The notes under the pieces: model-generated
The model's database searches: none
The model's input: the letters and a program-made list of their open reading frames with translations, nothing else
Told to the model about the DNA's origin: nothing
Origin: an uncultured Pseudomonadota bacterium
GTDB lineage: Bacteria > Myxococcota_A > UBA796 > SXON01
Assembly: GCA_903891165.1 (NCBI GenBank)
Contig: CAITDR010000048.1
Location: forward strand, 1-50,757
Direction: 5' to 3'
DNA: 50,757 bases
Made by a program: the position numbers and the translations under genes
Part shown: piece after piece, positions 1 through 50,757 of the stretch
Layout of the letters: every line of letters begins with the position of its first letter
Numbering within the stretch: position 1 is the stretch's first letter

Positions 1-2880
1 GCCTTCGCCCATCACTGCGAGGGCACGCACCACCGGGGCCCAGACCCCCAACAAACGCCCCTTTCCAACCGTTAAAATCTCCTTGAGCTCGCGCGCCAAA
101 CGCTCGGCCTCACCCCGCTCTCCCGACTGCCACAGCGCCCACACCCGCAAGGAGCCCGCCACCGCCGCACCCGTCGCCAGTGCGTAGCCTTCGGAAAGCT
201 CTTCGATCTCGTCGGAAAGGGCCATCGCCTCGGCGGTGTCTCCCGCAAATAGGGCCAGCTCGGCCCGCTGCCGCAACAGGCGCACCCAGGCCTCGGCCGC
301 GCGGGGATCGGCAGGTTGCCCCTGGATCGACATCGCCAGCGTACGCGCCCCCGGGTCATCCCCGGCGGCACGACGCAAAAGTACTTCTCCCCAGAGTGCG
401 TCGATGGCACAGACCCGACCTCCGGCCTCGCCCAGCTCCTGCACCTGGCGCAAGAGCCGGCTCATCCCCCCCAGATCCCCCTGTTGAAAGCGCAGGATCG
501 CCAAGCCCATCGCCGCCTCCGGCCACACCACTTCCCCCTGCGGCAACGACACCACCGCCTGCTCCAGGGCGCCCATGGCCTCGGGCATCCGCCCACCGGC
601 CAGCGCCACCAAGCCCACACCGGCCAATGCACGCCCCTGCGATGCCACATCCCCCTCGGTCCGGGCCGCCAGGAGCGCCTGCGCATAGGCATCCCCCGCC
701 GCGTCGATGCGATCCGATAAACGTAAGGCATCCCCCAAGGTCGTAAACAACTGCCGACGCAGTTGCGCCGCCTCCATCGGCCCCAGCGCCGCCTCGGCGG
801 CCTCGCGGGCCTCCAGCGCACGCTGGCAAAGCTGCCGTGCCGTCGCGGTGTCCCCACGCCGCAACGCCCGCCCCGCCCCCTGGATCAGGAGCGGATAGGC
901 CCCGGCCGGATCCCCTCCCTGGATCATATGCCAGGCCGCCACCTCGGCGATGGCCCCCAGCCGCCGCCGATAGAGCTGCTGCATCGCAAGTGCGGCCACA
1001 CGGTGCAGCAACAACCGCCGCTCCGGGCTCATACTCTCAATGGCCACCTGCGCCCTTCGAGCCGAAGGAATGCTGTACACTTCCTCCATTCCTTCTTCCC
1101 GAAGTTCCAAGAGCCCTTGACGCTCCAAGAGCCGCAAGGACTCCTGCAACGCCCCATCACTTGCGCCGGTGAGCGCCAGCAACAACGGCACCGAAGCGGG
1201 CGTAGCCCCCGGCCCACGGAGCACCGCCACCGCCTCCACCACCTCCCGCTGCAGCACCGGCAGTTGCTCCAAAAAGCGAGCTTCCACCAAGCGTACCCGG
1301 TCGGGCAGCGGCAAGGGCTCACTGCCCCGAAAGGACTCCACCGCCCGCAGCGCGCGGAGCATCCCGTCCGGCCCCTTCTGCACCCAGCCGGCGGTGCCCA
1401 AAGCATCCAATTGCTCCAGGATCAAACCCGGTACCCCGGCCAGTTCCTCTTGCAGGCGCCGTCCCAAGACCGCCCCCACCCCACCGCCCAGCCCCCGGTC
1501 GCGCAACATGCCGCGCACCGCCTCCCGATCCAGTCCCCCCAGACGCAGCACCACCACGCCCAAGCCGGTGTCCACCCCCGAAATAATACCGTAGGAAGCT
1601 GGCGCATCCACCACCCGCGCGGGCGGCTCCATACCCTCGGGCAGACAACTGCACACCAACAGCAGTGGCCCCGCCTCCATCGTGAGTTTTTGTTGGAGCA
1701 CCTGGAGCAGCCCCTCCGCCACCGAGGTGGGTGCCAGATCCAGATCGTCCACCACCAAGAGCGTCGGCGTTTCGCCCAGCCCCTCCATCAGCCGCCAGGA
1801 AAGCTCCCCTTTGGTGGGTGCCGTCGGCAGTCCTTCCAGCAATTGCTCCAGGGCATCGGGGGTGGCCCCCACCATCAGGCAACGTAGTCCCTGCTCACGT
1901 CCGCGCTCCGCGATCTCCAACAGCAGGCGGGTCCGACCGCTGCCTTTGCCGCCCACCACCGCGATGACGCCGCCAACGCCCTCTTTCACCAAGGAGCGCA
2001 CGCGATCCTGCACCTGTCGCAGTTCCTCGGCGCGGCCGTGGATGGGCAGGAGAGAGGGGGGTGCGGCGGAGAGGGCCAGCAGCACCTGACGGGCAGAAGC
2101 GTAGCGACGAGCGGGATCTTTTTCGAGCAGCTTTAAGCAGACCCGCTCCAGATGCCGAGGGATGGTCGGATCCAGCTCGGAGGGGGCACGGGGGACCTCA
2201 GAGAGGTGGCGGCTCAGGTAGCCGGCAATGCTGTCGGCCTGCACCACTTTTCGTCCGGTGAGCAGGTTGTACAGGATGGCGCCCAGTGAGTAGAGATCGG
2301 AGCGAGCATCTACCTTTTCGCCCATGATCTGCTCGGGCGCCATGAAGGCCACCGTGCCTACCAGCCTGCCGACGATGGTCAGCGCGGTATTGAAGTGATC
2401 TGTATCCTTGACTACACCAAAATCGGAGAGCTTGGGCACGCCGCTATGGGAAACAAGAATGTTGCCGGGCTTCAGGTCGCGGTGGACCAGACCCTGCTCG
2501 TGGATGTAGGCCAGGGCCTCGCAGACACCGCGGAAAAGACTCTCCACTCGCTCAAAACGGTCGGTTGGCGGCTTTTTTTCCCAACGCTCCAAGAGGCTAC
2601 CCAGATCGGTGCCCTCCACCAGCTCCAGGGCCAGATAGGGGTGCTCCCCGGCCACTCCCGCGTCAAAAACCCGCACTACATGGGGATGAGAGAGCCGCTT
2701 CAGTGTGAGATATTCGCGATCAAAACGCTTCCGCTCTTCGGTTGTGACCCGCGACGGATGCAGGACCTTCAGCGCCACTTCGCCGGTGGGACCATCGGCA
2801 CGGTAGACGGTGGCCATGCCCCCCACACCCAGCTCGCCGGTGATCCGATAGGGGCCGACACGTTCCCCCACACGCGGCAT
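1..2880 (-). CDS. Ser/Thr protein kinase with AAA/STAND-like ATPase and helical repeats (3' end outside window)
   Basis: Translating leftward from the ATG at 2880 gives 960 codons without a stop, running off the window edge. Residues 10-270 are a Hanks-type kinase: glycine loop GELGVGGMATVY, VALK lysine, HRDLKPGN from residue 133, and a DFG motif near 153. An ATPase domain follows, with a P-loop-like GGKGSGRT at 310-317 and a Walker B-like LLVVDDLD near 375. The rest is alanine/leucine-rich helical repeat of TPR type. The P-loop has Arg where the invariant Lys is expected, so ATP binding by this second domain is doubtful. The gene lies 11 bp after the paralogous kinase at 2892-6260, with a GAGG about 10 bases before the ATG, so it is probably the second gene of an operon. 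The role is inferred as a cytoplasmic signalling hub; its substrates cannot be read from sequence. Confidence 0.88.
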   Translation of the reverse strand, partial: MPRVGERVGPYRITGELGVGGMATVYRADGPTGEVALKVLHPSRVTTEERKRFDREYLTLKRLSHPHVVRVFDAGVAGEHPYLALELVEGTDLGSLLERWEKKPPTDRFERVESLFRGVCEALAYIHEQGLVHRDLKPGNILVSHSGVPKLSDFGVVKDTDHFNTALTIVGRLVGTVAFMAPEQIMGEKVDARSDLYSLGAILYNLLTGRKVVQADSIAGYLSRHLSEVPRAPSELDPTIPRHLERVCLKLLEKDPARRYASARQVLLALSAAPPSLLPIHGRAEELRQVQDRVRSLVKEGVGGVIAVVGGKGSGRTRLLLEIAERGREQGLRCLMVGATPDALEQLLEGLPTAPTKGELSWRLMEGLGETPTLLVVDDLDLAPTSVAEGLLQVLQQKLTMEAGPLLLVCSCLPEGMEPPARVVDAPASYGIISGVDTGLGVVVLRLGGLDREAVRGMLRDRGLGGGVGAVLGRRLQEELAGVPGLILEQLDALGTAGWVQKGPDGMLRALRAVESFRGSEPLPLPDRVRLVEARFLEQLPVLQREVVEAVAVLRGPGATPASVPLLLALTGASDGALQESLRLLERQGLLELREEGMEEVYSIPSARRAQVAIESMSPERRLLLHRVAALAMQQLYRRRLGAIAEVAAWHMIQGGDPAGAYPLLIQGAGRALRRGDTATARQLCQRALEAREAAEAALGPMEAAQLRRQLFTTLGDALRLSDRIDAAGDAYAQALLAARTEGDVASQGRALAGVGLVALAGGRMPEAMGALEQAVVSLPQGEVVWPEAAMGLAILRFQQGDLGGMSRLLRQVQELGEAGGRVCAIDALWGEVLLRRAAGDDPGARTLAMSIQGQPADPRAAEAWVRLLRQRAELALFAGDTAEAMALSDEIEELSEGYALATGAAVAGSLRVWALWQSGERGEAERLARELKEILTVGKGRLLGVWAPVVRALAVMGEG

Positions 2881-2891
2881 AGACGTGTACC

Positions 2892-5800
2892 TCACTCAGC
2901 CGCCGGATGCAGCCAGGGAGCTGCAAGAAAGCGCTCAGAGTCCTCGCGACCCAACGATGCAGCAAGAGAACGTGCCAATCCTTCCGCGATACGACGATGG
3001 CGCGCCCGGGTGGCATCATCGCCGCCCAGTGTCGCCAGGCAGTGCCCTTTAAGGGCGTAGAGACGAAAACCACAGGCATCGGCACGGCGCACCGCCGACT
3101 CTGCACGACGGGCGGCCTCGGCGCGGTCGCCCAAAGCAGCGTAGCCACGCGAAAGTGCAAGATCCAGGCGGCATTCTTGATAGGGCCAGCGGATACCCGG
3201 AACCTCCTGCGCCTGAAGCAGGAGTTTTTGCGCCCGATGGGGATCCGCCTCCGCCACAATCCTGGCCCGCCAGGCCAGAATCATCGGCGTAAAACCTTCG
3301 TTGTCATGGCGGGGAAGCAGCTCGTCACAGGCATCCAGCTCATCCGCCACCCGCTCCAGCTCCCCGGCGGCCCAGGCAGCGCGGGTCAAAACTACACGAC
3401 CAAAGAGCTCTTCTGAGGGATCACCCAGCTCACAGAGCATTGCCAGACCCTCCTCGGCCACCGCCAGAGATTCGTCGGTGTGCTCCATATCACAGAGGAT
3501 CAAAGCCTTATAGCAGAGAGAACGTGCCACACCCGGGGGGTGGTGGTTCTCGCGGGACTCGCTGCGGGTGCGCTCGGCCAGCTCCAGACCACGCTTCAGA
3601 TTTCCGGTAAAATGGTGGATCTCCACAAGATTTCCGCGAGCGGTGGCCAGCGGCGCAATCAGGCCCTCCTGCTCAAAAATCATCGCACTCTGCTCAAAGC
3701 TGCGGCGGGCTTCGGCGGTAAGACCCTTGCAGAGCGCTGCAAGGCCCAGGCCATTGTAGCCATAGGCGGTTGCACGGGGATCTTTGGCGGCCTCTCCCAC
3801 CGTCAAAAGCTCCTGCCAGTAGCGACGGGCTTCCTCCAGATCTCCCTGTGCCCAGGCCACCCCGGCCAGCACCTGCAGCGGCGTCGAACGCAGCACCCCT
3901 TCGGTCGCACGCAGCGCTTCCTGGGCGTAGGAACGGGCTTCTTCCAGGCGACCCAGTTGGCGGGCCTGCTGCCCCAGCTCGCCAGAGGCCTCCGCACGAA
4001 GGCCCTCGTCGCGGAGGTCCTCCGCCAGGCTGCGCGCCCGGGTCAGGTCGTCCAGGGTCTCGTCGAAGCGGCCGAGGTGCTGGAGGGCGCGGGCGCGGGA
4101 AAGAAGGAGGCTGGCAAGGCGGCGGTCGGCCTCATCCAGGGGGAGCTGACCACGAGCGGAGGGCTCCAAAGCCAGAGCACGGGTAAAATAGTCCGCCGCA
4201 TCGATCATAAATGCGCTCTCCAGGCGGCTCTGCCCGGCGCGCACCAGGTAGGCATAGCCCTTCCCGTGGAGCTGCCCCTGCTCGAAGTGCCAGGCCAGCG
4301 GCTCCAGGACCCGCTCCAGGTTGTGACGCTCCCGGCGCTCCAGAACCTGCCCGATACACTGATGTACCGCTGCTTGCTGGGCTTCTGTCAGCTGCTCCAG
4401 GAGCAGCTCCCGCAAGCTGGACTGGGCCAATCCGTAGCGTGGCTCACCGATTCGCCCCCGCACCAGACCCTGAGCCTCCAGCACCGAAAGGTCCGCCTGC
4501 ACGTCTGCCTCAGAGCGTCCGAGCACATCCGAGAGGAGCTGAGGTGTCAGCTCCAAAACACCCACCGCCAACACCTCCGCTACCATACGCACGGAAGGAG
4601 GAAGAAGGCGGATACGCGCCTCAATGGCCGCGCGCACGGAGATGGGAACTGGCAGGGTGGAGCGCTGGATCTGGCTCTCCTCCAGGGTCAGCTCCAGGCG
4701 ACCCTCCCGCTCCACCAGCACCTCCTCCTCCAAAAGCCCCCGCAACATCTCCTGAATAAAACCCTGGTTCCCCTCGGACTCCTGGTGGATCCGCTGGGCA
4801 AGAACCCGTGCCGCGGGGCTATCCCCCACCAGGGTAAGGAGAAGCTCCTCCACCGCCCCCACCGAGAGAGGGTCCAGAATGATCTGAACCGGCCGAAAGA
4901 GCTCCTTGAAGCGCTGAATTTTCTCCTCATCCACACTGGGATCCGCCGTGACCACCCAGAGCACCGCCTGCTCGGCCAGGGTCACGGTATTGCGGATCAG
5001 GTACTGGAGAAGATCCCAGGAAGAAGGGTCGAGAAGCTGAAAATCATCCAACAGAAGAAGCCGCGGGTTCCCTCGGTCACCTATCAAAAGGTTCCGATAG
5101 GTAGAATAGACAACATGGCGGTCTACTTTTCCACCTCGAAGTGCTTCGGCAAGCTGACGGGGGCCACTCATTCCCCCGGCGGCGAGGGCATCAAAAAGGC
5201 GGTCAAAGGCCCCTAAAGGTAGATCCGAGGCCGCGGCATGGGTCCGAATCGCAAAAATGTCGCAGCGCCGGGCCACATCTACCGCCACCTTGGCCATACG
5301 ACTTTTGCCCATGCCGTTGGTACCGGTGACCAGGACGACGCCGCCCGAGCCCGCCGCGCAGCGAATCACCCGCTCGGAAAGCAGCAATATTTCCAGATCA
5401 CGGCCCACCAGAGGCTGCGACCCCAAGGGCCCCGGTGGCTCCAACATCGCCAGCAAGTGGGTAGCGGTGGGAAAACGTTTGAAAGGATCTTTCTGAAGAA
5501 GACGAAGGCAGATGTCTTCCAGAAGGGGCGGCACATCCTCCACCAGCTCCGAGGGCGGCCGAGGCGTTTGGTGTAGTTGTTTTTCCAGAAAGCCCGCCAA
5601 TGTTCTGGCTGTAAATGGCTTCCTTCCAGTCAACAAAAAATAGAGCACCGCCCCCAGAGAGTAGAGGTCGGCGCGGCGGTCCACCCGCTGCCCCTGGATC
5701 TGCTCGGGGGAAACATAGGCCACCGTCCCCAGAAATTCGCCATGGCTGGTCAGCTCCCCGCCTGCCTCCTTCACCACCCCAAAATCCATCAATTTCAGGC

Positions 5801-6260
5801 TGCCGTCGGGGAGGATCATCAGGTTTCCCGGCGTAAGATCCCGGTGCACCAACCCGTACAGGTGGACATACTCCAGGGCCGCCGCCGTCTGCTGCAGCAC
5901 CGAGCGGGTCAGGGCAAAACGTTCGGCGGGCGGGGGTGGATGAGCCTCCCAGCCCTCGACCACCTTGCGGAGATCCACGCCGCGAACCAGCTCCATTCGA
6001 TACCAGGGACGATCCTGGAAGAGACCGGCTTCGTACACCGCCGCGATGTTGGGGTGGCAGAGCTGCGAGAGAAGGCGGAACTCCCGCTCGAAGCGGGCAA
6101 GAGCTTCAGAGCCTTCTACGCCGGGATTCATCAGCTTCAGCGCTTGACGCTCCCCCGTCTCCACATGCACCACCTCATAAACGGTGGCCATACCTCCGCG
6201 TCCCAGCAGAGATTGAATCTCCCAGGCACCCAAGCGCTGCTGTAGCAGAGGATCGTGCAT
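2892..6260 (-). CDS. Ser/Thr protein kinase with AAA ATPase domain and TPR repeats
   Basis: The 1122-residue protein begins with a kinase domain at about 12-275: glycine loop LLGRGGMATVY, lysine 42 in QALKLM, HRDLTPGN at 139-146, DFG at 159-161, and a SPEQ activation segment. The usual HRDLK lysine is Thr. An ATPase domain follows with canonical Walker A GTNGMGKS (313-320) and Walker B LLLLDDF near 405. A helical effector region and many TPR-like repeats occupy roughly 600-1100. This is the same order as the downstream kinase, so the pair looks like a tandem duplication. No TM segment is visible, so it is probably cytosolic. The ATG at 6260 is 86 bp from the divergent PP2C start, so both may share a control region. 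No strong ribosome site precedes it. Confidence 0.92.
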   Translation of the reverse strand: MHDPLLQQRLGAWEIQSLLGRGGMATVYEVVHVETGERQALKLMNPGVEGSEALARFEREFRLLSQLCHPNIAAVYEAGLFQDRPWYRMELVRGVDLRKVVEGWEAHPPPPAERFALTRSVLQQTAAALEYVHLYGLVHRDLTPGNLMILPDGSLKLMDFGVVKEAGGELTSHGEFLGTVAYVSPEQIQGQRVDRRADLYSLGAVLYFLLTGRKPFTARTLAGFLEKQLHQTPRPPSELVEDVPPLLEDICLRLLQKDPFKRFPTATHLLAMLEPPGPLGSQPLVGRDLEILLLSERVIRCAAGSGGVVLVTGTNGMGKSRMAKVAVDVARRCDIFAIRTHAAASDLPLGAFDRLFDALAAGGMSGPRQLAEALRGGKVDRHVVYSTYRNLLIGDRGNPRLLLLDDFQLLDPSSWDLLQYLIRNTVTLAEQAVLWVVTADPSVDEEKIQRFKELFRPVQIILDPLSVGAVEELLLTLVGDSPAARVLAQRIHQESEGNQGFIQEMLRGLLEEEVLVEREGRLELTLEESQIQRSTLPVPISVRAAIEARIRLLPPSVRMVAEVLAVGVLELTPQLLSDVLGRSEADVQADLSVLEAQGLVRGRIGEPRYGLAQSSLRELLLEQLTEAQQAAVHQCIGQVLERRERHNLERVLEPLAWHFEQGQLHGKGYAYLVRAGQSRLESAFMIDAADYFTRALALEPSARGQLPLDEADRRLASLLLSRARALQHLGRFDETLDDLTRARSLAEDLRDEGLRAEASGELGQQARQLGRLEEARSYAQEALRATEGVLRSTPLQVLAGVAWAQGDLEEARRYWQELLTVGEAAKDPRATAYGYNGLGLAALCKGLTAEARRSFEQSAMIFEQEGLIAPLATARGNLVEIHHFTGNLKRGLELAERTRSESRENHHPPGVARSLCYKALILCDMEHTDESLAVAEEGLAMLCELGDPSEELFGRVVLTRAAWAAGELERVADELDACDELLPRHDNEGFTPMILAWRARIVAEADPHRAQKLLLQAQEVPGIRWPYQECRLDLALSRGYAALGDRAEAARRAESAVRRADACGFRLYALKGHCLATLGGDDATRARHRRIAEGLARSLAASLGREDSERFLAAPWLHPAAE

Positions 6261-6346
6261 CCGTGCGTGCTGGAGGTGGCCGCCAGCCTCACTCCTTTAT
6301 ACGTTCCCGTGGCGGGTGCCAAACATGAAACACCCCGGAGCCCAAG

Positions 6347-7105
6347 ATGCGCCTGGAAGCCTACGTCCGCACCGACACCGGACCCGTTCGTGAAAACAAC
6401 GAGGATAACTTCCTTGTGGATGAGGACGGCGGCCTGTTTGTCGTCGCCGACGGCATGGGCGGGCATGCAGCGGGAGAGGTGGCCTCACGGGTTGCCGTGG
6501 ACACCATACGGGAGCTGCTGGAAGAGGGGCCTTCGCCCGAGGAAACCCGGCTGGACCGCAGCGTCCAGGATCCCGCAGATGAGCTGCGCGAACGTCTTCG
6601 CTATGCGATGAACCAGGCCAGCTACCGGATTCGGAAAGAAGCCCAGGCCAACCCGCAATATTCGGGGATGGGGACCACCCTCTGTGTGCTCCTGGTGGAG
6701 GCCGATCAGGCCCACCTCGCGCATGTGGGCGATTCCAGGGTCTACCTGATCCGGGATGGGCAGATCTTCCGGTTGACCCGCGATCATACCGTGGTGCAGC
6801 AGGAAATTGACGCCGGGCGGCTGACCCCGGAGATGGCCCGGCAGGTGCCGCATCGGAACTACCTGACGCAGTCGGTGGGCTATCATGGGCCTGTAGAGCC
6901 AGATACTTCCACAAGGCCGCTGCTACCAGGCGATGTGTTCCTGCTCTGCTCCGATGGGCTCACCGACCCGCTGGACGACCAGGCCATTGCCGGCATCTGC
7001 GAGCGCACCGATCTGGCCGACCTCGCAGAGACCCTGGTTCATGAGGCGCTGAAGGCCGGCGGAGAGGATAACGTGACCGTGGTGGTGGTCGGCGTTCGCG
7101 GCTGA
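6347..7105 (+). CDS. PP2C-type Ser/Thr protein phosphatase
   Basis: The 252-residue protein matches the bacterial PPM/Stp1 phosphatase layout. Metal-binding aspartates sit in [33 protein letters not shown] and GGEDNVTVV, in the expected order. The length is normal for a stand-alone catalytic domain, and no TM segment or regulatory domain is present. It presumably reverses phosphorylation by the divergently transcribed kinases at 1-6260. Kinase-phosphatase adjacency is common for this family, but the pairing here is inferred from position. The ATG is preceded by a purine-rich GGAGCCCAAG. The next gene is convergent, ending only 5 bp away. Confidence 0.93.
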
Positions 7106-7110
7106 TTTTT

Positions 7111-7650
7111 TCAGTCCAGCTCGCTCAGAAGTAGACCGGCCGCGTCGCGAGGCGATAGCAGCGGTTTTTCGCCTTTTGGCAGGGGCCAGGTGATGTTCAG
7201 GGTGGGGTCATCCCAGCGGAGCACACGCTCTCCCGGTGGATACCAGGGTGCGGTCACCTTGTAAAGCACCTCTGCATCGGCACTGACCACATAGTAGCCA
7301 TGCGCAAAACCCTCGGGAATCCAGAGGGATTGGCGAAGTTCCGCCCGTAGAAAAATCCCCGTCCACTGGCCCCGGGTCGGCGAATCGGCCCGTAGATCCA
7401 CCACCACATCAAAAATCTCGCCCGAAAGCACACGAAGGAGCTTGGCCTGGGGCCGACCGCGCTGAAGGTGCAGTCCCCGGAGCACACCCTTCTTGGAAAA
7501 AGAGAGATTATCCTGGACAAACTCCGCATGAATCCCGACTTCCTCGAAGTGGGCTTGGTTCCAGGCCTCCATAAAAAAGCCTCGCTCATCTTCGTGGATT
7601 TTCGGCTCCAAAAGAAGAACATCGGCCAGAGGGGTAGGAAGAACCCGCAT
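7111..7650 (-). CDS. rfbC: dTDP-4-dehydrorhamnose 3,5-epimerase (RmlC/RfbC family)
   Basis: The 179-residue product has the RmlC cupin signature: DERGFFMEAWN, VQDNLSFSKKGVLRGLH, QAKLLRV, VVVDLRADSPTRGQW, IPEGFAHGY and YKVTAPWYPPGERVLRWDDP. The His in RGLH (residue 61) corresponds to the catalytic base. RmlC converts dTDP-4-keto-6-deoxyglucose to dTDP-4-keto-rhamnose for surface polysaccharide. The frame stays open to 7890, but upstream sequence is low-complexity Pro/Ser, and the family start is MRVLPTPLADV, so I chose the ATG at 7650. No other rml gene is nearby. A glycosyltransferase at 44.5 kb is too distant to link. Confidence 0.9.
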   Translation of the reverse strand: MRVLPTPLADVLLLEPKIHEDERGFFMEAWNQAHFEEVGIHAEFVQDNLSFSKKGVLRGLHLQRGRPQAKLLRVLSGEIFDVVVDLRADSPTRGQWTGIFLRAELRQSLWIPEGFAHGYYVVSADAEVLYKVTAPWYPPGERVLRWDDPTLNITWPLPKGEKPLLSPRDAAGLLLSELD

Positions 7651-7780
7651 CAGCAACCTGCTCGGGAAGGCCCGGGGGAAGAGGAGGGAGGGAGGAGGCG
7701 GGGGCGCGGCACAGGGCATCCTAACCGGGGGGCGCAGAGCGCGTTGCAGCGTGGTAAAAGGAGGGGGAGGTTTGTAACCG

Positions 7781-8722
7781 ATGTGGCTGCTGCTCCTCTC
7801 CTGTACCGATCCCGAAAAGCCCGCGAAAGACAGCGAAGACACAATCGTGGATAGTGGCACTCCCGACGACAGCGGCGGAGGCGACAGCAACGGCGTCCTC
7901 CCCCAAAGCTCCGCCGGCTGCGGAAAAGCCAGCAGCCTGCGGCCCGGCGGTGTGCAGGTAGAGGTGGAGGCGGGTGCGGACGGTGGCGGAAGACGGGGCT
8001 TCTACCTCTCCCTTCCCAAAAACTACGACCCCGAGACCCCTCATCGGCTGGTGCTGGGCTACCCCGGAACCAATTGGGTGGGAGAGCAGATCCAGCCCTA
8101 CCTGGACCTCGAAAAACACACGAACGAGCCTACGATCTTCGCCTACCCCGATCCACTGTGGCGGGATTTTGATGGCTGGGGAAACTACGGCGGCTGGCTC
8201 TTGGGCCCCCACGCCGCCCCCGCCGACGGGATGGAAGATCTGGTCTACACCGAGGCCATCCTGGACCAGCTCGAAGCGGACTACTGCATCGACACCGACC
8301 GTATTTTTGTTACGGGACACTCGTGGGGTGGCGATATGGCCGCCGTCGTCGCCTGCTTCCTCGGCGACCGGATCCGCGCCGGGCTCCCCGTCGCCGCCAA
8401 CGAGCCCTACTGGTTCCGCCCCAGCCAAGGCGACTTTTCCTGCAAGGGTAAGGCTGCGGTGTGGACCTTTTTTGGCATCGCCGACGACCACTTTACCTGG
8501 CAGGACTATCCTGGCCAGTTTGGTGAAGAACAAGACAACTTTTGGGCAGACGAACACGGCTGCAACGAGACGGTAGAGGACCTGGACCTCGCCGTTGGAA
8601 GCTGCATCGAGCACCAGGGCTGCAGCGCAGAAACGCGGCTCTGTCTCTATGGACCCGAGAGCAAACACCAGGTGCCTGACGACTACGCTGCTCTGAGCAT
8701 AGCGTGGTTCGAAGGATTTTGA
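7781..8722 (+). CDS. Predicted lipoprotein esterase, alpha/beta-hydrolase (PHB depolymerase/feruloyl esterase-like)
   Basis: The 313-residue product starts with a very short hydrophobic stretch and a lipobox-like LLSC, with Cys at residue 8, then an Asp/Gly/Ser-rich linker to about residue 45. The catalytic domain has the nucleophile elbow GHSWGG (Ser181). Likely acid and base residues are an Asp in GIADDHF and a His in ESKHQVP. Several cysteines suggest disulfides and an exported location. The layout resembles secreted LpqC/PHB-depolymerase-like esterases; the substrate is unknown. A strong AGGAGGGGGAGG precedes the ATG. It lies 48 bp upstream of another lipoprotein enzyme, which suggests co-transcription. 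Confidence 0.78.
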   Translation: MWLLLLSCTDPEKPAKDSEDTIVDSGTPDDSGGGDSNGVLPQSSAGCGKASSLRPGGVQVEVEAGADGGGRRGFYLSLPKNYDPETPHRLVLGYPGTNWVGEQIQPYLDLEKHTNEPTIFAYPDPLWRDFDGWGNYGGWLLGPHAAPADGMEDLVYTEAILDQLEADYCIDTDRIFVTGHSWGGDMAAVVACFLGDRIRAGLPVAANEPYWFRPSQGDFSCKGKAAVWTFFGIADDHFTWQDYPGQFGEEQDNFWADEHGCNETVEDLDLAVGSCIEHQGCSAETRLCLYGPESKHQVPDDYAALSIAWFEGF

Positions 8723-8770
8723 GGGAATGGAGCGCTTGGAAAGCTGCTTAAGCCGCAAAGAAGAGCGGCT

Positions 8771-10156
8771 ATGAAGCGACTACTCCTGGGAATCGGCGCG
8801 CTGGCTCTGGCGGGATGTACGCCCCCAAGCGAGGAAGAACGGGCGATCGTCCTGGTGATCACCGTAGACACCCTGTCCAAAGCCATGGCCGATCAGGTGG
8901 GGATGTGTGCCGATCTGCAGGCGCTGGTCGGGGAGTATGGGCTGGATCTGGCCTGTATGGAGGGTGCGGTGGCCCCCAGTAGCTGGACGGGAGAGTCCCA
9001 TACCCGCTTCCTTTTTCCCCAGAACTACGTCGGAAAGAAAAGACGTTTGGCAGAGCCTTCATGCGGCGACAGCTCGGTGCTGGGCGACATCCGCCAGAAG
9101 AACGGAGGCTTCTACATTTTTGGTACGGACAACCTGGTCTTGGGCGACTCGGGGAAAGAAAGCTGCGGGCTGAACCGAAGTGCATTTACGCAGGGAGCTG
9201 ACAAAGTGTGGGAGACCTCGTTGGGGCCGGAGGAGATGGCGCCCCTTCCCGAGGAAGATCGCCCCGTACACCAGGCCATCGGCAGCTATGAAGCTCAGGT
9301 AAAAAGCCACCACGGTATCCAGATGTTCCTGAACTTTCTGGAGCCTGGTGGCCATGAACCCCGGTGCTGGGCCACGCCGACCAGCCCGGCCTGCGAAGAG
9401 CTGTGGGACATCGCGGTGGAGAGCGGCATCGCCGAGGCCAACGCAGACCGGGTAGAAACCTGGTTAGACGGAGAATTCTACGGAAAATTCGTACGGTTGT
9501 TTGCCGTCCAGAAAAAGGATCAGGAGAGCCGATGGAGGCCGCTGTTCTGGAGCATGATCGAAGATGGCATCCACAGTCTGAAAGGGCCATTATTGTTCGA
9601 ACGACTGCAGAGGATTCTCGACGCCACCCAAGAAGCTGGAAGGCTGGGTGATCTGAGGCTGGTGATCGTGGGAGATCACGGCGAAAACCCCTGTGTTTTA
9701 AGGGGACTGGGGGATGACAGCCTGAACTGCGGGCACCTTGGTGTTCCGACCGAATATACGGCCTTTGTGCCGGTATACACCATCCCGGCCGCCATGGGAG
9801 AGCGGTGGATCGAGGCGGGTATCGCCGGAGAAGGCGGAAAAGTGTGGGCACTCGGCAACATGGGCCAAGGACTCCTCGCCGAAGTTGCGGTCGAAGTACC
9901 CGAAAACTGGCCAAAGGCCGAGCCGGTCGGCACCGCCACAAGCTGGATCTGCCAGGGACCAGAAGGAAGTGGGCAATCGGGCGTACATATCGAGGGCGAC
10001 CAGGCCGCCCGCTGCCGCCACGGCACCTGCGACGCCGCCACCTTCCGTGCCCCGACGGACGCTTCCTCCAGTAGCGAAACCTTGGCGGAAGTCCCGGAAA
10101 ATTTGGCTCCCTGGATCGCCGAGCCGGATTGGTTTACGGTGGCGTGTCGGAAGTGA
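8771..10156 (+). CDS. Lipoprotein of the sulfatase/alkaline phosphatase superfamily (sulfatase-like)
   Basis: The 461-residue product begins with a lipoprotein signal ending LALAGC (Cys16). Sulfatase-fold landmarks are ITVDTLS near 30-36, where the metal-binding Asp is expected, then APSSWTGESHTRF at the usual nucleophile position, and IVGDHGEN near residue 300 for the second metal pair. The canonical CxPxR formylglycine motif is missing, so Ser or Thr would have to act as nucleophile, as in phospho- or phosphoethanolamine transferases. Extra cysteines fit export. It probably follows the esterase in one transcript. Substrate unknown. The stop is followed immediately by a run of twelve G. Confidence 0.6.
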   Translation: MKRLLLGIGALALAGCTPPSEEERAIVLVITVDTLSKAMADQVGMCADLQALVGEYGLDLACMEGAVAPSSWTGESHTRFLFPQNYVGKKRRLAEPSCGDSSVLGDIRQKNGGFYIFGTDNLVLGDSGKESCGLNRSAFTQGADKVWETSLGPEEMAPLPEEDRPVHQAIGSYEAQVKSHHGIQMFLNFLEPGGHEPRCWATPTSPACEELWDIAVESGIAEANADRVETWLDGEFYGKFVRLFAVQKKDQESRWRPLFWSMIEDGIHSLKGPLLFERLQRILDATQEAGRLGDLRLVIVGDHGENPCVLRGLGDDSLNCGHLGVPTEYTAFVPVYTIPAAMGERWIEAGIAGEGGKVWALGNMGQGLLAEVAVEVPENWPKAEPVGTATSWICQGPEGSGQSGVHIEGDQAARCRHGTCDAATFRAPTDASSSSETLAEVPENLAPWIAEPDWFTVACRK

Positions 10157-10168
10157 GGGGGGGGGGGG
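10157..10168. repeat. Run of twelve G
   Basis: Twelve consecutive G follow directly on the TGA stop of the sulfatase-like gene. A homopolymer this long is prone to replication slippage and to assembly error. It lies outside coding sequence, so a length change would not alter that protein. Confidence 0.95.
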
Positions 10169-10178
10169 AGGACGGTAG

Positions 10179-10214
10179 TTTTTCAACTTTGTGGACGTCC
10201 ACAAAGTGGAAAAA
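10179..10214. promoter_or_regulatory. 36-bp inverted repeat with perfect 22-bp palindromic core
   Basis: The core at 10186-10207 reads ACTTTGTGGAC followed directly by its exact reverse complement, with no spacer. The symmetry continues outward through TTTTTC/GAAAAA with one mismatched pair. It lies about 94 bp before the gene at 10308. The spacer-free two-fold symmetry fits an operator for a dimeric DNA-binding protein. A terminator is less likely because there is no real loop and no extended U tract. I noticed no second copy in the window. Confidence 0.65.
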
Positions 10215-10307
10215 GTCATGACGTATTCGCCCACCGCAGAGGGAGAGGTCGATATTTTTCCAAGAAGAGGATAAAAGACCCTCCTCCCCCATCCCCTCGG
10301 CGAAAAG

Positions 10308-11006
10308 ATGCAAAACCCCATGCTCCCCTCCCCCCCCGATCACAACGCCACCCTCGGAAGGCTTCACGCCCTCTCCAGGAACCACCTCCTCTTTTTCCGT
10401 CTGGAAGTAGGGCGGCTCCTGCTTCAGGACTACTTCGGTGGTGATCCGGCCGCCTACCACAGCCAGGATCCCAACAAAATCCAGAGCTTCAACGGCTTTC
10501 TTCAGAATTGCAGCGAGCAATTGCGGGAGATTGGCCTGGGGGAGTCGGTGCTCCGCTCCTGCATCCATGCCCATGTGGCCGTGGCCGCACTTCCGCCTGG
10601 AACGGTGGAACGTCTCCTCTTTTCGCACATTGTCGAGCTTGCCCGTGTCGAAGATGGCGCCACCCGCGGGCTCTTGGCCCAGGCCACCATCAAAAACCAC
10701 TGGAGCAGCCGCCAGCTTCGTGATGCCGCACACGCTGCGCGTGCAGGCCTGTGGATCGATGCCGAGACCACTCCGGTGACGCCGCCCGCCCCCCCGGAAG
10801 AGCAGCCCAAAACTCCCCAGCTTGGCCGTGTGGTCAGCCGGTTTGAACGCTCGGCCGACGATGTGGAGGCCTTGGGCAACCAGTGGCGCCAGATCGCAGG
10901 GAAAAAGCTGACCAGCGGCCAGAAAAACCGGATCCGCGAAGCACTTTTGCGTGTGAAGGCGCAGCTTTCTGAAGTGGAAGCGGCGCTGGGTGCAGACGGG
11001 GGCTGA
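10308..11006 (+). CDS. Unrecognised protein, possible DUF1016/ParB-like helical N-terminus
   Basis: The 232-residue soluble protein was not confidently recognised. Residues 15-145 are helical. A segment with Leu-Leu-Phe-Ser-His followed by ARVEDGATRGLLAQATIKNH and WSSRQLRDAA resembles the helical DUF1016 N-terminal module and some ParB-like helical domains. That is a resemblance by eye only. A Pro-rich linker (about 155-175) leads to a basic, helical C-terminus (SGQKNRIREALLRVKAQ). The composition suits a DNA-associated protein. It stands alone between a large palindrome upstream and a T10/G7 homopolymer pair just after its stop, and it may regulate itself through the palindrome. Confidence 0.7.
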   Translation: MQNPMLPSPPDHNATLGRLHALSRNHLLFFRLEVGRLLLQDYFGGDPAAYHSQDPNKIQSFNGFLQNCSEQLREIGLGESVLRSCIHAHVAVAALPPGTVERLLFSHIVELARVEDGATRGLLAQATIKNHWSSRQLRDAAHAARAGLWIDAETTPVTPPAPPEEQPKTPQLGRVVSRFERSADDVEALGNQWRQIAGKKLTSGQKNRIREALLRVKAQLSEVEAALGADGG

Positions 11007-11028
11007 GGTCTTTTTTTTTTGGGGGGGC

Positions 11029-11193
11029 TCACTCCTCCAAAACCACCTTCACCAGCGTGGTGGAACGTAGATCCCCCCGCCACAGGCCCACCAAGCACGC
11101 CCCAAAAACCGCAATCCCGTGCCAAATCCCCCACGCCCTGCGCCAAATCCCGCTCAGCGGCCTGCCGCGATGGGCCCAAATCGCAGCAGCCAC
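11029..11193 (-). CDS. Possible small membrane protein overlapping the 3' end of the NnrS gene
   Basis: A GTG-started frame of 54 codons ends at the TGA at 11029. It contains a hydrophobic WGIWHGIAVFGACLVGLW helix followed by a basic stretch and an acidic end. It overlaps the NnrS gene by 40 bp in another frame and would be the last gene of the hemerythrin-NnrS operon. No clear ribosome site precedes the GTG, and the start is uncertain. The amino-acid pattern looks like a real single-pass protein, but at this size chance cannot be excluded. Confidence 0.3.
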   Translation of the reverse strand: MAAAIWAHRGRPLSGIWRRAWGIWHGIAVFGACLVGLWRGDLRSTTLVKVVLEE

Positions 11194-12185
11194 ACCAGGA
11201 AAGCCATGCCGAGCAGCACCGCACTGGCCACATAGAGGACACTGTTCCCCTCGACGGGAGCCAATAAACGCACCACCGCTGCGAGCTGTGCCAGCAGCAA
11301 AATGCCCAGCCCGGTGCGTCCCAACACGACCGGCATGCCGCTGTGTCCCCTTGCAACCCGCATCGAAATCCCGAGGAACAGGCTCCCCATTCCGCCCACA
11401 CCTAGCGCATGCAGCACCAGACTCCGCGATGCGCCTAGTCCCTCGGCCAGCCATGCACCGCCGATCCACAGCAGCCCCACATAGATCACCGCGATCATCG
11501 GGATTTTTGCCGCAGGCCAGGGCTTCCAGCCCCACACCTGCCGTCCCAGAAGGGCGAGCCCCACCAGCGAAGCCACAGGAACAAAAAGTTTAAGGAGGGA
11601 GAGGAGCAGCAGTGGCCCCCAAAACCCGGGAAGCCGCTTTCCTGCGTAGCCTGGCACCACTTTGGAGGAGAAAAAGGGCAGCACCCGGTCCAAAACGGCC
11701 AGGGCCGTGGGGATCAGGAAGAGGTGAACTCCGACGTCGTTGTTCTTCAAAATTACGCCGCAGAGGCTGGCCCCCAAGACCACCGGCACCGCCGCAGTGG
11801 TGTCGTCCCACCGCCGCCGCAAGGAGGGAGCGGCCACACTCAGCGCCCACAGCAGCGTGCCGATCCACGGGGCGCTCCGCAGCAGGGTCCACCCAAAATC
11901 ACTGCCACCGAACAAAAATGACGCTGAGGCGGCAACCTGCAGGAGCCCAATACCCCCCAAAAAGGCCGGTCCCGGTAGCGGTGCGTCGTTCTGCTTGGCG
12001 TAGGCCGTGAACAAAAATCCCTGAACAGCCGTACCCATCACCCCGAAGATCATAAAGGCGCCGTGCTGCGCGGGCAGAATTCCACCCGCTCCCCAGCCGC
12101 CCAATTGAAGACCCCAAAGCCCCAGCCCGGCGCCCCCGAGCGCAGTCGCAACCGGGAAATACAGCCGCCATGACTCGATTTTCAT
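11154..12185 (-). CDS. NnrS family membrane protein
   Basis: The 343-residue protein is almost entirely hydrophobic, with about 10-12 membrane segments. It shows NnrS-type motifs: QHGAFMIFGVMGTAVQGF, VLPFFSSKVVPGY, and a late ALGVGGMGSLFLGISMRVA followed by RGHSG. NnrS proteins bind heme and copper in the inner membrane and are linked to nitric oxide tolerance or denitrification. The ATG overlaps the hemerythrin stop as ATGA, so the two are translationally coupled. This pairing fits a diiron/heme NO or oxygen response, which is inference. It is somewhat shorter than typical NnrS. Confidence 0.85.
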   Translation of the reverse strand: MKIESWRLYFPVATALGGAGLGLWGLQLGGWGAGGILPAQHGAFMIFGVMGTAVQGFLFTAYAKQNDAPLPGPAFLGGIGLLQVAASASFLFGGSDFGWTLLRSAPWIGTLLWALSVAAPSLRRRWDDTTAAVPVVLGASLCGVILKNNDVGVHLFLIPTALAVLDRVLPFFSSKVVPGYAGKRLPGFWGPLLLLSLLKLFVPVASLVGLALLGRQVWGWKPWPAAKIPMIAVIYVGLLWIGGAWLAEGLGASRSLVLHALGVGGMGSLFLGISMRVARGHSGMPVVLGRTGLGILLLAQLAAVVRLLAPVEGNSVLYVASAVLLGMAFLVWLLRFGPIAAGR

Positions 12186-12697
12186 GAATTTCTCCGCGCC
12201 ACCAGCTCGTCCCGAAAGGCTTCCCGTTCGGCCGGACCCAGCAGACCGCAGAGGGGAAACAACTCGTCTTCTTCGCGCTCAATATGCGGGATCAGCACCG
12301 TCGAAAGCCGGGTACAGGCATGCCGGAGCGCCTCCTCCTCCACCGTCCTGCCTTCCGAAAGTTGGAGGAGCAACGGGAGTAGCTCTTCCAAGGCGGCGTC
12401 GATCTGCACATGGTCGGCAGCAAGATCCTCCAAAAGCGATGCGGCCTGTGGGGCCACCTTCAAAAGACGAGGGCCAAGGGAGAGATCTTCGTCCTTCGCG
12501 TGCAAAGGCAGCCCCTCCGAAAAATAGTGAAAAGCCTGAGCTGCAGCCAGCGGAACCTGCGGATTTTTCAGAGAGGGCAGCCCACACAGCCGCTCCAACC
12601 CCAAAGTGTATTGCCGGATACGTTCGTGGCAGGCGGCAAGGGCGGCAACGGGGTCGGCAGGGGCCAAAGGGAGGGAGAGCTTCGGAGACATGACCAT
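12182..12697 (-). CDS. Hemerythrin HHE domain protein
   Basis: The 171-residue all-helical protein carries spaced diiron ligands: a His near [30 protein letters not shown] and [14 protein letters not shown]. The last is the HxxxE signature of hemerythrin-like domains. Such proteins bind oxygen or NO, or serve in iron-sulfur repair. The TGA overlaps the NnrS start by ATGA. Two starts are possible, ATG 12697 or ATG 12691, and neither has a strong ribosome site. The gene is divergent from the cyclophilin, 65 bp away. Confidence 0.88.
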
Positions 12698-12762
12698 CGC
12701 TCTGCAAAGCTTGTGCCAACCGCCCCTCCCCTGTTATACGGGCTCCCCTTTCAGGAGATCCC

Positions 12763-13272
12763 ATGCCAAACCCTACCGTCACCTTTGATACCTCTGAAGG
12801 CACCTTCCAGGCCGAACTCTACCTGGACCAGATGCCGATCACCGCCGGCAACTTCATCAAGCTCGCCCAGAGCGGCTTCTACGATGGCCTGCACTTCCAT
12901 CGGATCATCCCCAACTTTATGCTGCAGTTCGGCTGCCGCTACAGCTCGGACCCCAACAGCCCCCGCGCCGGCACCGGTGACTCGCCCCTGGGCAACATCA
13001 AGGACGAGTTCACCACCAAGATCTCCAACGAGCCGGGAACCCTGTCCATGGCCAACACCGGCGCTCCCAACTCCGGTGGCTCACAGTTTTTTGTGAATAC
13101 CGTCCACAACGCCTACCTGGACTGGTTCAACAACCAGACCCCCAGCAAGCACCCCGTCTTCGGAAAGGTCACCGCAGGCATGGACGTGGTCAAGAAGATC
13201 GAGACCCAGGGCAGCCGCTCCGGTAAGCCCAACAAGCCGGTGAAAATGAACAAGGTCACCGTCAACCTCTGA
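12763..13272 (+). CDS. Cyclophilin-type peptidyl-prolyl cis-trans isomerase
   Basis: The 169-residue protein is a complete cyclophilin: [38 protein letters not shown] with the catalytic Arg in [23 protein letters not shown], and [17 protein letters not shown]. It lacks a signal peptide, so it should be cytosolic, accelerating Xaa-Pro isomerisation during folding. CAGGAGATCCC gives a good ribosome site before the ATG. A strong hairpin follows its stop. Confidence 0.95.
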
Positions 13273-13286
13273 TTTTTGGCTTTTGA

Positions 13287-13322
13287 GGGGGCCTGTAGAT
13301 CTTTTTGCATCTGCAGGCCCCC
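13287..13322 (+). terminator. Strong stem-loop after cyclophilin gene
   Basis: A 14-bp stem (GGGGGCCTGTAGAT with its complement, one G-U pair) closes an 8-base T-rich loop, starting 15 bp past the TGA. There is no U tract after the stem, so it may be a factor-assisted terminator or a leader hairpin for the next gene at 13369. Confidence 0.55.
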
Positions 13323-13368
13323 AATCGCCTCCAGATCTTATACCATTCGGTCAGGCTTTGGAGCAGGG

Positions 13369-15033
13369 ATGGCAGAGACCTATATACGCCTGGACAGACC
13401 AGCAATTCCGAGGGAGCAGCTGGGAAATGCCATCTATGGCACCTTCATGCACCTCGGATCGCCAGCTTTTTTTGTCATCCTCCTGGCAATTTTGGGCGTC
13501 AGCCTCCCCACCACTTTCTTTTCTTTTATCGCGGTTTCTGCCGTCTTCACCCCCTTGACCCTCTGGGAAGAGAAGCGGAACGCGTCGGTGCAGCTCCCCA
13601 AGCCCACCCCCAAGGAGTGGTGGGACGGCATGGGGATGGTCTTCATCAAGGGCATCGCCATCGGCGGTGGTTTTGTCACTTTTGGCTGGTGGGCTCTGCA
13701 CTTTATCAGCCCCTACCCTGCCCTTTCCAATAGCTGGTGGCTGATCGCCCTGGCGACCATCGGCACCGACTTCGCCTACTACCTGATCCACCGCTTGGTC
13801 AGCCATGGATCCGGAGATGGGGCGATCGTCCGGTACTATCGCAAAAAACACGGCGCCCACCACTCGGTCACCGAGCTGGACTTTTTGCGCGGCAACCAGT
13901 CCTCCATCGCCGATACGGCTTTTACCCAGTTTCAGCCTTCCTTGATCGTCCTCTCCTACCTCATGGGCATGGACCTTCCCGCCACCTGGGCCGCCTACTT
14001 TCTGATCCTGGCGCTCCAGGCCACCGACCACACCAGCGTCACCTATAATATTGGCTGGTTGAAATACATCTTTATGGACAACCACGCGCACAAGCTGCAC
14101 CACTGCAGGCGCGGGAACCTGGTCAACCATGCGGCGGCCTTTTCGGTCTTCGACCGCTTTTTCGGGACCTACTACGAGGATTGGGAGCTTTCTTCCAACC
14201 ACCTCCACCACCACAACATCGCCTTGCCCATCCGTGCGCTCCGCGGCGAGTCCAAGACCGGCTACGCGCTGGTGACCGGTGCCAGCAGCGGTATCGGTCT
14301 GGCCATGGCCCGGCAGCTGGCGGAGCGCGGCTACGGCCTGATTCTGGTGGCCCGCCGTAAGGAGCGCCTGGATACACTGAAAGAAGAACTGGAAGCTCGT
14401 CATTCCGTAAAAGTGGTGACCGTCGCCCAGGATCTGGCCGAGCCGGACGCTGCCCAAAAACTGTTGGAGGCCACCCGCATCTTCAAGGTGGATGTACTGA
14501 TCAACAATGCCGGCTATGGTATGCAGGGGAAATTTCTGTCGATGGACCTGGATGCCATCGAAAAAATGTTCCGGGTCAATATGACCAGTTTGACCCAGCT
14601 CACCCAGCTTTTTGCAAAAGAGATGGTCAAACGCCAGGGCGGCTACATTCTGAATGTGGCCTCGGCAGCGGCTTTTCTGCCCTCGCCCTATGTGTCGGCC
14701 TATGCCGCTACCAAAGCCTATGTGTTGGCATTCTCGGAAGCGATCAGCTTTGAGCTGCAGGGAACCGGTGTTTCCGTAAGCACCCTGTATCCGGGCATCA
14801 CGACCACCGAGTTCAATGACGTGGCCGAGGCCAAGACCCCCGGCTTTATGGCGCCGTCGATCCTGGGTGCGGAAGAGGTGGCTGAGGTAGGGCTGGCCGG
14901 GATGTTCGCCCGGAAGTCCGCCATCATTCCCGGCAAGATCAACAAGATCAACGCCTTCTTCAGCCATGTGGCCCCGCGCCGCCTGGTCACCTGGGTGGCG
15001 GGCAGCGCCCTGGCCAAAGCCAACGGCTGGTAG
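13369..15033 (+). CDS. Fusion of fatty acid hydroxylase/sterol desaturase domain with short-chain dehydrogenase
   Basis: One unbroken 554-residue frame. Residues 25-285 are a membrane fatty acid hydroxylase-type domain with several TM segments and the diiron histidine boxes HRLVSH (141), HGAHH (161) and HAHKLHH (239), plus a late HLHHH. From about residue 295 a complete SDR follows: nucleotide-binding TGASSGIG (303), NNAGYG, and the catalytic YAATK (445). The first half would hydroxylate or desaturate a lipid, the second oxidise or reduce it with NAD(P). I chose ATG 13369 because the open frame upstream is hairpin sequence and GGAGCAGGG precedes this ATG. No frameshift or linker anomaly is seen, so the fusion looks genuine. 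Substrate unknown. Confidence 0.88.
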   Translation: MAETYIRLDRPAIPREQLGNAIYGTFMHLGSPAFFVILLAILGVSLPTTFFSFIAVSAVFTPLTLWEEKRNASVQLPKPTPKEWWDGMGMVFIKGIAIGGGFVTFGWWALHFISPYPALSNSWWLIALATIGTDFAYYLIHRLVSHGSGDGAIVRYYRKKHGAHHSVTELDFLRGNQSSIADTAFTQFQPSLIVLSYLMGMDLPATWAAYFLILALQATDHTSVTYNIGWLKYIFMDNHAHKLHHCRRGNLVNHAAAFSVFDRFFGTYYEDWELSSNHLHHHNIALPIRALRGESKTGYALVTGASSGIGLAMARQLAERGYGLILVARRKERLDTLKEELEARHSVKVVTVAQDLAEPDAAQKLLEATRIFKVDVLINNAGYGMQGKFLSMDLDAIEKMFRVNMTSLTQLTQLFAKEMVKRQGGYILNVASAAAFLPSPYVSAYAATKAYVLAFSEAISFELQGTGVSVSTLYPGITTTEFNDVAEAKTPGFMAPSILGAEEVAEVGLAGMFARKSAIIPGKINKINAFFSHVAPRRLVTWVAGSALAKANGW

Positions 15034-15063
15034 CCCGCGCCGAGGACAGGTTACACCTAGCCC

Positions 15064-15906
15064 ATGGCCGAACAACCTCCCGAGCAGGGCAGCGACAGCA
15101 TCCGTACCCTCGCCACCTTTATGGCGGGGGTCCTGGTGGGGGGCGCCCTGGTCTATTTTGCCCCTCCGACGACAAGTCAGGCCCCTGGCCTGAACCCCGA
15201 TGCCCAGGCCATGCAGGCGCCCGGGAATCCACCGGGCAGCCCGCCCGGCGCACCGCCCGATGGGTCTGCTCCTGGGACACCCGGCACGATTCCGGGAACG
15301 CCGGGATCCGCGCCAGGCACCACCGGCACCGAAGCCGGCACTCTCCCGGAAGGCGCGCCCGGAGGAGCTGGAACGCCGGGCACCCCCGGAGCACTGCCCG
15401 AGGGTGCCCCGGCCCTCCCCGACATCCCCCTGGGTAGCCCCGGGGCTCCTCCCGACCCCGCCGCCGCGGCGGTGCCCGTCGGCAGTGCAGGAAGTACGCC
15501 CGCCGTGGGTCAGCCTGCGGATGGAGGGGTGGGCACCCCCTTGGGGCCGCCTCTGGGCACCGAAGCCGCCGCCCCCAACGGTGCGGCACCCCCTCCCCGT
15601 GGCCCCGGTCGCCTGGAGGTTCACCTCCGCGCCGCTCCGGAAATTTGGGCGAAGCAACTGGCGGCTGCCCGAGCAAACCCCAAAGCACAGGCGCTGGTTT
15701 CCGAGATCCAGGCCCACACGGCGGCGCTGCCGGTGGTGGACAAGATGATGCCACCCATTCCTGAAGTTGCCGCCTACCTGGCCAGCAGTCGGGTACTGGT
15801 GGACAAAATGAAGGCGGCCGGAATGGACGTGGCCGAGCTGTCCGACACCATCGACCAGTTGATGCGTCCGCCCAAGGGCATGCCCCCTGCCCCTCCCGGG
15901 CGTTGA
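15064..15906 (+). CDS. Membrane-anchored protein with long Gly/Pro-rich collagen-like linker
   Basis: The 280-residue protein has an N-terminal TM helix (TLATFMAGVLVGGALVYFA), then about 150 residues rich in Pro-Gly-Ala-Thr with irregular PGxPG triplets. A C-terminal helical domain (about 180-275) has many Lys, Asp and Met residues. The anchor and disordered spacer suggest the C-terminal domain is held away from the membrane, probably in the periplasm. No family was recognised. The TGA overlaps the TTG start of the next gene. Confidence 0.75.
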   Translation: MAEQPPEQGSDSIRTLATFMAGVLVGGALVYFAPPTTSQAPGLNPDAQAMQAPGNPPGSPPGAPPDGSAPGTPGTIPGTPGSAPGTTGTEAGTLPEGAPGGAGTPGTPGALPEGAPALPDIPLGSPGAPPDPAAAAVPVGSAGSTPAVGQPADGGVGTPLGPPLGTEAAAPNGAAPPPRGPGRLEVHLRAAPEIWAKQLAAARANPKAQALVSEIQAHTAALPVVDKMMPPIPEVAAYLASSRVLVDKMKAAGMDVAELSDTIDQLMRPPKGMPPAPPGR

Positions 15907-17216
15907 TCAGCCTTCGCCGAGCTTTTTTTCTATGTGTCGCCGCAATACCGGCGCTGATTCTGCTTTTCCCCGGCTTGATCGCGCCGGACAGCTTCCCCGG
16001 GCTCCCCAGTGCCGGAGTGTATTTCAGATTACACTCCTGGTGGGCGACGGCTTTTGGGAGCGTACGAATCGGCTTTCCCAGCATCGTGGACCTGCCCTCC
16101 CCCGAGCCCCTGGCAAGGCTCCTGGCGCCGCTGGTGCGGACGATCGGGGTGGTGCCGGTGCTGAAGGGCACGATGGTGCTCGACTTTGGCCTGAGCCTGG
16201 GCATCGGCGCGCTGTGGCTGCGGCGGGAGGAGGAGTGGGTGCGGGCGGCGGCCTTGGCGGCGTTGCTGGCATCTCCCGCTTTGATCGCCGGACTTGTGGT
16301 GGGAGATCCGGAGGCGCTGCGGCTATGGGTGGCGCTGCTTCCGGGGTTGGGGCTGGGCCCCTGCGGGCTTTTGTTGGGGGGGATCGGCGGTTTTTTGGCA
16401 CCGGGGATGTTGCCCCCGGCGCTGGTGTTTGCGGGCCTGCGGATCCGGGAAAAAGGGCTGGAACCGTGGACCCTCGCCGGTTTGGTGGCGATGGCGGCCG
16501 CCGCTTTTTGGGTGGGGATGCCGGGGCGTGTGGCCCCCTCGCCCTCCTGGTTTTTTAAGGTGGATCTGGGGCCGGATCCGGTAGAGGTCACGGCGATCTA
16601 CCTGGGCTATCTGGTTCCGGTGCTGGTGGGCGTGGCCTTCTGGGGCGGAGAGCGGATGCTGGCGGGGGCGGCGCTGATCACCTTCGGAGCGGCAGCCCTG
16701 AGAATGCCGCTGGTACCTGCACATCTGCTGAGTTTTGTCCCTATGCTGGCGCTGTTGGCCGCAGGCCGGGTGATCCAGCGGCGCCTGCCCGGCTGGGCCC
16801 CGGCGGCCCTGGTGCTGGCGGGGGGAGCGGTGGTGGGAGAGGGCTGGAAGGGCTCAGCCGTGCCTGTTCCCCTGCCGACGGCCGACCTGAGTATTCCCGC
16901 GCCGGTCCTTCAGATTCCCAAGGGGCCGGTGCTGGATTTGCCGCCCACCGAAGCGGCTGCGGGGCGCAGCCTTTGGTTCCAGACGGTCCACCACCAGCCG
17001 GTCGCGGCGATGCCGAGTCGGATGATGAACGGGCAAGCCGACAACGTGGCGTCGGTATTGGGCGGAGGAAGCTGTCCTTCTCTGGCTCCCCTGGGCTTCC
17101 GAAGCCTTCTGGTTCGGCGGGAGCAGGGCTTTCGGGAGCTGGACCGTGTGGTGGCCTGCCTGGGCTATCCCACCGTGGACGACGGCAAGGTGGCGCTGTG
17201 GCTGTTGGGTGAATGA
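15903..17216 (+). CDS. Polytopic membrane protein with soluble C-terminal domain, family unknown
   Basis: The 437-residue protein has a signal-like first helix and about nine further hydrophobic segments up to residue 315, then a soluble tail of about 120 residues. The outline resembles membrane (GT-C-like) glycosyltransferases, but I see no diagnostic motif, so no function is assigned. The TTG start at 15903 shares TTGA with the preceding stop, an overlap seen several times in this window. The last 52 bp overlap the convergent antiporter gene. Confidence 0.7.
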   Translation: MISLRRAFFLCVAAIPALILLFPGLIAPDSFPGLPSAGVYFRLHSWWATAFGSVRIGFPSIVDLPSPEPLARLLAPLVRTIGVVPVLKGTMVLDFGLSLGIGALWLRREEEWVRAAALAALLASPALIAGLVVGDPEALRLWVALLPGLGLGPCGLLLGGIGGFLAPGMLPPALVFAGLRIREKGLEPWTLAGLVAMAAAAFWVGMPGRVAPSPSWFFKVDLGPDPVEVTAIYLGYLVPVLVGVAFWGGERMLAGAALITFGAAALRMPLVPAHLLSFVPMLALLAAGRVIQRRLPGWAPAALVLAGGAVVGEGWKGSAVPVPLPTADLSIPAPVLQIPKGPVLDLPPTEAAAGRSLWFQTVHHQPVAAMPSRMMNGQADNVASVLGGGSCPSLAPLGFRSLLVRREQGFRELDRVVACLGYPTVDDGKVALWLLGE

Positions 17217-19084
17217 GGCGCCAGGGCCAGAACCGAAATAGGTGGTTCTTCCTCCAAAATTTCCCCAAGTGGCGCCAAAATCAGGTCGTAGTCTGACCCC
17301 ACTTCTGACAGGTGAGCCCGTGGAGGCAACATCGTGAGGAGCACCCCCCGCTGACGAAGGGACTCGGCCACCCGCTCCACCGCCGCGTTTTGCGCCAGAA
17401 TCAACACCTTCTCGACCTTTTCCATGCCACGATCTACGAGAATTCCCACATCGCAGGGGCTATCGGCAAGCACCTTCCCCACGATACCCCCCAAAAGATC
17501 GCGCCCCAACATCGCCCGGTGAGTGCCCAAGAGCAGAAGCGGCACCTCTTTTTCTTCGGCCACCCGGCAGATGTCCTCGCCGGGGGAGGAGGAGGCAAAG
17601 GCCAGGTTCTCCACCTGGATCCCCAGCTCTTCCGCACAGGTGCCCACGGCATCCAGCGCCTGCGGATCCTCGGGATCCGCCTGGATGCGCAGGTACACGG
17701 AGGGGCGATCGGCCGGGAGCAGGTGCAGTGCCAAGAGCGCCTGGCGCGGGTCGAGGCGGAGGCTGTGGGCCAGACGCACCATCGCAGGGGCAATGGCAGG
17801 ATCAGCGATGCAGATCATACAGCGGTAGCTGGTCTGCACAGCCGACGGCGGCGCCAGCACCTCCGAAAGCATCTTTTCGCGGGGGTAGATCCACTCCAAG
17901 AGCGGGCTGGTGATCCAGGTGGTGACCAGCGCCATGATCACCATCATCGTAAAGAGGCGCGGCGAGATTACACCCAGATCCAGGCCGATATTCAGAACGA
18001 TCAGCTCCATCAGACCACGGGTATTCATCAGGATCCCGATGGCCCCAGACTCCCGCCAGGTCATTCCGGTCAGCCGGGCCGCCACCGCACTTCCCCCGAA
18101 TTTTCCCGCACATGCAACAAAAATAATCCCCAGACAGGTGAGAGCATCCCCCCAGGTGGAGACCAGACCGATCTGAGTGCGCAGCCCCGAGCAGGCGAAA
18201 AAAAGCGGCAGCAGGACGATCGTAACAAAGTCTTCGATCTTCGCCGCCAGTGCGTGGGTGAAGCCACGGTCACGGGGCATCACCGAGCCCATCAAAAATC
18301 CACCGAAGAGCGCATGGATGCCGATCCACTCGGTGATGATCGCCGAAAGCAGGAGCCCCAGAAAGAAAAAGGCCACCAGCTCAGAGGAAATATCCTGGCC
18401 CTCCTTTGGCCCCAGTCGTGCCAGAAGAGGGCGTACACCCAGCAACATGATTGCCATGTACGCCAGCGTACAAAGGGTGGTCACCGCCGCAGTGCCCAGC
18501 CCCGCCGAGCTGGCGAAGGCCACCACAAAGGCGAGAATACACCAAGCGGTCACGTCGTTGAGTGCGGCACAGGCCAGAGAGATCGCACCCACTTTGGTAG
18601 AAATCAACGACTTTTCGGTCAGGATGCGCGCCAGGACCGGAAAGGCGGTGATGCTCATGGCCGCACCCATGAACAGGGCAAAGGAAGGAAGATCGGCATT
18701 TGCGGGGGCCAGACGCTCATGCAGCGGAAAAGCCAGCCCCACGCCCATCACAAAGGGCACCACGATCGAGGCGTTGGAGATCAGGAAGGCCGAAGCACCG
18801 CGCCCCTCCAACAGCTTCGGATCGAATTCCAACCCCACAAGAAACATAAAAAATACAAGACCAAGCTGGCTGATCAGGTTCAAAACCCCCAAAGAGCTGG
18901 CCGGAAACAGTGTATCCATGGCCTCGGGCCAGAGCAGGCCCAAGAGCGAAGGACCAAGGGCAATCCCAGCAACTACCTCGGCGATTACCGATGGCTGCCC
19001 CAGCCGGGCCACCACCCGCGTAAGCAACCGGCTGGCCAGCAGAATGCAGGCGAGCTGGAGGAGGAGGAGGGGGAGCGGGTGCAT
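17165..19084 (-). CDS. Cation:proton antiporter (CPA2/KefB-like) with C-terminal universal-stress-like domain
   Basis: The 639-residue protein has 12-13 hydrophobic segments across residues 1-390 with CPA2 motifs: GQPSVIAEVVAGIALGPSLL, FMFLVGLEFDP, GAAMSITAFPVLARILTE, CAALNDVTAWCILAFVV (the Asn-Asp ion site) and NTRGLMELIVLNIGLDLG. Residues 405-630 are soluble and look like one or two USP-type folds (PLLLLGTHRAMLGRDLLGG). It should exchange H+ for Na+ or K+ at the inner membrane. The C-terminus runs 52 bp into the convergent gene at 15903-17216, giving a Ser/His-rich tail that is probably not conserved. Confidence 0.88.
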   Translation of the reverse strand: MHPLPLLLLQLACILLASRLLTRVVARLGQPSVIAEVVAGIALGPSLLGLLWPEAMDTLFPASSLGVLNLISQLGLVFFMFLVGLEFDPKLLEGRGASAFLISNASIVVPFVMGVGLAFPLHERLAPANADLPSFALFMGAAMSITAFPVLARILTEKSLISTKVGAISLACAALNDVTAWCILAFVVAFASSAGLGTAAVTTLCTLAYMAIMLLGVRPLLARLGPKEGQDISSELVAFFFLGLLLSAIITEWIGIHALFGGFLMGSVMPRDRGFTHALAAKIEDFVTIVLLPLFFACSGLRTQIGLVSTWGDALTCLGIIFVACAGKFGGSAVAARLTGMTWRESGAIGILMNTRGLMELIVLNIGLDLGVISPRLFTMMVIMALVTTWITSPLLEWIYPREKMLSEVLAPPSAVQTSYRCMICIADPAIAPAMVRLAHSLRLDPRQALLALHLLPADRPSVYLRIQADPEDPQALDAVGTCAEELGIQVENLAFASSSPGEDICRVAEEKEVPLLLLGTHRAMLGRDLLGGIVGKVLADSPCDVGILVDRGMEKVEKVLILAQNAAVERVAESLRQRGVLLTMLPPRAHLSEVGSDYDLILAPLGEILEEEPPISVLALAPHSPNSHSATLPSSTVG

Positions 19085-19162
19085 CCTTCTCCCTAACCCG
19101 GATCGGTCGGAGATGCAGATTCTCGTCTATCCATACAAGCAAGGCCGGTTTTTCATCACCCC

Positions 19163-19190
19163 TTGCCAGGGCATGCGGAGCAGGTTATCC
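19163..19190 (+). promoter_or_regulatory. Candidate sigma70-type promoter of tRNA-Val
   Basis: TTGCCA at 19163-19168 and TTATCC at 19185-19190 are separated by 16 bp, and the tRNA begins 10 bp later. Spacing and position fit a stable-RNA promoter; the hexamers are imperfect. Confidence 0.4.
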
Positions 19191-19199
19191 TTCAGGAAT

Positions 19200-19272
19200 A
19201 GGCGGATAGCTCAGTTGGAAGAGCAGTGCCCTTACAAGGCACGGGTCGCAGGTTCAAGCCCTGTTCCGCCTA
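19200..19272 (+). tRNA. tRNA-Val (UAC)
   Basis: A full cloverleaf folds. The acceptor AGGCGGA pairs with TCCGCCT, the D arm is GCTC/GAGC, the anticodon stem GTGCC/GGCAC carries loop CTTACAA with anticodon UAC, the T arm is GCAGG/CCTGT with loop TTCAAGC, and the discriminator is A. CCA is not encoded. Confidence 0.95.
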
Positions 19273-19382
19273 CTTCTTCCTCCCTCTTTGGCCAGCGGCA
19301 AAAAATTTTGCTGCCCTCCCTTGCAGCCACAAAGGAGTCGGTTAATAGGGAGGAGCTTTGGGCGTCAGCTCAATGCGGTTAT

Positions 19383-19459
19383 GGAGCGGTAGTTAAGTCG
19401 GTTATAACGCCAGCCTGTCACGCTGGAGGCCGCGAGTTCAAGTCTCGTCCGCTCCGCCA
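19383..19459 (+). tRNA. tRNA-Asp (GUC)
   Basis: The acceptor GGAGCGG pairs with CCGCTCC. The anticodon stem CCAGC/GCTGG holds loop CTGTCAC with anticodon GUC, the T stem is CGAGT-type with the usual TTCAAGT loop, the discriminator is G, and CCA is encoded. It lies 110 bp after tRNA-Val and is followed at once by a terminator. An unrecognised cassette starts about 115 bp downstream. Confidence 0.95.
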
Positions 19460-19463
19460 TCCT

Positions 19464-19501
19464 GAACCCTCGGTCCGAAAGGTCCGGGGGTTCTTGCTTT
19501 T
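19464..19501 (+). terminator. Rho-independent terminator after the tRNA genes
   Basis: GAACCCTCGGTCC pairs with GGTCCGGGGGTTC across a GAAA tetraloop, with one G-U pair and one mismatch. TTGCTTTT follows. Confidence 0.8.
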
Positions 19502-19573
19502 GGGGGGTCGGGGGGTGCCCTTCGCCGCTGCTGGAGCTTGACGGGGACACCGATCGTTTCTATACTGAAAGTC

Positions 19574-19891
19574 ATGCCCGCTCCGCAGTCCCTGGATGTA
19601 CACGTTGCCCTATGCGTTGGCGGGAAGAGAGCCTCCGGGTTCTTGGTCGGCTTTTCCGGGGTGCAACCGCGTTTCCGCCTGGACGCGGCGTTTGGCGCGA
19701 CGACAAGACATCCGATCTGGTCTTCGATGACACGGTGATGGTCACCTGCTACGTCCCCGCTGCCGCTCTGGACCGGGAGGCGATGGCGACGCTTCGTACA
19801 TTCCTTCATCGCCTCGGTCGGGAAGGAAATCAAGGGGGAGGTTGGCGTCGTGATCGGAAGCGAGTACTTTGGAATCACTGAGTTTGATTAA
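19574..19891 (+). pseudogene. Unrecognised small gene with two compensating frame disruptions
   Basis: The ATG at 19574 opens a natural-looking frame (SLDVHVALCVGGKRASGF). Around 19690 the protein-like sequence moves to another frame (DDKTSDLVFDD, VTCYVPAAALDREAMATLRT). Near the G5 run at about 19823 it returns to the first frame, ending EVGVVIGSEYFGITEFD and TAA at 19889-19891. Start and stop share a frame, 106 codons apart including the stop. Read straight, the first frame stops at 19736. Either two single-base indels have killed the gene or both are sequencing errors. The intact product would be about 105 residues, with no family recognised. The stop is 13 bp before the next ATG, so this is the first gene of a cassette. 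Confidence 0.5.
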
Positions 19892-19904
19892 GAGGAGGTA
19901 CGAT

Positions 19905-20273
19905 ATGGGACATCCCGATAGCAACCCTGCTGGCGCGGCCATTGCCACGGCTTTGGGTGCCAGTCGCCGCATTCCCGTGAGCACCGACGCACAAGGACCG
20001 CTTGGCCTGGTTCAGCTTCGCTCCGAGCTAGCGCTCCGCCTCCAGTCTGACGGCGGGCGGCCGACCGACCCGGCATGGACCATTCGGAGAATTGTGCCAT
20101 TTCGACCTGCGGGCTGGGCGGAACTGCAGGAGTTTGCCGCTCGGCTGACAGCCCAGGGCCGGTCCGTAAGTCCCGCGCAGCTCGCAGCACTGCTGATTGA
20201 GCGAGGTCTGGCTCAACTGGAGGAGGGGGTTGCCCGCGAGGGAGACTCGGCACTTCGTGCGGTGGTGGGATGA
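19905..20273 (+). CDS. Small protein with possible ribbon-helix-helix-like C-terminus
   Basis: The 122-residue product starts at an ATG with an excellent AGAGGAGGT ribosome site. Residues 60-110 read as a strand (IRRIVPFRP) and two helices (WAELQEFAARLTAQG, SPAQLAALLIERGLAQLEE), a plausible ribbon-helix-helix arrangement. The match is by pattern only. The following gene starts inside its 3' end, an arrangement common for toxin-antitoxin or regulator-partner pairs. No family was recognised. Confidence 0.65.
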   Translation: MGHPDSNPAGAAIATALGASRRIPVSTDAQGPLGLVQLRSELALRLQSDGGRPTDPAWTIRRIVPFRPAGWAELQEFAARLTAQGRSVSPAQLAALLIERGLAQLEEGVAREGDSALRAVVG

Positions 20274-20652
20274 CGTCGCTGGCAGGGGGCGGGTCGCCTT
20301 GATCGAGAACCACACGGGCGATTCCCGTGGAGCCCTCCGCCGCTGGCACGCCTTCATCGTGGCCGCCGGTCGATTCGCAGGGTGGCTCGTCGAGTACCAT
20401 CCTGGTGGAGCATACGCTGGCGCGGGCTCTTCGGTGGACTTTGTTCACGACCACGTGGCGGCCCAACTCTGCGCCTGGCCGAGCGGCTGCATCGATACCT
20501 ACACCATGCGTATTCCCGAAGACCCGGAGCCGGTGTACGGCCACGTCGAGGTCGATTCCGAGGAGGCCATCGGCGCCTACGCACGTGCGTTCGAGGAGCA
20601 GGTGCTTGCGCTACGACGGAACAACTCTCCCTTCACCTCTGAGGCCAGCTAA
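20257..20652 (+). CDS. Unrecognised protein, third gene of the post-tRNA cassette
   Basis: From the GTG at 20257 the product is 131 residues. Alternative starts are an ATG at 20197 (77-bp overlap) and a TTG at 20299. The sequence is soluble and mixed, with many Trp, His and acidic residues (ALRRWHAFIVAAGRFAGWL, GSSVDFVHDHVAAQLCAW, VEVDSEEAIGAYARAFEEQV). No catalytic motif was recognised. It is tightly linked to the gene at 19905. Its last 20 bp overlap the convergent ASCH gene. Confidence 0.6.
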   Translation: MRWWDDVAGRGRVALIENHTGDSRGALRRWHAFIVAAGRFAGWLVEYHPGGAYAGAGSSVDFVHDHVAAQLCAWPSGCIDTYTMRIPEDPEPVYGHVEVDSEEAIGAYARAFEEQVLALRRNNSPFTSEAS

Positions 20653-21085
20653 AAGCCGAGCGCCCCTCCCCACCCAGATCCTCCACCATCACAAAGCGCT
20701 CGCAGACCAGCTCCATCTCCGGCGTAAAGCCTCCGTTCCGCGCAAAATAGGCGGCATGGCCCTGCTGCCAGCCCTCCAGGCTGTCGTCCTCGCCCTCCGA
20801 AAGCGCAAAATCGGCGTCTACCTCACAGAAGCGGCGGATGGTCACCTCGACCGTGTGGATCACCAGCGCGGGGCGGCCATCCCACTCCAGAGCGATGTCG
20901 CGGCGGCCGACGGCGGGCAGGACTTCGCCCTCGGCGGAATAGTCCCGTAGAGCGCCGCAGGTCGCCGTCTTTTTGCCGGAACGAACCAGGGCGAGGAGCC
21001 GGTCGGAGAGCACCTCGCTGTCGCCAAAAACGAAGGTCGTGGCATCGGGATAGCGGGCGCGTAAGGCGGCGGGAATTTCCGTCAC
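20633..21085 (-). CDS. ASCH domain protein
   Basis: The 150-residue product has features of the ASCH superfamily: an N-terminal YPDATTFVFGDS, then SGKKTATCGAL, the small-residue/lysine nucleic-acid-binding motif, and PALVIHTVEVTIRRFCEVD. Relatives bind RNA or act as small amidohydrolases; the substrate here is unknown. The GTG start at 21085 abuts the TAA of the cupin gene, so the two are co-transcribed. Confidence 0.8.
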   Translation of the reverse strand: MTEIPAALRARYPDATTFVFGDSEVLSDRLLALVRSGKKTATCGALRDYSAEGEVLPAVGRRDIALEWDGRPALVIHTVEVTIRRFCEVDADFALSEGEDDSLEGWQQGHAAYFARNGGFTPEMELVCERFVMVEDLGGEGRSAFSWPQR

Positions 21086-21577
21086 TTACTCACCTTTCCA
21101 GTAGTCTACGCGGCTGTCTTCGTCGAAGAAGCCGGAGAAGGTGGCCTCCTGGGGGCGGGTGCCGGGCAGTCTTCCGCCGACGGCGCCGAATTTCCCGGAG
21201 TCGGGGTACTGAAAGATGTCGGTATCGATGGTGGTGCTGACTGCAAAATAGCGCAGCTCGATCGTCCCGGTATTGATGAGCTGATGTGCCGGACCACCCG
21301 CCGGGCAGCTGATGCAGTCCCCCGCCCGCACCGGCCAGCTCTGCTCGCCGAAGCGGAGTGTCCCCTCGCCTTCCAGGATCAAAAACATCTCCTCGTTGGC
21401 GTGGTGGTTGTGAAAGGGGAAGGCTCTTTTTCCGGGCGGCACCACGGTCAGGTTGTAGCCAAGTTTTTTAGCACCCACCAGCGGCCCAATGGGCGCCATC
21501 CGGGCTTCAAAATGCTCGCCGTGCTGGTTGGTCCGCGTAAAAGGGGCTTCGAAGAGGTTGATGAAGGGTTTTTCCAA
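21086..21577 (-). CDS. Single-domain cupin protein
   Basis: Both cupin motifs are present: FPFHNHHANEEMFLILEG (metal His-x-His and Glu), then GDCISCPAGGPAHQLINTG with the third His. The fold is a small beta-barrel, often a sugar isomerase-like or oxygenase-like enzyme; the substrate cannot be told. The frame is open much further upstream but reads as low-complexity sequence there. I place the start at TTG 21577 because GAGG lies 8-9 bases before it and similarity-like sequence begins there (163 residues). It is divergent from the CDF transporter, 129 bp away. Confidence 0.78.
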   Translation of the reverse strand: MEKPFINLFEAPFTRTNQHGEHFEARMAPIGPLVGAKKLGYNLTVVPPGKRAFPFHNHHANEEMFLILEGEGTLRFGEQSWPVRAGDCISCPAGGPAHQLINTGTIELRYFAVSTTIDTDIFQYPDSGKFGAVGGRLPGTRPQEATFSGFFDEDSRVDYWKGE

Positions 21578-21706
21578 TTTTTCGACCTCGGAGCACCTGC
21601 TACTAACGAAGCGGGCGACGGATGCCACCCCAGAGGCGCTATCGGTGCGCGGGGCCGCGGCCGCTGCCCGTGGCGACAGCCCGCATCCGGGGTGATAGGG
21701 AGCGGT

Positions 21707-22738
21707 ATGTCTGGTGCCTCCCGCGAAGACCTCGACGGCGCCCACGCGCATCACCATGGGCATGGCCACGATCACGGCCATGCACATGAGCATGGACACC
21801 CTCCCGTTTCTTCGGTTCCAGCCCCAGACAAACACCACTCGGTTGCGTTGGACCATGGCCACAGCCACGCGCACGGCCCCGTCGAGGGGCGCGAGGGTAA
21901 GCTGGCGGCCACCCTGGCCTTGGTCCTGGTTTGGATGGCCGTAGAGGCCCTTGGTGGCTGGTTTTCAGGATCCCTCGCCTTGTTGGCGGACGCCGGCCAC
22001 ATGCTCTCCGATGCGGCAGCATTGGGGATCACCCTTTTTGCGGTACGTATGGCGCGCTGGCCCGCAAGTGCCCAGCACACCTACGGCTTTCATCGTGCCG
22101 AAATCCTGGCTGCCTTCCTGAATGCTTCGGCACTATTGCTCCTTTCCCTAGGCATCCTCTATGAGGCTTGGGAGCGTATCTGGCTGCCGACGCCGCTTGC
22201 GGGGCCCATGGTTGTTGGCGTTGCGACGGTGGGCCTTCTGGTGAACCTGTTAAGTCTCAAGCTTTTGGGGCACCACCATGCGGACGATCTGAACCTTCGC
22301 AGTGCCTGGCTCCATGTGGCCTCCGATGCACTGGGTTCGGTGGCGGCCATTCTTGCGGGTCTTTCGGCCTGGACCCTGGGTTGGACCTGGGTAGATCCGG
22401 CGGCCTCGGCGCTGATCGCCCTGTTGGTACTCCGCTCGGGCTGGCAGCTCTTGGACGAGTCCTTGGCGGTGCTGATGGAGCGGGCGCCGGCGCGGGTGGA
22501 TGTGGGACGGTTGCGGGAGCGTTTGCTTGCGCAGCAAGGGGTGGAAGGAGTTCATGACCTTCATGTTTGGAGCCTCTCCTCTGGCCTGATTGCCATGAGC
22601 GGGCATGTGGTGACGGCACAGCAGAGTCCGGAGCTTCTCTGCGCTCTTCGTGAGCTTCTTCGGTCCGAGTTTGGAATCGGCCATGTGACCCTTCAACTGG
22701 AGCCGGCCGCCTGTTCTGAGCCCGAGCTGCACCCTTGA
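21707..22738 (+). CDS. Cation diffusion facilitator (zinc/cobalt efflux, CzcD/ZitB type)
   Basis: The 343-residue protein opens with a His-rich segment (residues 12-60, repeats such as HAHHHGHGHDHGHAHEHGH) that can bind metal. Six TM helices follow. The HxxxD-type sites are in LLADAGHMLSDAAAL and LHVASDALGS, and a cytoplasmic C-terminal domain contains VHDLHVWSLSSG. It should export Zn2+ or a similar ion with proton exchange at the inner membrane. GGGAGCGGT precedes the ATG. The stop overlaps the next start as TTGA. Confidence 0.93.
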   Translation: MSGASREDLDGAHAHHHGHGHDHGHAHEHGHPPVSSVPAPDKHHSVALDHGHSHAHGPVEGREGKLAATLALVLVWMAVEALGGWFSGSLALLADAGHMLSDAAALGITLFAVRMARWPASAQHTYGFHRAEILAAFLNASALLLLSLGILYEAWERIWLPTPLAGPMVVGVATVGLLVNLLSLKLLGHHHADDLNLRSAWLHVASDALGSVAAILAGLSAWTLGWTWVDPAASALIALLVLRSGWQLLDESLAVLMERAPARVDVGRLRERLLAQQGVEGVHDLHVWSLSSGLIAMSGHVVTAQQSPELLCALRELLRSEFGIGHVTLQLEPAACSEPELHP

Positions 22739-23907
22739 GCTGGAAGCCGAACCGCAACGTCTGGGCGCTGAGCCTGACGTCGCTTTTGACCGATGTTTCC
22801 TCGGAGATGGTTTTACCGCTTCTTCCTTCTTTTATTACCACAGTGTTGGGCGGCGGGCCAGCCGCTCTGGGGCGTATGGAGGGCGTCGCCGAGGCAGTGT
22901 CCTCCCTGCTGAAGCTCTGGTCGGGCCGGCAGGTGGATGGGGGCCGTCCCTGTAGGCCCTGGATCCTGGCGGGTTACGGACTTTCTGGCTTTATCCGACC
23001 TTTTATGGGGATGGCGGGCTCCACAAATGCGGTGGTTTTGATCCGTGCGGGCGACCGGGTGGGCAAGGGGCTGCGCACCAGTCCGCGGGATGTTTTGTTG
23101 GGGGCGGCGGCACCGCCGGAGCATCGGGCGCAGGTTTTCAGCTTTCACCGTGCCATGGACCACGCGGGGGCGGTGATCGGCTCCCTTCTGGGCTGGGTGG
23201 CACTATCCTATTTTCAGTGGGATCTACGAACCATCTTCTATGCGGCGGCCTTGCCGGGGCTGCTGGCCTTCGGTGTGCTCCTTTTTGGGCTGCGCGAGGA
23301 GCCGCGTCCCGAGGAAAAACCCAGGAAGGTGGAGGAGGAGGGAGGTCTGCCCAGGACTTTTTGGTGGTTCCTGGCCGCGACGGCGGTGCTGGCCCTGGGG
23401 GCAGGCTCGGAGGGCTTTTTATTGTTGGCGGCAGGAGGCTCGGATGTACCGCTGAGCGGCCTTCCGCTCCTCTGGATGGGCCTTCATATCGTGAAGTCGA
23501 TCTCTTCTTTGTGGGCGGGACCTGTGGCCGATCGCCTGGGCCATATGGGAATATTCCTATCGGGAAAACTGGTACATATCCTGGTATTCATCGGTTTTGC
23601 CTATGTAAGCCTGCCCCTGGGGGTGGTGGCTCTATTTTTGATCCATGGCCTGCATCATGGCCTGGCGGAGGGCTCCGAGAAGGCGCTGGTGGCCGACTGG
23701 GTGCCGCATGCACTCCGGGGACGGGCATTTGGGGCCTGGAACCTTGTGACTGGTCTCTTCGCCCTGCCAGCGGCGGTGGGCTTTGGGATGCTCTGGGAAG
23801 AGGTGAGTCGTCCGGCAGCATTTTTGGTAGCGGTGGTCCTCAGTCTTGTTGGAATGGGGATGATGCTTTGGATCCGTCGTCTACCCCGCAACCTGAATGT
23901 TGCCTGA
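22735..23907 (+). CDS. MFS transporter
   Basis: The 390-residue protein has about 11-12 TM helices in two halves and an MFS-type loop after helix 2 (LWSGRQVDGGRPCRPW). It also has RAGDRVGKGLRTSPRDVLLG and a second-half GPVADRLGHMG. The early SSEMVLPLLPSF pattern is shared with a bacterial MFS subgroup of unknown substrate. The TTG start at 22735 overlaps the CDF stop, so both transporters are translationally coupled. The last 68 bp overlap the convergent amidotransferase gene. Confidence 0.88.
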   Translation: MSWKPNRNVWALSLTSLLTDVSSEMVLPLLPSFITTVLGGGPAALGRMEGVAEAVSSLLKLWSGRQVDGGRPCRPWILAGYGLSGFIRPFMGMAGSTNAVVLIRAGDRVGKGLRTSPRDVLLGAAAPPEHRAQVFSFHRAMDHAGAVIGSLLGWVALSYFQWDLRTIFYAAALPGLLAFGVLLFGLREEPRPEEKPRKVEEEGGLPRTFWWFLAATAVLALGAGSEGFLLLAAGGSDVPLSGLPLLWMGLHIVKSISSLWAGPVADRLGHMGIFLSGKLVHILVFIGFAYVSLPLGVVALFLIHGLHHGLAEGSEKALVADWVPHALRGRAFGAWNLVTGLFALPAAVGFGMLWEEVSRPAAFLVAVVLSLVGMGMMLWIRRLPRNLNVA

Positions 23908-24664
23908 CCGACGGTGGCGGGGGGCGCTCCGGGGATGCCAGAGCGCCTGGCCTCCTCCTCCCACAGCTCTCCACCAACTTGGAAAACAAAGGTCCATCTA
24001 GCCATTCGGGGTGCCACTGCACACCGATGGCGAAGGGATGCCCCACAACCACCGCCGCCTCGATCACCGCGTCCGGCGCCCAGGCCACCGGCGTCAGCGC
24101 GCCAACCCGATCGATCGCCTGATGGTGAGTGGAGTTCACCATTTCAGGAAAATACTCTTTCCAGGAAGATTGTGACCGAATCGGATGCCAGGGGATGGCG
24201 GGATCCGTGGGCTGCTCATGTTCCAGAGCACCCGGCATAAGGCTGCCGATGTCCTGGATCAACGTCCCCCCACTTGCGACAGCCATCACTTGAAGGCCGC
24301 CGCAGATCCCAAGGATGGGTATGCCCTTTTCCATGGCCGTAGCGGCCAGCTTCAGCTCCATCCCGGCGCGAGCCTCGTCCACACCGTCCAGGCGACCCAG
24401 GATGGGCTGCCCGTAGTGGCGGGGGTCTATGTCGGCGGCGCCGCCGGTGACCACCAGACCGTCCACAAGGCCCAGGAGAGCCGTCGCATCAGGGTCGCCC
24501 GGGGGGACGAGGAGGACCGCGGCCCCGGCCTCCCTGAGCCGCTCCACGATGCGCTCGTAGACATAGGCTTCGGCCCGCGACGGCCGCACGCGCCCTTTGG
24601 AGGACGAGGCTTCGGGGCGGGGTGCACGATGATCGGTGGTCACCAGGACAACAGGACGCGCCAT
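23840..24664 (-). CDS. Class I glutamine amidotransferase-like gamma-glutamyl hydrolase (peptidase C26, PuuD-like)
   Basis: The 274-residue enzyme has the nucleophile elbow GICGGLQVM (Cys), the His-Glu pair in GVQWHPEW, and the family VTGGAADIDPRHYG near the start. PuuD-like enzymes hydrolyse gamma-glutamyl-GABA or related amides in the cytosol. The final 35 or so residues are Pro/Ser/Gly-rich and encoded within the 68-bp overlap with the MFS gene and just before it. They look like an extension gained by loss of an earlier stop. Confidence 0.88.
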   Translation of the reverse strand: MARPVVLVTTDHRAPRPEASSSKGRVRPSRAEAYVYERIVERLREAGAAVLLVPPGDPDATALLGLVDGLVVTGGAADIDPRHYGQPILGRLDGVDEARAGMELKLAATAMEKGIPILGICGGLQVMAVASGGTLIQDIGSLMPGALEHEQPTDPAIPWHPIRSQSSWKEYFPEMVNSTHHQAIDRVGALTPVAWAPDAVIEAAVVVGHPFAIGVQWHPEWLDGPLFSKLVESCGRRRPGALASPERPPPPSVRQHSGCGVDDGSKASSPFQQD

Positions 24665-24818
24665 ATGCGGAGCTATCGCGGGGCAGAGATCTGCGCCCGT
24701 TGCGAATTATCTGGATGTGCCTGTGCGCCCCGGTTCTTACGGATCTACGCCCTCCGTCATTAAGAGCGGATTCGCAGTTGACCTGCCAAGCCTTCGCCGG
24801 TAATTTGAACGAACGCCG

Positions 24819-26813
24819 ATGGACCCTGCTCAGCCTTCGCCTTCTGCCGACACCCCCCGCGCCCCAGGTTTTACGCCTGAAGCTTTCGGCAGGTATTATC
24901 TGGTGGATCGCATCGCAATGGGCGGGATGGCGGAGATTTTTAAGGCCAAGACCTTCGGTCACGGCGGCTTTGAAAATGTAGTGGTGATCAAGCGGATTCT
25001 CGCACACCTGTCCGAGAATCCCTCCTTCGTCAAGATGTTCATGGACGAGGCGAAGATCACCGCGCTCCTGCAGAATGGAAACATCGTCCGCATTTACGAT
25101 TTCGGAAAAATTGACCGAAATTACTTTATTGCAATGGAGTGTGTAGAGGGCAAAGACGTAAAGCAGGTACTCCGAAAACTGGCCGAACGTCGCAAGCTGA
25201 TTCCGCGTGAGTTTGCGGTATATATCGCGATGGAAGCGGCCAAGGGGCTGGACTACGCACATAAGCGGACCACCCTCCAGGGCTCACCGCTGGACATCGT
25301 CCATCGGGATGTGTCTCCCTCCAACATCCTCGTCTCTTACAACGGCGAGGTGAAGGTTGCGGACTTCGGCATTGTGAAAGCGGCGAATTGCGCAGAGACC
25401 ACCAACGAGGGGATGCTCAAGGGCAAGTTCGAGTACATGAGCCCAGAGCAGGCGGGTGGCAAGGATATTGACCGGCGCTCCGACATTTTTTCGGTGGGCA
25501 TCATCCTCTGGGAGATGCTGACCGGTCGGCGCCTGTTCAAGACCGACTCCGAGCTGAAGACGCTGGAGAAGATCAAGAGCGGCGATTTTGAGGCGCCCTC
25601 GAAGATGAACCACACCGTCCCGCCCCGGCTGGACGAGATCGTGATGCGCGCCCTGGCAGTGGATCCCGACGACCGCTACGCGGATGCCCGCGATCTACAC
25701 GCGGATCTCCTTGATTTTCTCTATCCTGCCCCGCCCGATGTGACCCAGCAGAGCCTCGCGCTGTACATGAAGGATCTGTTCACCGAGGAAGTCTCCGGCG
25801 AGCGGGACCGGATGGAAGAGGGCACCCGTCTGGCGCAGGCCATGCACGAGACGGCCGCTTCGTTGGACCTGGAGCCGGACTGGGAAGAGGGGGGATCGGC
25901 CCGCTCTCAACCCGGAAAAGCGGCGGCGGAGGCACACCAGCAACCAACAGCGTCGCGAATGCCCTTGGTGGCGGCGATTGTGCTGCTCTCGGTGGTGATC
26001 ATGATCGGGATCGGGGCAGTTGCCTGGATCTACCTGGATCAACCCGTCAAGACCACACCTTCGGAGATGCAGGTGCAGGTGGCCGCACCCACCACCAGCA
26101 CCATCCGCGTAAAAGTCAGCCCGGTGGCGGGAAAGGTCTACCTGGATGGGCGGCTGTACGGCGAGCAGAAGGAGGTGGTGATCGCCGAGGTCACCCCCGG
26201 CGCCGAGCACACCCTGCGGGTGGAAGCCGAGGGCTATCAGGCCTACGAAGAAAAAATGACCTTGGATGCGGGTTCTACGCTGCCAGTACCGGTGGTGTTG
26301 ACCGTGGTACCGGCCACCCCACCGCCCCCCTCTGATCGGAAGGAAGAACCAAGCACGGGCACAGCGGTGTTGCGGGTCAGCTCCAGCCCAGCGGGCGCGG
26401 AGGTGGTGATCAACGGGCGTGTGGTCGGGAAAACTCCCCTGGATTGGACCGGAAAGGCGAGCGAGCGCATCGGCCTGGAGCTACGCGCCAGCGGCTACCA
26501 GACCGTAAAGACCTTGGTGAACCTACCTCGCAGCGGTCGTGACTCTCAGAACTACAGCCTGCAAAAACAGGGCGACGTGCAGCCGCCGCCTCAGAACGTT
26601 CCGGCGGTGGGCAAGCTGACGGTGACCGTGCGTGGCGGCTGGGGCACCGTCTATGTCGATGGGGTCAAAAAAGGCGATGCCCCGAAGACCTGGGAACTGC
26701 CCGCGGGCAACCACACCATCAAGGTGGTGAACGTGGATGTGGGTCTGGACTACAGCCAGGATGTGAAGATCGAAGCGGGAAAGACGGCGACGATCAGCGT
26801 TTCGGGGCAGTAG
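24819..26813 (+). CDS. Ser/Thr protein kinase with TM helix and PEGA repeats
   Basis: The 664-residue protein has a kinase domain at about 24-310: RIAMGGMAEIFKAK, VVIKR lysine 58, HRDVSPSN at 162-169, DFG at 182, and an EYMSPEQAGG activation segment. A Glu/Ala-rich linker, one TM helix near 382-408 (PLVAAIVLLSVVIMIGIGAV) and an extracytoplasmic tail follow. The tail holds two clear PEGA-type repeats (GKVYLDGRLYGEQ, GAEVVINGRVVGKTPLDW) and a third weaker one (GTVYVDGVKKGDAP). HRDVSPxN loops are typical of Myxococcota receptor kinases. The tail probably senses or binds wall or surface material. Confidence 0.93.
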   Translation: MDPAQPSPSADTPRAPGFTPEAFGRYYLVDRIAMGGMAEIFKAKTFGHGGFENVVVIKRILAHLSENPSFVKMFMDEAKITALLQNGNIVRIYDFGKIDRNYFIAMECVEGKDVKQVLRKLAERRKLIPREFAVYIAMEAAKGLDYAHKRTTLQGSPLDIVHRDVSPSNILVSYNGEVKVADFGIVKAANCAETTNEGMLKGKFEYMSPEQAGGKDIDRRSDIFSVGIILWEMLTGRRLFKTDSELKTLEKIKSGDFEAPSKMNHTVPPRLDEIVMRALAVDPDDRYADARDLHADLLDFLYPAPPDVTQQSLALYMKDLFTEEVSGERDRMEEGTRLAQAMHETAASLDLEPDWEEGGSARSQPGKAAAEAHQQPTASRMPLVAAIVLLSVVIMIGIGAVAWIYLDQPVKTTPSEMQVQVAAPTTSTIRVKVSPVAGKVYLDGRLYGEQKEVVIAEVTPGAEHTLRVEAEGYQAYEEKMTLDAGSTLPVPVVLTVVPATPPPPSDRKEEPSTGTAVLRVSSSPAGAEVVINGRVVGKTPLDWTGKASERIGLELRASGYQTVKTLVNLPRSGRDSQNYSLQKQGDVQPPPQNVPAVGKLTVTVRGGWGTVYVDGVKKGDAPKTWELPAGNHTIKVVNVDVGLDYSQDVKIEAGKTATISVSGQ

Positions 26814-26816
26814 GCT

Positions 26817-27857
26817 TCAGGGCGCGGGCGCTTCTTCCTCCTCCCTGGACTTCCCAAAGGTCCAGGAAAGTCCTGCCATTCCCACCACCCGCTGCACAAA
26901 GGAGCCCTCCTCCTCGGCGGTGTCGTGGTGCGACATATTCCACTGCGCAAAAGTGCCACGCAACTGCGCCTGGAGAACCAGATGTTCGTTGAGGCTGTAC
27001 ATCCCACTCAGGCTGCCGCCTATCGCCGTTCGCCCCCCATAAGGTACGTCGTGCCAAAGCTCTGCACTCTCGGAAAGCAGGTCCAGCGTGCCGAGAATCT
27101 GAAAGGGCTTGACCACCCGAAAACCTGGCCCCGCCGAGAGGTTCAGACTGCGGGGTGGCTGGTAGCCTTTTTTGTTCGAATAGAGTGGAAGGCGGCCGGC
27201 GGCACTGAGCCAGAAAGTCCAGCGGGGCGACATCCACATCAGGCTCAGCTCGGCACCGGGTACAAAAGTCCCGGAACCCAGTTGGAGGTGTTGATGCGTC
27301 AAGCCCTGCTCGGTGAGCTGGAAGGGATCTTCTTCGGTTTTCCCGAAGGGCAGGCTGCTGCCCAGACCCACGCCGATCAGCACCTTCGGCAGCGGCATAT
27401 TGTACCAGCGCAACATCCAGGTGCCGTCGGTCAGGCCCCCCAGGGTCTCGTTGCGATGGTGGATGTCGTCGTAGGGGGGCTCAAAAACCGCTCCCTCCAG
27501 GGTGTAGTAGTCTACCCGGACCACACGGAGATCCACCGGAACCATGAGCGAAAGCTGAAAACCCTTGCCCAGCCCTGCAGTCAGACCCGGCTCCAGGCGG
27601 AACCAGGTGATCTGCTGATCATGCAGGTGCACCGGGATCTCTTGCTGGGCGCAGAGCAGGGGCGCAACTTCCGGGCAGAAGGCTTCGTGCTGAATGCGCA
27701 CGCCTGTGCCGGACAACAACACATCCGCCCGGAATTGACCCGGTTCAAGGTATGGGTTGGTGCGGGATCCTCCAGCCTGGAGGCTCGGGTTACTTCAGCC
27801 GGGTCAGGCACCCAGAGCGGGGGGCAGCCCCATCAACAGCGCCAGCATCATGGTCAT
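26817..27857 (-). pseudogene. Outer-membrane-like beta protein, signal peptide separated by two in-frame stops
   Basis: The ATG at 27857 overlaps the thioredoxin stop (ATGA) and encodes a clean signal peptide, MTMMLALLMGLPPALGA. Two in-frame TGA codons follow (27804-27806 and 27798-27800). In the same frame, a long natural-looking sequence resumes (NPYLEPGQFRADVLLSGTG) and runs to 26817. The 302-codon remainder could only start at an internal GTG (27722), without a signal. It is rich in alternating polar/hydrophobic stretches, Tyr, Trp and Gly, as in outer-membrane barrels (LSLMVPVDLRVVRVDYYT). Either the gene has decayed or the first 60 bp contain a base error. No family recognised. Confidence 0.6.
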
Positions 27858-28495
27858 TTCAGCGCCTTTTTTGCCTTTGCAAGGGCATCTTCTACCACAC
27901 TGCCCCGGTAGATCACCTTCCCCTTGGCATCCACCACAATCAGGTAGGGCAGGCCCTCCGCCCACTCCAGGTGCTGCTTGACCACCGGCTGGGCAAAACT
28001 CTCCTCGGGATCCTTGCCCTCCAGGGTCACCACCCGCACTGCCAAGCGACTCTCCGCCTTCAAGGCTGCCTTCAGCGTCTCGGCCACCCCGATACAGGGG
28101 CCACACCAGGGCGCCCCGAAGTCATAGACGGTGACCTTCCCCGGTACAGGATCCAGGGGGACCAGCTCTCCGCGCGAGACGATGCGGGCATCCAGATCTG
28201 CCACGTTGGCCCAGGGTTCAATGCGGGGTTTGGTGCCTTCGGGACAACTTTCAACCGCCTCGATCTTCTGGGCCGGGAAACCCGCACTTTCGAAAGCCGC
28301 GCGCAGCCGCGCCTCGTCCACGGCCGCCTTCAACACCACACAGCTCTGGTCGGTGGCGGGATCGACGCCTACAGCCTCGACAAAATCCAGCGCCTGCACC
28401 GCGACCACCACCTTCTGGCCACAGCAGTCATCGTCGATGTCGGTGGTGCTTACCACCAGCACCGCGGCCAGTGCGGAGGAGATCAAGAGCAACAT
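27854..28495 (-). CDS. Exported thioredoxin-like protein with extra N-terminal domain
   Basis: The 213-residue product has a short signal-like start (MLLLISSALAAVLVV), an N-terminal region of about 75 residues with DDDCCG and an HMA-like alternation, then a thioredoxin fold. The fold carries the redox motif WCGPC inside VYDFGAPWCGPCIGV and the cis-Pro in EGLPYLIVVDAKG. It likely acts in the periplasm in disulfide or cytochrome maturation chemistry. It is coupled by ATGA to the barrel-like gene downstream, which suggests a shared envelope function. Confidence 0.82.
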   Translation of the reverse strand: MLLLISSALAAVLVVSTTDIDDDCCGQKVVVAVQALDFVEAVGVDPATDQSCVVLKAAVDEARLRAAFESAGFPAQKIEAVESCPEGTKPRIEPWANVADLDARIVSRGELVPLDPVPGKVTVYDFGAPWCGPCIGVAETLKAALKAESRLAVRVVTLEGKDPEESFAQPVVKQHLEWAEGLPYLIVVDAKGKVIYRGSVVEDALAKAKKALK

Positions 28496-28540
28496 CGGCT
28501 TTCTCTATCTGGAATGGATCGGTTGCACCGGTAGGGTTGC

Positions 28541-29071
28541 TTACGCCAGACGTTGTTGAAGGCAAGCCGCATCCTCCGGGCTGAACGCGACCAGGATCAC
28601 GTCGATGGGGACGAGGATGCCCTCGGAAATACGGAAATTGGCGGGGTGCGCATCGAAGAGGCCGACGTTACCCATCAGGTAGCTGTGCGAGCCCTCGTAG
28701 CCCATAGGTTCAATATCCAGGCGGCGAAAGCCGTATGTCACCAGCCCTTCGTCGATCTCGTGCAGGGTGGGCGCCAGCCCATCGATGTGGCGCTGGCTGG
28801 TGACACAGCGCCAACCTCGGGGATCCTCGATAACTCCTTCAAAACGAAGGTCATCGCCGAACAAATCCACCTGTAGCTGAAGACGGCGGAGATAGGGAAG
28901 AGCGGTGGCGTTCAGAAGGAGTGGCCGGCCCCCCACCAGCTCCACGGTATAGCCCGTGTACCAGGGCTTTGTCGCCTTGATCCAGCGACTTCCAATAGCC
29001 GGGTGGAGAATATGGCAGACATCGTGCTCACGGCCGCCTCTTCGAAAATTATACAGATCCGGCGCGATCAA
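28541..29071 (-). CDS. Polyvalent-protein-kinase-like protein
   Basis: From TTG 29071, which overlaps the previous stop as TTGA, the product is 176 residues. It follows a pattern I know from the putative polyvalent protein kinase domain of phage and mobile-element proteins: an early His-containing segment, K-x-T (WIKATKPWYTGY), YLRRLQLQVDLFGDDLRFEG, VTSQRHIDG with a following HEIDEGLVTYGF, and a late DAHPANFRI plus LVPIDVI that mimic kinase catalytic and metal loops. The frame is open to 29257, but that part encodes the small gene in another frame. Assignment is by memory of motifs, so moderate. The gene may have come in by transfer. Confidence 0.55.
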   Translation of the reverse strand: MIAPDLYNFRRGGREHDVCHILHPAIGSRWIKATKPWYTGYTVELVGGRPLLLNATALPYLRRLQLQVDLFGDDLRFEGVIEDPRGWRCVTSQRHIDGLAPTLHEIDEGLVTYGFRRLDIEPMGYEGSHSYLMGNVGLFDAHPANFRISEGILVPIDVILVAFSPEDAACLQQRLA

Positions 29072-29241
29072 TCGCCCATACGAAGCCGCGAAGGCACGGA
29101 GGGCGCGCCATTCAAATCCTCCCGCCTCGCCTTCAGGGACACCTCCATGGCGCGCTGCATCTGCGCATACGCCTCGTTCGACGGCGTCAATGGCTGTTTG
29201 GAGCGCAACTCCCGGAGCATCTGAACGGTCACCTTGGCCAT
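29068..29241 (-). CDS. Small protein upstream of and overlapping the polyvalent-kinase-like gene
   Basis: ATG 29241 to TGA 29068 encodes 57 residues (MAKVTVQMLRELRSK, then EAYAQMQRAMEVSLKARRED), a helical, charged, natural-looking composition. It overlaps the next gene by TTGA, implying translational coupling. The alternative reading of this DNA in the kinase-like frame is Gly/Ala-rich and unlikely. No family recognised; it could be a small partner or regulator. Confidence 0.5.
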   Translation of the reverse strand: MAKVTVQMLRELRSKQPLTPSNEAYAQMQRAMEVSLKARREDLNGAPSVPSRLRMGD

Positions 29242-29363
29242 CACCCTCTCCGGACACGGTAGGAGTCCTGTCTACCTGATCTCTGTATGCACAGCACGCG
29301 GAGCCGTCAACCCACCGGCCAGAGCGACCTCCCTCCCAAGCTCCCCTCTCCCCCTCCTACTCC

Positions 29364-29393
29364 AAAAAGACCAAAGGCGCCGTCACCGGCGCC
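29364..29393 (-). terminator. Rho-independent terminator of the ATP synthase operon
   Basis: Read leftward, GGCGCC pairs with GGCGCC across GGTGAC and is followed by TTTGGTCTTTTT. It lies about 72 bp past the epsilon stop. Confidence 0.8.
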
Positions 29394-29401
29394 AATGTCA
29401 A

Positions 29402-29449
29402 GAGCAGTCCTCGAAGGCTGCTCAACTTCCGGGAGCTAAACCCCCGGAA
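29402..29449. repeat. Two further stem-loops between atpC and its terminator
   Basis: GAGCAGTC pairs with GGCTGCTC around a short loop (29402-29423), and TTCCGGG pairs with CCCGGAA (29427-29449). With the terminator they form three hairpins in a row in the 3' untranslated region, possibly protecting the mRNA end. Confidence 0.5.
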
Positions 29450-29464
29450 ATCCTCCCCAAAAGC

Positions 29465-29716
29465 TCAGCCTTCGCAGCTCTCGGTGAGCACCACCACCTG
29501 AGCCGGACCGGCTTCGGCAAAACCGGCGCCGATCGCCAGGACCCGCTTGCCGTCGCTGTTGCGGATGGTAAGGCTGCCCGGACGCAGGGTGGTAAGGAAG
29601 GGAATATGTCCGGGAAGTACCCCGAACTCTCCCAAAGTCCCCGGCGCCTGAACTTCCAGCACCTCGCCGCTGAAGGCGCTGCCGCGTGGAGTGACAATCT
29701 GGAGCTTGATAGCCAT
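29465..29716 (-). CDS. atpC: ATP synthase epsilon subunit lacking the C-terminal helical domain
   Basis: The 83-residue product contains the full N-terminal beta-sandwich (MAIKLQIVTPRGSAFSG, GEFGVLPGHIPFLTTLRPG, GFAEAGPAQVVVLTE) but stops where the two C-terminal helices would begin; full-length epsilon is about 130-140 residues. No continuation is found in other frames before the terminator hairpins. In F1 the beta-sandwich joins gamma to the c ring, and the helices inhibit ATP hydrolysis. This enzyme should therefore lack that inhibition. Similar short epsilon subunits are known in green sulfur bacteria. It starts 3 bp after atpD ends. Confidence 0.92.
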   Translation of the reverse strand: MAIKLQIVTPRGSAFSGEVLEVQAPGTLGEFGVLPGHIPFLTTLRPGSLTIRNSDGKRVLAIGAGFAEAGPAQVVVLTESCEG

Positions 29717-29719
29717 GGA

Positions 29720-32079
<2,360 letters not shown>

Positions 32080-32082
32080 GGC

Positions 32083-33654
<1,572 letters not shown>

Positions 33655-34209
33655 TTATGCCTGGGTGCTCTCCAGCAGGGAGCGTTGAATGTTGTCAAGA
33701 CGGGTCTGGAGGGAGGCGTCGAAGACCCGACTGCCTACCCGCGCAACAATGCCGCCGAGCAGAGAAGAATCCACCCGGGTGGTGAGGACGACGTGGCGGT
33801 CCATGGCCTTGGAGAGGGCCTCGCGGATACGCTCCTGCATGGCCGGGCTCATCTCGCCCGAGGCCACCACTTCGGCGCGGACCCGACCGGCAGCCTTGTC
33901 CGCCAGGGTCCGGTAGGACTGGTGGATTTCGGCCAGGAAGCCGAAGCGGCCTTTGTCGAGGAGGAGGCGGGCGAAGTTGCGCACATCGTGGTGCACGTGG
34001 AGACGTGCGAGGATGGCATCCAGTACCTGGCGACGCTCGGCCATGGTGAAGGTGGGGTTGGAGAGGATGGCCTGCGCCTCGGGGCCTGCGGTCTTCACCG
34101 CTTCCACAAGGTGGGTCAGCTCTTCAAAGCGCTTGTCGATCGCATGATCTTCGGATGCGAGCTCAAAAAATGCCTGCGCATAACGCCGGGCGAGGGAGCC
34201 TTCGTTCAT
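33655..34209 (-). CDS. atpH: ATP synthase delta subunit
   Basis: The 184-residue protein has the delta/OSCP pattern: LARRYAQAFFELASE at the start, NFARLLLDKGRFGFLAEI in the middle, and a VDSSLLGGIVARVGSRVFDAS C-terminus. It connects the stator b subunits to the top of F1. The ATG overlaps the atpF stop (ATGA). Confidence 0.95.
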   Translation of the reverse strand: MNEGSLARRYAQAFFELASEDHAIDKRFEELTHLVEAVKTAGPEAQAILSNPTFTMAERRQVLDAILARLHVHHDVRNFARLLLDKGRFGFLAEIHQSYRTLADKAAGRVRAEVVASGEMSPAMQERIREALSKAMDRHVVLTTRVDSSLLGGIVARVGSRVFDASLQTRLDNIQRSLLESTQA

Positions 34210-34817
34210 CGAACCTCCTGACCGATCACATCGAGGAATTCACGGGCGAAACGCCGCTGATCATCGACGGAGAGTGCGTCAGACGCCTTCTGGCGCGCCA
34301 GACCCACCGACAGGCGGATGGCCTCTTCGCGCAGCGTGATGCGTGCGCGCTCGGTCTCTTCCCGAATGGTGCGACCCGCAACCTCTTCCATACGCTTGGC
34401 GTCGGCAGAGGCTTTTTCGCGAAGGCGGATGGCCTCCTGATCGGCCTCCCACTCGGCGGTGGTCCGCATCTCCTGGATCTTCTGGTCCAGACCGGCCAAG
34501 CGCGCTTCCACTTCCGCGTAGCGACGCTGGGACTCGGCGCGCAGGTTGGTCGCCTCGTCGATGGACTTCCGGATCCCCGCAGCGCGGCTGGCCAGCGCAT
34601 CCTTGATCGGACGGCGGGTAAGCGCGAAGAGGATTCCACCAAAGATCAGGAGCGAGCTGCTCTTGATCGCCAGCTCTTGGAGAGGAATCCCCTCGTGGTG
34701 GGCTCCCTCTTCGCCATGCTCTTCCGAAGCAGCGGCGTGCTCGCCGTGTTCGGCAGAAGCGGCCGGAGCCTCTCCCTCTCCCGAAGCCAGCGCGAAGGAA
34801 ATCAAGAACCAAAGCAT
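34206..34817 (-). CDS. atpF: ATP synthase b subunit with signal-like start and His/Glu-rich segment
   Basis: The 203-residue subunit begins with a signal-peptide-like MLWFLISFALASGEG, then an acidic His-rich stretch (EHGEHAAASEEHGEEGAHHE). The membrane helix follows (SSSLLIFGGILFALTRRPI) and a long charged coiled coil to the end. Classical b subunits start directly with the TM helix, so the extra 45 residues are unusual and probably face the periplasm after cleavage. It lies between b' and delta, coupled to delta. Confidence 0.9.
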   Translation of the reverse strand: MLWFLISFALASGEGEAPAASAEHGEHAAASEEHGEEGAHHEGIPLQELAIKSSSLLIFGGILFALTRRPIKDALASRAAGIRKSIDEATNLRAESQRRYAEVEARLAGLDQKIQEMRTTAEWEADQEAIRLREKASADAKRMEEVAGRTIREETERARITLREEAIRLSVGLARQKASDALSVDDQRRFAREFLDVIGQEVR

Positions 34818-34819
34818 GT

Positions 34820-35257
34820 TCAGCCCTCCAGCTTGCGGCCCAGCGCCTGCTGAGCGATATCGTGGGCCAGCCCATCGGACTCGGCAGCGAGACCATTTCG
34901 GGCGATCGCGGCCACTTCTCCGAGTTGCTTCATCGCTTCAGCAACACGCAGGTCGGTGGCCTGACGGGCAACGGTGACCAGCCGCTGGTACTCGGCGTTG
35001 GCTTCCGCGCGGCGCTGAGTGCGCAGCTCGGTAATTTCAACGCGGGTTTTTTCGATTGCCGCCTCGTACTGACCTACCATATTCTCGGCCTTGGCCAGCA
35101 GTGCCTCGGCGTCGTGCCGCACCCCACGGGTGGCCACATCGCGCTCAAGCACAAAAGCCAGCATGGGATCGAACAGGATCACCTTGAGGCCAACGATGAC
35201 CACAAGGAAAGGCAGGATCTGGACGAGGACCAGGTACAGGTCGGGGATGATGTTCAT
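34820..35257 (-). CDS. atpF': ATP synthase b' subunit
   Basis: The 145-residue protein has an N-terminal TM helix (LYLVLVQILPFLVVIVGLKV, then LFDPMLAFVLERD), the b' pattern, and a charged coiled coil. It would form a b-b' heterodimeric stator with the next gene, 2 bp away. It is the first gene of the operon. The promoter should lie in 35258-35376. Genes for a and c subunits do not precede it. Confidence 0.9.
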   Translation of the reverse strand: MNIIPDLYLVLVQILPFLVVIVGLKVILFDPMLAFVLERDVATRGVRHDAEALLAKAENMVGQYEAAIEKTRVEITELRTQRRAEANAEYQRLVTVARQATDLRVAEAMKQLGEVAAIARNGLAAESDGLAHDIAQQALGRKLEG

Positions 35258-35375
35258 CTAGCCGCTCCCGGGGGCGCCGGGCTATCCGATTGCCCCTCTC
35301 CTCGCAAGGCGGGGAAAGCCCCTCCGCAGAGGAAGAGGCAGGTCTTTGCCAGTCAAGACGTAGCGAAAAAGGAAA

Positions 35376-35408
35376 AAGGCCACGGAGGACATCCGGAGCC
35401 TTTTTTTT
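35376..35408. terminator. Probable bidirectional terminator between a lipoprotein gene and the atp operon
   Basis: GGC-CGGA pairs with TCCG-GCC across GGACA with two internal mismatches. It is flanked by A-rich sequence on the left and T8 on the right, so it can end leftward transcripts from the lipoprotein gene. A 120-bp leader before atpF' follows. Confidence 0.65.
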
Positions 35409-35436
35409 GGAAGCTCTCCCGCGGCGGCGGGAAGGC

Positions 35437-35889
35437 TCAGTTCGCGTTCGGCACGGGGCCGGTGCCGAGCTTCACGCCGTGGGCTTCCACAGTGGCGCAG
35501 CGCTTGCCGAAGACGGGCTGGCCGAAGGGGGAGAAGCCGGTCACATGCTCATGCACCTTAGGGGCATAGATGTTGGTGGCTTCGGGCATCTTCTCGATCG
35601 CGTCGTAGAGGGCGCGGGCCGCTTCGGGAGAGGGGCCCCCGATAGGCAGCATTCCGAGGATCGCAGACAGGGGATCCGCGGCGCCGCCGCCCCCGATGCT
35701 GCCCTGCTGGTCGGTGAAGAGGTGACCCCAGTCGATCGCGAAGATGTAGGTCCCACAGGCTTCGGCGCTGGTGGAGCCCATCACGCTGTAGTTCACGCTG
35801 GCGAAGGGCAGCGGTGCCCCGGGAACAGTCCAGTACTTCAGGTTACAACCACCGAGTACCAGAACGGACAGAAGGAAAAGATTACGCAT
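35437..35889 (-). CDS. Predicted lipoprotein of unknown function
   Basis: The 150-residue product has a lipoprotein signal ending VLVLGGC (Cys15). The mature part resembles small TRL-like lipoproteins (FASVNYSVMGSTSAEACGTY, IFAIDWGHLFTDQQG), with an Ala/Glu helix and a YAPKVHEHVTGFSPFG end. I cannot assign a function. It is monocistronic, with its own terminator, and divergent from the operon at 36021. Confidence 0.8.
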   Translation of the reverse strand: MRNLFLLSVLVLGGCNLKYWTVPGAPLPFASVNYSVMGSTSAEACGTYIFAIDWGHLFTDQQGSIGGGGAADPLSAILGMLPIGGPSPEAARALYDAIEKMPEATNIYAPKVHEHVTGFSPFGQPVFGKRCATVEAHGVKLGTGPVPNAN

Positions 35890-36020
35890 AGGACCTCCGA
35901 AGGAGGCGCGCCTAATCCGCCTCTCTTGACCCTGCCAGGGGCCGATCCGGAAATCCTCGCTTTTTCAGGCCAGGATGCCAGAAGGGGTCAGAGCAGCTAC
36001 ATGGCCGCACCGGGGGCCTT

Positions 36021-36971
36021 TTGCGGGTAGGGATCGTCATCTCCAATGCGGCGGCAACCAACCCGACCCACTCCACCGTGCACCTCGCCCTGGCCGCGCT
36101 GCAGGCTGGCCATGTGCTCCGCTTTATCGAACCTTGGGACTTTGAGGTAGAGACCGACGGACGTATCCAGGCCCGGGCGCACTGCATCGACAGCGCGCCC
36201 CAAAGCCGAGAAGATTTGGCCCGGATGTTGGTGGAACGCCAGCTTCCACGCCGAAACATCGAGGTGGACCGTCTCGACATCCTCCTTCTTCGTGTAAACC
36301 CACTTCACGATGCCGTCCACAGCTTTGCCCTCCTGGCCGAACAAGCCGGCGTCCGGGTGCTCAACAGCCCCGCTTCTCTGCCGCGAACCAACCACAAGGG
36401 CTGGCTGGCTACCCTTCCTGGCGTGCCCCGCCCCGCCACCCTGGTCACCCGCTCGCGGTCGGCCGCCGAGCGTTTTGCCGTCGCCTGCACGACGGGGGTG
36501 GTGGTGAAGCCGGCACGCTCCTGTGGAGGTCGGGGGGTATCGCTAATTCGTGGCCTTCGTGGCCTGGAAGCCGCGATGGAGGCCGCCTTCAAGGCGGGGG
36601 ACGGCTATGTGGTGGTGCAGGCCTACCTGCCCGAGGCGGCCGACGGCGAGAAGCGCCTGCTCTGGCTGGATGGAAGGCTCTTGGGCGGCTACTTGAGGCA
36701 GCGGGCTCCCGGAGAGCTTCGCCACAACCTCAAAGCGGGGGCCACCCCTCAATTCTGCGCATTAACCGCCAAAGATCAACAGATCCTGGACAGCCTGACG
36801 CCGCACCTGCGCCGGGAAGGCATCTGGTTTGCAGGGGTGGACGTGATCGGCGGCTCGGTGGTGGAAGTCAACGTGCTTAACCCTGGCGGCCTTCACTATT
36901 CCGGCCTCTTTGCAGGTCAGGATCTTGCCGCCGACCTCATACATTCTCTCAGTAACCGGATGGAACGATGA
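36021..36971 (+). CDS. ATP-grasp ligase, glutathione synthetase-like
   Basis: The 316-residue protein has the GshB outline: MRVGIVISNA start, DILLLRVNPLHDAVHSF, VLNSPASLPRTNHKGWLA, and the ATP-grasp VVVKPARSCGGRGVSLI. Later segments are VVQAYLPEAADGEKRLLWLDG, RHNLKAGATPQ and DVIGGSVVEVNVLNPGGLHY. It should join a carboxylate and an amine with ATP, as in gamma-Glu-Cys plus Gly, although the true substrate may differ. The TTG at 36021 fits the family start; the nearby ATG at 36001 is out of frame. It overlaps the next gene by ATGA. Confidence 0.8.
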   Translation: MRVGIVISNAAATNPTHSTVHLALAALQAGHVLRFIEPWDFEVETDGRIQARAHCIDSAPQSREDLARMLVERQLPRRNIEVDRLDILLLRVNPLHDAVHSFALLAEQAGVRVLNSPASLPRTNHKGWLATLPGVPRPATLVTRSRSAAERFAVACTTGVVVKPARSCGGRGVSLIRGLRGLEAAMEAAFKAGDGYVVVQAYLPEAADGEKRLLWLDGRLLGGYLRQRAPGELRHNLKAGATPQFCALTAKDQQILDSLTPHLRREGIWFAGVDVIGGSVVEVNVLNPGGLHYSGLFAGQDLAADLIHSLSNRMER

Positions 36972-37444
36972 CCCGACGAAAAAGCGGCCCCGGACGTGGC
37001 GAGCCCGCTGAGGTGGAGAAGGACGATTTTGCGGTCGGCCGCCCGCTGAACCGGAAGCAGGTCCAGGATATGATCCGCCGAAAAGAAACCTTGGCCGAGG
37101 CGGATCTGCGTGGCTGCGATCTGAGCGGCGTGAGCTTTGATGGTGCGGATCTGCGCTTTGCGAAATTCGCAGAGGCCAACCTGACCCGCTGCTCCTTCCG
37201 CAATGCCAACCTGGAGGGGGCCAGCTTCTTCGGCGCCATCCTCAAAGATGCCACCTTGGAAGACTGCAATCTGGAAGACGCGGACCTGGATTTTGCCTGG
37301 CTGGACGGGGTATCCCTGCGCGGCTCGAAAGTGCGAAAAGCCATCTTCCCCCTCAAAAAAGTACCCCTCGAAGAGATCCGGGAGTCGGTGAAAAACGGCA
37401 AGCGCCTGCGGATGGACCCCATCGCCGTGGATGACGAAGATTGA
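36968..37444 (+). CDS. Pentapeptide repeat protein
   Basis: The 158-residue protein has a basic start, then about 16 pentapeptide units in residues 40-120 of A(D/N)Lxx type (AEADLRGCDLSGVSFDGADL, EANLTRCSFRNANLEGASF, DATLEDCNLEDADLDF). These fold into a right-handed beta-helix. It ends with a charged segment (LEEIRESVKNGKRLRM). Some relatives mimic DNA, but most have no known role. It overlaps both neighbours by 4 bp. Confidence 0.9.
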   Translation: MTRRKSGPGRGEPAEVEKDDFAVGRPLNRKQVQDMIRRKETLAEADLRGCDLSGVSFDGADLRFAKFAEANLTRCSFRNANLEGASFFGAILKDATLEDCNLEDADLDFAWLDGVSLRGSKVRKAIFPLKKVPLEEIRESVKNGKRLRMDPIAVDDED

Positions 37445-37860
37445 CGGAGGAGCTGCTGCGGGAGTCACTACGCCGGGGGGCACCCCTGGCACGCGAGGAG
37501 TTTGTACGTCTGCATCAGGACGCGGTGTACACATGGTTCCGTAGCCTGCCCATGGGCGAAGAAGCCGCTACCCAAGCCGCGATCTCCTTCTTCCAGCGGC
37601 TGCTGTCCACCCGCCCGCCCCAGCAGGCCCTCAGTCTCTGGCTCTACCGATCGCTCCTTCGTTTTCCCGCACAGGTGGACGCGGGAGGAGCCGCCAACGC
37701 ACTGGATCGTCTGCGCCGGCTACGCCCCGAGCTGCGGACGGTACTCTTCCTGCGGGACATCGCCCAGGTGGATGGGCCAATCACCGCGCAGATCCTCGAA
37801 ATTTCCGAGACGACCGTGCGCAGCCGCCTGCAGCGGGCGCGCGACGAGTGGACGGCCTGA
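37441..37860 (+). CDS. Short ECF-like RNA polymerase sigma factor
   Basis: The 139-residue product has a reduced region 2 (FVRLHQDAVYTWFRSL, then AAISFFQRLLST) and a clear region 4 helix-turn-helix (RLRPELRTVLFLRDIAQVDG, TAQILEISETTVRSRLQRAR). It is shorter than usual ECF factors, and the region 2.3-2.4 basic/aromatic segment is poor, so its promoter-melting ability is uncertain. The TTG start shares TTGA with the preceding stop. The downstream gene looks like its anti-sigma. Confidence 0.8.
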   Translation: MTEELLRESLRRGAPLAREEFVRLHQDAVYTWFRSLPMGEEAATQAAISFFQRLLSTRPPQQALSLWLYRSLLRFPAQVDAGGAANALDRLRRLRPELRTVLFLRDIAQVDGPITAQILEISETTVRSRLQRARDEWTA

Positions 37861-38802
37861 GTGGATCCCTTCTTCTTCCGCAATCGCCTGTCTGCCTGGG
37901 CCGATGGAGAGCTTCCTCCTAAAGAACGCCAGGAGTTTGAGCGGGCTATGGAGAGCGCGCCCGAGCTGCGGCAGGAGGCCGAGCTTTTTCTCGGGCGCCT
38001 GGAGCAGCTGCGGGCGCTGAAGCTGACCGCCCCGCCCCGGATCATGGAGGCCGCCCTGCGGCTTCCGCCCCCCAAAGGAGGTGTTTCCCTGGCGGGCTAC
38101 GGGCTCTTCGCGCTGGTCGGGCTGGGCCTCGCCCTGATGCTGTGGCCGGAGTCCTCGATCCAAAATGACGCCGCCGCAGAAACCCCTACAAACGCCGAAG
38201 ATGTCTCTCTGACCGCCTCCCCCTCCCCAAGCACTTCCGAAAAAGAAGTAGCTTCTACAGTGGAAGTAAGTTCTAATTCGGAAGTAACATCCGAAGCGGA
38301 AGTGCCTCCCCCGATTGAAAACCCGCCCGGAGCCGAGCTGCCCCCCGAGGCCGCCCGCTGGGTGCCCGGCGCCGAGCGCCCGCCTGGACCCAAGCGCAGC
38401 AGCAGCTCCAACCCCAAAGGCCATGCGCGGATGAAGATCATCTCGGTGGGTCCGGCCATCGACGCGGTGCCCGAGGAAGGGGAAAGCACCCCCACCCGCG
38501 CCCCGACCGCCCCCTTCCGCTACCTGCTGGTCCCCGAGAGCCCCGATACCGTCCTGCGCAGCCTCCAGGGTCTGGTTACCCGCCTTGGCGGACAGTTTTT
38601 GCGCACCGACGGCTCGGCGAAGGCACCCTACCCGCTGGATCCCGGCGCCAAAGATCGGGTTCTTTTAAAAGTATCGGCCGCCAACCTTGCTGTTCTGGTA
38701 CAGAACCTCTCCAGTATGGGCGCGGTGTCGGTGATCGCCCAGCCAGATTCGGTGCCACCCTCGGGGATGGTGGGGGTGTATGTAGAGGTGGAAGCTCCGT
38801 AG
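37861..38802 (+). CDS. Anti-sigma-factor-like single-pass membrane protein
   Basis: The 313-residue protein starts at a GTG directly abutting the sigma stop. Residues 1-45 resemble the anti-sigma N-terminal helix bundle (LSAWADGELPPKERQEFERA, APELRQEAE) but without zinc Cys/His. A TM helix follows near 78-98 (SLAGYGLFALVGLGLALML), then a disordered Ser/Glu/Pro region, and a folded C-terminal domain (about 220-313; VPESPDTVLRSLQGLVTRLG). Position and layout suggest it holds the sigma factor at the membrane and senses an envelope signal. This is inference. Confidence 0.75.
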   Translation: MDPFFFRNRLSAWADGELPPKERQEFERAMESAPELRQEAELFLGRLEQLRALKLTAPPRIMEAALRLPPPKGGVSLAGYGLFALVGLGLALMLWPESSIQNDAAAETPTNAEDVSLTASPSPSTSEKEVASTVEVSSNSEVTSEAEVPPPIENPPGAELPPEAARWVPGAERPPGPKRSSSSNPKGHARMKIISVGPAIDAVPEEGESTPTRAPTAPFRYLLVPESPDTVLRSLQGLVTRLGGQFLRTDGSAKAPYPLDPGAKDRVLLKVSAANLAVLVQNLSSMGAVSVIAQPDSVPPSGMVGVYVEVEAP

Positions 38803-38899
38803 TTTCAAAAGGACCTGTGGCATCGCGCCGCCGGGCACTCGGTCAAGTGGCCCCGGTGGGGAGCTCAGCAACCGCCCCAAACGGGTTAGCCTCCGGCCC

Positions 38900-38923
38900 A
38901 TGTTCCTGGGCATCGCCGGTTGA
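38900..38923 (+). other. Possible 7-codon leader ORF coupled to the STAND regulator
   Basis: ATG TTC CTG GGC ATC GCC GGT TGA ends inside the TTG start of the regulator (TTGA). It might couple its translation, but it may also be chance. Confidence 0.25.
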
Positions 38924-41757
38924 CCACTGTCCTGATGGTACCCCCGCAGCCAACGCTGGCGGCGGCTCTGGTCGAGGCGGGAATGTTGCCCTTGCCCCTC
39001 GCTGATCTGGAGCTTGCCCGCCAGAGTCTCTCGCCTCATGCCTTGAGTGCAGTGGTGTTTGGAAGCCCCACCGCCGAGCTGGCGGCGCCCCTTTCCGCCT
39101 GGCAAGAGGAGGGGCTTCTCTGCCCGATTCTTCTCCTCGGAAGCCGACCTCCGGGTTTTCCCTCCCTCCCCCGGCTCCGCTGGCTCTCCTCGGAAGCGGC
39201 AGTCCTCCGCAACCTCGCCTCCCTCGCCCGCCCCGCCCTTCCCGCGCAGATCTATTTGGAACGCGGAATCGTAGATCTTCAAAGCCGTCAATTTCAGTCG
39301 GGAGAGGAGCGCCAGACTCTGACCCCCCGCGAGCTGGCCCTGCTGGCCTTCCTGGCGATGCGCCCCAACGAGCTGGTGACCGAGGAGCTGCTGCTGCGCG
39401 AGGTCTGGGGAGCGGCCCCCGGGGTCGTCAGCCGCGCGGTCCATCACACACTCCACCGCCTCCGCGCCAAAGTGGAGCTGGAACCTTCAAATCCCCGCCA
39501 CCTCCGCACCGAGACCGGCCAGGGTTTCCGCTTTGTTCCGCTGCCCACCACACCCGAGCCTGCTCCGGCGGCGGCTCCAGAAATCAAACCGGTACTTCCT
39601 CCACTTCCTGCCGAACGGGACCCCTTTTTCGGTCGCATCGCCCCCCTGGCCGCGATCCAAGAGCACTTTTCTCAGGGAGGCCGAATCCTGACCCTCTTGG
39701 GGGTGGGGGGAATGGGAAAAACCCGGATGGCCCTACACTTTGCAGCAGGCCAGCCCCGCGCCGCATTTGTGGACCTCACCCTGGCCCGTACCGGGGAGGA
39801 CATCGATCTGGCCCTGGCGACGGCCTTGGGTCAGCAGCGCTCGGATGCAATCCTATTGGATCGGCTGGGGGAGCTGCTGCTTGTGGTAGACAATTGTGAG
39901 GATATTCTTGAATTTCTGGCGCCACGTGTGGACCGATGGCTGAACCAGGCGCCCGCACTCCGCCTCCTACTCACCTCGCGGCTCCCATTGGGAGTGCCGG
40001 GTGAAGAGATTTTCCTGGTTCCTCCCCTGGAAGAAGAGGCGGCACTGGGGATGTTCCGAGCAAGAGCCAAGGCCGCACCCGCCGACGACGATCGGCTGCG
40101 CGAGCTGGTGCGACGCCTGGACGGGATGCCGCTGGCCATCGAGCTGGCCGCTGCCCGCAGTGCGGTTCTCTCTCTTGCCGAGCTGGAACGGCATATGAAT
40201 GCCCGTTTTCGGCTCCTGAGCCGGCCCGGCGGAACCGGCCGCCATGCCACCCTTCGGGCGGTGATCGAGGCCTCCCGCGCCCACCTGACGCCGCCCGCTC
40301 AGCAGGCCATGGCCTGTCTTTCCATTTTTGAAGGAGGATTTTCGACTGAGGCAGCCGAGGCGGTGATCGCCGGAGAAAGCTGGGTGCCTGATCTTCTGCA
40401 GGAGCTGTACCTGCACGCGCTCTTGATCCGCTCCGGCGATCGCCTCGCCATGCTCCCCACGATCCAGGAGCTGGGACGCGAACAATTGGGCGCCGGAGCC
40501 ACAGAAGTGCGCGACCGCCACGCGGCCTGGTTTGCACACCACTATGCCCTCCCTCTTCCGCCGGATCGCCTCGAAGAAGCCTTGTTGGAGCGTGCCAATC
40601 TGCTGGCTGCCCTGCGATGGAGCCTGGATCGGGCGACCCCGGAGCGGGTGCCGCTCTTGGAAGCAGTCTGGGAGGTCCTCCGCCGCCAGGGTCCGGCCGC
40701 CCTCGCGGTGGAGCTGGCCCAACGTGCCCGAAAGGACGACCTTCTTCCGGCTGATCAGGCACGGTTGGCACTGATCGAAGCCTCGGCCCGTCGGGTGGGG
40801 GGCGACACCGCCGGGGCACTTCCGCTGGCAGAGCTGGCCGAGAAGCTGGCAGAAGGCCCGGTGCGCCTGCGGGCGGCCAACCTGGTAGGGATCCTCCACA
40901 CCATCCTGGGCCACACCGAACAGGCTACCGCCGCCCTGGAGCGTGCCTTTGCCGCCCATTCTCCCCAGGCCACCGCAGAACGCTGCGCCATCCTCAACAA
41001 CCTGGCCGGCCTCTGGGTGGATCGGGGCGACCTGGAAAAGGCCGCTTCCTTTTTTGCAGCGGCGGCGGCGGATGCCCGAAGTATCCAGGACCATCGCCGT
41101 CAGGTGCAGATTCTCGACAACCTTGCCCTGGTCCACACCTTTCGAGGAGAGCTGGAGGAGGCAGCCGCCTGCTGCCACGAGTCCGGACGCAGTCTTGCTC
41201 GCCTCGCCGATGAGGGTCTCCGTTTGAACCACCTGGTCACACTGGTCAGCCTGCACCAAGAGGGCGGGGACGAGCCCGCGATGCTGGCCGCCGCCACCGA
41301 GGGCCTTATGCTGGCCCAGAAGCTAGGCCACGTCCACCAGCAGGGCTGGTGTCGCCTGAGCCTTGCTCTGCTGCCTGGGACGCCGCTAGGCGAGGCCTAT
41401 GGGCACCTGGAGGCGGTCCTGAGCCTCTGCCGGGGGGAGCCTACCCTGGAGGGGAACGCCCGCGCCCAATTGGCGATCCTGGCGGCGCAGGCGGGAGATC
41501 AACGCGAGGCGGAGCAGCAGTGTGGGCAGGCACGCCTTCTGCTTTCCGCGAGTCCGCCCCACGGGCAGACGCCGGTGCTCCTGGCAGAGGTGGAGCTGGC
41601 ACTCTGCCGTGGAGATCACCAAGGTGCTGAGGCGATTTTTGACAGCCTTGCACCGGCCATCCGTCGCCTTGCGGAGCGCCACCCCACCACCGCCGCCGGG
41701 CGTTTGCTGGGGCGGCTCAGGGCTGCACCCCCCGGATCGGAGCTCAGTCCTCGCTGA
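38920..41757 (+). CDS. STAND regulator: winged-helix DNA-binding, NTPase and TPR domains
   Basis: The 945-residue protein has four parts. Residues 1-110 look like a degenerate receiver fold (TTVLMVPPQPTLAAALVE). Residues 115-205 form an OmpR/PhoB-type winged helix (LTPRELALLAFLAMRPNELV, VHHTLHRLRAKVELEP, TGQGFRFVPL). An NTPase follows with P-loop GVGGMGKTRMAL (near 265), Walker B LLLVVDNCEDIL and the GMPLAIELAAAR signature of AfsR/NB-ARC ATPases. About 400 residues of TPR repeats close it. Such STAND proteins are activated by ligand binding and oligomerisation to switch on transcription. The TTG start is chosen because the winged-helix frame begins here. It ends 14 bp inside a convergent gene. 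Confidence 0.88.
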   Translation: MTTVLMVPPQPTLAAALVEAGMLPLPLADLELARQSLSPHALSAVVFGSPTAELAAPLSAWQEEGLLCPILLLGSRPPGFPSLPRLRWLSSEAAVLRNLASLARPALPAQIYLERGIVDLQSRQFQSGEERQTLTPRELALLAFLAMRPNELVTEELLLREVWGAAPGVVSRAVHHTLHRLRAKVELEPSNPRHLRTETGQGFRFVPLPTTPEPAPAAAPEIKPVLPPLPAERDPFFGRIAPLAAIQEHFSQGGRILTLLGVGGMGKTRMALHFAAGQPRAAFVDLTLARTGEDIDLALATALGQQRSDAILLDRLGELLLVVDNCEDILEFLAPRVDRWLNQAPALRLLLTSRLPLGVPGEEIFLVPPLEEEAALGMFRARAKAAPADDDRLRELVRRLDGMPLAIELAAARSAVLSLAELERHMNARFRLLSRPGGTGRHATLRAVIEASRAHLTPPAQQAMACLSIFEGGFSTEAAEAVIAGESWVPDLLQELYLHALLIRSGDRLAMLPTIQELGREQLGAGATEVRDRHAAWFAHHYALPLPPDRLEEALLERANLLAALRWSLDRATPERVPLLEAVWEVLRRQGPAALAVELAQRARKDDLLPADQARLALIEASARRVGGDTAGALPLAELAEKLAEGPVRLRAANLVGILHTILGHTEQATAALERAFAAHSPQATAERCAILNNLAGLWVDRGDLEKAASFFAAAAADARSIQDHRRQVQILDNLALVHTFRGELEEAAACCHESGRSLARLADEGLRLNHLVTLVSLHQEGGDEPAMLAAATEGLMLAQKLGHVHQQGWCRLSLALLPGTPLGEAYGHLEAVLSLCRGEPTLEGNARAQLAILAAQAGDQREAEQQCGQARLLLSASPPHGQTPVLLAEVELALCRGDHQGAEAIFDSLAPAIRRLAERHPTTAAGRLLGRLRAAPPGSELSPR

Positions 41758-42532
41758 GGAGATCGACGATGGCGTCCACGATGCTGTCCTTGTCTTCCTC
41801 CAGCTTCCCCTTGGTCTCTTCGGCGTCTTCAACCGTCTTGTCGCCCCGAAGGAAGTCTGCCAGATCCTTGATGACCTGCATGGAGGCAGACACCGCCGAG
41901 ACGATGCCTTTGCCCGGGAAGCTATCCGGCAATAGATCGGCAACTTCGCCCACATCGGAGGGGTTGGGACCGCCATAGGCGGTGCTGCCACTGCTCTGGC
42001 CGGTGTGGCTGATGGCCCAATTCCGCCAGCCGGTGGGGGTCACGCCGTAGACCTCGGTCAAGAGCGCGCTGCCCAGGGCGGTGGTGGTGGTGGGCAGGCC
42101 GACGGGCATGGCCAGAACCGCCCAGTTGACGCCACCTTCGTGGTCGTTGAACAGGAGGCTCATCCGGTCGCCCGCGCTGGTGTTGCCCAGGGTGACTGCC
42201 AGGGTGGTCTCCTCGGTGAAGGTGGTGCCCGCGGTGTAGCCCAGGCTCACCGAAAAGGTCCAGATGCCGCCGATACCGCCGTAGCGCCCCTCCACCGTGG
42301 GCCAGGGGCGGTTGGGCCAGCCCAGGGAAGGAATGCAGCCGTAGTCGTGCCAGAAGTCAATCCCGGTCATCTCGTCCACAGGCTTGGTGAGCACCACGGC
42401 CACACCGCCGGAGGGCTGCGGCGCTACGATAAAATCGAAGCCATTGGAGATGCTGACCGTCGTGGTCGGCAGCAGGTCACCCGAGAAGTCCAGGGTGCGG
42501 GCGTAGGAGAGGCTGGCGAGGAGGAACAACAT
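41744..42532 (-). CDS. Secreted or surface protein of unknown family
   Basis: The 262-residue product has a signal peptide (MLFLLASLSYARTLDFSG). The mature part is rich in Gly, Thr, Ser and aromatic residues arranged as beta-strands (TTTVSISNGFDFIVAPQPSG, GGIWTFSVSLGYTAGTTFTE). A charged helical tail follows (VEDAEETKGKLEEDKDSIVD). I do not recognise a family. Its upstream region (42549-42638) holds a hairpin and a phased direct-repeat array, so it may be specifically regulated, possibly by the adjacent STAND protein. Confidence 0.72.
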   Translation of the reverse strand: MLFLLASLSYARTLDFSGDLLPTTTVSISNGFDFIVAPQPSGGVAVVLTKPVDEMTGIDFWHDYGCIPSLGWPNRPWPTVEGRYGGIGGIWTFSVSLGYTAGTTFTEETTLAVTLGNTSAGDRMSLLFNDHEGGVNWAVLAMPVGLPTTTTALGSALLTEVYGVTPTGWRNWAISHTGQSSGSTAYGGPNPSDVGEVADLLPDSFPGKGIVSAVSASMQVIKDLADFLRGDKTVEDAEETKGKLEEDKDSIVDAIVDLLSED

Positions 42533-42548
42533 GGGAGGCTCCGAGGGC

Positions 42549-42579
42549 GGGAGGGCGGAATGCTCTCTCCGACCCTCCC
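42549..42579 (-). promoter_or_regulatory. Hairpin in the leader of the secreted-protein gene
   Basis: GGGAGGG-CGGA pairs with TCCG-CCCTCCC (one bulge) across an 8-base loop, 17 bp upstream of the ATG at 42532. The GGGAGGG strand could mask or present a ribosome-binding surface. Confidence 0.45.
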
Positions 42580-42596
42580 AACATCACCGGGGAGCC

Positions 42597-42638
42597 TGTC
42601 GCAGGGGTGTCGCAGGCTGTCGCAGCGATTCTGCGACG
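42597..42638. repeat. Three direct repeats TGTCGCAG in helical phase plus an inverted copy
   Basis: TGTCGCAG occurs at 42597-42604, 42608-42615 and 42618-42625, spaced 11 and 10 bp, about one helical turn. A 7/8 inverted copy (CTGCGACG) is at 42631-42638. The array lies 65-106 bp upstream of the ATG at 42532, where an activator would bind. The stretch 42533-42936 holds no other gene I can support. Confidence 0.7.
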
Positions 42639-42712
42639 ACCTCGGCCCAGCTCCGCACCGAAGGGGCAGCCGACGCGCGTGGCTCCGCCCCGGTCGTGCG
42701 GGCGACTCGACA

Positions 42713-42732
42713 CTGAATGAGGATTCATTCAG
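42713..42732. repeat. Inverted repeat CTGAATGA-N4-TCATTCAG
   Basis: Perfect 8-bp arms around GGAT, AT-rich within a GC-rich region. It may be a dimeric regulator site just upstream of a TAGATAAT motif (about 42743-42750). Confidence 0.5.
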
Positions 42733-42775
42733 AAAAAGATGTGTAGATAATCGGAGGATCTTCAGGATCGTGCAA

Positions 42776-42807
42776 GGCGCGCGGGCCAGAGGCCCGGGCG
42801 CCTTTTT
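42776..42807 (+). terminator. Strong rightward rho-independent terminator
   Basis: GGCGC and GGGCC-type arms form a stem of about 12 bp across a short loop, ending at 42802 and followed by TTTTT. No rightward protein gene precedes it within 1 kb, so it may end a small RNA that starts near 42755. Confidence 0.65.
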
Positions 42808-42936
42808 GTCAACATGGTTTTGCCCGGGGGATTTAATGGGGGGCCAGGCGCACATCCATGGCGGCGGCGAGGTCCGCCTGTCCCAGATCCCAAGCTACAG
42901 CGACGACCCAGTTGAGATTTTTTTGTCAGGCTGGCC

Positions 42937-43839
42937 TCAGCTCCCGGTCAGAGCTTCGAGCCCGCGCAACCACCAGCCCGGTCGGCTCCTCCCTGCCCGC
43001 TCTACGGTCACCACCCGCAGCGAGGCGACTACCCGCTGCATCAACAGCGGCGCTCCACGTTCCAGCAAAGGCTGTCCTTCTACCCGCCCCGAGATGATCT
43101 CCCCATCGTCCAGCTTCAGCTCAAAATCGCCGTGCCCTAGGCGCCATCCATATAGCACCCCCTCTCGGGTCTCCTCCGACTCACTTACCCGTGTGTTTTC
43201 CACCCGATCGAGCGTCTCCTTCAGTTCTTCAGGGCTGCTCAGGCGGACGGAGGCACGGCTTGCATGAATCTTCAGCGTGGCACCAGCACGGTGCACGACT
43301 ACAAGGAAATTCTTCAACGCCACACTGACACGCGGATCTTGCAGCGCCAAGGCTTCGGCAAATTCGTCGTCCGACCTGGTCGCCGCCGTCATCAGCCCTA
43401 TGGCATCTCCCACGGCCACCTTAAGCGGGGAAGGGCTTATCCGTTGCTGATCAGCCACTTCCTGCAAGTGAAAACCGAAGGATCCAGCACCGGTGCCAGT
43501 GACCATCAGCCGCGGCCCCTGCGGCAGCGGTCCTCGTTGTCCTAGCTCCCCCAGCTTCGCGGCGGCCACCGTGGAAATATAGTCCTGAAAAGACTTAAGT
43601 CCCTCGCCAGCAAATCCGGCTTCGATTCCGACCTGCGCTCGCACCGGCGCGCCGTCGAACAGCAGTTCGACCTCCGCAAAACTCTCCAGCCGTTGTTCTG
43701 CTACCCGGACCTGTTGCTCCAGCTCATCACTCCGACTCTGAAGGTTACGCCTTTCTATGGGAGATCTGCTGCTCGCCCTCAGACGCTCTACGGTTCTCAG
43801 GTTGGCTTCCGCGTAGGCCAAATCGTCTTTGTAGGTCAC
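42937..43839 (-). CDS. Partner protein of the DUF6932-like gene, family unknown
   Basis: From GTG 43839 (GTGA overlap with the upstream stop) the product is 300 residues. An N-terminal coiled coil (residues 5-55: RSPIERRNLQSRSDELEQQV) leads to a central domain with LLFDGAPVRAQVGIEAGFAG, LKSFQDYISTVAAAKLGEL, LMVTGTGAGSFGFHLQEV. A C-terminal beta-rich domain follows (GVLYGWRLGHGDFELKLDDG, EIISGRVEGQPLLERGA). The longer open frame to 43962 only reads through the upstream gene. No catalytic motif was recognised. Translational coupling suggests the two proteins act together. Confidence 0.75.
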   Translation of the reverse strand: MTYKDDLAYAEANLRTVERLRASSRSPIERRNLQSRSDELEQQVRVAEQRLESFAEVELLFDGAPVRAQVGIEAGFAGEGLKSFQDYISTVAAAKLGELGQRGPLPQGPRLMVTGTGAGSFGFHLQEVADQQRISPSPLKVAVGDAIGLMTAATRSDDEFAEALALQDPRVSVALKNFLVVVHRAGATLKIHASRASVRLSSPEELKETLDRVENTRVSESEETREGVLYGWRLGHGDFELKLDDGEIISGRVEGQPLLERGAPLLMQRVVASLRVVTVERAGRSRPGWWLRGLEALTGS

Positions 43840-44426
43840 GGCACTTCTCCAGCCATGTGTGAGGGACGTACATCTGACCTGCGATGCCTTTCCTCCAACA
43901 AGGACCGGGCAGCAGCGTCCGCTTCCTCCGTGCCGAGGGACACCTGGAGGAGACCTTTCCATCTACGCTCTGTTCCGCGTTGGTGGCTGAAGAGTCCGAG
44001 GTAGTAGGTCAGTTGGTCTAATCGACTCTCCATCTCCCCTTGAAAATTTACAAAATAGGCATCAACTTGATACAGGTTTTTGGTGGTGCCAGGGTCAAAC
44101 AATTCAGAATTGCTATCGATAATTTTAAACTCACACTCCTCGTCTATATCAAAAATCGTCAAAACATCTATATCGCCGGGACTGTCCTTTTGTTCTACAA
44201 AGCTCCCAACCACCCACTGCACTCCCCCGGTTAAACCGGCATGCCGAAGTGCGGTCCGGTAGCGCAGAAATCCATCCAAAATCGTCTTCCGAGCTTCGGT
44301 TTTCCCAAACAAGTTTACCAACTCGGTGATGGAGACGGGAAAAGGAGAGTATCGTCCATCTAGATCAGAGGGGCCTTTGCCGATATAGGGAGGCAACAGC
44401 CCGTTTTGTTCAAAAGCAGGAACCAT
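43836..44426 (-). CDS. DUF6932-like nucleotidyltransferase-fold protein
   Basis: The 196-residue product starts MVPAFEQNGLLPPYIGKGP and contains a minimal nucleotidyltransferase core: GSFVEQKDSPGDIDVLTIFD, with GSF at 74-76 and the Asp pair at 85 and 87, and a later Asp in VDAYFVNF. This matches what I recall of the DUF6932 family. Relatives of this fold transfer NMP to proteins, RNA or drugs; the substrate here is unknown. Base composition is visibly lower in GC than the flanks, especially at 44030-44420, which suggests horizontal origin. It is coupled by GTGA to the partner gene. Confidence 0.7.
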   Translation of the reverse strand: MVPAFEQNGLLPPYIGKGPSDLDGRYSPFPVSITELVNLFGKTEARKTILDGFLRYRTALRHAGLTGGVQWVVGSFVEQKDSPGDIDVLTIFDIDEECEFKIIDSNSELFDPGTTKNLYQVDAYFVNFQGEMESRLDQLTYYLGLFSHQRGTERRWKGLLQVSLGTEEADAAARSLLEERHRRSDVRPSHMAGEVP

Positions 44427-44497
44427 TTTATACCGTAGCCCCCCCGTCCATGTATGTCAAAGGCCCGAGCCGCTTCGCCCGACCGGCTTACGCGATT

Positions 44498-45577
44498 TCA
44501 GGTTGATCGTGCTGGCGGGCACGCTCCCAACCCCTCCCCCACCACCTGCCCCCAGCTCCGCACCGACGGCGTCGCCCGCCGCCCCTGCCAAAGCCGGATG
44601 GCCTCAGGAAAGTCATCTGTAGTCTGCACTACACTTCCACCTTCTCCAGTCAGAAGGCGGCAATCTCCGATGTCGGTGGTCACCACGGGGGTGCCCTGCG
44701 CCCGGTAGGCGAGGATTTTTAAGGGGCAGAACCAGGGCGGGGCGTCGGCGGCGTAGGGGGCGAGGCCCACGTCCATCGCGGCGACGAGGTCGGCGCTCTC
44801 GCGCTCGCTCACCTGCCCGACGCTGTGCAGGCGGGGGTGAGGGGGGAGGCGGACGGGGCCTTCTCCCACACAAAGCCCTTGGGCTTCGGGGAAGATGTCC
44901 AAAAGCTCGATCAGCCGCTCCACCCCGTGCCAGGGTTTCATACTGCCGAGGAAGCCGAGCACGAGGTGACCCTCCAGGCCCAGGCGACGCCGGGCTTCTT
45001 CACGTTTGCCTACAAAGGGCTCCACTCCGTTGGGGAGGTGGAGAATTTCTCCTTTACAACCTATCTCTTCCTTCAACCACCTTGCCAGATAGGCGCTCAC
45101 CGCGACCAGCCTGGGCGCCGCTTGGAGCACGTCTTTTTCCCAGGCCTTGGCCCAGGTGGGAAGAGAAAGTGCTTCAAAACGGCTCCGCTCCTCCACCAAT
45201 GGGGCATTCACCTCCAAAATCCAGGGGATACCTTGTGCATGGAGCTTCCACCCCGCGTCGGAGTAGAGGCTGTGCCGCTCCCAGATCAGGCTGGGATTTT
45301 GGCGGTAGGCCAGCCGGGCTATCCGTCTTGCGGTCCACACTTCTCGATAGTCACGGTAGGACCGCAGCCAGGAAGGCCAGCCTGGAACTCCGGTTTCGAG
45401 GATGGGCAGGTTGAAGTCGGGCGCATGGTTGCCCCGGCTATCCTCCCGCCGTGCGACCACGCTGGTAGCCTGCAACGCACGGGCCACTCCGCGCAGGTGT
45501 GCGGAGGATCCCGACGGTCCCAACAGCGGAATTCCCGGCGCCGCACTCAGAAGTAGCGGGCGCGGGCCAGGATCCAT
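44498..45577 (-). CDS. Glycosyltransferase family 4 (GT-B)
   Basis: The 359-residue enzyme has the GT-B pattern: N-terminal GIPLLGPSGSSAHLRGVARA, linker AVSAYLARWLKEEIGCKGEI with HLPNGVEPF, and a donor domain LVLGFLGSMKPWHGVERLIE, LCVGEGPVRL, ADAPPWFCPLKILAYRAQGT followed by PVVTTDIGDCRLL. The Glu of the usual E-x7-E is replaced in the PPWFCPLKILAY context, so donor handling may differ. It would add a sugar from a nucleotide donor in the cytosol. Its ATG overlaps the upstream stop by one base, but its link to the sulfur genes is unclear. Confidence 0.88.
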   Translation of the reverse strand: MDPGPRPLLLSAAPGIPLLGPSGSSAHLRGVARALQATSVVARREDSRGNHAPDFNLPILETGVPGWPSWLRSYRDYREVWTARRIARLAYRQNPSLIWERHSLYSDAGWKLHAQGIPWILEVNAPLVEERSRFEALSLPTWAKAWEKDVLQAAPRLVAVSAYLARWLKEEIGCKGEILHLPNGVEPFVGKREEARRRLGLEGHLVLGFLGSMKPWHGVERLIELLDIFPEAQGLCVGEGPVRLPPHPRLHSVGQVSERESADLVAAMDVGLAPYAADAPPWFCPLKILAYRAQGTPVVTTDIGDCRLLTGEGGSVVQTTDDFPEAIRLWQGRRATPSVRSWGQVVGEGLGACPPARST

Positions 45578-46746
45578 CAGGCGCGGCTGGCCTCGAAGGC
45601 CTGCTCCAGATCGCCAAGGAGGTCCGGCAGATCTTCGATGCCCACCGACAGGCGAATCAGTCCATCGACGATGCCGATGGCCTTCCGCTTCTCCGGTTCA
45701 ATGGATGCGTGGGTCATGGCGGCGGGCAGCTCGATCAGCGACTCCACCCCCCCCAGGCTCTCGGCAAGGGTGAAGATTTTTGTCATCGCCACAAAGCGGC
45801 GGGCGCGGGCGAGATCCCCTTTCAGCTCAAAGCTGATCATTCCGCCAAAGCCGGACATCTGCGACCTGGCTATGGCATAGCCGGGGTGGCTTTCGTGGAG
45901 CGGGTAGTAGACCCGCTCCACCTCGGGGTGGTCCAACAGAAAATCCACGATGGCACGGGCATTCTGCTGGTGCCTTTCCATCCGCACATGCAGGGTTTTG
46001 AGGCCGCGCAAGGTGAGGAAGCAGTCCATGGGGCCCGGCACGGCGCCGATGGCGTTCTGGTGGAATTTCAGGCGCTCGTAGGCGGCGGTGTGGTTGGTCA
46101 GGACGGTGCCGCCCACCACATCGGAGTGACCGCCGAGGTATTTGGTGGTGGAGTGCAGCACAAAATCGGCGCCCAGCGCCAGCGGATTCTGGAAGTAGGG
46201 CGAGGCGAAGGTGTTGTCCACCACCACCTGCGCACCCACGGCGTGTGCACGCGTCACCACCGCCCGGATGTCGGTGATTTTTAACAGGGGGTTGGTGGGG
46301 CTTTCCAGCCACACCAGCTTGGTACCCTCGGGGATGGCCTGCTCCATTGGGACTTTTGTAAAGTCCACAAAGGAGAACTGGAAGCCATGGGGCCGCAGCA
46401 CCTTGTCAAACAGCCGGTAGGTGCCGCCGTAGACGTCGTCACCGCAGACCACATGGTCGCCCGGGCTTACGACCGTACGAACCAGGGTATCGGTGGCGGC
46501 CAAGCCGGAGGCAAAGACCAGCCCGTGCGCGGCCCCTTCCAGTGCGGCGAGGCAGCCCTGAAGGGCGGTACGCGTCGGGTTGTCGGTGCGGCTGTATTCA
46601 TAGCCCTGGTGTTTGCCCACTTCCTGCTGAGCATAGGTGCTCACCTGGAAGATGGGGGTCATCACCGCGCCGGTGCTGGGGTCGGGGGACTGCCCGGCGT
46701 GGATGGCGCGGGTGCCAAAACCTTCGGGAGGAGCGCCGCTTTTCAT
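45577..46746 (-). CDS. Cystathionine gamma-synthase/gamma-lyase family PLP enzyme
   Basis: The 389-residue enzyme shows the Cys/Met metabolism family: GFGTRAIHAGQSPDPSTGAV, YEYSRTDNPTRTAL, FASGLAATDT, VVDNTFASPYFQNPLALGAD, HSTTKYLGGHSDVVGG with the PLP lysine, and SLGGVESLIELPAAMTH plus RLSVGIEDL. Pairing with a cystathionine beta-synthase favours the lyase role (cystathionine to cysteine), but lyase and synthase cannot be separated by eye. ATGA overlap with the upstream gene. Confidence 0.93.
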   Translation of the reverse strand: MKSGAPPEGFGTRAIHAGQSPDPSTGAVMTPIFQVSTYAQQEVGKHQGYEYSRTDNPTRTALQGCLAALEGAAHGLVFASGLAATDTLVRTVVSPGDHVVCGDDVYGGTYRLFDKVLRPHGFQFSFVDFTKVPMEQAIPEGTKLVWLESPTNPLLKITDIRAVVTRAHAVGAQVVVDNTFASPYFQNPLALGADFVLHSTTKYLGGHSDVVGGTVLTNHTAAYERLKFHQNAIGAVPGPMDCFLTLRGLKTLHVRMERHQQNARAIVDFLLDHPEVERVYYPLHESHPGYAIARSQMSGFGGMISFELKGDLARARRFVAMTKIFTLAESLGGVESLIELPAAMTHASIEPEKRKAIGIVDGLIRLSVGIEDLPDLLGDLEQAFEASRA

Positions 46747-48134
46747 ACCCGATCCCGCTGGCTGGTGATGGTGGCCATGTAGTCGATCAGATCAATGCGG
46801 GTGATGATGTCGATGGGCTTGCCGCCGTCGATCACAATCGCCACCTTGGAGCGCTTGAACAGCTCGGTGAGCACCGAAACTTCGGTGGTTTCATCGACCG
46901 TACAGAAGTTCATCTCCATAATTTCCCGAATCTGAGTATCGGACCGGGCCCCAGCCAGAGCACGCTCCAGAAGCCGGTTTTCGTGGACCATGCCCACCAC
47001 TTTGCCGTCCTCGGTGACCGGCACCTGGGAGATGCCGTGCAGCTTCAGCATGCCGACCACCTCGGTCACCCGTGCGGTGGCAGGAACCGAGATCAGCTCG
47101 CGACCGCGCCCCTTGTTGTCCAGCAGCTCTTTGACGGTCCCAAACCAGGTTTCCGGCTCCATAAAGCCGTTTTCGCGCATCCAGGCGTCGTTGTAGACCT
47201 TCGACAGGTAGCGGGCGCCGGAGTCCGGGAGCAGCACACAGCAGCGCATCTCCGGTTTCCCGTGCAATTTCATCCACTTGACTGCACCGGCCACCACCGC
47301 ACCCGAGGATGTGCCGGGGAAAACCCCCTCTTCCCGCACCAGCCGGCGGGTCATCAGGTAGCACTCCTTGTCGTTCACCCGGACCACATCGTCGATGAAG
47401 TCAAAGTTGATGGTGGAAGGCAGGAAGTCCTCGCCAATGCCCTCGACCTTGTAGGAGTAGGGCTGGGTGAGCTGGCCGGTGTGGAAGTAGTCGAAGTACA
47501 ACGATCCCACAGGATCGACGCCGACAACCCGCACCTTGGGATCTTTTTCCTTCAGGTACTTGCTGACACCGCTGACCGTGCCGCCGGTGCCCAGCCCTGC
47601 GAAGAAGACATCGATCTTCCCGCCAAATTGCTGCCAGATCTCCGGGCCGGTGCTCTCGTAGTGGCAGGCGGGGTTGGAGGGGTTGTGGTACTGGTTGGAG
47701 TAGACCGCGTTGGGGGTCTCTTCCACCAGACGCGCGGCAGTTTTGTAGTAAGAACGCGGATCATCGGGCTCCACATCGGTGGGGCAGATGACCACGCGGG
47801 CGCCGTAGGCGCGCAGCGCGGCACGCTTCTCTTCCGACTGCTTGTCGGGCATCACAAAGATGCACTTGTAGCCGCGCACCGCCGCCACCATGGCCAGACC
47901 GGCGCCGGTGTTGCCGGAGGTGGCTTCCACAATGGTGCCGCCGGGCTTGAGTTTTCCGGCTTTTTCCAGATCGTCCAGGATTTTGATGCCCAGGCGGTCC
48001 TTTACGGAGTTGGCCGGGTTCATGTACTCCAACTTCGCGTACAGGTTTCCGGGCACCCCGGCGGTGACCTTGTTCAGACGCACGCAGGGGGTGTCTCCGA
48101 CGCAGTCGAGGACGTTGTTGTACAGAGGACGCAT
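46743..48134 (-). CDS. cbs: Cystathionine beta-synthase with C-terminal CBS pair
   Basis: Residues 1-330 are a PLP beta-synthase: NVLDCVGDTPCVRLNK, MNPANSVKDR with the PLP lysine, EATSGNTGAGLAM, GTGGTVSGVSKYL and GTSSGAVVAGA. Residues 335-463 hold two CBS motifs (VTEVVGMLKLHGISQVPVTE, TEVSVLTELFKRSKVAIVID). The layout is that of cystathionine beta-synthase, serine plus homocysteine to cystathionine, rather than cysteine synthase. ATG 48134 is preferred to an in-frame TTG six bases upstream. First gene of a leftward operon. Confidence 0.93.
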   Translation of the reverse strand: MRPLYNNVLDCVGDTPCVRLNKVTAGVPGNLYAKLEYMNPANSVKDRLGIKILDDLEKAGKLKPGGTIVEATSGNTGAGLAMVAAVRGYKCIFVMPDKQSEEKRAALRAYGARVVICPTDVEPDDPRSYYKTAARLVEETPNAVYSNQYHNPSNPACHYESTGPEIWQQFGGKIDVFFAGLGTGGTVSGVSKYLKEKDPKVRVVGVDPVGSLYFDYFHTGQLTQPYSYKVEGIGEDFLPSTINFDFIDDVVRVNDKECYLMTRRLVREEGVFPGTSSGAVVAGAVKWMKLHGKPEMRCCVLLPDSGARYLSKVYNDAWMRENGFMEPETWFGTVKELLDNKGRGRELISVPATARVTEVVGMLKLHGISQVPVTEDGKVVGMVHENRLLERALAGARSDTQIREIMEMNFCTVDETTEVSVLTELFKRSKVAIVIDGGKPIDIITRIDLIDYMATITSQRDRV

Positions 48135-48275
48135 GGGCAAACACCGGGGGAGGGTCGGCCCACGTAGCCCGGCCTACGGGGGGATGCCAGGGGGGCGATG
48201 GAGGGCTCCATGCCAACCCGAGGGCGCCTGCGGCGCTCGGGCCGCACGCGCCTTGCGTGGTATAGAAGATCCTCC

Positions 48276-49370
48276 GTGTCCCGACCCACCTGCCTCCGCT
48301 GCCGCCGCCCTCAGACCGTTTGTGTTTGTGAGGCGATCCATCCCCAACAAAGCCGCACCCATGTGCTCTTCCTGCAGCATCCGCACGAGGCACGGATGCC
48401 GGTGAGCACCTGTAGACTTGCACATATTTCGCTTCCAAACTCCCAAATGTTTGTGTCGATGCGGCCGGAGGGCATCCCGGAGCTGGAAAAAATGCTCGGG
48501 GAACCGGATACTTTTTTGCTGTTCCCCGGGCTGGACTCGGTGGATGTGGCCGAGCTTCCCCAGCCCCCCCGCAACCTTCTGGTGGTGGATGGAACCTGGA
48601 TTGACGCCCGTAAATTGGTGGAGCGCTCGCCGCTGCTCTCTGGACTTCCCCGTCTCGGCTTTTGTCCGCCCCAGCCCAGCAACTATCGCATCCGTCGGGA
48701 GCCCGCCGAGCACTGCCTCTCCACCATTGAGGCGGTTGCTTATGTTCTGAGTGTTCTGGAGGGGGAGCAATTTTCGCCGATGTTGGGCGCATTTACCCGC
48801 ATGGTGGACCAGCAACTGGCGTTTATTGCAACCCGTTCGCCGAGTAGTCGTCATCCGGGGCGCCCCTCTCCGCTGGATCGCCTTCGTCGGGATCAGGACA
48901 ACCTTCTGCTCTTTTTTGCGGAAGCCGGGGAAATTCCTCCCCTTCTTCAATGGGTGGCCCTTCGCCTGTCCACCGGGGAGCGCTTTGAGAGCCTGCTTCG
49001 GCCCCCGCGCCACCTTTGGGCCCGCGCGTCGGAGCACCTGGACATTTCCCCGCCTTTGGAGCCGGAATCTTGGGATCATGCCCGGGCACGTTGGGCGGAG
49101 TTTGTCCGACCCACGGATATCGGCCTGACCTGGGGGCTACATCCCACCGAAGTGCTACGCTACCAGGGTCTGGAGATGACGGAACCCCAGGATCTCAAAC
49201 GATTTTTGCGCAATCTCTTGAACCGGCCCTTGGGCGGGGTGGAGGGGCTGGCCACCGAGCTGGGTCTGGCACTTCCCCAGGGACGTGGCCGACCTTTTCG
49301 GCGTCTGGTTGCTCTGGAAGGAGTACTTCGGGCAACCTTGGACGGCAGGCTTCGGGCCGCCAAGCTCTGA
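48276..49370 (+). CDS. DTW domain protein, tRNA-uridine aminocarboxypropyltransferase-like, with C-terminal extension
   Basis: From GTG 48276 the product is 364 residues. It has the N-terminal zinc cysteines (CLRCRRPQTVCVCE), a LFLQHPHEARMPVSTCRL segment, NLLVVDGTWIDARKL with the D-x-T-W signature, and RREPAEHCLSTIEAVAYVL. The family transfers the aminocarboxypropyl group of SAM to tRNA uridine (acp3U). About 150 residues after the usual end form an added domain (ESWDHARARWAEFVRPTDIG) that I do not recognise. A TATAGA about 10 bp before the GTG could give a nearly leaderless transcript. Confidence 0.85.
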   Translation: MSRPTCLRCRRPQTVCVCEAIHPQQSRTHVLFLQHPHEARMPVSTCRLAHISLPNSQMFVSMRPEGIPELEKMLGEPDTFLLFPGLDSVDVAELPQPPRNLLVVDGTWIDARKLVERSPLLSGLPRLGFCPPQPSNYRIRREPAEHCLSTIEAVAYVLSVLEGEQFSPMLGAFTRMVDQQLAFIATRSPSSRHPGRPSPLDRLRRDQDNLLLFFAEAGEIPPLLQWVALRLSTGERFESLLRPPRHLWARASEHLDISPPLEPESWDHARARWAEFVRPTDIGLTWGLHPTEVLRYQGLEMTEPQDLKRFLRNLLNRPLGGVEGLATELGLALPQGRGRPFRRLVALEGVLRATLDGRLRAAKL

Positions 49371-49379
49371 GCGGTCGCC

Positions 49380-50150
49380 CTATCGGCCCGCAGTGAGATA
49401 GGCGAGGATTAACTTCAGGTCTTCGTCGGACAGCCGATCGTCGGGGATCCGCGGCATGCGGCTGTTGGGCGCCTTCACCCCGTCGATGTACACCCGCCGG
49501 ATACGCTGCGCAAACTGTTCCGGGGTCAGCACGGAGATCCCAAAAAACTCCAGCTCGCCGCCCTCGGCCGTGCGGTGACAGGAGCCACAGTACTCCTCGG
49601 CCAGCACTTCCCCATCGGTCACCGAGCCCAGCTCTTCGCCCAGTTTTCCTTTGATAGAAGCCAGAAACTCGCTCTGGTTGTGCCAGGTGGCGTAGTCGGT
49701 ACCCAGCGGCTGTGCACGCGGGTCGTCGCCGGGGTCGGCGTCGGTACGGGTCTTCAGGTAGGCTTCCAGATGGGCCGCCTGCTCCGCCGTCATTTGGCTG
49801 TCACCGGGGAAGTAGACGTCTACACAGATCTGCCCGCCGAAGGCACCCAGGGTGTCACTCTCGGCCATGTTCCACTTTTCGTTGTTTTTCCAGCTTCCCC
49901 GTAGGCCGGCGTTGTAGACGGTGTGGCCCGGGCGGTTCAGCTCGCCCTCGTCCTGGTAGAGCGTGTCCGCCTCGGAGGCGTTGTGGCACTTGGCGCAGGT
50001 CAGGGCGTAGATACTGTCATCTTCCCACTGCTCTTCCAGGAAGATGGCCTCCCCCGCCACCGGGTCGGGCGTACCCGTGAAGCCCTTGGCCAGCGGGCTC
50101 TGCCAGCTTTCCATGTCGTAGCTACAGGCCAGGGACAGAATCAACAGCAT
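49380..50150 (-). CDS. Di-heme c-type cytochrome lipoprotein
   Basis: From ATG 50150 the product is 256 residues, with a lipobox LSLAC (Cys9). Two heme sites are CAKCH (52-56) and CGSCH (188-192). The second is followed by MPRIPDDRLSDEDLKLILAY, with the Met ligand and last helix of a class I cytochrome. The first module has an unusual insertion (GGQICVDVYFPGDSQMTAEQ). It should carry electrons on the periplasmic side of a membrane; partner unknown. The frame is open further upstream to 50246, but that lacks a signal. Confidence 0.85.
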   Translation of the reverse strand: MLLILSLACSYDMESWQSPLAKGFTGTPDPVAGEAIFLEEQWEDDSIYALTCAKCHNASEADTLYQDEGELNRPGHTVYNAGLRGSWKNNEKWNMAESDTLGAFGGQICVDVYFPGDSQMTAEQAAHLEAYLKTRTDADPGDDPRAQPLGTDYATWHNQSEFLASIKGKLGEELGSVTDGEVLAEEYCGSCHRTAEGGELEFFGISVLTPEQFAQRIRRVYIDGVKAPNSRMPRIPDDRLSDEDLKLILAYLTAGR

Positions 50151-50206
50151 GGGAGAGCCTCCGGCGGCAGGACTAACCTGCCGGGCCTTCCCCGTGGGAC
50201 GCAGCG

Positions 50207-50268
50207 GGGCACCATAAAAAAGGAAGTGCCTTAGAGGGTCGGGCAACAGGGCACTATAAAAAAGGAAG
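50207..50268. repeat. Two copies of a 20-bp direct repeat, one mismatch
   Basis: GGGCACCATAAAAAAGGAAG at 50207 recurs at 50249 with C changed to T. Read leftward, both supply TTCCTTTTTTAT, so the duplication doubles the U tract after ahcY. The left copy also forms a GGCAC/GTGCC hairpin. Confidence 0.75.
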
Positions 50269-50300
50269 CGGGGTAGCCCCCAAGAAGAGGCCTACCCCGC
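50254..50300 (-). terminator. Rho-independent terminator of ahcY
   Basis: Leftward, GCGGGGTAG pairs with CTACCCCGC across a 15-base loop and is followed by TTCCTTTTTTAT. It starts 16 bp after the ahcY stop. Confidence 0.85.
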
Positions 50301-50315
50301 CATCACACAAACCGC

Positions 50316-50757
<442 letters not shown>

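Follow-up and report, generated by a model that had tools for sequence, protein, structure and literature searches.

A probable decayed member of a family of tRNA-anchored cassettes associated with large serine recombinases

The locus behind the tRNA-Asp gene of the window, by which is meant the entire 50,757-nucleotide contig analysed here, probably represents, in decayed form, a family of short mobile cassettes that are anchored at tRNA genes and that use a mechanism based on large serine recombinases (LSRs). Homology to the units found in relatives suggests that the locus is one eroded unit whose right end has been lost. An orphan cassette is thereby tied to a tRNA-anchored cassette-array system in little-studied deltaproteobacterial lineages. 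The preliminary description had suspected a mobile, toxin-antitoxin-like cassette at a tRNA 3' end, and the relatives bear this out, with intact units at tRNA-Asp, a displaced tRNA end and many toxin-antitoxin genes. The genome is a metagenome-assembled genome of 7.05 Mb in 711 contigs, of which the window is contig C48, and the genomes compared with it are fragmented metagenome-assembled contigs, the window's own genome being the sole representative of its genus.

The cassette behind tRNA-Asp

The tandem of tRNA-Val and tRNA-Asp genes that precedes the cassette (Table 1) is common to most relatives, and ARAGORN placed the tRNA-Asp gene, with its encoded CCA, where it had previously been described. 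Array units of relatives have left ends (L010:8235-8294 and L011:6677-6738) with ~80% identity to the hairpin that follows. Further on, the -10 region and start, TTTCTATACTGAAAGTCATG, are the same in the window, G012 and G013, of which G013 also has the -35 hexamer of the window.

Table 1. Features of the cassette and its flanks in the window
Feature	Position	Strand	Basis or remark
tRNA-Val (tac)	19200-19273	+	ARAGORN
tRNA-Asp (gtc), CCA encoded; 3' end CCGCCA is the left cassette junction (attB side)	19383-19459	+	ARAGORN and junction comparison
Terminator-like hairpin directly 3' of CCA	19460-19507	+	Fold, -24 kcal/mol
Promoter TTGACG-17-TATACT, strong, leaderless-like	19538-19573	+	Sequence; ends 7 nt upstream of gene 1 ATG
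Gene 1, pseudogene	19574-19891	+	82-nt deletion at ~19611/19612; TGA at 19736-19738; 1-nt insertion at ~19830-19845
Gene 2, 122 aa, possible C-terminal ribbon-helix-helix	19905-20273	+	Open 122-codon frame
Gene 3, likely start TTG 20299	20299-20652 (longer frame 20257-20652, 131 codons)	+	Homologue starts
Right breakpoint	20613-20652	+	Homology to G007 unit stops at 20612, a few codons short of the homologue's stop
ASCH-domain gene, flank outside the cassette	20633-21085	-	Domain search

Three rightward genes had been read at this locus, of which genes 2 and 3 are indeed open frames and gene 1 is interrupted, by an in-frame TGA and by indels relative to the intact G013 copy. Alignment to that copy located the damage, 82 nt missing and one base extra; because the net change is -81 (82 - 1), the ATG and TAA of gene 1 share a frame and the pseudogene appears gene-like by eye. 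Intact gene 1 homologues have 117-142 aa, two of them lying at L010:8452-8880 and L042:8687-9070. Homologues of gene 1 and of gene 2 each occur in 9 of the 63 genomes of the order, which speaks against a chance reading, and those of gene 3 in 6 of the 63, the window's own genome being counted in each case; all three distributions are patchy, and at the family level the cassette is likewise patchy and not conserved. Comparison of the window with G013 gave dN 0.035 and dS 1.41 for gene 2, and comparison with G007 gave dN 0.10 and dS 1.10 for gene 3. Since dN is far below dS, genes 2 and 3 are maintained by purifying selection in the family, with gene 1 of the window dead.

An overlap of genes 2 and 3 had been taken as a toxin-antitoxin-like arrangement. 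The gene 3 homologues of three relatives start at a (GTG/ATG)-ATC-GA codon that aligns with TTG 20299 of the window, 25 nt past the end of gene 2, so the overlap is probably not real and arose from a mis-called start; alignment thus makes TTG 20299 the probable true start of gene 3. The ribbon-helix-helix end proposed for gene 2 retains a weak RHH_5 signal (E = 0.0097) that lies under the Pfam cut-off, and the low-confidence structure model of the protein found no match in a fold search. Beyond that signal, searches of genes 2 and 3 against Pfam, NCBIfam, PHROGs and PADLOC returned no clear family, in keeping with the earlier impression that both fall outside known families, and sequence-profile searches against the PDB gave nothing convincing.

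Elsewhere in the window, a single long frame (13369-15033) has a start of the membrane fatty-acid hydroxylase type, rich in His, and a short-chain dehydrogenase end; it is either a fusion or a frame artefact.

Arrays of units and their cargo

In the window's family, units of mostly ~0.5-3.8 kb lie in series and in a single orientation 3' of tRNA-Asp, tRNA-Leu(CAA), tRNA-Val(CAC), tRNA-Arg(TCT), tRNA-Gln(CTG) and tRNA-Trp(CCA). The distal end of a unit is a conserved repeat fused to a copy of the 3' end of that tRNA, and the orientation of the repeat is constant at all 15 loci in which the tRNA lies inside the retrieved stretch. At units of the tRNA-Asp type the repeat ends in ...CCAGTACACC, directly followed by CCGCCATC and then a terminator, this second part being the 3' end of tRNA-Asp plus terminator; the terminators differ from unit to unit. 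A junction agrees with the tRNA of its own locus for 6-11 nt, as against ~3-5 nt for other tRNAs, Leu and Val excepted. At six tRNA types the relatives display, over 6-11 nt, the displaced 3' tDNA fragment by which Islander recognises genomic islands. Many units are visibly eroded.

In G013 the cassette itself lies a few kb downstream of the same tRNA-Val/tRNA-Asp pair, inside a row of 1.0-2.4 kb units separated by ~230-nt repeats. Similar rows in G012 and G001 do not adjoin the tRNA-Asp gene in the assembly despite their tRNA-Asp-type ends, and in G007 a VapBC pair, with a close homologue of gene 3 after it, lies downstream of tRNA-Asp. Units with a gene 1-gene 2 pair are found at tRNA-Asp (G013), tRNA-Val (G013, G016) and tRNA-Leu (G002), and the pair also occurs beyond recognised arrays (G019, G020, G040, G049). 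A search of the open-access literature yielded no published description of such arrays.

This context bears on one alternative, namely that the window holds three ordinary chromosomal genes that by chance lie behind a tRNA. The base composition of the cassette is the same as that of the window (0.639 versus 0.632 G+C), as that alternative would have it, but presence among relatives is patchy, the same cassette lies at tRNA-Asp inside the G013 array, and the gene 1-gene 2 pair is found at three different tRNAs. The array context in relatives refutes this reading, which is left with hardly any probability.

As a separate observation, the tRNA-Asp gene is present twice in G009 (L068, G009:C124, oriented positions 1794-1990), as a near-identical direct tandem, whereas other relatives have a single copy; the duplication could stem from insertion or excision at that tRNA.

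The cargo of the units is rich in toxin-antitoxin genes. Among 92 unit proteins were 18 PIN, 10 RHH_1, 5 ParE, 5 Unstab_antitox, 4 AbiEii, 4 MazE, 4 DUF4160 and 4 DUF2442, counts that are approximate because the genes were called by a simple codon-usage script; AbiEi, TacA and zeta toxin were also present. None of these toxin-antitoxin families recurs among the 41 other genes of the window. DUF4160 and DUF2442 recur as pairs at tRNA-Leu and other arrays (L094, L042, L091, L098), beside known toxin-antitoxin pairs.

Gene 2 pairs with gene 1 in every genome that has an intact pair, and the two are adjacent in all intact loci; they form the kind of adjacent, co-directional, conserved pair by which type II toxin-antitoxin systems are recognised. 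Because such pairs sit in units at several tRNAs amid toxin-antitoxin-rich cargo, a toxin-antitoxin-like role is plausible, and the two genes are probably an effector and its regulator or antitoxin. For the unit in the window, we infer a toxin-antitoxin function.

The nature of gene 1 lends weight to another possibility, in which the cargo is not a toxin-antitoxin system: gene 1 would encode a small enzyme with a metabolic or regulatory role (a SAM lyase or a PII/CutA-like protein) and gene 2 its transcriptional regulator, and gene 3 would be a passenger with no relation to the two. Searches of intact gene 1 homologues against Pfam, NCBIfam and PADLOC found no family, and a weak match (E = 0.0034) was to phrog_3543, a phrog of unknown function. 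A tblastn search gave a weak, remote link to DUF3574, which favours an enzyme; homologues were absent from the phage records and viral contigs searched, and plasmids gave remote DUF3574 proteins in Priestia alone. The model of an intact gene 1 protein (mean pLDDT 72) has a fold of the PII/CutA/SAM-lyase type, and a fold search with it returned first the phage SAM lyase Svi3-3 (PDB 6zm9; Z 9.6 over 111 residues, 17% identity) and next CutA (Z 7.2), so that at moderate model confidence the protein is predicted to have the SAM lyase fold. Gene 1 homologues conserve the paired acidic residues D79-D/E80 plus E111. In SAM lyases the Glu residues E69 and E105 matter, E69 being catalytic (PMC7877911), and the conserved acids of gene 1 are reminiscent of these. 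That gene 3 also occurs behind VapBC, with genes 1 and 2 missing, fits a role as a passenger. Against an enzyme stand the toxin-antitoxin genes in most neighbouring units and the invariably tight pairing of gene 1 with gene 2; moreover, depletion of SAM by a lyase could be toxic in its own right. Weighed together, these points leave the enzyme reading not far short of probable.

Recombinase tails and the proposed mechanism

Translated in reverse, the repeat gives W(R)GVLETARTFCLAPEPEVRVQMSQYK. Between repeat copies, the differences at codon positions 1, 2 and 3 number 59/41/97, and conserved Val, Pro and Arg codons change synonymously; by this codon pattern the repeat is coding sequence, the last ~30 codons of an LSR gene in reverse. 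The same peptide forms the C terminus of full-length LSRs in G012 and G009 (628 and 635 residues), which carry Resolvase, Recombinase and Zn-ribbon domains with the tail inside the same ORF. A search with the translated repeat found many loci in 15 of the 71 genomes of the class, 14 of the 15 in the window's family, the weakest tail matches having marginal E-values. A tRNA-like structure of the repeat was considered and rejected, since by counting the T-loop-like sequence lies 5 nt too far from the CCA.

These properties also decide against a classical integron, in which the units would be IntI gene cassettes and the repeat attC. Small units that follow one another in order and in one direction, with a common end repeat and toxin-antitoxin cargo, are what a chromosomal integron would give, a 7-bp inverted repeat is present in many repeat copies, and some relatives (G007, G013) have a true IntI. 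However, the repeat is coding and folds no better than shuffled sequence in three of four cases (z -0.84, +0.80, -1.80, -0.41), junctions track tRNA 3' ends, and IntI over the cut-off is missing from G001, G008 and G012 despite their arrays or tails. With no tie of IntI to the arrays, no attC-type fold and a coding repeat, the attC reading was rejected as extremely improbable. Within the same family, integron integrases over the TIGR02249 cut-off were recorded in G007:C104, G013:C6, G010:C9, G016:C18 and G017:C56, so integrons of the classical type may exist alongside the tRNA arrays.

At tRNA-Asn in G011, a closely related LSR reads the shared ...KLAQRVEW and then LPLPDLNWGPPD, which is the antisense of tRNA-Asn from its CCA. 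The LSR or LSR remnant that G001 and G008 each have at this tRNA likewise runs into antisense tRNA, and in G048 the frame of a more distant LSR either enters antisense tRNA-Asn or stops next to it. At the same place the unsplit LSRs of G009 and G004 read TGGCTCCCG, which in reverse complement is CGGGAGCCA, the 3' end of tRNA-Asn, and in the LSR frame the antisense CCA is the Trp codon TGG. Since antisense tRNA, beginning with the CCA, takes the place of the LSR gene's own 3' end at tRNA-Asn, attP appears to lie inside the LSR gene, whose 3' end would be swapped upon integration, as the arrangements in G011 and G001 indicate.

Three further observations concern LSRs of this kind. In G001 a same-family LSR is split by two transposase-like genes (2767-4967) into a catalytic and a C-terminal part (L146, G001:C31, reversed, 2050-6520). 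Directly upstream of the LSR in G004 and G011 (L144:2131-2505, L145:1463-1861) lies a frame of 124-132 aa, a serine-recombinase N-terminal fragment or a small recombinase gene and a possible partner or directionality factor. In G008 (L055/L062, G008:C93) an LSR tail with a tRNA-Asp-type end lies ~50 kb 3' of tRNA-Asp on the same strand, with possibly a large element between the same att sites.

According to the mechanism proposed here, attP would be located at the Trp codon of the LSR gene, and the partner site would be the 3' end of a tRNA gene. Recombination would leave the LSR reading into antisense tRNA on one side, and on the other the original LSR tail, joined to the old tRNA end, would be displaced to the far end of the unit. 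Short units would have lost the LSR gene and kept both ends, a tRNA-type left and an LSR-tail right, and because they keep both ends an LSR could move them in trans. New units would pile up adjoining the tRNA. In its full form, the proposal is of integron-independent gene capture: LSRs with attP in their own 3' end would move recombinase-less cassettes in trans into many tRNA 3' ends, building toxin-antitoxin arrays, with the LSR C terminus altered at each integration. This wider proposal, read from sequence comparison, is tentative, and is possible rather than probable. Several facts run counter to an LSR model: units begin with a tRNA-type terminator where the 3' end of an LSR is expected, the G001 and G012 arrays with tRNA-Asp-type ends are away from the tRNA-Asp gene, the tail in G008 is the sole one there and 50 kb distant from tRNA-Asp, three LSRs with intact tails do not adjoin any tRNA, and no unit is known in circular form.

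The main rival holds that full LSR elements inserted serially at one tRNA and each lost its LSR gene, such that the units are immobile fossils. LSRs of the same family at tRNA-Asn with swapped tails, together with the remnants in G008, are in line with it, as is the visible erosion of many units, and tandem accretion is known for tRNA islands (Islander, PMC4383910). Yet nearly all units are cleanly without an LSR gene while both ends and cargo are intact, the terminator, not LSR remnants, directly follows the CCA at the start of units, and cargo types are repeated from one tRNA to another. Serial insertion followed by fossilisation is accordingly somewhat doubtful, if a credible alternative.

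Under the proposed mechanism, the window unit would once have comprised the gene 1-gene 2 pair and gene 3, and its right end and the greater part of gene 1 would later have disappeared. Past 20612 the frame of gene 3 enters the 3' end of the ASCH gene, and the LSR tail, the junction and the displaced tRNA end are all missing at the right end of the unit; at its left it retains the junction, the terminator and the promoter, and after these the broken gene 1 and genes 2 and 3. There is no recombinase gene in the window unit and none among the listed genes of short units. That no integrase adjoins the tRNA and that no second tRNA 3' end lies within the window had been noted before, and searching gave the same outcome, so the window has neither the displaced 3' tDNA fragment nor the integrase on board by which Islander islands are defined. 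Nor was an LSR tail or a close LSR detected in the window's genome, which is 84% complete. Because the right end is lost and the genome is without a detected tail or close LSR, the window unit is almost certainly immobile at present.

Relation to known systems

If units do move in trans, they would represent a second route, besides integrons, for the ordered stacking of small genes, and the arrays offer new candidates for toxin-antitoxin or defence pairs, gene 1-gene 2 with its predicted SAM-lyase-like fold among them. As in chromosomal integrons, small cassettes with similar ends and many toxin-antitoxin genes are arranged in series; unlike in those integrons, there is no dependence on IntI and attC, and the anchor is the 3' end of a tRNA.

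In the SCC elements of staphylococci, Ccr large serine recombinases mediate insertion at the 3' end of rlmH, tandem composites are formed, and some units are without ccr. SCC thus resembles the units described here in its class of recombinase, in the use of a gene 3' end as the insertion site, in the tandem arrangement and in having units that lack the recombinase gene, but it has one protein-gene target and elements of 20-60 kb, and is not known to leave a recombinase tail at the unit end.

Islander islands lie between a tRNA gene and a displaced 3' copy and accrete in tandem, the count being restricted to islands of 2-200 kb that themselves carry a tyrosine integrase (PMC4383910). The units, too, are bounded by the tRNA gene and a displaced 3' copy and occur in tandem; they differ in being mostly 0.5-3.8 kb, in having no integrase gene and in ending with an LSR tail. 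Serine recombinases that target tRNA genes are reported to be rare, and include those of mycobacterial AICEs in tRNA-Leu and of phage phiRSM1 in tRNA-Ser (PMC3218068). These are single conjugative or phage elements, and that study (PMC3218068) reports no arrays in which short toxin-antitoxin units end in a split recombinase tail.

A parallel for the rewriting of a recombinase gene is temperate phage Mx8 of Myxococcus xanthus, in which attP falls within the coding region of the integrase and int acquires a new 3' end when the phage integrates (PMC6070905). The likeness consists in an attP within the recombinase gene and a rewritten 3' end, indicated here by sequence. The integrase of Mx8 belongs to the tyrosine recombinases and the element is a complete phage, whereas the present system has an LSR and, in addition, short recombinase-less cargo units arrayed at several tRNAs. 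LSRs serve as genome-engineering tools, and the Mx8 trick, whereby integration rewrites the C terminus of the integrase, would here be extended to this class of enzymes, which has rarely been reported at tRNA genes.

What the first reader, a model, noticed from the sequence alone, without database searches (positions are those of the whole stretch)
42937..44426. Lower-GC two-gene unit: DUF6932-like nucleotidyltransferase plus coiled-coil partner
Seen: a GSF...DID nucleotidyltransferase core, a GTGA overlap to a 300-residue partner with LFDGAPV...GIEAGF and TGTGAGSFGF motifs, and AT-richer DNA than either flank. Known: minimal nucleotidyltransferases often form toxin-antitoxin or defence pairs with coupled partners. 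Inference: this is a transferred module that modifies or senses a target through both proteins. It is my best candidate for an undescribed system.
Basis: partly seen in the sequence, partly recalled or inferred. Interest (0 to 1): 0.68.

Follow-up and report, generated by a model that had tools for sequence, protein, structure and literature searches.

The report
Nucleotidyltransferase and OB-fold partner gene pair
Two overlapping genes, an enzyme that would transfer nucleotides and a nucleic-acid-binding-like partner, travel together through phages, plasmids and many bacteria and often sit right after the phage repressor gene, so they are probably a barely studied anti-phage module.

Summary
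On the minus strand, a 196-aa DUF6932 nucleotidyltransferase (44426-43836) overlaps by GTGA a 300-aa partner (43839-42937), in the lowest-GC 1.5 kb of the window. The pair is real and mobile: relatives occur in 51 viral contigs, plasmids and many phyla. The two genes are adjacent in 51/51 viral, 4/4 plasmid and 78/78 testable genome loci, their distances correlate (r=0.75), and the NTase GS/DxD residues are invariant in 136/136. In viral contigs a CI-type repressor lies within 1 kb upstream in 36/51, the position rexAB holds in lambda. The partner model is a helical hairpin, a GSFGF domain and a C-terminal OB-fold. It has no Pfam or PADLOC match, but profiles link it to the C-terminal part of DUF6575 proteins, the family of the toxin half of the validated defence system PD-T4-10. 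The NTase half is PADLOC's candidate PDC-M63A; the partner is missed by PDC-M63B models. Most likely it is a toxin-antitoxin-like anti-phage (superinfection-exclusion) module. Which half is the toxin, and what the NTase modifies, is inferred and unproven. The window copy is a patchy insertion beside a decayed copy of its neighbour's 3' end.

The parts
43836..44426 (-). DUF6932 minimal nucleotidyltransferase, 196 aa
   Evidence: Pfam PF22014 E=2.7e-30, PADLOC PDC-M63A E=3.7e-14, phrog_9194 E=2e-28; model pLDDT 91.6; best PDB folds MNT antitoxins
44166..44207 (-). NTase motif GS-X9-D-x-D (residues 74-87); third Asp D122 at 44061-44063
   Evidence: G74, S75, D85, D87 in 136/136 homologues, D122 in 132/136
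42937..43839 (-). Partner, 300 aa, GTG start: helical hairpin, GSFGF domain, C-terminal OB-fold
   Evidence: phrog_18731 E=3e-31; no Pfam/NCBIfam/PADLOC family; model pLDDT 92.3
43836..43839 (-). GTGA stop/start overlap (translational coupling)
   Evidence: sequence; a 4-nt ATGA/GTGA overlap occurs in 58 of 136 homologous pairs
43681..43833 (-). Partner N-terminal helical hairpin (residues 3-53)
   Evidence: model secondary structure
43471..43485 (-). Partner GSFGF motif (residues 119-123)
   Evidence: G119 and G122 136/136, S120 and F123 134/136
42952..43194 (-). Partner C-terminal OB-fold (residues 216-296)
   Evidence: PDB matches to CusF/SilF, Rim1 SSB, IF1, CspA, mostly with probability 0.9-1.0
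42623..42877 (-). Decayed second copy of the 3' part of the neighbouring glycosyltransferase gene, on the far side of the pair
   Evidence: tblastn of the GT against 42401-43000: E=1e-7, ADLAAAMDVRLAPH...PSVRSWAEVVAESL, with stops; 36-nt direct repeat 42636-42671 / 44541-44576, 78%
44498..45577 (-). Intact glycosyltransferase gene next to which the pair lies
   Evidence: present in 20/20 same-family genomes; the partner is in none of the other same-family genomes searched

Best explanation
A two-gene, toxin-antitoxin-like anti-phage module spread by temperate phages, plasmids and islands. Shown computationally: an intact NTase active site, near-obligate pairing, a repressor-adjacent position in many phages, and a partner with a predicted OB-fold. 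Inferred: the two proteins form a complex; in the resting cell the NTase keeps the partner harmless, probably by transferring nucleotide(s) to it or by binding it, in the manner of MntA and HepT. Infection upsets this, and the freed partner, through its OB-fold and GSFGF domain, blocks a nucleic-acid-dependent process and aborts the infection, to the benefit of the resident prophage or host.
For: Pair kept in 51/51 viral, 4/4 plasmid and 78/78 testable genome loci; distance correlation r=0.75 over 90 pairs, best of 1000 permutations 0.07. NTase site invariant; nearest solved folds are MntA/MNT antitoxins, E about 1e-3, probability up to 0.98. CI/S24-type repressor within 1 kb upstream, same strand, in 36/51 viral loci, and 19 of 30 neighbouring ORFs from non-redundant loci with HTH_3; E. 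coli CE10 prophage order cI-like, DUF6932, partner. Partner residues 72-295 align with the C-terminal part of DUF6575 proteins, E=2.8e-13; these share their N-terminal domain with PD-T4-10B-like proteins, E=9e-17, and PD-T4-10B is a toxin neutralised by the gene before it (PMC9519451). Neighbours include type I RM genes, helicase/methyltransferase and ThiF/DUF6527/JAB cassettes.
Against: No experiment. Partner and PD-T4-10B-like profiles compared directly give only E=0.056, so the toxin analogy runs through bridging proteins. The partner has no strongly conserved catalytic-type residues. A sister DUF6932 clade is paired with XRE-HTH proteins, which would fit the NTase as toxin. PDB TM-scores are low (0.2-0.5). 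Neighbour counts have no background control. A PDC-M63AB deletion showed no defence phenotype.
Confidence: 0.4

Rival explanations
1. The NTase is the toxin/effector (nucleotide addition to tRNA or another target, as AbiEii/MenT do) and the partner is its antitoxin, sensor or targeting subunit that binds nucleic acid through the OB-fold.
For: NTase active site invariant while the partner keeps no catalytic-type residues; a sister DUF6932 clade swaps the partner for a ~153-aa XRE-HTH protein, a typical antitoxin type; AbiE/MenT are NTase toxins acting on tRNA (PMC7725324).
Against: No AbiE-type hit for the NTase in Pfam or PADLOC; nearest folds are antitoxins; the partner's relatives are in the toxin family of PD-T4-10.
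Confidence: 0.27
2. A nucleotide-signal system: the NTase makes a small nucleotide or oligonucleotide that the OB-fold partner binds, releasing or holding an effect.
For: NTase plus a predicted nucleic-acid/nucleotide-binding OB-fold; two-gene economy.
Against: No transmembrane segment (largest 19-residue hydropathy mean 1.24) or conserved enzymatic residues in the partner; no CBASS-type family hit in PADLOC.
Confidence: 0.1
3. Not defence: a lysogeny or phage-regulation accessory (or selfish maintenance pair) expressed with the repressor.
For: Position behind CI-type repressors in 36/51 viral loci.
Against: Only 2 of 80 genome loci have a repressor nearby; many copies are in chromosomal islands, RM loci or plasmids, where a phage regulator has no obvious role.
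Confidence: 0.18

Closest known systems
PDC-M63 (PADLOC candidate, A = DUF6932, B ~309-326 aa)
   Same: First gene is the same family (E=3.7e-14); second gene of similar size; a DUF6575-type protein sharing the partner's core hits four PDC-M63B models.
   Different: The partner here hits no PDC-M63B model; among 39 homologues two match one model weakly (best 0.038) and one matches another at 2.2e-6.
PD-T4-10 (validated two-gene abortive-infection TA, E. coli)
   Same: Two-gene TA-like layout; its second, toxic gene belongs to the DUF6575 family, other members of which carry the partner's core.
   Different: First gene unrelated to DUF6932; no DUF6575 N-terminal domain in our partner; direct profile match not significant.
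HEPN-MNT (HepT/MntA, type VII TA)
   Same: Minimal Pol-beta NTase with GSX(n)DXD; nearest solved fold (motif PMC7641770).
   Different: Partner is not HEPN: no R-X4-6-H in the window protein and no conserved His in the family.
RexAB of lambda-type prophages
   Same: Position directly downstream of the CI-type repressor in many phages.
   Different: No membrane protein, different folds.

Membership tests
PDC-M63 (PADLOC) | A gene: DUF6932/PDC-M63A | tested here: met
   E=3.7e-14
PDC-M63 (PADLOC) | B gene matches PDC-M63B | tested here: not met
   no hit at E<=1 for the window partner; only remote kinship through L185 and L157
PDC-M63 (PADLOC) | the two genes adjacent | tested here: met
HEPN-MNT type VII TA | minimal NTase with GSX(n)DXD | tested here: met
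   GSX9DXD; fold hits
HEPN-MNT type VII TA | HEPN partner with R-X4-6-H | tested here: not met
   none in P0002, no conserved His in 136 homologues; OB-fold model
HEPN-MNT type VII TA | NTase adenylylates partner | not testable with these tools
   needs biochemistry
PD-T4-10 | B protein with DUF6575 N-terminal domain | tested here: not met
   no DUF6575 hit; only residues 72-295 align, with the C-terminal part of DUF6575 proteins
PD-T4-10 | A gene of PD-T4-10_A family | tested here: not met
   NTase hits only PDC-M63A
RexAB | adjacent to prophage repressor | tested here: met
   for phage relatives 36/51, not for the window copy
RexAB | membrane protein RexB | tested here: not met
   no hydrophobic segment in the partner; NTase fold for the other gene
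AbiE / CBASS | AbiEii or CD-NTase family match | tested here: not met
   Pfam and PADLOC list only DUF6932/PDC-M63A and a sub-threshold DNA_pol_B_palm match

The most novel reading that the evidence does not exclude
An uncharacterised NTase-controlled abortive-infection system, distinct from HEPN-MNT and AbiE, in which a DUF6932 enzyme nucleotidylates or is targeted by a GSFGF/OB-fold partner. The same partner core would be reused in DUF6575 (PD-T4-10-type) toxins, defining a larger toxin superfamily with interchangeable first genes.
Probability: 0.35. Interest if true: 0.75.

Novelty: new variant of a known kind. Interest (0 to 1): 0.55.

Why it matters
It turns a DUF pair and an unvalidated PADLOC candidate into a concrete, testable module: a conserved enzyme site, a near-obligate partner with a predicted fold, a rex-like position in temperate phages, and a distant link to a validated abortive-infection toxin. 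Current PADLOC models miss the partner here, so this branch is probably undercounted, although one scan alone gave 290 genome matches across many phyla.

Tried and rejected
HEPN, AbiE, CBASS and Rex membership (see membership test). CheW and other weak Pfam hits of the partner: one member each, CheW below cut-off, inconsistent. Whole-protein PDB similarity of the partner to release factor RF1: TM 0.16, rejected. BAG-domain sequence hits: E 0.02 over ~40 residues, rejected. Single-protein scans of viral and genome contigs and phage-record tblastn found nothing; the alignment-based scans did. L162's partner as a homologue: hhalign probability 1%, left open. The sigma-70 promoter scan found nothing.

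Full report
OBSERVATION. The NTase is DUF6932 (PF22014, E=2.7e-30). The partner has no Pfam or NCBIfam family above cut-off, only phrog_18731. It is the only copy in its 7.05 Mb draft genome. GC of the pair (56.8%) is the lowest of 493 equal windows; the NTase gene (50.4%, GC3 0.52) is more extreme than the partner (61.0%, GC3 0.66).

TRANSFER. No other genome searched from the same family has the partner, while 20 of 20 have the neighbouring glycosyltransferase. In two relatives (L170, L171) the GT-cystathionine gene block is kept and the partner has no match in either genome. On the far side of the pair, 42623-42877 holds a decayed piece of the GT C-terminal region (tblastn E=1e-7 on 600 bases, with stops), and a 36-nt imperfect direct repeat flanks the pair. 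The simplest reading is an old insertion at the GT 3' end that duplicated part of it (inference). No integrase was seen beside it; the own genome's three integrase matches lie on other contigs, and the window's two tRNAs are at 19 kb.

THE PAIR IS A UNIT. An alignment-based scan found the partner in 51 viral contigs, each with the NTase directly upstream. Four plasmid copies show the same. A scan of one genome per species with the NTase gave 290 matches, 80 kept, in Alpha-, Beta- and Gammaproteobacteria, Myxococcota (Sorangium), Planctomycetota, Acidobacteriota, Chloroflexota, Lentisphaeria and others, including one archaeal MAG; 78 have the partner next, and the other two end at a contig edge. 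A further Myxococcota copy, L200, is adjacent too. Exceptions among partner hits: L006 (contig edge), L007 (truncated, beside a DarG-like gene), L203 (short fragment). Pairwise identities of the two proteins correlate at r=0.75 over 90 non-redundant pairs; the best of 1000 permutations was 0.07. A 4-nt ATGA/GTGA overlap is kept in 58 of 136.

SETTING. In 36 of 51 viral loci a CI/S24-type repressor lies within 1 kb upstream on the same strand, against one further upstream and four downstream or opposite. Of 30 neighbouring ORFs from 30 non-redundant loci, 19 carry HTH_3 and 13 Peptidase_S24 (the ORFs were chosen by hand). In E. coli CE10 the order in a lambdoid prophage is LexA-family repressor, DUF6932, partner, where lambda has rexAB (lambda gene order also in PMC12894663). 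Other phage copies follow lysis genes or an integrase. Non-phage copies sit, for example, between HsdS- and HsdR-like ORFs (L003, my reading of the translations), near helicase/methyltransferase genes, or near ThiF/DUF6527/multiubiquitin genes. A Pfam tally of 144 flanking ORFs found ThiF, DUF6527 and JAB three times each and Methylase_S twice. This is suggestive only, since no background was run. Only 2 of 80 genome loci have the repressor neighbour.

ENZYME. G74, S75, D85 and D87 are in 136/136 homologues and D122 in 132/136. The model (pLDDT 91.6) is nearest to MntA/MNT antitoxins (E about 1e-3, probability up to 0.98, low TM). In MntA the GSX10DXD motif adenylylates the toxin HepT (PMC7641770); here the spacing is X9, and X14 in most relatives.

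PARTNER. The model (pLDDT 92.3) has an N-terminal helical hairpin, an alpha/beta GSFGF domain and a C-terminal OB-fold (SSB, IF1, CspA, CusF-like, mostly probability 0.9-1.0). It has no membrane segment, no HEPN motif and no strongly conserved catalytic-type residue. In the viral structure library its best match is a DUF6575 protein (E=1.4e-14). The profile of residues 72-295 aligns with the C-terminal part of DUF6575 proteins (E=2.8e-13). Those share their N-terminal domain with PD-T4-10B-like proteins (E=9e-17). The direct comparison with the PD-T4-10B type is not significant (E=0.056). L157's partner, beside a divergent DUF6932, is a full-length relative (E=3.4e-7).

MECHANISM. PD-T4-10 is a validated abortive-infection toxin-antitoxin pair in which the second gene is toxic and the first neutralises it (PMC9519451). 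With an MNT-like first gene and a relative of that toxin family as second gene, the economical model is that the NTase restrains the partner, by modification or binding, until infection. The reverse assignment is nearly as likely: the partner lacks catalytic residues, and a sister DUF6932 clade in Myxococcota is paired with XRE-HTH proteins instead (L149, L152, L154, L158). Both are inference.

KNOWN OR NEW. PADLOC lists DUF6932 as PDC-M63A, a computed candidate. The one published test found by search (deletion of a PDC-M63AB pair in E. coli NILS69) saw no effect on the phages used (PMC12409345); whether that pair had this partner type could not be established. PDC-M63B models do not match this partner. 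No paper in the library mentions DUF6932. I rate it a new variant of a known kind: a distinct, widespread, uncharacterised branch of a candidate defence family.

Noticed in passing
L149, L152, L154, L158 (DUF6932 with neighbour, e.g. L152:1495-2501): A divergent DUF6932 clade in Myxococcota is followed by a ~153-aa XRE-HTH protein (MIRNExEYQEA...); L147 has an XRE-metallopeptidase-like neighbour instead. Looks like a separate toxin-antitoxin-type pairing.
   Followed up: partly
L004:380-2858 and L200:692-3257: A variant with a longer partner (~440-460 aa) with a different C-terminus, followed by a conserved third ORF (MS[MV]R[AP]IDEPIP...).
   Followed up: no
L183:583-2300, L186:4546-6269, L187:4540-6245: PD-T4-10-like pairs (small first gene plus DUF6575 protein) in a genome of the window's phylum and in enterobacterial plasmids; a second DUF6575 type (L184, L185, L188, L190) carries the GSF/OB C-terminus instead.
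   Followed up: partly
L007:1249-3232: Truncated partner without an NTase, on the same strand just after a DarG-like macrodomain gene.
   Followed up: no
window 42623-42877: Decayed copy of the 3' part of the glycosyltransferase gene between the partner and the 262-aa ORF.
   Followed up: yes
window 41744-42532: 262-aa ORF with no match in the other same-family genomes searched.
   Followed up: no
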